The position numbers and the translations under genes were made by a program. This document shows, in pieces, positions 1 to 41,401 of a stretch of 41,401 nucleotides of DNA. This DNA comes from an uncultured Bacteroidales bacterium (GTDB lineage: Bacteria; Bacteroidota; Bacteroidia; Bacteroidales; UBA4417), in assembly GCA_903887815.1 (NCBI GenBank), contig CAISRK010000490.1, positions 1 through 41,401 of the forward strand, in the 5' to 3' direction. How positions within the stretch are numbered: position 1 is the first letter of the stretch; each line of letters opens with the position of its first letter. Below the pieces are notes generated by a model. That model did no database searches, had not been told where the DNA came from, and was given only the letters and a program-made list of their open reading frames with translations.

Positions 1-1
1 A

Positions 2-89
2 GGGGTTAGGATTTAGGGGTTAGGGTTGTGTCATTAATAAAGGATTAACTGATTAAAGCACATCGATCAACGATTTTAGATTTTAGATG
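2..89. repeat. Heptad arrays downstream of cysS
   Basis: 2-29: GGGGTTA GGATTTA GGGGTTA GGGTTGT; 62-89: ATCGATC AACGATT TTAGATT TTAGATG. Confidence 0.85.
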
Positions 90-214
90 TATATCGCTGA
101 TATATTATAACTTACAAAGTAATAAGTTTATAATTTCTGTTCGATATTCAACTGAAATTTCTCTAACAAAACTACGTTTGGGGTTTAGAATCTGACTGTA
201 ATGTTTTAATTTCT

Positions 215-249
215 ACATCCGACATCTAACATCCGACATCCCACATTAT
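215..249. repeat. Heptad array ACATCCG type ending at the cysS stop codon
   Basis: ACATCCG ACATCTA ACATCCG ACATCCC ACATTAT. Confidence 0.88.
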
Positions 250-1715
250 TCCAGTTCCCACGTTGCTCCTTCTTTGGTGTCCTTGATAATTACACCGGCT
301 TTTGTCAGGGCATCGCGTAGGCGGTCGCTGCCAGCCCAGTCCTTGTTGGTGCGGGCTTCGATGCGTAAATCAAGAATGATCTGCACCAGGTTGCTTATTA
401 CGGCATTGCCTGCCTGAGGATCATTTTCGGGAAGTAAGCCAAGTATGTCGAAAACAAATGTATGCATAATTGTCCGAAGCAGGCTGATGTCATCGCCAGT
501 AAGATTTTCTTTTTTATCCGCCACCGAATTAACAATCCGTGCAACATCGAAAAGATGAGCAATAAGTATTGGACTGTTCAGGTCGTCGTTCATGGCCTCA
601 TAACACTTAGCCTGCACAGCCGGAATATCGACCGTTGATTGGTTTGCCGGGACCAGTTTTTCGAGCGTTACAATGCTTTTCATCAGGCGCTGGAATCCTT
701 TTTCGGATGCCTGTAAAGCTTCGTTACTGAAATCGAGCTGGCTGCGGTAATGTGCCTGGAGGATAAAGAAGCGCACTGTCATCGGGCTATAAGCTTTTTC
801 GAGTGAAGCATGACGACCTTCGAAAAACTCATCCAGTTGTATGAAATTCCCCAGCGACTTACCCATCTTCTGCCCGTTGATGGTGATCATATTGTTATGA
901 AGCCAGTACCTAGCTGGGGTTTTATGGTTGGCTACCGTACTTTGCGCTATTTCGCTTTCGTGATGAGGGAAAAGAAGGTCCATACCTCCGCCGTGAATAT
1001 CGAACTGCTCGCCAAGGTAGCGTGCACTCATAGCTGAGCATTCAAGATGCCAGCCGGGGAAACCGTCGCTCCAATCGGAAGGCCAGCGCATGATATGTTC
1101 GGGCTGTGCCTTTTTCCACAAGGCAAAATCGAAGCTGTTGCGTTTTTCGTCCTGTCCTTCCAGTTCACGGGTATTCGACAACAGATCCTCAAGCACTCGG
1201 CCCGAAAGGATTCCGTATTTATGCTCCTTGCTGTATTTTTCAACGTCGAAATAAACAGATCCCTGGCTGATGTAACCCATTCCTTCCTTCAGGATAGTTT
1301 TCACCATAGCAATCTGCTCGATAATATGCCCCGAGGCGCGGGGTTCTATACTCGGTTTCAGCACATTGAGTTTATCCATAGCTGAATGGTAGCGATCGGT
1401 AAAGTACTGCACCACTTCCATGGGTTCGAGTTGCTCGAGGCGTGCTTTTTTGGCAATTTTATCTTCGCCTTCGTCGGCATCGTTTTCGAGGTGACCTACG
1501 TCGGTGATATTGCGTACATAACGGACTTTGTAGCCAAGATGCTTCAGGTAACGGAATACCAGGTCAAAAGTAATAGCCGGCCGTGCATGCCCCAGATGGG
1601 CATCGCCGTAAACGGTAGGACCGCACACATACATACCGACATGAGGTGCATTGATTGGAATGAAAAGTTCCTTCTGGCGGGATAATGTATTGTATACGTA
1701 GAGGTTATTTTCCAT
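246..1715 (-). CDS. cysS: Cysteine--tRNA ligase
   Basis: 489 aa ORF; class I synthetase motifs ([38 protein letters not shown]). Confidence 0.98.
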
Positions 1716-1734
1716 GCTTAAAAATTAGCAAGGT

Positions 1735-1743
1735 GCAAAGGTA
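1735..1743 (-). promoter_or_regulatory. Bacteroidetes-type -7 element (TAccTTTGC) for cysS
   Basis: Minus-strand TACCTTTGC about 20 nt upstream of the cysS start codon. Confidence 0.55.
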
Positions 1744-1786
1744 GAGAAATTAGGGAAGTAAAATAAAATGAAGGTTTAAGCAGGAA

Positions 1787-3256
1787 CTACACTCCTAAAT
1801 GAGGGTTTACGTCACGCACTTCAACAGGAGCAAGTTGTTTCGCCGAATTGTTCCATACCAGGAACCATACCATAAGTACTAAGCCAATGCATATGCCTGA
1901 AACCTGCCCGTAGAAAGTATTGATTTCAAATCCTTCGGGAGCCACAAGTATATAAGCTGTTACTACAGCCGACATAAATACAGCCGGTATTAATGATATC
2001 CAGTATAATTTGTGCTCTGTGGCAAGATAAATAGTGATTGCCCATAGCACAATGGTTGCCAGGGTTTGGTTCGACCAGGCCATATATCGCCATATAATAG
2101 CAAAGTCGATCTGTGTAAGCAAAAATCCAATTATAAATAACGGGGTTGTGAGTATCAGCCTGTTTATTATACTTTTTTGTTCAAATTTGAAAAAATCGGC
2201 GACAATCAATCTGGCACTTCGGAAAGCGGTATCACCTGAAGTAATGGGAGCGGCAACAACGCCCAGTATGGCAAGTACGGCTCCAAAACGACCCAGAAGA
2301 GTATTCGAAATTTCGTTTACTATCCAGGCAGCATTCCCTTTCTGTAATGCTAAAACATCATTCAGTTCTCTTACGCCGCCAAAGAAACTCATGGCAACGG
2401 CAGCCCAAATCAACGCAACCAATCCTTCGGTTATCATCGCTCCGTAAAATACACGGCGACCATATTTTTCTGTTGTCATGCACCGGGCCATTAAAGGGGA
2501 TTGAGTAGAATGGAATCCCGATATTGCGCCACAAGCAATGGTCACAAAAAGCATAGGAAATATCGGGAATTTGCCAGGATTGGCATTCATATTTATAAAA
2601 TTAGCTGGAATCAGTTCAGGAATAGGTAAGCCATTTATAATCATGGTTCCTCCAATGCCGACAGCCATAAAAAGCATGGCAAAGCCGAAAAATGGGTAAA
2701 TCCTTCCAATAAGTTTATCAATTGGCAACATAGTAGCCAACACATAGTAGATAAATATAATTGTAGCCCAGGCGGTTACATTCACATAACCAGGCGTGAG
2801 CCCCGAAAGTATTTTAGCCGGTCCCATAATAAAAACAGCGCCAACAAGCATCATCATTGCAACTGTAAACAGGCTCATAAAGCGCTTTACACCTTCGCCC
2901 ATATATTTCCCGACAATGGCATGAATACTAAGCCCGTTCATTCGCAGCGACATCATCCCTGCCATAAAATCGTGAACTGCCCCGGCAAAAATAGCCCCGA
3001 AAACGATCCATACAAAAGCAACCGGCCCCCAGACAGCACCGGCAATTGCACCGAAAATCGGACCTAATCCGGCAATGTTCAGAAACTGGATAAGGAAGAT
3101 CTTGCTCCATCTCAAAGGAACATAATCAACACCATCAGCCATCGTGGTAGCAGGTGTTGGTCGTGAAGGGTCAATGCCGAAGGCTTTTTCTACGAAAGTT
3201 CCGTAAATAATGTAGCCTAATACGAGTGCAACAATTGATAAGAGGAAAGTAATCAT
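1787..3256 (-). CDS. cstA: Carbon starvation CstA family peptide/pyruvate transporter
   Basis: ORF 1787..3403 with likely true start at the internal Met MITFLLSIVALVLGY (3256); CstA-like multi-TM sequence (GPIFGAIAGAVWGP, FHSTQSPLMARC, SGDTAFRSARLIVADF). Confidence 0.93.
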   Translation of the reverse strand: MITFLLSIVALVLGYIIYGTFVEKAFGIDPSRPTPATTMADGVDYVPLRWSKIFLIQFLNIAGLGPIFGAIAGAVWGPVAFVWIVFGAIFAGAVHDFMAGMMSLRMNGLSIHAIVGKYMGEGVKRFMSLFTVAMMMLVGAVFIMGPAKILSGLTPGYVNVTAWATIIFIYYVLATMLPIDKLIGRIYPFFGFAMLFMAVGIGGTMIINGLPIPELIPANFINMNANPGKFPIFPMLFVTIACGAISGFHSTQSPLMARCMTTEKYGRRVFYGAMITEGLVALIWAAVAMSFFGGVRELNDVLALQKGNAAWIVNEISNTLLGRFGAVLAILGVVAAPITSGDTAFRSARLIVADFFKFEQKSIINRLILTTPLFIIGFLLTQIDFAIIWRYMAWSNQTLATIVLWAITIYLATEHKLYWISLIPAVFMSAVVTAYILVAPEGFEINTFYGQVSGICIGLVLMVWFLVWNNSAKQLAPVEVRDVNPHLGV

Positions 3257-3270
3257 ACAGCTTGTTTTGT

Positions 3271-3279
3271 GCAAAAATA
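3271..3279 (-). promoter_or_regulatory. -7 element TATTTTTGC for cstA
   Basis: Minus-strand TAttTTTGC upstream of the cstA start at 3256. Confidence 0.5.
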
Positions 3280-3359
3280 CGGGTTGCATATTGAAAGCAG
3301 CTATAAACCAGCATAAAATTTGAACTTTATTTTTAAAACCGGTATTTGTATCAGGATAA

Positions 3360-3394
3360 TGTATATTTTTGCATCCCAATTGTATATTTATACA
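3360..3394 (+). promoter_or_regulatory. Putative tandem ARG-box operator overlapping the argR promoter
   Basis: TGTATATTTTTGCA (3360-3373) and TGTATATTTATACA (3381-3394, perfect 6-bp arms), 21 bp apart; first box contains the -7 element TAttTTTGC (3364-3372), second overlaps the argR ATG. Confidence 0.6.
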
Positions 3395-3873
3395 TGAGCA
3401 CAAAGATAGATCGTCACAACCAGATTAAAAAGATTATACGCAACAACAAAATGGCCGGGCAAGAAGAACTTTTAGAATCCTTGCGGAAAGAGGGGTTTGA
3501 ACTCACGCAAGCCACGCTTTCGCGTGATTTGAAAGAGATGCGGGTTAGTAAACTTGCTGATCCGGTAAAGGGAAGTGTATTTGTATTGCACGAACAGCTA
3601 AAGCAAAACAATCAACAGGCCACCATTCCCCTTATTCCTGTTAACAGTGTAATTTCGGTTGTTTTCTCCTACCATTTATGCGTTGTTCGAACGTTCCCTT
3701 CTTTTGCCTCTACCGTAGCTAATTATATCGACAGTTCACAACTTGCTGAAATAGCAGGAACCGTTGCCGGCGACGACACCATACTTGTAATACCGCGCGA
3801 AGGATACACTCAAAAAGAAATACTGAAAGCATTGGGATCGGTTATCCCTGAAATAGAAACCAGGCTGGATTAA
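3394..3873 (+). CDS. argR: Arginine repressor ArgR
   Basis: MSTKIDRHNQIKKIIRNNKMAGQEELLESLRKEGFELTQATLSRDLKEMRVSK N-terminal DNA-binding domain and GTVAGDDTILVIPRE C-terminal domain; ATG at 3394 preferred over the upstream ORF start. Confidence 0.95.
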   Translation: MSTKIDRHNQIKKIIRNNKMAGQEELLESLRKEGFELTQATLSRDLKEMRVSKLADPVKGSVFVLHEQLKQNNQQATIPLIPVNSVISVVFSYHLCVVRTFPSFASTVANYIDSSQLAEIAGTVAGDDTILVIPREGYTQKEILKALGSVIPEIETRLD

Positions 3874-3924
3874 TCCTCGATCCCCAACCGGCAGAATCCT
3901 CAAAACATTTAATCACAAACCAGG

Positions 3925-4629
3925 ATGAGTAACATTAAAGTGGCTGTCGCCACTCCAACAGATATTATATATGTTTCACAGATTCTTCAAACCATTGAAG
4001 ATTCGGCTAAAGTACGCGGAACCGGTATTGCCAAGCGCAAACCCGAATATATTGTTGAAAAAATAATACAGGGTAAAGCCATACTTGCTACCAGCGACGA
4101 TACATTTGTTGGCTTCTGTTATGTTGAAAGCTGGGGGAATAAAAAATTTGTGGCTAATTCCGGGCTTATTGTAAGACCCGAATACCGTGGCCATGGTGTT
4201 GCAAAGGATATAAAACGAGCTGCTTTTCAACTTTCGAGGCAAATGTTTCCCGACGCCCAGATCTTTGGATTGACCACAGCCCTGGCCGTAATGAAAATCA
4301 ACAGCGAATTGGGATACAGGCCCGTAACCTTCAGCGAACTTACCAACGATGATTCGTTCTGGAAAGGCTGCCAGTCGTGCGTAAACTACGATATACTTAC
4401 CCGGACCGAGCGCAAACATTGCCTGTGCACCGGCATGCTCTACAAGCCGGAATGGGAAAAACAGGGCGTTCACGAAACCAAAGAACCCGAAACCCTGGTG
4501 TACCCGCTCCCCGTTTACGACAGGTGGATGAAATTCAAACAATTTGTTTTGCTGCGGCTCCTGAACATAAAAAATGGCGGATCATCGGGAAAGCCGGGGG
4601 AAAGAAAGAAAATATTTACATTCTTTTAA
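3925..4629 (+). CDS. GNAT-family acyltransferase in the arginine cluster (candidate N-acyl-glutamate synthase)
   Basis: GNAT motif A-like NSGLIVRPEYRGHGVAKDIKRAAF; located between argR and argG; Cys-rich C-terminal section CQSC...HCLC. Confidence 0.85.
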   Translation: MSNIKVAVATPTDIIYVSQILQTIEDSAKVRGTGIAKRKPEYIVEKIIQGKAILATSDDTFVGFCYVESWGNKKFVANSGLIVRPEYRGHGVAKDIKRAAFQLSRQMFPDAQIFGLTTALAVMKINSELGYRPVTFSELTNDDSFWKGCQSCVNYDILTRTERKHCLCTGMLYKPEWEKQGVHETKEPETLVYPLPVYDRWMKFKQFVLLRLLNIKNGGSSGKPGERKKIFTFF

Positions 4630-4718
4630 TCTCGTTCCGGTTAACAGTTTAAACGCTATATAACAAAAGCGAAACAAATGACATTCCAAACGCCGAATAA
4701 AAAGATATATAAAATATA

Positions 4719-5918
4719 ATGAAAGAAAAAGCAGTACTAGCATTCAGCGGAGGATTAGACACATCATTCTGCACCAGGCACTTAACAATTGACCGGGGAT
4801 TTGAGGTTCATACAGCTATAGTTAATACGGGAGGTTTTTCGGAAACGGAACTGGAGTTAATCGGTCAGCGGGCCATACAGCTTGGCGCTACATCGCATGT
4901 TGCACTCAATGTTGAGGATGAATATTACCTGAAATGCATCCGGTATATGATCTACGGGAACATGCTGAAAAACGGAACCTATCCGCTGTCCGTCAGTTCC
5001 GAAAGGACTTTCCAGGCCCTGGCAATAGCTCAGTATGCCGTTGAAATCGGCGCTAAATATATTGTTCACGGTTCAACAGGCGCCGGTAACGACCAGGTCC
5101 GTTTCGACCTTGTTTTCAACATTATTGCACCCGGCATTGAAATCATAACACCTATCCGCGATTTGCAGCTTTCGCGCGAAGCCGAAATAGATTACCTCAA
5201 GAAACAGGGGTTTGAAGCAGACTGGAAAAAGCTTGAATACAGCATAAACAAGGGCCTCTGGGGAACAAGTGTAGGTGGCAAGGAAACACTGTCGTCACAT
5301 TTGCCTTTGCCTGAGGCTGCCTATCCTTCGCTACTGAAAAAAGAAGGCGAAGAAACACTGACATTGACCTTCGATAAAGGAGAGGTAACCCATGTAAATG
5401 GTGTAGGCTACTCAAAAACGGATGCAATCCGGAAAATTGAGGAGCTTGGTTCGGCTTATGCAGTCGGGCGCGATATGCATATCGGTGACACCATCATCGG
5501 GATCAAAGGCCGTGTTGGGTTTGAGGCAGCAGCTCCCATGATCATTATTAAAGCACATCATGCCCTCGAAAAACATGTATTAACCAAATGGCAGCAATAC
5601 TGGAAAGAACAGCTGGCCAGCTGGTACGGAATGCTTCTGCACGAAGGCCAGTACCTCGATCCGGTGATGCGGAATATCGAAAAATTCCTCAAAGATTCGC
5701 AGCAAAACGTTACAGGCGAGGTATATGTGCGCTTGAATCCTTACCGGTTCAATATTGATGGTATCCGCAGCGACTATGATCTGATGAATGCCGGTTTCGG
5801 CCAATATGGCGAAATGAACGAAGGCTGGAGCGCCGGCGACGTGAAAGGATTCACCAAAATACTCGGCAACCAGCTGAAGATCCACCGGTTTGTGCAGGAT
5901 AAAAACAGGAAGGCATAA
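4719..5918 (+). CDS. argG: Argininosuccinate synthase
   Basis: AFSGGLDTSFCTRHL PP-loop, VHGSTGAGNDQVRFD. Confidence 0.97.
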   Translation: MKEKAVLAFSGGLDTSFCTRHLTIDRGFEVHTAIVNTGGFSETELELIGQRAIQLGATSHVALNVEDEYYLKCIRYMIYGNMLKNGTYPLSVSSERTFQALAIAQYAVEIGAKYIVHGSTGAGNDQVRFDLVFNIIAPGIEIITPIRDLQLSREAEIDYLKKQGFEADWKKLEYSINKGLWGTSVGGKETLSSHLPLPEAAYPSLLKKEGEETLTLTFDKGEVTHVNGVGYSKTDAIRKIEELGSAYAVGRDMHIGDTIIGIKGRVGFEAAAPMIIIKAHHALEKHVLTKWQQYWKEQLASWYGMLLHEGQYLDPVMRNIEKFLKDSQQNVTGEVYVRLNPYRFNIDGIRSDYDLMNAGFGQYGEMNEGWSAGDVKGFTKILGNQLKIHRFVQDKNRKA

Positions 5919-5980
5919 GCAGGAAACTGATTTCAATTGAGAATCTGCTACCTATGATCTTCAATATAAAAGAATATCAA

Positions 5981-6085
5981 TTAACGATTAACGATTTTAG
6001 ATTTTAGAAGAAGGCACATGTTCTGTCAGAAATTCACTTCAAAAATCGCCAATCGCCAATCCTTGTTCTTAAATCAAAAAATCAA
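5981..6085. repeat. Heptad-containing dispersed intergenic element, copy A (argG-argC gap)
   Basis: TTAACGA TTAACGA TTTTAGA TTTTAGA (5981-6008), AATCGCC AATCGCC AATCCTT (6044-6064), then TTGTTCTTAAATCAAAAAATC; homologous to 11641-11740. Confidence 0.85.
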
Positions 6086-6123
6086 TTCACACAATTTAGC
6101 CTGATTAATAACAATTCCAACAT

Positions 6124-7101
6124 TTGAAACCGACAGACAATAAAATACGTGTAGCAATCGAAGGGGCGGCCGGTTATACAGCCGGCGAACTGCTGCGTAT
6201 CCTCCTTTTCCATCCTTTGGCGGAAGTAAAATATGTGCACAGCGACAGCCATGCAGGAAAACCTTTTTATACCGTTCATAAGGATCTGTTGGGTGAAACA
6301 GAACTTGTTTTCAGCGAAATAAACTTTGACGATACCGATGTAGTATTTTTATGTAAGGGGCATGGGCAGAGCGTAAAATTCATGCAGCAAACCAACCTTC
6401 CTGATCGTGTAAAAGTCATTGACCTTTCGACTGATTTCCGCGATGAAAGCGAGGGTTTTGTTTACGGTTTGCCCGAATTGCAGCGCGAAAAAATTAAAAC
6501 GGCCAGGTTTATCTCAAATCCCGGCTGTTTTGCAACTTCTATCGAACTGGCTTTGCTGCCGCTTGCTGCCGCCGGTCTGCTTACTGCCGAAGTTCATATT
6601 ACTTCCATAACCGGATCGACCGGGGCCGGTCAATCACCGTCCGAAACTACCCATTTCAGCTGGCGCAATAATAATGTTTCGGTCTACAAACCATTCCGCC
6701 ACCAGCATCTGAAAGAAATCGGCATGTGCATCAATAAGCTGCAGCAGTCGTTTGACAAAGCTGTAAACCTGGTTCCGGTCAGGGGTAATTTCACGCGGGG
6801 TATCCTTACAAGTTGTTATACCGCTTGTAATTCAAGCCAGGCTGAAATTGACACACTCTACAGCGAATTTTATAAAAACCATCCTTTTACAGTGATCAGC
6901 CCAGAAAACCCTGATCTGAAACAGGTTGTAAATACCAACAAGTGCATACTTTATCTCGAACGTTTTGAGGACAAACTTTACATAATCAGCCTGATCGACA
7001 ACCTGGTCAAAGGCGCTTCCGGGCAGGCTGTGCAGAATATGAACCTTGTGTTCGGATTTCCAGAAGATGCCGGGCTGCATTTGAAGTCAACTGGGTTTTA
7101 A
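6124..7101 (+). CDS. argC: N-acetyl-gamma-glutamyl-phosphate reductase
   Basis: GAAGYTAGELLRILLFHP, FISNPGCFATSIELALLPL active-site Cys; apparent TTG start at 6124. Confidence 0.95.
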   Translation: MKPTDNKIRVAIEGAAGYTAGELLRILLFHPLAEVKYVHSDSHAGKPFYTVHKDLLGETELVFSEINFDDTDVVFLCKGHGQSVKFMQQTNLPDRVKVIDLSTDFRDESEGFVYGLPELQREKIKTARFISNPGCFATSIELALLPLAAAGLLTAEVHITSITGSTGAGQSPSETTHFSWRNNNVSVYKPFRHQHLKEIGMCINKLQQSFDKAVNLVPVRGNFTRGILTSCYTACNSSQAEIDTLYSEFYKNHPFTVISPENPDLKQVVNTNKCILYLERFEDKLYIISLIDNLVKGASGQAVQNMNLVFGFPEDAGLHLKSTGF

Positions 7102-7178
7102 CCTGTTCATATTCTCTATATTAACTAACTTTTTGCAATCAACATCAACATACTTTACCGATTACCCAAAACTATAAA

Positions 7179-8318
7179 ATGAAACTCTTCGATGTTTACC
7201 CTCTTTTTGATATTGAACCTGTTAAGGCAATCGGCAGTCGCATCCTCGACAGCAATGGCACCCAATACATGGATTTCTACGGTGGCCATGCCGTCATTTC
7301 TATCGGGCATTCACATCCGGAATATATTAAAGCCATAACCAACCAGCTGAATAAAATTGCTTTTTACAGCAATTCGGTCATCATCAGCCTGCAGCAGGAA
7401 TTGGCAGATAAACTGGGGCAGTTGTCGGGATATCCCGATTATTCACTGTTTCTGTGTAATTCGGGTGCCGAAGCCAACGAAAACGCGTTAAAGCTTGCAT
7501 CGTTTACCAACAAACGCAGCAAGGTAATTGCGTTTAAACAGGCATTTCACGGCCGTACCTCAGGGGCAGTGGCCTGTACCGATAATCCTTCCATAATTGC
7601 GCCTTTCAACGCTAATCACAAAGTGGAATTTATCGAACGGTTTGATATAAATGCTGCCAGGCTCTCCATCGAAAAAGGAGATGTGTCGGCTGTTATCATC
7701 GAAGGGATCCAGGGTGTAGGCGGGATTTATGTTCCGGAACCGGATTTTCTCGTGGAATTAGAGGCTATATGTAAGCAAAACGGAACTTTCCTTATCCTGG
7801 ATGAGATTCAGAGCGGTTATGGACGCAGCGGTAAATTTTTCGCTCACCAGTATTCTTCCGTAAGGCCCGATATCATTACCGTCGCCAAAGGAATGGGAAA
7901 CGGTTTCCCGATCGGAGGCGTACTTATCAGCCCTGTTTTCGAATCGTGGTATGGGATGCTTGGCACTACTTTTGGCGGAAACCATCTTGCCTGTGCTGCT
8001 GCCAAAGCGGTACTGGATGTGATTGAAGAAGAAAACCTGGTCGAAAATGCAGCCATCGTTGGCAAATACCTGGCTGACCGCTCAAAAAACCTGAAAGGCC
8101 TGAAAGAAACCCGTGGAATCGGTTTGATGATCGGGCTGGAATTCGAATTTGACATTACCCAGCTCCGCAAGGATTTGCTCTTTCAGCACAAAATATTTAC
8201 CGGCTACAGCGGGAAAAACACACTTCGCCTGTTGCCTCCGCTGAGCATTAACAAAAATGATGTGGATACGCTGATTACTGCCCTCGAAGCAATCCTGAAC
8301 CAAACCAAAAGCGCATAA
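7179..8318 (+). CDS. argD: Acylornithine aminotransferase (class III PLP aminotransferase)
   Basis: FLCNSGAEANENALKLA, FHGRTSGAVACT, ILDEIQSGYGRSGKFFAHQ, AKGMGNGFPIGG. Confidence 0.95.
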   Translation: MKLFDVYPLFDIEPVKAIGSRILDSNGTQYMDFYGGHAVISIGHSHPEYIKAITNQLNKIAFYSNSVIISLQQELADKLGQLSGYPDYSLFLCNSGAEANENALKLASFTNKRSKVIAFKQAFHGRTSGAVACTDNPSIIAPFNANHKVEFIERFDINAARLSIEKGDVSAVIIEGIQGVGGIYVPEPDFLVELEAICKQNGTFLILDEIQSGYGRSGKFFAHQYSSVRPDIITVAKGMGNGFPIGGVLISPVFESWYGMLGTTFGGNHLACAAAKAVLDVIEEENLVENAAIVGKYLADRSKNLKGLKETRGIGLMIGLEFEFDITQLRKDLLFQHKIFTGYSGKNTLRLLPPLSINKNDVDTLITALEAILNQTKSA

Positions 8319-9104
8319 ATGACAGAAATCCAGAAAAAAACACTTTCGGTTGTTAAAGTCGGAGGCGCAGTCCTTGAAGATGTGTCAAGTCTTGCCGTAT
8401 TCCTCGACCGCTTTGTCGCTTTGCCCGGGCTTAAGATCCTGGTCCACGGCGGAGGCCGGGTGGCGACAAAACTCTCCGAACAGTTAAACATAGTGAGTAA
8501 AATGGTTGAGGGCCGCAGGATTACCGATGCCAACACCCTCGATGTTGTGACTATGGTTTATGGCGGGCTGATCAATAAAAAAACTGTGGCGGCTCTTCAG
8601 GCAAGGGGTTGCAATGCAGGTGGTTTTACTGGTGGGGATATGAACCTGATCAGTGCGGATAAGCGTCCTGTTAAAGATATTGATTATGGTTTTGCAGGAG
8701 ACGTTAACAGTGTCAATCAGGAGGCATTCGCGCTTCTGCTGAATAATGGAATTACTCCTGTCATTGCCCCTCTGACGCACGATGGCAAAGGTCAGTTGCT
8801 CAATACAAATGCCGACACCATAGCTTCGGAGATTGCAGGTGTATTGTCAAATCTTTTCTCTGTTTCCCTGGTTTTCTGCTTCGAGAAACCCGGCGTATTA
8901 TCCGATGCAAACGATGAAAATTCGGTAATACCTGAACTTACTCTAACATCTTATCAATCATACAAAGAGAAGGCAATTATCCATTCAGGGATGATCCCTA
9001 AATTGGATAACAGTTTCGATGCGCTTCGAAAAGGCGTGAAACAGGTAATAATAACAAGCGCATCAACCCTCGACATACATTCAGGAACACGAATTTCATT
9101 ATGA
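8319..9104 (+). CDS. argB: Acylglutamate kinase
   Basis: VVKVGGAVLED, LVHGGGRVATKL, amino acid kinase fold; ATG directly abuts the argD stop. Confidence 0.94.
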   Translation: MTEIQKKTLSVVKVGGAVLEDVSSLAVFLDRFVALPGLKILVHGGGRVATKLSEQLNIVSKMVEGRRITDANTLDVVTMVYGGLINKKTVAALQARGCNAGGFTGGDMNLISADKRPVKDIDYGFAGDVNSVNQEAFALLLNNGITPVIAPLTHDGKGQLLNTNADTIASEIAGVLSNLFSVSLVFCFEKPGVLSDANDENSVIPELTLTSYQSYKEKAIIHSGMIPKLDNSFDALRKGVKQVIITSASTLDIHSGTRISL

Positions 9105-10162
9105 AAGAACAATTATATACCGAAGCCTTTGACGTTCTGAAAGGACTTATCCGGATTCCTTCGTTCAGCAAAGAAGAAAATCTGACTGCAGACCTTATCC
9201 AAAAGTATCTGGAAAGCAAAGGGCAGAAATGCCACAGGCACCTGAATAATGTATGGGTGGTCCATCCAGATTTTCAGCCCGGCCGCCCGACCCTGCTGCT
9301 TAATTCGCACCACGATACCGTAAAACCTACAAGTTCATGGACCCTGGATCCCTTTACACCCACCGAAAAGGATGGAAAGCTGATAGGGCTGGGAAGCAAC
9401 GATGCCGGAGGTCCATTGGTTTCGCTGATGGCAACGTTTTTATACTTTGCACAAAAACCTTCGCTGAAATGGAACCTGATTTATGCAGCTACGGCTGAAG
9501 AAGAAATTTCGGGCCATCATGGAATTGAATCGATAAAAGATCAGATAGAGCCGATCAGCCTTGCCATTGTGGGCGAACCAACTACAATGGAACTTGCCGT
9601 AGCCGAAAAAGGGCTTATGGTTCTCGACTGCAAAGCTTCCGGAAGGCCGGGTCATGCAGCACGCGAAGAAGGCGAAAATGCAATCTACAACGCTCTTCCC
9701 GATATGGAATGGATACGCACCTTCCGGTTTCCCAAGGTATCCGATGTTCTCGGCCCGGTTAAAATGAGTGTTACCCAGGTGAAGGCCGGTTACCAGCACA
9801 ACCTGGTTCCGGATGTGTGCGAGTTTGTGGTCGACGTCCGTCCGAACGAACATTACAGCAATGCCGAAACCCTCGAAATAATCCGCCAGAATGTAAAATG
9901 TGAAGTTACGGCCCGGTCGCTGAGGCTGAATTCTTCTTCTATCCCTTTGGATCATCCGCTGGTAAAAATTGCCCGCGAAATGAATATCAACTGTTACGGA
10001 TCACCCACCAGCAGCGACCAGGCAGTTATGCCCTGGACATCGGTCAAAATGGGGCCTGGCGATTCAGCCCGGTCGCATACAGCCGATGAGTGCATCTATC
10101 CCTCGGAAATCAGGAATGGCATTGATCTTTACATCGAAATTCTCGAAAAACTGAAACTCTGA
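9101..10162 (+). CDS. argE: M20 family acylornithine deacetylase
   Basis: LLNSHHDTVKP, GLGSNDAGGPLVSL, AATAEEEISGHHG; 4-nt overlap with argB. Confidence 0.93.
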   Translation: MKEQLYTEAFDVLKGLIRIPSFSKEENLTADLIQKYLESKGQKCHRHLNNVWVVHPDFQPGRPTLLLNSHHDTVKPTSSWTLDPFTPTEKDGKLIGLGSNDAGGPLVSLMATFLYFAQKPSLKWNLIYAATAEEEISGHHGIESIKDQIEPISLAIVGEPTTMELAVAEKGLMVLDCKASGRPGHAAREEGENAIYNALPDMEWIRTFRFPKVSDVLGPVKMSVTQVKAGYQHNLVPDVCEFVVDVRPNEHYSNAETLEIIRQNVKCEVTARSLRLNSSSIPLDHPLVKIAREMNINCYGSPTSSDQAVMPWTSVKMGPGDSARSHTADECIYPSEIRNGIDLYIEILEKLKL

Positions 10163-10177
10163 TACTTTGAAAACATT

Positions 10178-10250
10178 TCGTCCCTCACGGGACTTATGAA
10201 AACTGATGATTGCTTTGAATTCTACTAATATTAAGTCCCTACGGGACTAC
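10178..10250. repeat. Inverted pair of GTCCC/GGGAC hairpins (palindromic intergenic element)
   Basis: GTCCCtcacGGGACTTA (10180-10196) and, inverted, TTAAGTCCCtacGGGACT (10231-10248). Confidence 0.7.
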
Positions 10251-10280
10251 ATAAAATTAAAATCGCATTAAGAATCAGCC

Positions 10281-11621
10281 ATGAAACTCTGGGACAAAGG
10301 ATTACCTGTAAATGAAATTATCGAAGCCTTTACCGTTGGCCGCGACAGGGAAATGGATCTTTACCTGGCCGGATCAGATGTGCTGGGAACCCTCGCCCAT
10401 ATTACCATGCTCGAAAGTATAGGGTTGCTCCAGAAAGAGGAATTATCCGCGCTCAGGCAGGCACTGGTTGAAATCTATAGCCAGGTCCGGACAAGGAATT
10501 TTGTTATCGAACCGGGTGTCGAAGACGTTCATTCGCAGGTTGAACTTATGCTAACGCAAAAGCTTGGTGATATGGGGAAAAAGGTACATTCCGGCCGCTC
10601 TCGCAACGACCAGGCCTTGGTCGATATTCGTCTTTATACCCGCGATAGTTTGCTGGAAATCAGCCTCGACATAAAATCACTTTTTACCGTTTTGCAGAAC
10701 CAGAGCGAAACATATAAGGAAGTCCTGTTGCCGGGATATACGCACCTCCAGGTTGCCATGCCATCGTCGTTCGGATTATGGTTTGGCGCCTATGCCGAAG
10801 CGCTGGCTGATGATCTTCAGTTGCTGGCTTCAGCCTATAAAATCAACAACCAGAACCCATTAGGTTCTGCAGCCGGATATGGGTCATCGTTCCCGCTGAA
10901 CCGCACATTGACAACGCAGCTTCTTGGTTTTGATGATTTGAATTACAACGTGGTTTATGCCCAGATGGGCCGGGGAAAGGTGGAGCGGATAGTGGCTTTT
11001 GCCCTGGCTAACATGGCTTCAACCATCAGCCGGATGGCAGGCGACCTTTGCCTTTTTACAAGCCAGAATTTTGGGTTTATTTTGCTACCCGACGAATTTA
11101 CTACCGGATCAAGCATTATGCCGCATAAGAAGAATCCCGACGTTTTTGAACTGATCCGGGCCCGTTGCAACAAACTGCAGTCCCTGCCGTTCGAAATTGG
11201 GTCCATCCTGGGCAATCTTCCATCCGGATATTTCCGTGATATGCAGATCATAAAAGAATCATTCCTGCCGGCCTTAATTGAAATTCAGACAATCCTTCAG
11301 ATTTCAGCTTTTGCCCTCGGGAAAGTGACTGTGAACACCCATATTCTCGATGATCCCAAATACACGCACCTGTTTAGTGTTGAGGAAGTTAACAGGCTGG
11401 TCCTTTCAGGAACTCCTTTCCGGGATGCTTATAAAATGATTGGCAAACAGGTTGAAGACGGAAATTTTAAGCCGGAAATGTTTGTGCATCATATCCATGA
11501 AGGAAGCATCGGGAATCTGTGTACCGATAAAATAGCTGAGAAATTTGAGAGGAATTATTCCGATTTTGATAAGGCGAAGGTTGATAGAACGAAAGCGGAT
11601 TTATTAAACGAGCAAGGCTAA
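10281..11621 (+). CDS. argH: Argininosuccinate lyase
   Basis: VHSQVELMLTQKLGDMGKKVHSGRSRNDQ, TTGSSIMPHKKNPDVFEL signature. Confidence 0.97.
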   Translation: MKLWDKGLPVNEIIEAFTVGRDREMDLYLAGSDVLGTLAHITMLESIGLLQKEELSALRQALVEIYSQVRTRNFVIEPGVEDVHSQVELMLTQKLGDMGKKVHSGRSRNDQALVDIRLYTRDSLLEISLDIKSLFTVLQNQSETYKEVLLPGYTHLQVAMPSSFGLWFGAYAEALADDLQLLASAYKINNQNPLGSAAGYGSSFPLNRTLTTQLLGFDDLNYNVVYAQMGRGKVERIVAFALANMASTISRMAGDLCLFTSQNFGFILLPDEFTTGSSIMPHKKNPDVFELIRARCNKLQSLPFEIGSILGNLPSGYFRDMQIIKESFLPALIEIQTILQISAFALGKVTVNTHILDDPKYTHLFSVEEVNRLVLSGTPFRDAYKMIGKQVEDGNFKPEMFVHHIHEGSIGNLCTDKIAEKFERNYSDFDKAKVDRTKADLLNEQG

Positions 11622-11634
11622 GTGATTTAAGAAT

Positions 11635-11740
11635 ATCGATCAACGATTTTTGATTTCAGAAGTGCAATGAAGTACTATTTGACAATCCGATCTTCGAAAA
11701 TCCGAAATCAGCCGTCCTTGTTCCTAAATCAAAAAAATAG
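11635..11740. repeat. Heptad-containing dispersed intergenic element, copy B (downstream of argH)
   Basis: ATCGATC AACGATT TTTGATT TCAGAAG ... TCCTTGTTCCTAAATCAAAAAAAT aligned to copy A end to end. Confidence 0.8.
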
Positions 11741-11787
11741 ACCTTCTCCTTTGTTTTCCATACAAAACGCCCATTCCTTCCGAGAAC

Positions 11788-12852
11788 CTATAACAGGATA
11801 ATTTTCTTCTCATTATCGCTTTTCCTCGCAGCTTCGATAATCAGGAGGTTAAGTAGGGCGTCCTCAGGCTCTATGGCTATGGTTCCGCTTTCGGCAATAA
11901 CCGAATAAACATTATCGTAAAAAGCCATGTAATCGCCAGGCAATGCCAGGCAGCGGGCGCGTAATTCCTTGCCCGAAACTATTGTATTCAGAATTCCGTA
12001 TGTTGAAACAGGTTCAATCCCAAATCTCCTGCTGCCCGGTTTTTTATCTTTTTTAAGCGCGGCTTCCTGAGGATCGAGTCCATATTTAATAAATGACCCT
12101 TTTGTGCCATGCACCTGGAAACGCGGTCCTGCTTCCTTTACAAAAACGCTTGCTTTAATTGTAACATTCAGGCCGGGGTAAATAAGTCTCAGGTCAAAAC
12201 TGTCGTCGGTCACACTGCCCTCGCGCTGGTTGAACAACTGGCAGAAAACGCCTTCCGGTTTCCCGAAAAGGTTTATCGCCTGGTCGATCAGGTGGGTTCC
12301 CAGATCGAAGAGAGTACCTCCGCCTTCAGTTTGCTGGTATTTCCATGCAGCCCGCACAATCTCCGGTGCGAACCTGTCGAAACGCGATTCATAATCCACA
12401 ATTTCGCCCAGGCTGCCGTGTGCGATAATCTGTTTCAGGGTGAGGAAATCGCTGTCCCAGCGGCGGTTATGGTAAGGAAAAATGAATTTGCCGGTTTCAC
12501 CGGCTAATTTTATCAGGCTTTGCGCCTGAGTGGTACTTGCCGAAAAAGGCTTCTCAATAATTACATGTTTCCTGGCCAGCACGGCTGCTTTGGCATGTGG
12601 GTAATGCAAGGCGTTTGGAGTACAGATAACCACCAGGTCGATTGCAGGGTCAGCAAGCAGATCATCAATGGAATCTGCAATTTTTATTCCGCGATATTTG
12701 CGCGCAGCCAGGGCCTGCGATGTTGCGATGGTATGCAGGTTGAAGTTGGGATTTTCCTCAATGAAAGGAGCATGGAACACTTGCCCCGAAAGGCCGAAAC
12801 CAACGATCCCGACATTTAAAGCACTTTTGTTTTTAACTGCTTTCCTATTCAT
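11788..12852 (-). CDS. Gfo/Idh/MocA family NAD(P)-dependent oxidoreductase
   Basis: VGIVGFGLSGQVFHAPFI Rossmann motif, HVIIEKPFSASTTQAQSL, WKYQQTEGGGTLFDLGTHLIDQA. Confidence 0.95.
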   Translation of the reverse strand: MNRKAVKNKSALNVGIVGFGLSGQVFHAPFIEENPNFNLHTIATSQALAARKYRGIKIADSIDDLLADPAIDLVVICTPNALHYPHAKAAVLARKHVIIEKPFSASTTQAQSLIKLAGETGKFIFPYHNRRWDSDFLTLKQIIAHGSLGEIVDYESRFDRFAPEIVRAAWKYQQTEGGGTLFDLGTHLIDQAINLFGKPEGVFCQLFNQREGSVTDDSFDLRLIYPGLNVTIKASVFVKEAGPRFQVHGTKGSFIKYGLDPQEAALKKDKKPGSRRFGIEPVSTYGILNTIVSGKELRARCLALPGDYMAFYDNVYSVIAESGTIAIEPEDALLNLLIIEAARKSDNEKKIILL

Positions 12853-12922
12853 TTTTATTACATTATTTCATTAAAACCGCAACTAAAATTTCATAAGCAT
12901 GCTTACCTTGCTTTTGATAATT

Positions 12923-14323
12923 TTAAAGCTCCGTTTCTTCACCAGCCTCAGGAATCCCGATATTATGGAATCCCCTTGATTCAAGTGTTGTTTTATACGC
13001 CAGCTGTGCATCATATTCACCATGCACCAGGAAAACCTTTTGAATCTGCGAGGTATCCTGGCATCCAACATAATCAGCCATTTCGTTGTAATCGCCATGC
13101 CCTGAAAATGCTTCGATCCGCTCGATTTTCGCTTTTACAGGATGACGCACTCCAAAAATGGAAACCTCGTCAGCTCCATCCAGGATGCGCGCGCCAAGTG
13201 TCCTTGGACCGCAATAGCCAACTGCCAGGATGGTATTGTTGGGATTTTCGATATTATTGGCCAGGTGATGCTTTATTCGCCCAGCTTCCATCATGCCTGA
13301 AGCGGAAATAATTACACAAGGCTTTTTATTTGCGTTCAATCGTTTCGAATCCTCCGGGCTTTTGATATAATAAAGGGAATTAAATCCGAACGGATCGGGG
13401 TCGGTGAGCATTACTTGGGCAACATCCGCATTCAGAATATCAGTGTGCAGGCGGAAAATGTCGGTAGCATTTACGGCTAATGGGCTGTCAACGTAAATAT
13501 TAACCCTGGGCAACAATCCCTGGTTAAAGAAATTATTAAGCGCATAAACTACTTCCTGGGTCCTGCCGATAGCAAATGATGGAATTATAACCTTACCACC
13601 ACGGTCGACACATGTTTCGCGGATTACCCTTAACAGTTCTGTTTCTGCCTCTTGCAGTGGCGGATGTAGCCTGTTGCCATAAGTTGATTCAGTGATCAGG
13701 TAATCGCACTGTGGAAAGGGCTCAGGCGATCTCAAAATCCGGCTCACAGGACGGCCGATATCACCGGTATAGGCGATCCGGGTGGTTTTTCCATTCTCTG
13801 TAATCTCGAGCGTAGCTGTTCCACTACCCAGCATATGGCCGGTATTTGTAAATTTGACTTTTATTTTATCGTCGATACGAAACTTTCGGTCGTAAGCAAC
13901 TCCAATAAACAGTTCCATACAGGCACGGGCATCCGTTTCTTTATAAATCGGCTCAACAGGGGTTAGCCCTTTTGCTACCCTGCGTTTATTGAACCATTTC
14001 ACGTCACCTTCCTGAATATGGCCGCTGTCGGCCAGCATTATGGCACACAGGTCGCGGGTAGCGCTGGTGCAGATTACCGAACCCCGAAAGCCCATTCTGT
14101 AGATATATGGGATAAGTCCCGAATGATCGATATGGGCATGTGTAAGAATTACATGATCAATTTCCGCCGGATTAAACATCAGGTTGCGGTTGAGAGCATC
14201 CGTATCGAGTCCTTTTCCCTGGAACATTCCGCAGTCGAGCAGTATTTTCTTGCCGCTTCCGGTGGTTAGGAGGTGCTTGCTTCCGGTAACTTCGCGGGCG
14301 GCGCCGATAAATTTTATTTTCAT
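12923..14323 (-). CDS. Metallo-beta-lactamase fold, beta-CASP RNA/DNA nuclease family protein
   Basis: VILTHAHIDHSGLIPYI, AYTGDIGRPVSRIL, SASGMMEAGRIKHHL, HGDYNEMADYV, VFLVHGE. Confidence 0.94.
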   Translation of the reverse strand: MKIKFIGAAREVTGSKHLLTTGSGKKILLDCGMFQGKGLDTDALNRNLMFNPAEIDHVILTHAHIDHSGLIPYIYRMGFRGSVICTSATRDLCAIMLADSGHIQEGDVKWFNKRRVAKGLTPVEPIYKETDARACMELFIGVAYDRKFRIDDKIKVKFTNTGHMLGSGTATLEITENGKTTRIAYTGDIGRPVSRILRSPEPFPQCDYLITESTYGNRLHPPLQEAETELLRVIRETCVDRGGKVIIPSFAIGRTQEVVYALNNFFNQGLLPRVNIYVDSPLAVNATDIFRLHTDILNADVAQVMLTDPDPFGFNSLYYIKSPEDSKRLNANKKPCVIISASGMMEAGRIKHHLANNIENPNNTILAVGYCGPRTLGARILDGADEVSIFGVRHPVKAKIERIEAFSGHGDYNEMADYVGCQDTSQIQKVFLVHGEYDAQLAYKTTLESRGFHNIGIPEAGEETEL

Positions 14324-14540
14324 GATATAAGTGTCTTTTTAAACGAATCATCAAATTTACTTTATATAAATACACCAACCGTAAATAAATCCAGGTATCG
14401 CAACTGATCTTTTCAATCTGATAGCTGAAAAATTCGGAATCAGATTCGCTTAATAATTAAGTCAAAAACACAAATTTAACCGTTAAAATAATTTACATAT
14501 ACCATTCTTTATCAACTATTTATATGCATTAACAATATTT

Positions 14541-14624
14541 TACTCAATATATAGAGTACTTTTACTCAATATATAGGGTATTTTTACTTTATATTATGAG
14601 TATTTTTACTCAATATATTGCGTA
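14541..14624. repeat. Four tandem imperfect 18-bp palindromes at 22-bp period (operator-like array)
   Basis: TACTCAATATATAGAGTA (14541-14558), TACTCAATATATAGGGTA (14563-14580), TACTTTATATTATGAGTA (14585-14602), TACTCAATATATTGCGTA (14607-14624); consensus TACTCAATATATTGAGTA is a perfect palindrome. Confidence 0.9.
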
Positions 14625-14630
14625 ATTTTG
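14623..14630 (+). promoter_or_regulatory. -7 element TAATTTTG for the DUF4143 ATPase
   Basis: TAnnTTTG match at the end of palindrome 4, about 30 nt upstream of the likely ATG at 14659. Confidence 0.5.
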
Positions 14631-14658
14631 TGTGTGAAATTGAGTGAAATTCATTTTT

Positions 14659-15843
14659 ATGATTAAACGTACACATTTACAACTGGTTATAAGCAGGATT
14701 AAAGAAAAGAGAAGGTTTATGCAGGTGCTTGCCGGACCGCGGCAGGTTGGGAAAACCACATTGGTTTTGCAGTTACTCGAAGAACCGGGAATCCGGGGAT
14801 TGTATGTTGCCGCCGATGATATCTCGGGGATTGGACAGTCGTGGATAGAACTTCAATGGGAAACTGCGAGGCAGAAACTGAAAACGGCTGAATCAGACTC
14901 CTTTGTTCTGATCATTGATGAAATACAAAAAATCCCGAACTGGAGCGAAACCGTAAAACGCTTGTGGGATGCCGATAGCCGCGAAAACATTCCGTTGCAT
15001 GTAATTCTGCTGGGTTCTTCCAGGTTATTGCTTCAAACAGGAATGACCGAATCGCTTGCCGGCAGGTATGAAACCATGTATATCAGCCACTGGTCGCTTG
15101 CCGAAATGCGGGAAGCTTTTGGCTGGAGCGCTGATCAGTATGCCTGGTATGGAGGGTTTCCGGGAGCAGCTTCCCTGATTCCGGATGAGGGAAGATGGAA
15201 AAACTATATTAATAACTCGCTGGCTGAAACAAGCATTTCGAAAGATATCCTGATGATGTCGCGGGTTGATAAGCCGGCATTGATGAAGCGGCTTTTCGAT
15301 TTGGGTTGCTCCTATTCGGGCCAGATGCTCTCGTTCAACAAAATACTGGGTCAGTTGCTTGATGCAGGAAATACTACCACCTTGTCGCATTACCTCGGTT
15401 TGCTGGATTCAGCCGGAATGCTTGGCGGACTTGAAAAGTTTTCACGCGATAAAGCCCGGAAACGTTCGTCGAGTCCAAAGTTCCAGGTTCACAATACTGC
15501 CTTTACCAGTGCATTGCACCCGTACGATTTCCAGAGGATCATCACCGACAGGGAAAAATGGGGACGGGTTATCGAATCGTCAGTCGGGGCTCACCTGATA
15601 AACAATGCTTACTCACAGGGATATTCATTATTCTACTGGCGTGAAGGCAATTACGAAGTGGATTTCGTACTTGAACACAAAGGCCGGGTGGTAGCTCTCG
15701 AGGTAAAAAGCGGCCATAGCCTCCGCACCGCAGGAATGATGCAATTCAGGAAGTATTATCCCGACTCGAAAATAATGCTGGTCGGACGCGAAGGCATCCC
15801 CTGGGAAGAGTTTTTATTGTTAAATCCGATGAAGTTATTCTAG
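14659..15843 (+). CDS. ATP-binding protein, AAA_14 / DUF4143 family
   Basis: Walker A VLAGPRQVGKTTLVLQLL, Walker B LIIDEIQKIPNW, SSRLLLQTGMTESLAGRYE; C-terminal FYWREGNYEVDFVLEHKGRVVALEVKSG. ORF track starts at GTG 14644; ATG 14659 more likely. Confidence 0.93.
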   Translation: MIKRTHLQLVISRIKEKRRFMQVLAGPRQVGKTTLVLQLLEEPGIRGLYVAADDISGIGQSWIELQWETARQKLKTAESDSFVLIIDEIQKIPNWSETVKRLWDADSRENIPLHVILLGSSRLLLQTGMTESLAGRYETMYISHWSLAEMREAFGWSADQYAWYGGFPGAASLIPDEGRWKNYINNSLAETSISKDILMMSRVDKPALMKRLFDLGCSYSGQMLSFNKILGQLLDAGNTTTLSHYLGLLDSAGMLGGLEKFSRDKARKRSSSPKFQVHNTAFTSALHPYDFQRIITDREKWGRVIESSVGAHLINNAYSQGYSLFYWREGNYEVDFVLEHKGRVVALEVKSGHSLRTAGMMQFRKYYPDSKIMLVGREGIPWEEFLLLNPMKLF

Positions 15844-15991
15844 CCTTTGCGAGTGATTAACAGGATCTCTATAAGCACTCATTTTACTCAGGAGTAAGTT
15901 CTACTCTGTTTGTGAAAAACTTTAATCAGTGAACAGCTTTATTAGCATATAAAAACAATACATTTGAAATTGATTCAAAAGACGGCGTAAT

Positions 15992-17224
15992 ATGGTTCTG
16001 AACTACATCTGGATTGCATTTTTTATCATAGCTTTTATCGTCGGGCTTATCCGGCTGATATTTTTCGGCGATACAGGTATATTCCCCGAAATGATGAATG
16101 GAACGTTCGATATGGCCAAAACCGGTTTCGAGATTTCGCTCGGTCTTACCGGGGTTATGACCCTTTGGATGGGGCTGATGAAAGTGGGAGAAACGGGTGG
16201 TATAGTGGCTTACATGTCGAAAGCGGTCGGGCCATTATTTCGCAAATTGTTCCCAGATATTCCCAAAGACCATCCCGCCAACGGCTCCATTATGATGAAC
16301 ATTGCCGCCAATATGCTCGGGCTCGATAATGCTGCTACCCCGCTTGGGCTTAAAGCCATGACCCAGTTACAGGAACTTAATAAAGACAAGGACACGGCCT
16401 CCAACTCCATGATCATGTTCCTGGTGCTGAATGCATCCGGGCTGACAATAATTCCTATAAGCATAATGGTTTACCGCACCCAGCTGGGTGCGGCCGACCC
16501 TTCGGATATTTTTATTCCTATACTGCTGGCAACTTTTTGCTCCACGCTCACCGGGATCATTACAGTTTCACTAATTCAGCGGATCAACCTTTTTAATAAA
16601 GTCGTTCTGTTGTATCTTGGAAGTTTTACGATATTGGTAGGATCTATTATATGGTATTTCAGTACCATTTCACAGCAGCAGGTTACAACCATTTCGGCTG
16701 TAGCCGGAAACCTGATCCTGTTCGGGATCATCTTTTCGTTTATTGTGCTGGGACTCATTAAGAAAATAAATGTTTACGATGCGTTTATCGAAGGGGCAAA
16801 AGAGGGTTTCGGAATCGCGGTTAAAATCATTCCGTACCTGGTAGCAATACTTGTTGCCGTCGGGGTTTTCCGAACGTGTGGCGCACTCGATTTCCTTGTA
16901 AAGGGCATAGGGCAGATGTTTGCCGCTATGGGTGTAAATACTGATTTTGTTGATGCTTTGCCGACTGCTTTTATGAAACCGCTGAGTGGTTCGGGTGCCC
17001 GCGGCATGATGGTGGACACCATGAAACAGTTTGGTGCCGATTCTTTTGCCGGTAGGCTTTCGTGCATCTTCCAGGGAGCGGCCGATACCACGTTCTATAT
17101 TGTTGCAGTCTATTTTGGCTCAGTCGGGATAAAAACTACCCGCTATGCTATAACTGCAGGTCTGATGGCTGACCTTGCCGGAGCAATTGCCGCAATTTTT
17201 GTGGCTTATTTATTTTTTCATTAA
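15992..17224 (+). CDS. Nucleoside-recognition (Gate) domain membrane protein, SpmA/SpmB-like fusion
   Basis: Multi-TM 410 aa; ANMLGLDNAATPLGLKAMTQLQELN and LSGSGARGMMVDTMKQFGADSFAGRLSCIFQGAADTTFY resemble spore maturation proteins A and B. Confidence 0.9.
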   Translation: MVLNYIWIAFFIIAFIVGLIRLIFFGDTGIFPEMMNGTFDMAKTGFEISLGLTGVMTLWMGLMKVGETGGIVAYMSKAVGPLFRKLFPDIPKDHPANGSIMMNIAANMLGLDNAATPLGLKAMTQLQELNKDKDTASNSMIMFLVLNASGLTIIPISIMVYRTQLGAADPSDIFIPILLATFCSTLTGIITVSLIQRINLFNKVVLLYLGSFTILVGSIIWYFSTISQQQVTTISAVAGNLILFGIIFSFIVLGLIKKINVYDAFIEGAKEGFGIAVKIIPYLVAILVAVGVFRTCGALDFLVKGIGQMFAAMGVNTDFVDALPTAFMKPLSGSGARGMMVDTMKQFGADSFAGRLSCIFQGAADTTFYIVAVYFGSVGIKTTRYAITAGLMADLAGAIAAIFVAYLFFH

Positions 17225-17255
17225 AACACCAAAGTGTTTGCAACTCAGAAAAAAC

Positions 17256-17284
17256 AAAAGGTTGCCCTTCCGGAACAACCTTTT
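17256..17284. terminator. Bidirectional intrinsic terminator hairpin
   Basis: AAAAGGTTG-cccttccggaa-CAACCTTTT, perfect 9-bp stem between two convergent genes. Confidence 0.8.
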
Positions 17285-17310
17285 ACATAATAGAAATCAG
17301 GTATTTGATA

Positions 17311-19074
17311 TTAGTTTTTTATAATCCTTGAAGATGAAATAACTCCTTCTTTATCTTTTACCAGGATCATATAAAGTCCTGGCTTCAGATTATTAACAGG
17401 TATGGTAACCCGGGATCCGTTACCGCTAAGGATTCTTGTTTCGGAAATTACAAGTTGGCCGGATGCATTGACGATTATGATTTCAACATTACCAATTGCA
17501 TTCAGCATTAATGAAACCTGGTCAGCAGCCGGATTGGGATAAACCCCGGTGATCAAACCCGATTCCTTATTCTTGTTAAGCCCGGTAATTATATTCCCGT
17601 TTATAGTGAGTAAAACAACTGCTGATGGGTTTGTAGCTGACAAAACAAAGGGAGCTGTCTGAACCGTTATACCTGTAATTACAGGATTAACTTTATATTG
17701 ACCAAAAGGCAGGGAAGTAAAGCTGAAGCGTCCTTCCGGGTCGGTATAGGTAATTCGGACAGGGTTCCCGTATGCATCGAGCAGGAGGACTTCCTGTCCG
17801 CCGGCGGATATCGATTTGCCTCCGCCAAGCAGCTGCCCGCCAACGCTTCCACCACCTCCACCAATACTGTCGAAACTTACGAGGTGGATGATATATGGGT
17901 TAAAAGGTACTCCGAGCGTAACGGGGATTGCCTGTTCCCAGAAAACAACATCACCGTAATAGGTAGGCAGGAACTGATTGCCGCCTGGAAGAGAGTCGGG
18001 TGGCGGATAAGCAAGAATAAGATAAGTCCCGTTGCTGACATTCCAGAAATTATACAACCCAACCGAATCGATAAAGGTAGTTTGAACCGGGTAATAAGCA
18101 CCAGCCGGTCCTACCCCGACTAATGACACCATCCCGAAGTTGATGGGAACGTTTCCTTCCAGGACCTGCCCGCTAAGTGTCAGATTGGCGGTTGAATCAT
18201 TTACAACCAGTATCGGGGCTGCAAAGGTGGAGGAACAACCTGTTGTATCGGTTGCGGTCAAAACAACCATATAGGTACCGTCACAGCAATAGGTGTGCAG
18301 CGGGTTTTGACCGGTAGCAGTGTTTCCGTCGCCCAGGTCCCAGGTAAAATCAGTCGGGAACTGGCTTTGGGTAATTGCGGTGAAAGCCATCTCGCGGGGA
18401 TTTCCAGCTGGCGTTGCAATAAACCAGCTCGCACATCCCCCCGGAATGGAATCCATCAGCACAAGTATAAAATCGGAAGTATCGCTGCAGCCACCGGGTG
18501 TCAGGGTTTGAAGCGTAACATTGTAAATTCCCTGCTGGGCATAGGTATGTGTGGGATTTTGAATAGTGCTTGTAGTTCCGTCGCCCATTTGCCAGAAATA
18601 GGATGCTGCAAGTCCGTTAATCACACTGCCCTGAAACGAAGCCGTAAGCCCCTGGAGACCAACCAGACTGATATAATTTGCACATGGCGAAGGTGGAATA
18701 ATAGTATCGGTACAGATGGAAAAATTAGCAGTAAACGAGGATTGGGTATTGGTATATACAAAGGATTGCAGCAACCAGTTCATGGTGCAATCATAGGTCC
18801 CGGCTGTTAAAAACGCTGCGGTTCCCGGGGTGTAAGGTATCGTCAAAGTGATTGAATACAACCCCGTAGGATCGGTTAACGTTGAGTCGGTAAACGGCAC
18901 AGGGAAATTAATACTGTCGCCGAAAACTGTAAGTGCTACCATGTGACTGCCAACGGGAAACCCGGTCTGCATTTCGGTAACATGGCCTGATACCAGCAGG
19001 GTTGCGGTTTGCGGAATACCGGCTAAACCAGCAAGAATCATTGCGAAGGCGAAAAGTAATCTGATGGATTTCAT
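17311..19074 (-). CDS. Secreted PKD-domain protein with type 9 secretion C-terminal sorting domain
   Basis: Signal peptide MKSIRLLFAFAMILAGLAG; two PKD-like repeats (FWQMGDGTTSTIQNPTHTYAQQGIYNVTL, FTWDLGDGNTATGQNPLHTYCCDGTYMVVLTATD); C-terminal GVYPNPAADQVSLML...LKPGLYMILVKD...RIIKN. Start moved to 19074 from ORF start 19146. Confidence 0.9.
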   Translation of the reverse strand: MKSIRLLFAFAMILAGLAGIPQTATLLVSGHVTEMQTGFPVGSHMVALTVFGDSINFPVPFTDSTLTDPTGLYSITLTIPYTPGTAAFLTAGTYDCTMNWLLQSFVYTNTQSSFTANFSICTDTIIPPSPCANYISLVGLQGLTASFQGSVINGLAASYFWQMGDGTTSTIQNPTHTYAQQGIYNVTLQTLTPGGCSDTSDFILVLMDSIPGGCASWFIATPAGNPREMAFTAITQSQFPTDFTWDLGDGNTATGQNPLHTYCCDGTYMVVLTATDTTGCSSTFAAPILVVNDSTANLTLSGQVLEGNVPINFGMVSLVGVGPAGAYYPVQTTFIDSVGLYNFWNVSNGTYLILAYPPPDSLPGGNQFLPTYYGDVVFWEQAIPVTLGVPFNPYIIHLVSFDSIGGGGGSVGGQLLGGGKSISAGGQEVLLLDAYGNPVRITYTDPEGRFSFTSLPFGQYKVNPVITGITVQTAPFVLSATNPSAVVLLTINGNIITGLNKNKESGLITGVYPNPAADQVSLMLNAIGNVEIIIVNASGQLVISETRILSGNGSRVTIPVNNLKPGLYMILVKDKEGVISSSRIIKN

Positions 19075-19143
19075 GGTGTAATATTTTATGTGCAGAATAA
19101 TGTTTTCTTTTAAGACACACATCATCCGTAAGGGTTGCTTGCA

Positions 19144-19151
19144 CAAAGATA
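19144..19151 (-). promoter_or_regulatory. -7 element TATCTTTG for the T9SS protein gene
   Basis: Minus-strand TAtcTTTG about 70 nt upstream of the start at 19074. Confidence 0.5.
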
Positions 19152-19252
19152 CATATTATATGAATTTATAGATGATTTATCCGTAAACACCTAATCAATA
19201 GGGTTTTGTTTGTTTAGTTTTATAAGCTTACAAGTCATTTAATGTGAAAAAG

Positions 19253-19281
19253 AAAAGGTTGCCTTTCCGGGACAACCTTTT
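19253..19281. terminator. Intrinsic terminator hairpin, near copy of 17256-17284
   Basis: AAAAGGTTG-cctttccggga-CAACCTTTT just downstream of pepT on the minus strand; 27/29 identical to 17256-17284. Confidence 0.8.
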
Positions 19282-19308
19282 CAGTAAATTCGATATGCAA
19301 TAGGCCTT

Positions 19309-20550
19309 TTAACTTTTCATAGTGTAAAGTTCTATGATTTTAAGAATTACCTCTGTTGCTTTCACCATCGATTCGAGCGGCACATATTCCATTTTACCAT
19401 GAAAATTATGGCCGCCTGCAAAAATATTCGGGCAGGGAAGGCCCATATACGAAAGACGCGCCCCATCGGTACCTCCGCGGATAGGAACTACTTTAGGGAT
19501 GATGTCGAGTTGTTCCATGGCTTGCTGGGCGGTGGCTACCACATGGTAAACCGGTTCCACCATTTCGCGCATATTGTAGTATTGGTCCTTCATTTCGAGT
19601 GTAAAACAACCGTCACCATACCGCTTGTTCATAAAATCGACACATTCCCTGAAGAGTTGTTTTTTCAGTTCAAACTTTGGCCGGTCGTGATCGCGGATAA
19701 TGTATTGGATAAACGAATTCTCAACTGAACCTTCGAGTTTGATCAGGTGGTAAAAGCCTTCATAATCCTGCGTAAACTCAGGCCTTTCGTTAACAGGTAA
19801 AATCGCGTTGAACTCGGTGGCCATAAGTATAGCGTTTTTCATTTTGTTTTTGGCATAACCCGGGTGGATATTCCTGCCCTGTATGATAACCTTAGCCCCG
19901 GCAGCATTGAAATTTTCGTATTCCAGTTCGCCGACACCTCCGCCATCCATGGTATAGGCAAAATCGGCCCCGAATTTTTTCACGTCAAAAAAGTCGACTC
20001 CACGGCCGACTTCCTCGTCAGGTGTAAATCCTACTTTGAGGGTTCCATGTTCAATTTCAGGGTGATTTACAAGGTACTCGATGGCTGCCATAATTTCGGT
20101 TACACCGGCTTTATCGTCGGCGCCAAGCAGGGTCGTTCCGTCGGTGACAATGAGTGCAAGCCCGATATACTCTTTCATTTCAGGGAAATCGACCGGCGAA
20201 AGCACGATATTTTTCTCCGCGTTGAGCACTATATCAGTCCCGTCGTAATTTTCGACCAGGCGTGGTTTTATATTGGAACCGCTCATATCGGGGCTGGTAT
20301 CAACATGCGAAACAAAACCGATTACAGGAACTTTTTTGGATGTGTTCGATGGTAAAGTTCCCATTACATAACCGTTCGAATCGATGCTGACATCGGCAAG
20401 TCCGAAAGCCTTCAACTGGTCGTGAAGCAGGTTAAGCATATCGAACTGCTTGACCGTACTAGGAAATGTGGTTGAAGTATCATCGCTCTGCGTGTCGATG
20501 CTAACATATTTCAGGAAGCGATCGAGTATTTGTTGTTTATTCAATGACAT
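19309..20550 (-). CDS. pepT: Peptidase T (tripeptide aminopeptidase)
   Basis: FVSHVDTSPDMSG, LLGADDKAGVTEIMAAIEYL, GFTPDEEVGRGVDFFDV, PIRGGTDGARLSYMGLPCPNIFAGGHNFHGKMEYV. Confidence 0.96.
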   Translation of the reverse strand: MSLNKQQILDRFLKYVSIDTQSDDTSTTFPSTVKQFDMLNLLHDQLKAFGLADVSIDSNGYVMGTLPSNTSKKVPVIGFVSHVDTSPDMSGSNIKPRLVENYDGTDIVLNAEKNIVLSPVDFPEMKEYIGLALIVTDGTTLLGADDKAGVTEIMAAIEYLVNHPEIEHGTLKVGFTPDEEVGRGVDFFDVKKFGADFAYTMDGGGVGELEYENFNAAGAKVIIQGRNIHPGYAKNKMKNAILMATEFNAILPVNERPEFTQDYEGFYHLIKLEGSVENSFIQYIIRDHDRPKFELKKQLFRECVDFMNKRYGDGCFTLEMKDQYYNMREMVEPVYHVVATAQQAMEQLDIIPKVVPIRGGTDGARLSYMGLPCPNIFAGGHNFHGKMEYVPLESMVKATEVILKIIELYTMKS

Positions 20551-20631
20551 GATTCTGATTTTAGATTATTAATATTATTGCAAAATGAAAGAGCCTGGTG
20601 AACAAGCCAGTTTAAATAATTCTCTTTCCAG

Positions 20632-20666
20632 CCACTCACCACATCGCCCCTCGCCCCTTCACACGG
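20632..20666. repeat. Heptad array TCGCCCC type (pepT-OPT gap)
   Basis: CCACTCA CCACATC GCCCCTC GCCCCTT CACACGG; contains TCGCCCCTCGCCCC, shared in inverse with GGCGAGGGGCGA in the cysD-cysN spacer. Confidence 0.75.
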
Positions 20667-20688
20667 GTTGCTTGTTAGCCTGTAATTC

Positions 20689-22671
20689 CTATTCTTCTTT
20701 TTTAGCTCTTAGCGTTTCCCAGATAAAATAAGCACAAAGCACGGCAAGCATAAGCAAAGCAAGAGCTTCGGCGCTATGCGATTCGAACCATTCCTTGTTT
20801 ACAAAGTTAAAACCGAAGTTGGCCAGTACAGCACTGATCACTCCCATCAGGGCGCCACCCGCAATAAATCCCGAAGCGATTAGTGTGCCCCTTTCGCGAC
20901 GCGCCTGGTTAAGCTTTTCATCCTTACTCCGACTACCCACGATATGAGCTATAATACCTCCCAGTAATAACGGTGTGTTAAGTTGTAAAGGAATAAACAT
21001 TCCAAGGGAGAACGCCAAAGCCGGAACGCCGATCATGGTCAGTATCAGCGATAGAAATGCTCCTGCGGCATATAACATCCAGGGGGCCGGCTGCCCGCTC
21101 ATCATAGGCTGGATTACTGCTGCCATGGCATTGGCCTGTGGCGCTACCATTGCGTTTTCGCCTGTAAACCCATAGGTTTTGTTCAAAACCATAATTACAC
21201 CTCCAACGGTGATTGCCGAAACAAAAGTTCCGAGGAATTTCCACGATTGCTGCTTATAGGGCGAAGAGCCCAGCCAGTAACCGATCTTGAGGTCGGTAAT
21301 AAAACCGCCCGCCATCGAAAGCGCCGTACATACAACACCCCCGATTATAAGAGCGGCAATCATACCCGATTCGCCTTTTAAGCCTACCGAAACAAGCACG
21401 AGCGACGAAATGATAAGTGTCATCAGCGTCATTCCGCTTACGGGGTTTGTTCCAACAATAGCAATTGCATTTGCAGCCACAGTCGTGAAAAGGAATGCGA
21501 TAAGCATAACAATTCCAAGGCCAACCAATGCATGGGTAATATTATGAACCACTCCGAAGTAGAAAAAAACCAGGATTACAACCGCTGTAAGCAGTATACC
21601 TCCGGCAATAATTGCCATTGGAAGATCGCGCTGGGTGCGGAGATTGGTTTTTAGGCCTTCGTGCTTGCCGAAAATTTCTTTACCGGCTAAACTGATGGCT
21701 GATTTTATAATACCGCTCGAACGGATAATACCAATGATACCCGCCATTGCAATTCCGCCTATACCTATCGGGCGGACATAAGCCGTGAAAATCTGTTCGG
21801 CCGACATATTCCCGATAAGGGCGGTAATGTTGGTTCCTACGGCAATGGTTTGACCATCGGCAAAGAAATTAATAATCGGGATCACAACATACCAGCCGAC
21901 AAATGAACCGGCACATATAATGGCTGCATATTTCAACCCGATAATATACCCAAGACCTACAACTGCAGCTCCTACATTAAGCTTGAAAACGATTTTGGCT
22001 TTGTCGGCCAGCGCCTGCCCGATAGGGATAACACGGGTTGTGAATACTTCGGCCCATAAACCGAAAGTGGCAATCACAAAATCATAAATACCGCCTATTA
22101 AACCTGCTACGAGAAGCAGACGCGCCTGGTTGCCGCCTTTGGCTCCCGATACCAGGACTTCGGTTGTTGCCGTAGCCTCAGGGAATGGGTATTTGCCGTG
22201 CATTTCGGCAACGAAATATTTACGGAAAGGGATCAGGAACAGAATACCCAGGAAACCGCCAAGCAGCGACGACATGAATATCTGATAGAACTGCACCTGC
22301 AGGTTTAAAATATATAAAGCAGGTAAAGTAAAAATGGCACCTGCAACAATCACTCCTGAGCTGGCGCCTATGGACTGGATAATCACATTTTCACCCAGCG
22401 CACCCTTGCGTTTAAACACTGTTGAAAGTCCTACGGCTATAATAGCAATAGGAATAGCGGCTTCGAAAACCTGGCCGATTTTAAGGCCAAGGTAAGCAGC
22501 GGCAGCCGAAAATACAGCTGCCATTACAATTCCCCATATTACACTCCATGTGTTTACTTCGGGATACACCTTTTGCGGTGACATGATGGGTTCGTAGGTT
22601 TCGCCTGGTTTCAGTTCGGTGTAGGCGTTTTCGGGAAGGCCTTTTATTTGGCCGGTTTCGTGTTCTGACAT
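20689..22671 (-). CDS. OPT family oligopeptide transporter
   Basis: 660 aa multi-TM; AAYLGLKIGQVFEAAIPIAI, GKYPFPEATATTEVLVSG, AGGFITDLKIGYWLGSSPYKQQ. Confidence 0.94.
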   Translation of the reverse strand: MSEHETGQIKGLPENAYTELKPGETYEPIMSPQKVYPEVNTWSVIWGIVMAAVFSAAAAYLGLKIGQVFEAAIPIAIIAVGLSTVFKRKGALGENVIIQSIGASSGVIVAGAIFTLPALYILNLQVQFYQIFMSSLLGGFLGILFLIPFRKYFVAEMHGKYPFPEATATTEVLVSGAKGGNQARLLLVAGLIGGIYDFVIATFGLWAEVFTTRVIPIGQALADKAKIVFKLNVGAAVVGLGYIIGLKYAAIICAGSFVGWYVVIPIINFFADGQTIAVGTNITALIGNMSAEQIFTAYVRPIGIGGIAMAGIIGIIRSSGIIKSAISLAGKEIFGKHEGLKTNLRTQRDLPMAIIAGGILLTAVVILVFFYFGVVHNITHALVGLGIVMLIAFLFTTVAANAIAIVGTNPVSGMTLMTLIISSLVLVSVGLKGESGMIAALIIGGVVCTALSMAGGFITDLKIGYWLGSSPYKQQSWKFLGTFVSAITVGGVIMVLNKTYGFTGENAMVAPQANAMAAVIQPMMSGQPAPWMLYAAGAFLSLILTMIGVPALAFSLGMFIPLQLNTPLLLGGIIAHIVGSRSKDEKLNQARRERGTLIASGFIAGGALMGVISAVLANFGFNFVNKEWFESHSAEALALLMLAVLCAYFIWETLRAKKEE

Positions 22672-22845
22672 AGATTTTCAGGTTAAGTGCGTTTCAAAAG
22701 TAATGCAAAAATTGATTTGATAAAACCGGCCAGGGTATTGTTTCGAAAAATAGGATATTGCCTTTTTCAGGACCTTATCCACGGCCTGTCTTCTGACGGA
22801 ATTAGTTTCGGGTAAATTCCTTTCGTGATTTCCACACGTGGTAAT

Positions 22846-25725
22846 TTATTCGTTTCCCTCATTAATGCTGTTGTAACGTAATTCTTTCCCTTTTACAACT
22901 GCCGGCAGCCCTTTGTCCATCCAGATTGGTTCCGGAGCATCCTTGAGGTAATGATCAAAAAACTGGCTCATCCGTATGCTTAGGTCCAGGCGGTTCGGGC
23001 GTTTGGTAAGGTTATGTTCGTCGCCGTTGTAGCAAAGCAGCCAGGCAGGTTTACCCAGGCGGCGCATAGCGGTTATGAGTTCAATTCCCTGGTAATAAGG
23101 CACAGCACCATCGTTGTCGTTGCTCATGATAAGCAATGGAGTTGTGATACGATCAATATAAAAAATGGGTGAGTTTTCGATATATAGTTCACGGTTTTGC
23201 CAGAGGGTTGCTCCCAAACGGCTTTGTCCGTGCTCGTATTGCGACTGTCGTACGATACCGCTTTCCCAGCGGATACCTCCGTAAGCAGAAGTCATATTGC
23301 TGACCGGAGCACCGGCCATTGCGGCTTTGAACATGCCGGTCTGGGTTACAAGGTAGGCTACCTGGTACCCGCCCCAGCTTTGACCCTGTATGCCCATTTT
23401 ATCCGCATCGACGTATGGAAACTTAGTCATGGCAAGTGTTCCGCTGATGATATCATCATAGGCCGACCTGCCCGGTTCGCCGGTCCGGTAGTTGATATCC
23501 GGAACGAAAACAATATACCCGTTGCTGTTGTAATACGTAAAGTTCACTGTGGAACGTGTTGGCTGCGGCACATAATGCACATTGATATCCTGCGAATACT
23601 TTTCATAGAAATATACGATCATAGGGTACTTTTTGGTTGCATCGAAATTCTCCGGTTTATAAAGAAGTCCGCGAAGTTCGCCCCCGTCAAACGATTTCCA
23701 CGCAACATGTTCAACAGTGCCCCACAGGTACTGGCTTTGCTGCGGATTGGTTACCGAAAGCTTTTTAAAACCATCAAATTTGACTGAACTTGTCCATAAA
23801 TCGGGATACTCGGTATAACTCGAACGCTGCCAGAGGAATTGCGCGGCATTTTTAGCTTTCAGTGGATTTGTGTAAACGTGGTCCGAAAGTACAAGCGACT
23901 GGATTTTGCCAGGTTCGCTTAACAAAACACTTACAAAACCCTGTTTGCAGCTTTTATCTTCAGTTTGTTTAAGCAGCAGTGGTTCTTTGGGATTAATATC
24001 CAGTGCCTCGGGATCAGTTTTCACATAGCGGTAAACCGTTTTGTTCTCGCGGCCTTTGACGGTGAGCGAAAAGGGCGCGGCCAGGTTTTCGGGATTCAGA
24101 AGCCATATATCGTACCTGTCATTGATCATCACCGATGCATCATCTGGTGTCCATCCTGCAATCCCGTAAGGATTTGGCAAATCGGGCTGATCGTTTTCCT
24201 CATCGCTCATCTGTACGGAAATTGATGCCGTAAGGCAGAATTTCCTGCCTGTAGCAATTTGAATTGTATTCCAGCTGCTGTCGGCAATTTCGTAATACAG
24301 AAGGTATTTCCCTGAAGGGGATAGTTCGGCACTGGCCGGATGTTTCTTCAGCAAAAGCCGGCGGCTTCCGGTTTTCAGGTCGAGCAGGTAAATGTCCCTG
24401 TATGATGTGCCTTCCCACGAACTCAGCATTTCATAGGGTTTGCTGGTCGTGCCAAGTGCGAAATCAGCATTCCCTTTCCTGAAAGTGCGCACCTGTTCGA
24501 GCAGGGTATCGGCAAGTTGAACAATGCGTTTTTCGGCAACACGATACACCGACAGGTAGGATTTTTTGAGGTCCTCATCGAGGTTTTTCAGTTGCTGCGA
24601 CTGCAGGCGGGCATCGTTCCACGACCAGATATCAACTTTTACCTTTTCTTCATCCAGAAGCGTATCTTTCGACTCCGGCATTTTTTTCGGTGCTGTAGCA
24701 AAATACAATTTACTGCCATCGTCGGCAAAACTCAGGTTGCCATTTTCCGAAACTTCCCATCCGGCTGGGATGCCTGTAGCAGCAGTATCGGCAACCAGCA
24801 AAATTGTTTTAAATTTCTCATCCCAGAGATAAAGCCCGTAACGCTTCACTTTTGCGGTATCGGCAGTGTATAGAAAAGCTACCGAACTGCCGGAATTATC
24901 GGCTGTTACTTTTTTTGCAAATCCCGGCTTTTCAAAAATCCGGGTCATTTTTAATGTACGGGTATCGAAAACAGCAACTGAAACCGAATCAATACTGTCC
25001 TTTTTCATTGAAATGAAAGCAATCAGGTTGCCGTTTTTCGAAAAAGTGGATTCTGTCACATTTTCGTAAATGAAGTTTTGTTTTGAAACAGGATTCGAAA
25101 TCCCCATATTGAAGGTTTCGGTTTCGGCGAACGCGCCCTTTTTCTTCTTTTTGTCCTTTTCCTTGCTAACAGCTTCTTTCGGCTTTGCGGCAAGCGTATC
25201 CGGTTTTGATCCCTGGAGGGAATCTTTAATTTCTTTCTTTTCCTTGGCTTTGGGTTTATCGTAAAGCCATGCTACCCAAGCACCACCTTCTTTGGGCAGT
25301 TGGAATGATTTCAACCCGGCGTACCTGATGATTGAATCTTTTTCGATGAGCCATACCCCCAACGAATCTTTGGGTATATCTTCTTTTTTCTTTTTGGCCA
25401 GTTTCAGTTTTCGCAGTGTATCAGCCGGTTGTACGATTCTGAATGCAATGATATCGGAGGTTGACGCGAAAACGGCGCTCTGCCCCCTGTACAGTGAATC
25501 GTGGCTGCCCGAATCAAGGTTTTGAAGGTGAAGCCAGCCGTCGCCTTTCTGCGGATTGATCTCGAAAGAAGCATATTTAGCGTTATCGGAAATCAGCGGT
25601 TTGTCGAGTTTTTTCCAGCCATCGTACACATCATGGGTAAGTGGTTTTTTAACGGGTGTCTGAGCAAATGCCATAGCTGCGCTGAGTAGTGCCGGGCAAA
25701 GGAGTAAAAGCAAGTTTTTAATCAT
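22846..25725 (-). CDS. S9 family (prolyl oligopeptidase-like) serine peptidase, secreted
   Basis: Signal peptide; catalytic GIQGQSWGGYQVAYLVTQTG, NDNDGAVPYYQGIELITAMRRLGKPAWLLCYNGDEHNL. Confidence 0.94.
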   Translation of the reverse strand: MIKNLLLLLCPALLSAAMAFAQTPVKKPLTHDVYDGWKKLDKPLISDNAKYASFEINPQKGDGWLHLQNLDSGSHDSLYRGQSAVFASTSDIIAFRIVQPADTLRKLKLAKKKKEDIPKDSLGVWLIEKDSIIRYAGLKSFQLPKEGGAWVAWLYDKPKAKEKKEIKDSLQGSKPDTLAAKPKEAVSKEKDKKKKKGAFAETETFNMGISNPVSKQNFIYENVTESTFSKNGNLIAFISMKKDSIDSVSVAVFDTRTLKMTRIFEKPGFAKKVTADNSGSSVAFLYTADTAKVKRYGLYLWDEKFKTILLVADTAATGIPAGWEVSENGNLSFADDGSKLYFATAPKKMPESKDTLLDEEKVKVDIWSWNDARLQSQQLKNLDEDLKKSYLSVYRVAEKRIVQLADTLLEQVRTFRKGNADFALGTTSKPYEMLSSWEGTSYRDIYLLDLKTGSRRLLLKKHPASAELSPSGKYLLYYEIADSSWNTIQIATGRKFCLTASISVQMSDEENDQPDLPNPYGIAGWTPDDASVMINDRYDIWLLNPENLAAPFSLTVKGRENKTVYRYVKTDPEALDINPKEPLLLKQTEDKSCKQGFVSVLLSEPGKIQSLVLSDHVYTNPLKAKNAAQFLWQRSSYTEYPDLWTSSVKFDGFKKLSVTNPQQSQYLWGTVEHVAWKSFDGGELRGLLYKPENFDATKKYPMIVYFYEKYSQDINVHYVPQPTRSTVNFTYYNSNGYIVFVPDINYRTGEPGRSAYDDIISGTLAMTKFPYVDADKMGIQGQSWGGYQVAYLVTQTGMFKAAMAGAPVSNMTSAYGGIRWESGIVRQSQYEHGQSRLGATLWQNRELYIENSPIFYIDRITTPLLIMSNDNDGAVPYYQGIELITAMRRLGKPAWLLCYNGDEHNLTKRPNRLDLSIRMSQFFDHYLKDAPEPIWMDKGLPAVVKGKELRYNSINEGNE

Positions 25726-25870
25726 CGTTTATGGATTTCCGGGAAATGAGGGTGCAAGATAAATGAATTCCTGAAACCCGGGTTTCAAAATCTGTAAGTC
25801 AGGCAATTCAATCGGCAAGTGAACGATTGAGGATAAGGAAAATCAATCAATGCGGATATACTTCTGATGC

Positions 25871-25914
25871 GGATTTGCAATCCACTTCCCGTGAGCACCG
25901 GATTTGCGATCCGG
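25871..25914. repeat. REP-like pair of GGATTtgcAATCC palindromes
   Basis: GGATTtgcAATCC (25871-25883) and CCGGATttgcgATCCGG (25898-25914), with an outer ACTTCC...GGAAGT inverted repeat. Confidence 0.65.
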
Positions 25915-25974
25915 AAGTAATGAAAAAAATCAACGGCTTATAAAGTCTTTTCAGGCATATTCGATACTTGTGAA

Positions 25975-25982
25975 TACTTTTG
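25975..25982 (+). promoter_or_regulatory. -7 element TACTTTTG for mutY
   Basis: TAnnTTTG match 9 nt upstream of the mutY ATG (25991). Confidence 0.4.
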
Positions 25983-25990
25983 TGCACATT

Positions 25991-27058
25991 ATGAATCTAT
26001 CTGAATCCCTTCTCGCCTGGTACGATATGAACAAACGCCCCCTTCCCTGGCGCGAAACACGCGATCCCTATAAAATCTGGCTCTCCGAGGTTATTCTCCA
26101 GCAAACCCGCATTGCCCAGGGAACAGATTATTATCACCGTTTTCTTTCAGCTTTTCCTGGTGTACACAGCCTTGCAGCAGCAGCCGAACAGGATGTGTTG
26201 AAACTCTGGCAGGGGCTGGGCTATTATTCCCGTGCAAGAAATATGCATTATACGGCTATACAGATAGTTGAAAAATTCAATGGGGTTTTCCCTCAAACAA
26301 CTGAGGGACTAAAGAAACTGAAAGGTATTGGGGAGTATACTGCTGCCGCCATTGCATCCATTTGTTTTGATGAGCCTGTTGCCGTACTCGATGGCAACGT
26401 AGCACGCCTTATTTCGCGCCTCTTTGCTTTTGAAAAAGCGGTGGATACAAACATCGGCCGTTCCGGAATTACAGCCCTGGCTAATACTTTGATGGATAAA
26501 CATAATCCCGGCACATTCAATCAGGCAATGATGGAAATCGGTGCCCTGGTTTGTACACCAAAAAGTCCATCATGCAACGAATGCCCTCTGGCTTTCGGCT
26601 GCAAAGCTCTAAACCAGAATAAAACCGGATATTTCCCGGTAAAAACGCCAAAGAAAGCACCTACAGCCAGGTATATGAATTACCTCGTGATCGGTTTTAA
26701 CCAGCATGGTGAAGATTTTATCCTGATGCGTAAACGAACCGGGAACGACATCTGGAAAAATATGTACGATTTCCCGTGTGTGGAAACTTCAAACCTGACT
26801 GACCCTGCTGTGATTATTGAACAAATTGACAAAGAGGGTTATGCGTTCGGAATTCCATTTGTAATTAAAAAAATATCAGGCGAATATATCCACCAGCTTT
26901 CGCACCGCAGGCTGATTGTAAGGTTTATACAGCTTGAGTTGCTGGGAAAGCCGGAAATGACCGGTGATGTAAAACCTGTCAGAAAAGATCTGATTACCGT
27001 ATTACCTCTGCCCAGACTTATCGACAGGTACCTTGCTGATTTGTTCAGCCAGTCCTGA
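25991..27058 (+). CDS. mutY: A/G-specific adenine glycosylase
   Basis: MNKRPLPWRETRDPYKIWLSEVILQQTRI, GLGYYSRARN, LKGIGEYTAAAIASI, CXXXXXXCXXC...C iron-sulfur ligands (CTPKSPSCNECPLAFGC). Start at 25991 preferred. Confidence 0.96.
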   Translation: MNLSESLLAWYDMNKRPLPWRETRDPYKIWLSEVILQQTRIAQGTDYYHRFLSAFPGVHSLAAAAEQDVLKLWQGLGYYSRARNMHYTAIQIVEKFNGVFPQTTEGLKKLKGIGEYTAAAIASICFDEPVAVLDGNVARLISRLFAFEKAVDTNIGRSGITALANTLMDKHNPGTFNQAMMEIGALVCTPKSPSCNECPLAFGCKALNQNKTGYFPVKTPKKAPTARYMNYLVIGFNQHGEDFILMRKRTGNDIWKNMYDFPCVETSNLTDPAVIIEQIDKEGYAFGIPFVIKKISGEYIHQLSHRRLIVRFIQLELLGKPEMTGDVKPVRKDLITVLPLPRLIDRYLADLFSQS

Positions 27059-27135
27059 TAGGTTTTGGCGGCCTGACTTGTGCCGCCCTCACAACGAATA
27101 TTTATCAACACTACAGCATCAAGGTTTTAAAATGG

Positions 27136-27149
27136 AGTACATTTGTACT
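27136..27149 (+). promoter_or_regulatory. Palindromic operator-like site over the ssb -7 element (LexA-like candidate)
   Basis: AGTACAttTGTACT with -7 element TAcaTTTG (27138-27145) inside. Confidence 0.5.
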
Positions 27150-27181
27150 ACTTTAAAATATTAATCTACAATCAAAGTATT

Positions 27182-27643
27182 ATGGCAAGAGGCGTTAACA
27201 AAGTAATCCTGGTTGGTAACCTGGGAAAAGATCCTGAAGTTCAATCATTCGACACGTATAAGAAAGCTGCCTTTTCGCTGGCGACAACCGAATTCTCGCG
27301 CGATAAGGAAGGCAACGAAGTTCAGCATACCGAATGGCACAATATTGTGATGTGGCGCGGCCTGGCCGAAATTGCCGAGCAGTTCCTTCACAAGGGAAGC
27401 CAGGTTTACGTAGAAGGTAAAATCCGCACCCGTTCGTTCGATGGCAAAGATGGCCAGAAGAAATATATCACTGAAATACAGGCCGATAATCTTGTTTTGC
27501 TTGGTGGAAGGAAGGAAGCCGGAAACGAAACCTATCAGCCGGCGCAGAATTCCGGTTCGAACGGGCACCCGGCACAGCCTGTTGTTCCTCCTATAACTGA
27601 GCCAACGCCACAGCAGAACGATCATGAGGATCTGCCATTCTAG
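27182..27643 (+). CDS. ssb: Single-stranded DNA-binding protein
   Basis: MARGVNKVILVGNLGKDPEVQ, WHNIVMWRGLAEIAEQFLHKGSQVYVEGKIRTR, acidic C-terminal DHEDLPF. Confidence 0.96.
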   Translation: MARGVNKVILVGNLGKDPEVQSFDTYKKAAFSLATTEFSRDKEGNEVQHTEWHNIVMWRGLAEIAEQFLHKGSQVYVEGKIRTRSFDGKDGQKKYITEIQADNLVLLGGRKEAGNETYQPAQNSGSNGHPAQPVVPPITEPTPQQNDHEDLPF

Positions 27644-27660
27644 TTACATTTAGGGTTAAG

Positions 27661-27696
27661 AAATAAGCGAGCGGACAATGTCCGCTCGCTTATTTT
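27661..27696 (+). terminator. Intrinsic terminator after ssb
   Basis: AAATAAGCGAGCGGAC-aat-GTCCGCTCGCTTATTT perfect 16-bp stem. Confidence 0.88.
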
Positions 27697-27707
27697 ACTA
27701 CTTTTAC

Positions 27708-27716
27708 TATCTTTGC
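27708..27716 (+). promoter_or_regulatory. -7 element TATCTTTGC for gldE
   Basis: TAtcTTTGC directly after the ssb terminator and 25 nt before the GTG start. Confidence 0.55.
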
Positions 27717-27741
27717 ACCTTAAAATCAATTACTTCACACC

Positions 27742-29097
27742 GTGGCCGACCCACTCCCCGATGCGTTTTTCGCATTTATATTGTTAAATCTCTCTTCATC
27801 TGCCCTGGCTTCGTCAGCCGGTTTTGTTGCCGGGATACTTTCAATTATTATTCTCCTTCTATGTTCTGCCGGGGCTTCAGCCTCCGAAACCGCATTTTTC
27901 TCCTTGTCGCCATCGCAACTGAACGAGATCAGGTCGTCGAAATCCACCCCGCACAAACGTATTGTTCACCTGCTCGAGAATTCGAAACTCCTGCTGGCAA
28001 CTATATTAATTACTAACAACCTGGTAAATGTCGGAGTTGTAATAATTACAACCTTCCTGGTAAACCATTATTTAGACTTTTCGATGAACCCGCTTCTTGG
28101 GTTTCTTTTCCAGGTGGTAATAATCACTTCATTTCTCCTTTTGTTCGGGGAAATCATGCCGAAAGTATTTGCCACCCGCAAGCCGGTGAAAATAGCTGCC
28201 TTTCTTTCTTTCCCGCTTACCGTGGTGCAAAGAATATTATACCCGTTAAGCCGACTGCTTCTGAGTTCAACACGGTTTATCGATAAACGACAGGCCTTTC
28301 AGAATCACAATATCACACTCGACGATATTTCGAATGCCATTGATATTACTGCCGACGGAAAGGTGGATGCCGACGATCGCAAGATCATGAAAAGCATTAC
28401 CCGTTTCGGGGCGATAAACGCCCGCGAAATTATGAGCCCAAGGGTCGATATTACTGCAATCGAGAATACAGCTTCTTACGCAGAAGTTCAAAAAACGATT
28501 GTCGAATCAGGCTATTCGCGCATACCGGTTTACAACGATACTCCCGATACCATTACCGGCATTCTGTATATCAAAGACCTGTTGCCGCATCTTTCAGAAA
28601 GAGATTCGTTCGTATGGACGAAACTGGTTCGGCCGCCTTTTTTTATTCCTGAAAACAAACCCATTAACGACCTCCTGCAGGAGTTCCAGGAGAAAAAAAT
28701 ACATATGGCCGTTGTCGTCGACGAATATGGAGGAACATCGGGACTTATAACGCTTGAGGATATAATCGAAGAAATCGTGGGTGAAATCAACGACGAATTC
28801 GATATTGAGGCAGATAATACCTTTTATACGCGTATCGATGATCAGAATTACGTTTTTGAAGGGAAAACAACCATAAACGATATGTGCCGGGTTTTAGCTA
28901 TTGACGACCGTATTTTCGATGAAGCCAAGGGCGAAAGCGAATCCCTTGCTGGACTTATTCTGGAACTCGCAGGTAAATTACCTTCAGTAGGCGAGGAGTT
29001 TGTTTTTGGCGAATTTACATTCCGTATCGAAGCTGCCGACAAACGAAGGTTAAAAAAGATTAAAATCACAATACCTGACACGAAGGTTCCTGTTTGA
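27742..29097 (+). CDS. gldE: Gliding-motility-associated GldE (DUF21/CBS/CorC_HlyC protein)
   Basis: ETAFFSLSPSQLNEI, FGEIMPKVFATRKP, REIMSPRVDITAIE, VVDEYGGTSGLITLEDIIEEIVGEI; followed by gldD; GTG start. Confidence 0.9.
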   Translation: MADPLPDAFFAFILLNLSSSALASSAGFVAGILSIIILLLCSAGASASETAFFSLSPSQLNEIRSSKSTPHKRIVHLLENSKLLLATILITNNLVNVGVVIITTFLVNHYLDFSMNPLLGFLFQVVIITSFLLLFGEIMPKVFATRKPVKIAAFLSFPLTVVQRILYPLSRLLLSSTRFIDKRQAFQNHNITLDDISNAIDITADGKVDADDRKIMKSITRFGAINAREIMSPRVDITAIENTASYAEVQKTIVESGYSRIPVYNDTPDTITGILYIKDLLPHLSERDSFVWTKLVRPPFFIPENKPINDLLQEFQEKKIHMAVVVDEYGGTSGLITLEDIIEEIVGEINDEFDIEADNTFYTRIDDQNYVFEGKTTINDMCRVLAIDDRIFDEAKGESESLAGLILELAGKLPSVGEEFVFGEFTFRIEAADKRRLKKIKITIPDTKVPV

Positions 29098-29207
29098 TTA
29101 ATCATTACCGGGTTCATTCCGGTTAATGGATTATCCCGGGCAAACCGATAAATACAGCAGGCAATAAACATCTGCCACAAACGTTTTTACATTGAAAATT
29201 CCCGGAA

Positions 29208-29837
29208 ATGTTAAGCACAAAATCATCCTGTAACCGGTTAAAACAACTGGGATCAATAAAATTTATACTTTTTCTCCTTGTAAGCGGCGGGTTGTTTAGT
29301 GTTTCGTCATGCGACAACAACTATACACCAAAACCAAGGGGTTATTTCCGGATTGCACTTCCTGAAAAAAAGTATGTGCTGCTCGATTCCATCTATCCTT
29401 ATTCGTTCGAATACCCGGCAACTGCGGTTATAACCAACGATCCGCTTTCGCCACAGGAAAAAAACTGGATCAATATCGAAATGCCGGCATTTCACGGCCG
29501 TATTCACATCAGCTACAAGCCCTTATCCGACAAAAAGAGCCTTGCTACCTATACTGAAGATACCCGCACTCTTGCATTAAAACACATGTCGAAATCAAGC
29601 GGAATAAGGCAGATTGCTATCAATGACCCGAAACGCAGAGTGTACGGACTGGTATATGAAATAAACGGCCTGGGAGCGGCTTCCCCCTACCAGTTCTATC
29701 TTACCGACAGCACAAGCCATTTTATGCGGGGTTCGCTTTACTTCGATGTTATTCCCAACAACGATTCGCTCGCACCGGTAATCGATTTTGTAAAAACAGA
29801 TATTCAACACCTGTTCGAAACCATTAACTGGAAATAG
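29208..29837 (+). CDS. gldD: Gliding motility lipoprotein GldD
   Basis: Lipobox-like VSSCDNN, YTPKPRGYFRIALPEKKYVLLDSIYPYSFEYP; directly downstream of gldE. Confidence 0.9.
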   Translation: MLSTKSSCNRLKQLGSIKFILFLLVSGGLFSVSSCDNNYTPKPRGYFRIALPEKKYVLLDSIYPYSFEYPATAVITNDPLSPQEKNWINIEMPAFHGRIHISYKPLSDKKSLATYTEDTRTLALKHMSKSSGIRQIAINDPKRRVYGLVYEINGLGAASPYQFYLTDSTSHFMRGSLYFDVIPNNDSLAPVIDFVKTDIQHLFETINWK

Positions 29838-29889
29838 AATCAAGATCATCTTCTCAGATTGCCTGACACGGCATAAGTTTACTCCCTGC

Positions 29890-29953
29890 AGCAATTTATT
29901 TTTCATGAATCCACTCTGAGGATATCCGTTCCCCGAAAAGAAAATAAATTGCT
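29890..29953. repeat. 13-bp perfect inverted repeat with 38-nt spacer
   Basis: AGCAATTTATTTT (29890-29902) / AAAATAAATTGCT (29941-29953). Confidence 0.8.
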
Positions 29954-30057
29954 TGCTGACTGCTGGTTTGCCGCCATTTAAGCATTCTTATACTTCCAAC
30001 ATTTTAACTGGCTGAAACCAATACCAACTTACCTGGTTTGAAGATAAAAAGATAAAC

Positions 30058-30074
30058 AGTACTTTTGCAGTACT
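30058..30074 (+). promoter_or_regulatory. cysD promoter with operator-like AGTACT repeats
   Basis: AGTACTtttgcAGTACT containing -7 element TACTTTTGC (30060-30068), with a -33-like TTTG at 30037-30040. Confidence 0.6.
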
Positions 30075-30247
30075 TTGTCGGAACCTATATTGTTTAATCG
30101 GGGTAATTTTTTTGGATACTTTGAATTTAAGTGGACAGGGAACAACCGGCATCAAACCGTTTTATGCCATCACGCTCCGAACAGCAGGTCTTAACCTGTT
30201 GACCGGCTTCTTGACACTAAAAATTATTACCAACAACCTGTATCAGC
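30075..30247 (+). ncRNA. Candidate structured 5' leader of cysD
   Basis: About 170 nt leader predicted from the promoter; hairpins GGCATcAAAccgTTTtATGCC (30148-30168) and CCGaaCAGCAGGT-ctta-ACCTGTTgaCCGG (30177-30206). Confidence 0.4.
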
Positions 30248-31153
30248 ATGACCAACTACAATCTTTCACACCTCGACGAACTTGAAAGCGAATCCATATT
30301 CGTGATCCGCGAAGTGGCAGCACAGTTCGAGCGCCCGGCAATATTGTTTTCGGGAGGCAAGGATAGCATTGTAATGACATACCTTGCCCGAAAGGCATTC
30401 TGGCCGGCAAAAATCCCTTTTCCTCTGCTACATGTCGATACCGGTCACAACTTCCAGGAAACCATCGATTACCGCGATAACCTGGTAAAAGAACTCGGAG
30501 TTAAGCTTGTGGTAGGATCGGTGCAGGAATCGATCGATACGGGCCGGGTGGTAGAAGAAAAAGGATACAGCGCAAGCCGCAACCTGCTCCAAACGGTTAC
30601 TTTACTCGACAATATCGAAAAATACAAATTCGACGCCTGCATGGGTGGAGGCCGCCGTGATGAGGAAAAAGCACGTGCCAAAGAACGTTTCTTTTCGCAT
30701 CGTGATGAATTCGGTCAATGGGACCCAAAAAACCAGCGCCCGGAACTCTGGAATATCTTCAACGGACGCAAACATATAGGCGAACATTTCAGGGTATTCC
30801 CGATCAGCAACTGGACCGAAATGGATGTGTGGCAATACATCCTGAAGGAAAGCATCCCTATGCCAAGCATTTATTACACGCATCAACGCGAGGCCTTCCT
30901 CCGCGACGGCGTTTGGCTTGCCAATGCGCCATTCATGAAACTGAAACCGAACGAAAAATTAGAAATCCGAACCGTACGTTGCCGCACTATAGGCGATGTT
31001 TCGTGTACCGGCCTTAACCTGTCGACCGCCAACTCACTCGAAGAAATTATTGCCGAAATTGCTGCAACCAGGGTAACCGAACGCGGCAACCGTGCCGATG
31101 ACCTGCGCAGCGAAGCTGCCATGGAGGACAGGAAAAAGGAAGGGTATTTTTAG
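30248..31153 (+). CDS. cysD: Sulfate adenylyltransferase subunit 2
   Basis: AILFSGGKDSIVMTYLARKAF, ACMGGGRRDEEKARAKERFFSHRDEFGQWDPKNQRPELWNIFN. Confidence 0.97.
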   Translation: MTNYNLSHLDELESESIFVIREVAAQFERPAILFSGGKDSIVMTYLARKAFWPAKIPFPLLHVDTGHNFQETIDYRDNLVKELGVKLVVGSVQESIDTGRVVEEKGYSASRNLLQTVTLLDNIEKYKFDACMGGGRRDEEKARAKERFFSHRDEFGQWDPKNQRPELWNIFNGRKHIGEHFRVFPISNWTEMDVWQYILKESIPMPSIYYTHQREAFLRDGVWLANAPFMKLKPNEKLEIRTVRCRTIGDVSCTGLNLSTANSLEEIIAEIAATRVTERGNRADDLRSEAAMEDRKKEGYF

Positions 31154-31354
31154 GACAAGGCGAGCGGGAGACAAGGCGAGGGGCGACAGGGTGATGGGAA
31201 AATAGGGCGACAAGGAGAAGGGAGAAAATGATGGATGGCGGATGTAAGATCGCGAAACGCTGGAACCCTTTAATCTTTTGAACGCGCGCAGCGCATTGAA
31301 CCAGGAACATTGAACAACGAACATTGAACGCGCGAAGCGCATTGAACCAGGAAC
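31154..31354. repeat. Heptad-period repeat spacer between cysD and cysN
   Basis: GACAAGG/CGAGGGG-type G-rich heptads, then nnnGAAC heptads; 31-bp direct repeat TTGAACGCGCGMAGCGCATTGAACCAGGAAC at 31278-31308 and 31324-31354 (1 mismatch). Confidence 0.85.
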
Positions 31355-31361
31355 TAATAAA

Positions 31362-32633
31362 ATGACCGATTTTTCATCCAAAGGATACCTGAATATGGAG
31401 CTGTTACGTTTTACGACAGCCGGAAGTGTTGACGATGGCAAGAGTACGCTTATCGGAAGGCTTTTATACGACAGCAAATCGATTTTTGAAGATCAGCTCG
31501 AAGCTGTAAAACGTGCCAGTATCCAACGCGGAAATGAGCATATAAACCTTGCCCTTGTAACCGACGGGCTTCGTGCCGAACGCGAACAAGGCATAACCAT
31601 TGACGTGGCTTACCGCTATTTTGCAACACCCAAACGCAAGTTTATCATTGCCGACACTCCCGGTCATATACAGTATACCCGTAATATGGTTACCGGTGCA
31701 TCCACCGCCAATGCCGCCCTCATCCTGATTGACGCACGCAACGGTGTAACCGAGCAAACCTATCGCCATACCTACATTGCAACCCTGCTGCAAATCCCGC
31801 ATATCATTATCTGCATCAATAAAATGGACCTGGTAGGTTACAGCAAGGAAGTGTACGACGAAATACAGGACAAATTTGTTGCTTTTGCGCTGAAACTAGG
31901 GGTAAAAGACTTCCGCTTTGTTCCTATAAGCGCTTTGCACGGCGACAATGTGGTTGAGCCATCCGACAACATGAACTGGTTCCAGGGAACACTGCTCGAT
32001 GTACTCGAAACCCTGCCTATCGACCACGATTACAACCTTACCGATGCCCGTTTCCCTGTTCAGTATGTGATCAGGCCGATTTCCGACGAATATCACGATT
32101 ACCGGGGCTATGCCGGCCGCGTCGACGGAGGTGTTTTTAAACCAGGTGAACAGGTGATGATACTGCCCGGAGGTTTTCATACAACCATCAAATCCGTTGA
32201 ACTCCAGGATAAGCAGTTGGAACAGGCTTTCCCGCCTATGTCGGTTACCATGCAGCTTGCTGATGATATTGATATAAGCCGGGGCGACATGATCGTAAAA
32301 GCGGATAACCGCCCTCAGGTGAGCCAGGATATTACAATGATGGTTTGCTGGATGAGCCCGCGCCCTTTGCAGATTGACGGGAAATATGCACTTAAACATA
32401 CCACCCGCGATGTTCGCTGCCTCGTTAAAGAAGTTCATTACAAGGTGAATGTCAATACGATCGAACAGATTACCAGCGATACCGAAGTGAAGATGAATGA
32501 CATTGCCCGCATTACCATTCGTACCACCAAACCCTTGCTTTTCGACTCCTACCGCCAGAACCGGATTACCGGTGCCGTTATTTTTATCGACGAGGGAACC
32601 AACGAAACCGTCGGGGTTGGAATGATTGAATAA
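31362..32633 (+). CDS. cysN: Sulfate adenylyltransferase subunit 1 (GTPase), not fused to APS kinase
   Basis: LLRFTTAGSVDDGKSTLIGRLLYD P-loop, EREQGITIDVAYRYF, DTPGHIQYTRNMVTGAS, INKMD. Confidence 0.97.
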   Translation: MTDFSSKGYLNMELLRFTTAGSVDDGKSTLIGRLLYDSKSIFEDQLEAVKRASIQRGNEHINLALVTDGLRAEREQGITIDVAYRYFATPKRKFIIADTPGHIQYTRNMVTGASTANAALILIDARNGVTEQTYRHTYIATLLQIPHIIICINKMDLVGYSKEVYDEIQDKFVAFALKLGVKDFRFVPISALHGDNVVEPSDNMNWFQGTLLDVLETLPIDHDYNLTDARFPVQYVIRPISDEYHDYRGYAGRVDGGVFKPGEQVMILPGGFHTTIKSVELQDKQLEQAFPPMSVTMQLADDIDISRGDMIVKADNRPQVSQDITMMVCWMSPRPLQIDGKYALKHTTRDVRCLVKEVHYKVNVNTIEQITSDTEVKMNDIARITIRTTKPLLFDSYRQNRITGAVIFIDEGTNETVGVGMIE

Positions 32634-32670
32634 TCTGAATCCTTATCCTATTTCATGTTTTTAATTGTGT

Positions 32671-32694
32671 AGGTTGATTTTGTATCAACCTTTT
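32671..32694 (+). terminator. Intrinsic terminator after cysN
   Basis: AGGTTGAT-tttgt-ATCAACCT followed by TTT. Confidence 0.65.
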
Positions 32695-32698
32695 ACTC

Positions 32699-32707
32699 TA
32701 TTTTTGC
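32699..32707 (+). promoter_or_regulatory. -7 element TATTTTTGC for the C69 dipeptidase
   Basis: TAttTTTGC about 58 nt upstream of the ATG. Confidence 0.5.
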
Positions 32708-32764
32708 CCTCAAATTTTTTCATTCCTGACATTCGGACAATCATTTAACTTAGAATACTACTCT

Positions 32765-34459
32765 ATGAAAAAAACAGTTTTTCTGCTTGCGCTTTGCCTT
32801 ACCCTTGCTCTAACAGGCAACAGGGTGAATGCCTGTTCCAACTTCCTGGTTACCAAAGGGGCCACCGTGGATGGTTCCAGCATGATAAGTTATTCGGCCG
32901 ATTCGCATACCCTTTACGGTGAATTGTATTACTGGCCTGCTGCAACATATCCTGCTGGAACCATGCTGGATATTTACGAATGGGACACAGGTAAATTTTT
33001 AGGCAAAATAAAACAGGCCACCCAAACCTACAATGTTGTTGGAAACATGAACGAATACCAGGTCGCTATCGGCGAAACCACTTTTGGCGGGCGCGAAGAA
33101 CTGGTAGATACAGCAGCCATTGTTGATTACGGCAGTCTTATTTACATTGCTCTCCAGCGGAGTAAAACCGCACGCGAAGCCATAAATGTAATTACATCGC
33201 TTATGGCTGAATATGGATATGCAAGCGAAGGCGAATCGTTTTCGATCAGCGATCCCAACGAAGTGTGGATCCTGGAAATGGTAGGAAAGGGCAAACCCGT
33301 AGTTGTTAAAGACAAAAAGGGACATGAATCCTTAAAATATAATAAAGGTGCGGTATGGGCTGCCGTGCGTATTCCCGATGGGTATATTTCCGGACATGCC
33401 AACCATGCACGTATCACCACGCTTAATTTTAATGATCCTGAAAATTGCCTTTATGCTCCTGATGTTATCACTTTTGCACGCGAAAAAAGATATTTCACGG
33501 GCGAAGATAAAGACTTCAGTTTCTCCGACACCTATAATCCTATCGATTTTGAAGGTGCGCGTTTATGCGAAGCACGCGTTTGGAGCGGATTTAATAAGGT
33601 GGCCAAAGGCATGGATAAATACCTCGATTATATTAAAGGCGAGAACCTGACAAACCGTATGCCGTTGTATGTAAAACCCGATCATAAACTTACCGTGCAG
33701 GAAGTAATCGGCCTGATGCGCGATTATTACCAGGGAACTGAACTTGATATGACCAAAGATTTCGGTGCCGGGCCTTACAGTTGCATTGTACGCTGGCGCC
33801 CGCTGACCTGGAAAATCGATGGTGTTGAATACTTTAACGAGCGCGCAATAAGCACGCAGCAAACCGGTTTTGTATTTGTTGCCCAGTCGAGGCCGTATGT
33901 TCCTAATCCACTCGGTGGTATTCTCTGGTTCGGTGTCGACGATACCTATTCAACCGTATTCACTCCCATGTATACCTGTATGACCAAGGTACCCGAAACC
34001 TACGCCGTGGGAAACGGTTCCATGATGGAATTCAGCGACAATTCGGCATTCTGGGCATTTAACCAGGTTTCGAATTTTGCCTATACACGCTACAGTGATA
34101 TGATTATTGATATACAGAAGAAACAATCGGAACTCGAAAACAACTACATGGCCATGGTACCTGCAGTTGATAAAGTTGCTCTCGAAATGTACCGCACCAG
34201 CCCGGCAAAAGCAGTCCAGTTCCTTACCGATTTTTCGGTTACTCAAGGCAACAACACGGTGAATGAATGGAAAAAGCTTTACAGATTCCTTTTTACCAAA
34301 TACATGGATGGAAACATCAAAGAAGCCGTAACCCTACCTGCCGGATACAAATTTGCTAACCCTACAGTAAAACAACCCGGTTACAGCGAAGAATTCTATC
34401 GCAACCTTATTAAACAAACCGGCGATAAATATAAGGTTATACCACCTGCTACACATTAA
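32765..34459 (+). CDS. C69 family dipeptidase, secreted
   Basis: Signal peptide followed by processing-site Cys ACSNFLVTKGATVDGSSMISYSADSH; NEYQVAIGETTFGGREEL; EGESFSISDPNEVWILEMVGKG. Confidence 0.93.
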   Translation: MKKTVFLLALCLTLALTGNRVNACSNFLVTKGATVDGSSMISYSADSHTLYGELYYWPAATYPAGTMLDIYEWDTGKFLGKIKQATQTYNVVGNMNEYQVAIGETTFGGREELVDTAAIVDYGSLIYIALQRSKTAREAINVITSLMAEYGYASEGESFSISDPNEVWILEMVGKGKPVVVKDKKGHESLKYNKGAVWAAVRIPDGYISGHANHARITTLNFNDPENCLYAPDVITFAREKRYFTGEDKDFSFSDTYNPIDFEGARLCEARVWSGFNKVAKGMDKYLDYIKGENLTNRMPLYVKPDHKLTVQEVIGLMRDYYQGTELDMTKDFGAGPYSCIVRWRPLTWKIDGVEYFNERAISTQQTGFVFVAQSRPYVPNPLGGILWFGVDDTYSTVFTPMYTCMTKVPETYAVGNGSMMEFSDNSAFWAFNQVSNFAYTRYSDMIIDIQKKQSELENNYMAMVPAVDKVALEMYRTSPAKAVQFLTDFSVTQGNNTVNEWKKLYRFLFTKYMDGNIKEAVTLPAGYKFANPTVKQPGYSEEFYRNLIKQTGDKYKVIPPATH

Positions 34460-34480
34460 TTCAAAGAAAAACAGCCGGAG

Positions 34481-34507
34481 ACGCCCTGGAGTTTCCAGGG
34501 CGTTTTC
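34481..34507 (+). terminator. Intrinsic terminator after the C69 dipeptidase
   Basis: ACGCCCTGGA-gtt-TCCAGGGCGT followed by TTT. Confidence 0.85.
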
Positions 34508-34592
34508 AATCCCGTATTATAAATTAACTTGCTCACGTACTATTAAATACATTGTTTCGTTACCTTTGAGCATTGTAACCATTTTATAGATT

Positions 34593-35489
34593 ATGGACGA
34601 AAAACCTGTTAACACCCTGGCGTATAAGATTACAATCGGCGTTTTGGTGGCAATTATTGCAGTAATGGCCTGGATGCTTATAAATCAGAAGAAAGAAGTC
34701 GTAACCCTCGAAAAAGCTACGGCAACCGAGGAAACTTCACTGCAATCCCAGCTCGACTCGCTGCTTGCCGAACACGAAAGGGTAAAAGCCACCTATGGGG
34801 AACTCAGCAGTCGTTTGTCCGAAAAGGACAGCATCATTAACCTGAAGGCAATCGAAATTAAAAAATTGCTTAAGTCGAAAACGGAACTGGCCGTCGTGAA
34901 ACAGAAACTGGCGCAATTGCAGCAGATAACCATGATGTATGAGCAAAAAATCGATTCGCTGTATACGGTTAACCGCAGCCTGAAAGCTGAAAATGAGCAG
35001 ATCAAAACTAACTATAACCTCGAGCAGCAGAAAACCAGCGACCTGGCAAAAGACAAAGAGGCCCTTAACGAAAAAATTACGGGTGCAGCTGTTCTCAAAG
35101 CCTATAAGATTACCGCGGTAGCTTACAAGTCGAGAGGCGTTGATAAGGACAAGGAAACCGATAAGGCCGCAAGAGCTGAGAAAATCAAGGTTTGCTTTAC
35201 GGTAAGTGAGAACAAACTGGTAAGCACAGGCTACAAACGCTTTTTCGTTCGCATTGCCCGCCCCGATAATGTGATACTCACCCGCGGTCCTGCTTATACA
35301 TTCCAGTTCCTGGGACAGACCCTGCAGTTTTCATCGATGGAAACCCTGAATTACGAAGGGAATGCTGCCGATATTTGTACTTATTTTGAACTTCCGCCCA
35401 ACAGCCCCGAATTACCAAAAGGCCGTTATTATGTGAATGTATTTACCGAAGACCGCGAAATCGGCCTTACCTCCTTCGAATTGAGATAA
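34593..35489 (+). CDS. Hypothetical membrane-anchored coiled-coil protein
   Basis: N-terminal TM (YKITIGVLVAIIAVMAWMLINQKK), long coiled-coil, conserved-looking C-terminal domain. Confidence 0.85.
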   Translation: MDEKPVNTLAYKITIGVLVAIIAVMAWMLINQKKEVVTLEKATATEETSLQSQLDSLLAEHERVKATYGELSSRLSEKDSIINLKAIEIKKLLKSKTELAVVKQKLAQLQQITMMYEQKIDSLYTVNRSLKAENEQIKTNYNLEQQKTSDLAKDKEALNEKITGAAVLKAYKITAVAYKSRGVDKDKETDKAARAEKIKVCFTVSENKLVSTGYKRFFVRIARPDNVILTRGPAYTFQFLGQTLQFSSMETLNYEGNAADICTYFELPPNSPELPKGRYYVNVFTEDREIGLTSFELR

Positions 35490-35512
35490 TCGACCAAAAT
35501 ACTGAATACTTT

Positions 35513-35538
35513 AAACCGGCCCTGAGCCGGTTTTTTTT
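35513..35538. terminator. Intrinsic terminator
   Basis: AAACCGGC-cctga-GCCGGTTT followed by a run of T. Confidence 0.87.
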
Positions 35539-35566
35539 GAGATTTCAATTATCCGGCAATCCGCAT

Positions 35567-37051
35567 TTATTGCCTTTTCGATTGAAGGTTCATTAACCTG
35601 TATACATAAAAAGAATATGCCTTATTTCCCATTCTTAGTATATTGATGGTATCGGGAGGTAGTATTTTTTCAAAATAAATGTTTGGCAAAGTGCCCGGAT
35701 CGCAGAAATCGCGGCTCGAAGTAATATACCAGGCGTCGCTGTTCAACCTGAAACCGCCATGAACCTCGTTGATCCAGGCATATTTATGTATGGCCGAAGT
35801 ATCACCGGCTGCCATTACATACCGTCCTGTTCCTCGGGCAGCATAATAACTGAAATTGGCTGCAGGAAACCATCGGTAACTTACAATAGGCGAATTGACC
35901 GGCATCAGCCCTGATTTTTCATATTTCACTGCAAGGGGAATAAATTCTTTGCGCAACTGCCTCCAGCCATACACTTCGAGAGAATAATCTGCTGAGCCTT
36001 TCCCTTTACTTTCCCGGATATACTTTTCGAACGGGAAAAATCCGGTCATAACCTGTGCCACCGAAAGGCTGATCAGAAGAGTTATAAAAGCCAGTGAACT
36101 TTTTATCGCTACAGGCATTTTCACAGCAGTCCTGCTCCTTAGCCAGAGTGCAGCAAGCGGAAGCAAGGTGAGGTAGCCGGCCCCGTTCCAGTGAGGCAGC
36201 GTCCGCCTCGAAACCGAAACCAGCAGAAAAGTTACAACCAACGGCAATCCCGACCAAACCAGTAAACGGGTTTCCGGTTTGACTGTTTTGAGTTTTCTGC
36301 TTACCAATGCCACCAGGGCCAGTATTATTAAAACCAGGTTTACGGGGTTGGTATACAATGCTTCTCCCAATACTTCGGTAAGGAAATAATCGGGTGTAAA
36401 TATGGCCGGCACCGGCTCTACACGCGCACTGTGAAAAAGGAAACTAACAAAATTGTTTTGTGCATTCCATACCAGCACCGGCAGAAACAGCAACGCCATT
36501 AGCAGATGCGCCAGGTAAAAAGCTTGTGTCCGTAACCATTTCCGGTCGTAAGCCAGTATATAAATCATCATTCCCAGCCAGAGATATGCCGTAGTATACT
36601 TGCTTAAAAAAGCGAATCCCATCATTACCGACGCCAGCAGGAACCTACGCTTTGCAATGGCGTCAATTTCACCACCGAAAGCCTTCAGGAGCAATAGTAT
36701 TGCTGCGAGCCAGAAAACACTCTGAGGGGCATCGGGAAGGATAAAAACACCTATGATTATAAACCCGTATGTTGAAGCGGTATAAAGCAAAGCCGCATAC
36801 CAGCCGGTTAATTCATCGCGAAGTTGTTTGCCGATGCAATACATCAGCCAGGTATTGGCTGTTCCGGCGCCCACAGCTGCCAGACGGATAAAAAATTCGC
36901 TTCCTAATGTAAGATTCAGGCTGAACAACTGTATTGCCCAGCCCACCATTGGCGGATGATCGAAATGGCTGAGAGCAGGATACAGTGCATAGGTATAATA
37001 ATATGCCTCATCATTCCCAAGGCAAAACCCGGCTGCCAGCAATGCCCTCAC
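35567..37051 (-). CDS. Glycosyltransferase family 39-like membrane protein (start uncertain)
   Basis: GNDEAYYYTYALYPALSHFDHPPMVGWAIQLF motif typical of ArnT/PMT_2-type proteins, multiple TMs; GTG start in the ORF track probably truncates TM1. Confidence 0.85.
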   Translation of the reverse strand: MRALLAAGFCLGNDEAYYYTYALYPALSHFDHPPMVGWAIQLFSLNLTLGSEFFIRLAAVGAGTANTWLMYCIGKQLRDELTGWYAALLYTASTYGFIIIGVFILPDAPQSVFWLAAILLLLKAFGGEIDAIAKRRFLLASVMMGFAFLSKYTTAYLWLGMMIYILAYDRKWLRTQAFYLAHLLMALLFLPVLVWNAQNNFVSFLFHSARVEPVPAIFTPDYFLTEVLGEALYTNPVNLVLIILALVALVSRKLKTVKPETRLLVWSGLPLVVTFLLVSVSRRTLPHWNGAGYLTLLPLAALWLRSRTAVKMPVAIKSSLAFITLLISLSVAQVMTGFFPFEKYIRESKGKGSADYSLEVYGWRQLRKEFIPLAVKYEKSGLMPVNSPIVSYRWFPAANFSYYAARGTGRYVMAAGDTSAIHKYAWINEVHGGFRLNSDAWYITSSRDFCDPGTLPNIYFEKILPPDTINILRMGNKAYSFYVYRLMNLQSKRQ

Positions 37052-37157
37052 AACTGCCGAAAATATCAGCAGGAAAAGTATCGGGTATCCGGTGGTATGG
37101 CGAAGTTTCAGGGAGAACTTTATGAGATTGACTCTTATTTAGGCCTTGTTGCCGGCT

Positions 37158-37166
37158 GCAAAGATA
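37158..37166 (-). promoter_or_regulatory. -7 element TATCTTTGC for the GT39-like gene
   Basis: Minus-strand TAtcTTTGC upstream of the GT39-like ORF. Confidence 0.45.
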
Positions 37167-37306
37167 AAAATAGTTGATTGCACTTATAAACGCAGAATCA
37201 GAACCTTAGTATTTCGAATCAGAAATACTGCTATAATTTTTGAAAAATTTCAGTTACTATTGTATTCAATTTAAATAAAGGATTGTTGACAGCTTAACCC
37301 ACATCC

Positions 37307-37822
37307 ATGAAAACACTTTTTCTGACCCTTGGCCTTCTTCTGCTTTTTTCAACAACCAATGCCCAAAAATACCGTACCAACAACCGGCTGCTGAGTGCCG
37401 GTATCCGCTATGCTACGCTTAACGACGAAGTGCCGAAGTATGATTTTATTCCCATCAATCTTTCGTTTGAGAATATTTTCATCGATAAGTGGGTCGACCA
37501 CAAATTGGCAGTTGGCGGGGGGATCGAGACCGGTTATTTTAAGTACATACTCGGACCGCGCATCTACGAAGTGAAGCAGCTTTCTCTGATACTAAATTTC
37601 CATTATACGTTTAACCGCCAGTTCGAAGTATATGCCGGAGTGTTGCCCGGGTATTATTTCGATTCGTACGAAAATACCAGTATCGACCATAGCGGGATGG
37701 ACGGCTTCAACAACCAGTTTATGCTTGGAGCCCGTTATTTTATTATACCGGCTCTGGGAGTTTACACCCGTATGCTCATAAACGATTACGGAGCCGAAGC
37801 CGGATTAACATTCAAGTTTTAG
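37307..37822 (+). CDS. Hypothetical outer-membrane beta-barrel-like protein
   Basis: Signal peptide MKTLFLTLGLLLLFSTTNAQ, alternating amphipathic strands, C-terminal AGLTFKF. Confidence 0.75.
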   Translation: MKTLFLTLGLLLLFSTTNAQKYRTNNRLLSAGIRYATLNDEVPKYDFIPINLSFENIFIDKWVDHKLAVGGGIETGYFKYILGPRIYEVKQLSLILNFHYTFNRQFEVYAGVLPGYYFDSYENTSIDHSGMDGFNNQFMLGARYFIIPALGVYTRMLINDYGAEAGLTFKF

Positions 37823-37899
37823 GATGAAACCGTCTGGTTCCATCAGGTGTTAATCCATCTGTGTGAACGATAAAATCTTTTTCGAAAATTTTTGGGGCA

Positions 37900-39015
37900 T
37901 TATGCAGCTACTTTCCGGTACCTCCACACTGCGAGCGTAAGTGAAATTATGGCATAAACCACAATGGAGAAAAACGGTTTCAGTATATCCTGGAATTGCG
38001 ATCCTTTCAGCATGATCATACGCATCATCCGGATAAAATATGCAATAGGATTGATCACATTTATGTTCTGTGCCCATTCAGGCATGCTGTCGACAGGCGT
38101 AAACAATCCGCTCATCATAATGAACACCACGGCAAAGAACCAGGCCAGGAACATGGCCTGCTGCTGTGTGTTTACAAGCGTGGAAATAAATAAACCTATC
38201 CCGAGTACAGCCAATAAATACACCGAAGCCACCCCGAATATAAGCCACAGGCTCCCGATAATCGGGATTTTGAATATTATATGCGCAAGCAACAATCCGA
38301 AGGCCAGCTCAAAAAGTGCAATAAACCAGAAAGGTAAAAGCTTCCCCACAACAAACTGGTACTTTTTTACAGGCGAAACATTGATCTGTTCGATGGTTCC
38401 CATTTCCTTTTCGCGTACTACGTTCATGGACGATAAAAACATGCCGATAATAGTGACCAGCAGTACCAGTATTCCCGGAACCATATAGGTTTTGTAATCC
38501 AGTTCCGCGTTAAACCAGTATGAATAACTGATGTTGAACGGAGGTTTCAGATCAAGGCCACCCGTGAGATCGGCAATAATATCCTGGTTGTAATCCATTA
38601 TAATAGAGTTGCCGTAGGCATTCATTATGGCAGCGGCGCTTCCGTCGATAGCATTACTGATCAGCTGCACCGAGGCTTTCTTTTCCTTTTGCAGGTCGTT
38701 TCCGAAACGCGGCGGGATAACCAGGATCTGGTTTGCCTTGCCGGTTTTCAGGTATTCCTCAGCTTCAAGGTAGGTTACAGGATAAGCTTTAACGTGATAA
38801 AAAGGTGGGGCCGTAAATTTCGAAGCCAGTTGCCTCGATTCAACCGAATGATCCTGGTCGACAATTACAAGGTTGATGTTTTTTATCTCGAAAGTAACGG
38901 CAAAAGCCAGCACCAGCAACTGAACCACCGGGATAACGAATATTATGGGCAGCATCGTTTTATTACGGAATATCTGCCGGAATTCTTTTTGTAATATGTA
39001 TAGTATTGTTCTCAA
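37900..39015 (-). CDS. ABC-2 type transporter permease
   Basis: ILQKEFRQIFRNKTMLPIIFVIPVVQLL, VREKEMGTIEQINVSPVKKYQFVVGKLLPF. Confidence 0.94.
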   Translation of the reverse strand: MRTILYILQKEFRQIFRNKTMLPIIFVIPVVQLLVLAFAVTFEIKNINLVIVDQDHSVESRQLASKFTAPPFYHVKAYPVTYLEAEEYLKTGKANQILVIPPRFGNDLQKEKKASVQLISNAIDGSAAAIMNAYGNSIIMDYNQDIIADLTGGLDLKPPFNISYSYWFNAELDYKTYMVPGILVLLVTIIGMFLSSMNVVREKEMGTIEQINVSPVKKYQFVVGKLLPFWFIALFELAFGLLLAHIIFKIPIIGSLWLIFGVASVYLLAVLGIGLFISTLVNTQQQAMFLAWFFAVVFIMMSGLFTPVDSMPEWAQNINVINPIAYFIRMMRMIMLKGSQFQDILKPFFSIVVYAIISLTLAVWRYRKVAA

Positions 39016-39018
39016 AAG

Positions 39019-39190
39019 TTACTTGTTACTGGTCGCTGGTTACTGGTTACTGGTATTAAGCCGGTATGATTGTTTGTTTCTGAGTTAAGATATCACATTT
39101 TGTTTTCGCAATGACCTTTGTTTTCTGATATTTTGACTTTTACTTTCCTCGTATCCCGTTTTCTGTATTTCGCCTCTTGTCCCTTGTCCC
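39019..39190. repeat. Two heptad arrays in the permease-permease spacer
   Basis: 39019-39053: TTACTTG TTACTGG TCGCTGG TTACTGG TTACTGG; 39149-39190: TCGTATC CCGTTTT CTGTATT TCGCCTC TTGTCCC TTGTCCC (G every 7 nt). Confidence 0.9.
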
Positions 39191-40288
39191 TCAATCCAGC
39201 CTTACCTTAAATTTCTTAACGCTAAGCGCAATGAAAAACAAGGCCATCCCGGCTATGATGAGTGTTTCTTTCCAGATATACGTAAAGCCCAGCCCTTTAA
39301 TCATTATCGATTTTACGATAATTATAAACCAGCGAGGCGGCATAATATTACTGATGATCTGTAAGGGAAGCGGCATATTTTCGATAGGGAAAATAAAGCC
39401 CGACAACAATATGGTCGGCAGCATGAGGGCAAACATCGAAAGCATCATAGCCATCTGCTGGCTCTTGCTCACCGTGGAAATAAAAATTCCCAGCGAAAGC
39501 GCCATAACAATAAACAAAAGACTTTCGGCAAGCATGAGCACAAGACTGCCTTTTACAGGCATTCCCAGTACAAAATAGCTCAGCAGGAGTATGGAAAGGG
39601 CATTCACAAAGGCAAGCAATACATAAGGAACTACCTTTCCGGCAATGATCTGGATCGGGCGCATTGGCGATACCAGCAGAATTTCCATGGTTCCCATTTC
39701 TTTTTCACGTGCAATTGATATGGAAGTCATCATCGCAGTGATAAGCATAAGCAGAATTGTAATGACACCCGGTACGAACATAAAGACACTTTTCAGGTCA
39801 GGGTTGTACATCATCTGCGATTCGGTGGTGATTGTGACCGGCAAAGACATTTCTTTCAGGTACTCGCGCTGGTAATCGCTTATTATTGCCGAGGTATAAT
39901 TTACAAGCAGGTTGGCGGTATTCGGGTCGCTGGCATCGGCAATAACCTGGATATTGGCCTGGTGATCTTTTTCAAGCCGTGTTGCAAAATCGCTTTCGAA
40001 AATAATTACTTCTTTTACTTTTCCATGCCTGAATACCTCTTCAATATGGCCTTCGCCCCGCACTTCGTCATTCAAGATAAAAAATCCCGACGAAAGTATT
40101 TTTGATGTTATTTCACGGGTTACCTGGTCGTTGGAGTGATCAATAATTGCTATAGGCGCATTTTTCACTTCCGTTGACAGGGCAAATCCGAACAAAAGAA
40201 CCTGGATGACAGGCATACCAAAAAGAACAATCATCGACCGGTAGTCGCGGAAGATGTGGTAAAACTCTTTGATTATAAAACCTCTCAT
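39191..40288 (-). CDS. ABC-2 type transporter permease
   Basis: FIIKEFYHIFRDYRSMIVLFGMPVIQVLLFGFAL, AREKEMGTMEILLVSPMRPIQIIAGKVVPY. Confidence 0.94.
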   Translation of the reverse strand: MRGFIIKEFYHIFRDYRSMIVLFGMPVIQVLLFGFALSTEVKNAPIAIIDHSNDQVTREITSKILSSGFFILNDEVRGEGHIEEVFRHGKVKEVIIFESDFATRLEKDHQANIQVIADASDPNTANLLVNYTSAIISDYQREYLKEMSLPVTITTESQMMYNPDLKSVFMFVPGVITILLMLITAMMTSISIAREKEMGTMEILLVSPMRPIQIIAGKVVPYVLLAFVNALSILLLSYFVLGMPVKGSLVLMLAESLLFIVMALSLGIFISTVSKSQQMAMMLSMFALMLPTILLSGFIFPIENMPLPLQIISNIMPPRWFIIIVKSIMIKGLGFTYIWKETLIIAGMALFFIALSVKKFKVRLD

Positions 40289-40292
40289 TTTA

Positions 40293-40416
40293 ATTTGCGA
40301 TTTCGGATTTACGATTTACGATTGGCTGGTCATTTATTTCTATTATACTATGGGTTATTTGAATCTGATCCGAGTGTTCTTGATTCGTACCTCGTAAATC
40401 GTAATTCGTAAATCAC
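40293..40416. repeat. Inverted heptad arrays in the ATPase-permease spacer
   Basis: 40293-40320: TTTGCGA TTTCGGA TTTACGA TTTACGA; 40382-40416: GATTCGT ACCTCGT AAATCGT AATTCGT AAATCAC; 40298-40320 and 40392-40414 are inverted repeats (20/23). Confidence 0.9.
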
Positions 40417-40424
40417 CTTACTTG

Positions 40425-41144
40425 TCAATTCCTTGCTATTTTCAGAAACACCTCCTCAATATTAGCCGCATTGTATTTTAGCTTCAGGTTTGCGGGTGTA
40501 TCGAGTGCTACAATTTTCCCGTCAGCCATTATGCTTACGCGTTTACAGTATTCGGCTTCGTCCATATAGTGAGTGGTCACAAAAACGGTAATTCCCTGGC
40601 TGGCAGTTTCGTAAATGATTTCCCAGAACTGCCTCCGGGTTATCGGATCCACTCCCCCGGTAGGTTCATCGAGAAAAACGATTGAAGGCCGGTGAATAAT
40701 AGCTACTGAAAAAGCCAGTTTCTGTTTCCACCCCAAGGGAAGTGAACCCAGCAACTGGTTTTTTTCACTTTCAAGCCCCAGGCGGCCCAGCAGTTCCGTT
40801 GTTCTTTGTTTAATGGTTGCTGACGAAAGCCCGTAAATGCCCCCGTAAAACTGGAAATTTTCCCATACCGAAAGGTCCTCGAAAAGCGAAAAACGCTGGC
40901 TCATATATCCTATCCGTTTTTTAATCATTTCCGCCTGACGGTAAACATCAAAACCTGCAATCATGACTTTCCCCGATGTAGGTGCCGACAATCCGCAAAG
41001 TATTTTCATTGCGGTGGTTTTCCCTGCCCCGTTTGCACCCAGGAAACCAAATATTTCGCCTTCCTCCACCGAAAAAGTAAGGTGATCGTTGGCTACAAAG
41101 CTTCCGAATTTTTTTACCAGGTTTTCGACTTCGATGATGGGCAT
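40425..41144 (-). CDS. ABC transporter ATP-binding protein
   Basis: Walker A GFLGANGAGKTTAMKIL, LGSLPLGWKQKLAFSVAIIHRPSIVFLDEPTGGVDPITRR. Confidence 0.96.
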   Translation of the reverse strand: MPIIEVENLVKKFGSFVANDHLTFSVEEGEIFGFLGANGAGKTTAMKILCGLSAPTSGKVMIAGFDVYRQAEMIKKRIGYMSQRFSLFEDLSVWENFQFYGGIYGLSSATIKQRTTELLGRLGLESEKNQLLGSLPLGWKQKLAFSVAIIHRPSIVFLDEPTGGVDPITRRQFWEIIYETASQGITVFVTTHYMDEAEYCKRVSIMADGKIVALDTPANLKLKYNAANIEEVFLKIARN

Positions 41145-41150
41145 TCAGAT

Positions 41151-41320
41151 AGGGTTTAGGAGTTTGGGATTGGGGATGTCGGATGTCGGATGTATTCTTT
41201 AATTAAAATTTTCAATAACCTGATTATTCCAGGCTTTTAATTTCTGCGGTTATTTTAATCTTATTCCTTAACTAGGTTCCCCTTTAAATTTGGGTCTTGA
41301 AATTTGGAACCTGGAATTTT
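41151..41320. repeat. Two heptad arrays in the ATPase-ATPase spacer
   Basis: 41151-41192: AGGGTTT AGGAGTT TGGGATT GGGGATG TCGGATG TCGGATG; 41286-41320: AAATTTG GGTCTTG AAATTTG GAACCTG GAATTTT. Confidence 0.88.
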
Positions 41321-41401
41321 ACTCTTTCTTCATCATTTCCATAAAGCTGTCCTCTGTAGTAGGTTCAATCTGTTTAACCTGTACACTTGTGTGTCCAAGG
41401 G
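41319..41401 (-). CDS. C-terminus of a second ABC transporter ATP-binding protein (partial, runs off window)
   Basis: Minus-strand frame reads LGHTSVQVKQIEPTTEDSFMEMMKKE*, resembling ABC exporter ATPase tails (IEPTxEDxF). Confidence 0.7.
   Translation of the reverse strand, partial: LGHTSVQVKQIEPTTEDSFMEMMKKE

Follow-up and report, generated by a model that had tools for sequence, protein, structure and literature searches.

Opposed heptanucleotide arrays at either end of a spacer between ABC-2 permease genes in an uncultured Bacteroidales bacterium

The window analyzed here, a stretch of 41,401 nucleotides, constitutes a single contig in a Bacteroidales metagenome assembly of 4.26 Mb. Its minus strand carries a gene run in which an ABC transporter ATPase is followed by two ABC-2 permease genes, referred to below as P1 and P2 (Table 1). 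The permease genes are separated by a 175-nt spacer (39016-39190) that displays tandem arrays of 7-nt units, or heptads, at both gene edges. One array begins directly at the P1 stop and the other lies 3 nt from the P2 start codon, a TTG whose conservation is apparent in the orthologues in an alignment judged by eye. Read on the coding strand, the units following the P1 stop are GGGACAA GGGACAA GAGGCGA AATACAG AAAACGG GATACGA. The centre of the spacer has no significant periodicity of its own, and no copy of it is found elsewhere in the genome among the matches listed, where only array stretches and parts of genes recur.

Table 1. Genes, repeat arrays and spacer segments located in the window.
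Feature	Position	Strand	Description and basis
ABC transporter ATPase (first in the run)	40425..41144	-	Pfam PF00005, E 4.1e-29
P1, ABC-2 permease, 365 aa	39191..40288	-	Pfam PF12698, E 7e-48
P2, ABC-2 permease, 371 aa	37900..39015	-	Pfam PF12698, E 1.1e-49
Heptad array adjoining the P2 start	39019..39053	-	Sense CCAGTAA-type; Tandem Repeats Finder and lag-7 identity
Degenerate heptad array right after the P1 stop	39149..39190	-	Lag-7 identity
Spacer centre, read as decayed heptads	39054..39148	-	7-nt periodicity and skew persist when the centres of such spacers are pooled
Heptad array, P1-start side of the ATPase-P1 spacer	40293..40323	-	ATTTACG
Opposed array, ATPase-stop side of the ATPase-P1 spacer	40385..40414	-	TCGTAAA, reverse complement of the ATTTACG-array word
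Heptad array upstream of the ATPase start	41150..41193	+	TAGGGTT...GGATGTC
Opposed heptad array pair, other spacer	5980..6061	+	ATTAACG/GATTTTA, then AATCGCC
Heptad array	215..246	+	ACATCCG

The array next to P2 reads TTACTTG TTACTGG TCGCTGG TTACTGG TTACTGG, as a preliminary description of this DNA had reported, and is made of three exact TTACTGG units and two variants. It is far beyond chance, with a lag-7 identity of 0.68 (z 4.5) and a Tandem Repeats Finder score of 53. Across the genome, 8 sites carry the exact doublet TTACTGGTTACTGG and 0 carry its reversed control. In the array next to P1, the same description had noticed a G at every seventh position of otherwise variable units. The six G (39151, 39158, 39165, 39172, 39179 and 39186) are confirmed, and the lag-7 identity of this array is 0.63 (z 3.3). 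Among first-order Markov sequences of this spacer, 0.15% contain six G at period 7 (P ~0.0015) and about 1% a six-G run at any period from 4 to 12 (P ~0.01). The last two units are identical (CTTGTCC) and columns besides that of the G are also non-random. By itself this array is modest evidence; it becomes convincing because period 7 dominates the intergenic arrays genome-wide and because spacers of this kind retain an identity excess at lags 7 and 14 once their arrays are masked.

A sample of about 313 kb of this genome contains 42 intergenic arrays with a 7-nt period, 6 with an 8-nt period and 2 with a 9-nt period, periods 4-6 and 10-13 being absent. Three further genomes of the genus display a similar period spectrum, and the same order is observed at 80 named Bacteroidota loci, where 64 arrays have period 7, 20 have period 8 and 15 have period 9, and none of periods 4-6 and 10-13 is represented by more than 6. 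The feature shows what characterizes a heptanucleotide intergenic simple sequence repeat (LSSR), namely tandem 7-nt units beyond chance and chiefly intergenic. The array-bearing gap between P1 and P2 is one of hundreds in the genome, the extrapolated figure of about 400-550 arrays being rough since some of the sampled contigs were picked for TTACTGG doublets. Genes were called by a simple open-reading-frame rule in the genome samples, which are metagenome assemblies, and same-word arrays are not fully independent, so that the P values given here serve as guides.

Conservation of a period without conservation of a word, to which the preliminary description had drawn attention, is genuine and frequent both in this genome and across the genus, as indicated by the period counts and by the periodicity of masked spacers. 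With even weak arrays masked, array-bearing spacers keep an identity excess (z +4.9 for lag 7, z +3.5 for lag 14); the excess is about zero at both lags in array-free spacers. The opinion that simple slippage explains such arrays poorly was not borne out. Across 47 long arrays, the identity between units is 0.765 for adjacent ones and declines smoothly to 0.583 at lag 7, against 0.658 when their order is shuffled, and neighbouring units are thus the most alike, as local duplication followed by mutation predicts. On the sequences themselves, slippage combined with mutation is a well supported candidate for the process behind the arrays. The transition/transversion ratio, considered as a decay clock, was useless because the fourfold-site yardstick is saturated. 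A separate case of drift was encountered at L157:12128-12266, where the words of one array pass from CTTCC to CATCC and then AATCC with the 7-nt register kept.

Where both genes share a contig, the P1-P2 spacer measures 171-470 nt throughout a ten-genome clade (support 98/97). In the two nearest genomes outside this clade it measures 38 and 45 nt and is devoid of arrays; the inserts relative to short orthologous spacers amount to ~130-430 nt. The clade spacers contain heptad and sometimes octad or nonad arrays, whose position is kept while the words change. CCAGTAA types are found in G000, G007, G008 and G010, TTGAAC/GCGAAGC in G002, G003 and G011, CCCTGAA (8 nt) in G006 and GGGATTGAT (9 nt) in G009, where the contig ends inside the array. 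In G013, the permeases are located on different contigs and a weak array follows P1. The closest genomes compared are ~77-84% identical in DNA, and the word groups placed on the gene tree offer too few rows for telling inheritance from recurrence. Each genome prefers different words: three units of CTGGTTN were found 37 times in G000 and 32 times in G009, every other genome of the genus having 4 occurrences or fewer and the reversed controls 0 or 1, which makes the vocabulary lineage-specific. Within a genome, words are shared by unrelated spacers, with 30 identical-word array pairs versus 1.9 when the letters are shuffled, and the flanks of same-word arrays are homologous only in short stretches of ~40 nt or less. 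Within one genus, repeats of this kind can build and rewrite entire operon spacers.

A stronger pattern than the G column, overlooked in the preliminary description, is the mirror polarity of the arrays. In 91 of 116 arrays (P=5e-10), the G-rich strand heads into the spacer from the closest gene edge and, in four genomes, the plus strand is G-rich in 42 of the 50 arrays located in the left part of a spacer versus 9 of the 50 located in the right part. The bias is strongest within 15 nt of a stop, where inward arrays account for 36 of 41; they account for 35 of 42 on the start side. The polarity is seen for tandem as well as convergent gene pairs, divergent pairs being too few; among the 23 arrays of convergent pairs, 9 of 12 are G-rich on the left and 0 of 11 on the right. 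Loci outside the genus display it too (left, 18 vs 4; right, 11 vs 3). It also holds for words unable to form quadruplexes, with counts of 35 vs 10 when the longest G or C run in the word is 1 and of 56 vs 9 when it is 2. After masking of the arrays, array-bearing spacers remain skewed towards G in the left half (+0.168) and towards C in the right half (-0.109), the corresponding values being +0.024 and -0.042 in array-free ones; entire spacers thus behave like decayed heptads with this polarity. Substitutions between units, judged by position alone, avoid C on the inward strand. Left and right arrays co-occur in the same spacer within every spacer-length class, with odds ratios of 3.3 to 59 or more. 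The words at the two ends of a spacer match no better than permuted partners, and no gradient of homogeneity with direction was observed inside the arrays (0.797 vs 0.810, P 0.44).

Octad and nonad arrays (CTGAAACA-type and GGCACTTTA-type) occur beside heptads at L153:4888-5222 and in other spacers, and the octads follow the same polarity at a lower frequency. In the more distant genome G108, represented by a sample with few arrays, 5 point inward and 5 outward, and a single 17-mer makes up four of the outward ones. This 17-mer, CAAATAACAAATAACAA, is found after stops at L284:11573, L290:8616, L292:1738 and L292:12965 of this other Bacteroidia genome and is possibly the end of a mobile element.

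The spacer between P1 and P2 is probably composed of two opposed tracts of a heptanucleotide intergenic satellite. Units would be gained and lost through 7-nt slippage or local duplication, a polymerase-favoured step as proposed by Mrazek's group. They would then mutate and be re-amplified, so that the register would persist while the word drifts, and arrays may accumulate where coding sequence does not forbid them. Such arrays are probably without sequence-specific function. Slippage alone does not predict the shared vocabulary or the left-right co-occurrence and leaves the mirror polarity unexplained, and the avoidance of C on the inward strand is not predicted by strand-symmetric mutation. 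The polarity most likely reflects strand-directional growth, through which an array and its trailing decayed product would come to lie on one side of a gene edge; we infer this from the pattern as the weakest step of the explanation, the alternative being selection on the transcribed strand beside starts and stops. A mutational origin of the polarity would indicate that some step of replication or repair is directional. That a single process adding 7-base G-rich, C-poor units in a strand-directional manner makes spacers grow inward from both gene edges, in Bacteroidales as in Xanthomonas and Nostoc, appears rather unlikely.

Several other explanations were weighed against the satellite. Directional synthesis at DNA ends, which we regard as unlikely, would have a polymerase add 7-nt G-rich, C-poor units to both 3' ends of a break in the spacer before joining, in the topology of a telomere-telomere fusion. 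It would account for a G strand directed inward at both edges whatever the gene orientation, for the co-occurrence of both ends, for inward-strand variants avoiding C and for the switch of skew in mid-spacer, but the arrays show clear signs of later slippage, their words differ from array to array, and no recent insertion facing a nearly identical empty site was encountered. It is also improbable that the polarity results from gene-relative selection on slippage arrays, only one orientation surviving where G-poor RNA is required before starts and C-poor RNA, Rho-resistant for example, after stops. The inward bias beside both stops and starts would be expected in that case, and the sense RNA of the P1-P2 spacer is less folded than its shuffles (z +2.2). 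However, array spacers are not clearly less folded in general (mean z -1.03, SE 0.28, vs -1.54, SE 0.26, for array-free spacers), and the polarity is kept by convergent pairs, where early termination should be harmless, which speaks against selection via premature termination.

A non-autonomous mobile element inserted between genes, with the heptad arrays as its terminal inverted repeats, is very unlikely. Inverted ends, inserts relative to the short orthologous spacers and the co-occurrence of ends are all features of such an element, and matching ends are indeed present in some spacers (40289-40424 in the window and the orthologous spacers of G002, G003 and G011). Against it stand the two-end words, for which the pairing with permuted partners is as good and the duplex energies give P 0.34-0.98 in four genomes, as well as the brevity of the homology around same-word arrays. 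The P1-P2 spacer lacks the matching inverted ends of a MITE-like element, GTTACTG facing GGACAAG, and a multicopy body was rejected as well, given that neither the spacer centre nor anything else than array stretches and gene parts recurs among the matches listed.

The preliminary description had also suggested looking for a protein or RNA whose recognition register is 7 nt; such a factor would read one fixed column every 7 nt and tolerate the rest. Besides the G column, a CTGGNNN family in this genome and an uneven distribution of raw departures among columns (1175 vs 504, each copy counted) are in line with this reading, which is nevertheless highly improbable. Decayed heptads without word conservation are widespread. 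The fixity of columns disappears when distinct variants are counted once: their distribution among the seven columns is that of random placement (30.49 vs a null of 30.46), only the window's own genome being nominally unequal (P 0.035, one of five sets). A column therefore looks fixed mainly because variants get re-copied. G columns showed no special conservation (G 0.744, A 0.739, T 0.713, C 0.678), and the favoured words differ by genome. Considered together, the gradient between neighbouring units and the even spread over columns indicate that local copying with mutation suffices, and a recognition register is unneeded and without support. A regulatory RNA hairpin or G-quadruplex located between the genes of an operon, mostly refuted and equally hard to credit, would agree with a G-rich arm preceding a C-rich arm and with the quadruplexes made in vitro by Xanthomonas and Nostoc heptads (PMC4692102), but the P1-P2 spacer folds worse than 199 of 200 shuffles, no Rfam match exists within the window, the arms are devoid of specific pairing, array spacers are not more folded than others, and words without G runs obey the polarity, which removes quadruplex formation as its explanation.

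The satellite reading places the arrays among repeats already known in prokaryotes. Mrazek and co-workers (2007; cited in PMC4679880 and PMC4692102) dealt with heptanucleotide long simple sequence repeats, a size class dominated by 7-nt units for which polymerase-linked slippage was proposed. The Bacteroidales arrays share this dominance but are short, degenerate and many-worded and fill whole spacers in opposed pairs. The preference of bacterial satellites for exactly seven bases has been a standing question since 2007. Quadruplex-forming GGGAATC and GGGGAYT heptads were described by Rehm et al. (2015) in Xanthomonas and Nostoc, with no function found; they lie between genes, near stops when on the sense strand or near starts when on the antisense strand, they form opposed pairs in Xanthomonas, and their length and sequence vary between species (PMC4692102). 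There as here, the G strand runs away from the nearest gene. Those genomes nevertheless use one quadruplex-forming word type each, whereas many words are present here, most of them unable to form a quadruplex. The P1-P2 spacer does not contain words of that type (a run of 3-4 G in at least 4 units), TTACTGG having GG only and GGGACAA being limited to two units.

The TAACTGA direct repeats of Beggiatoaceae, Cyanobacteria and five Bacteroidetes (MacGregor 2015; PMC4679880) are likewise 7-nt intergenic direct repeats. They often lie just before starts, a translational role was proposed for them, and other heptamers accompany them in long Bacteroidetes arrays (PMC4679880). They differ from the present arrays by their single word, since no fixed word is used here and both gene edges are occupied; the words of the P1-P2 spacer are TTACTGG and GGGACAA, and identity with TAACTGA was rejected. 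The inward-polarity rule for G-rich heptads is already published for Xanthomonas and Nostoc (PMC4692102), and no description of a many-word Bacteroidales heptad system was found in the literature searched. New here are a vocabulary of many words that turns over at orthologous spacers, the decay seen in spacer interiors and a polarity that does not depend on quadruplex potential.

Other tandem repeats were noticed in the window. Short arrays at 31154-31199 and 31294-31329 have a 15-nt unit, GACAAGGCGAGGGGA, and a 14-nt unit equivalent to two heptads, CATTGAACAACGAA. Four imperfect copies of a 22-nt unit, TTTTACTCAATATATAGAGTAT, are present at 14538-14629, just upstream of an open reading frame (14644-15843) whose product resembles, by eye, an ATPase with a nuclease-like end. 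This 22-nt unit contains the inverted repeat ACTC...GAGT and therefore looks like a repeated operator.
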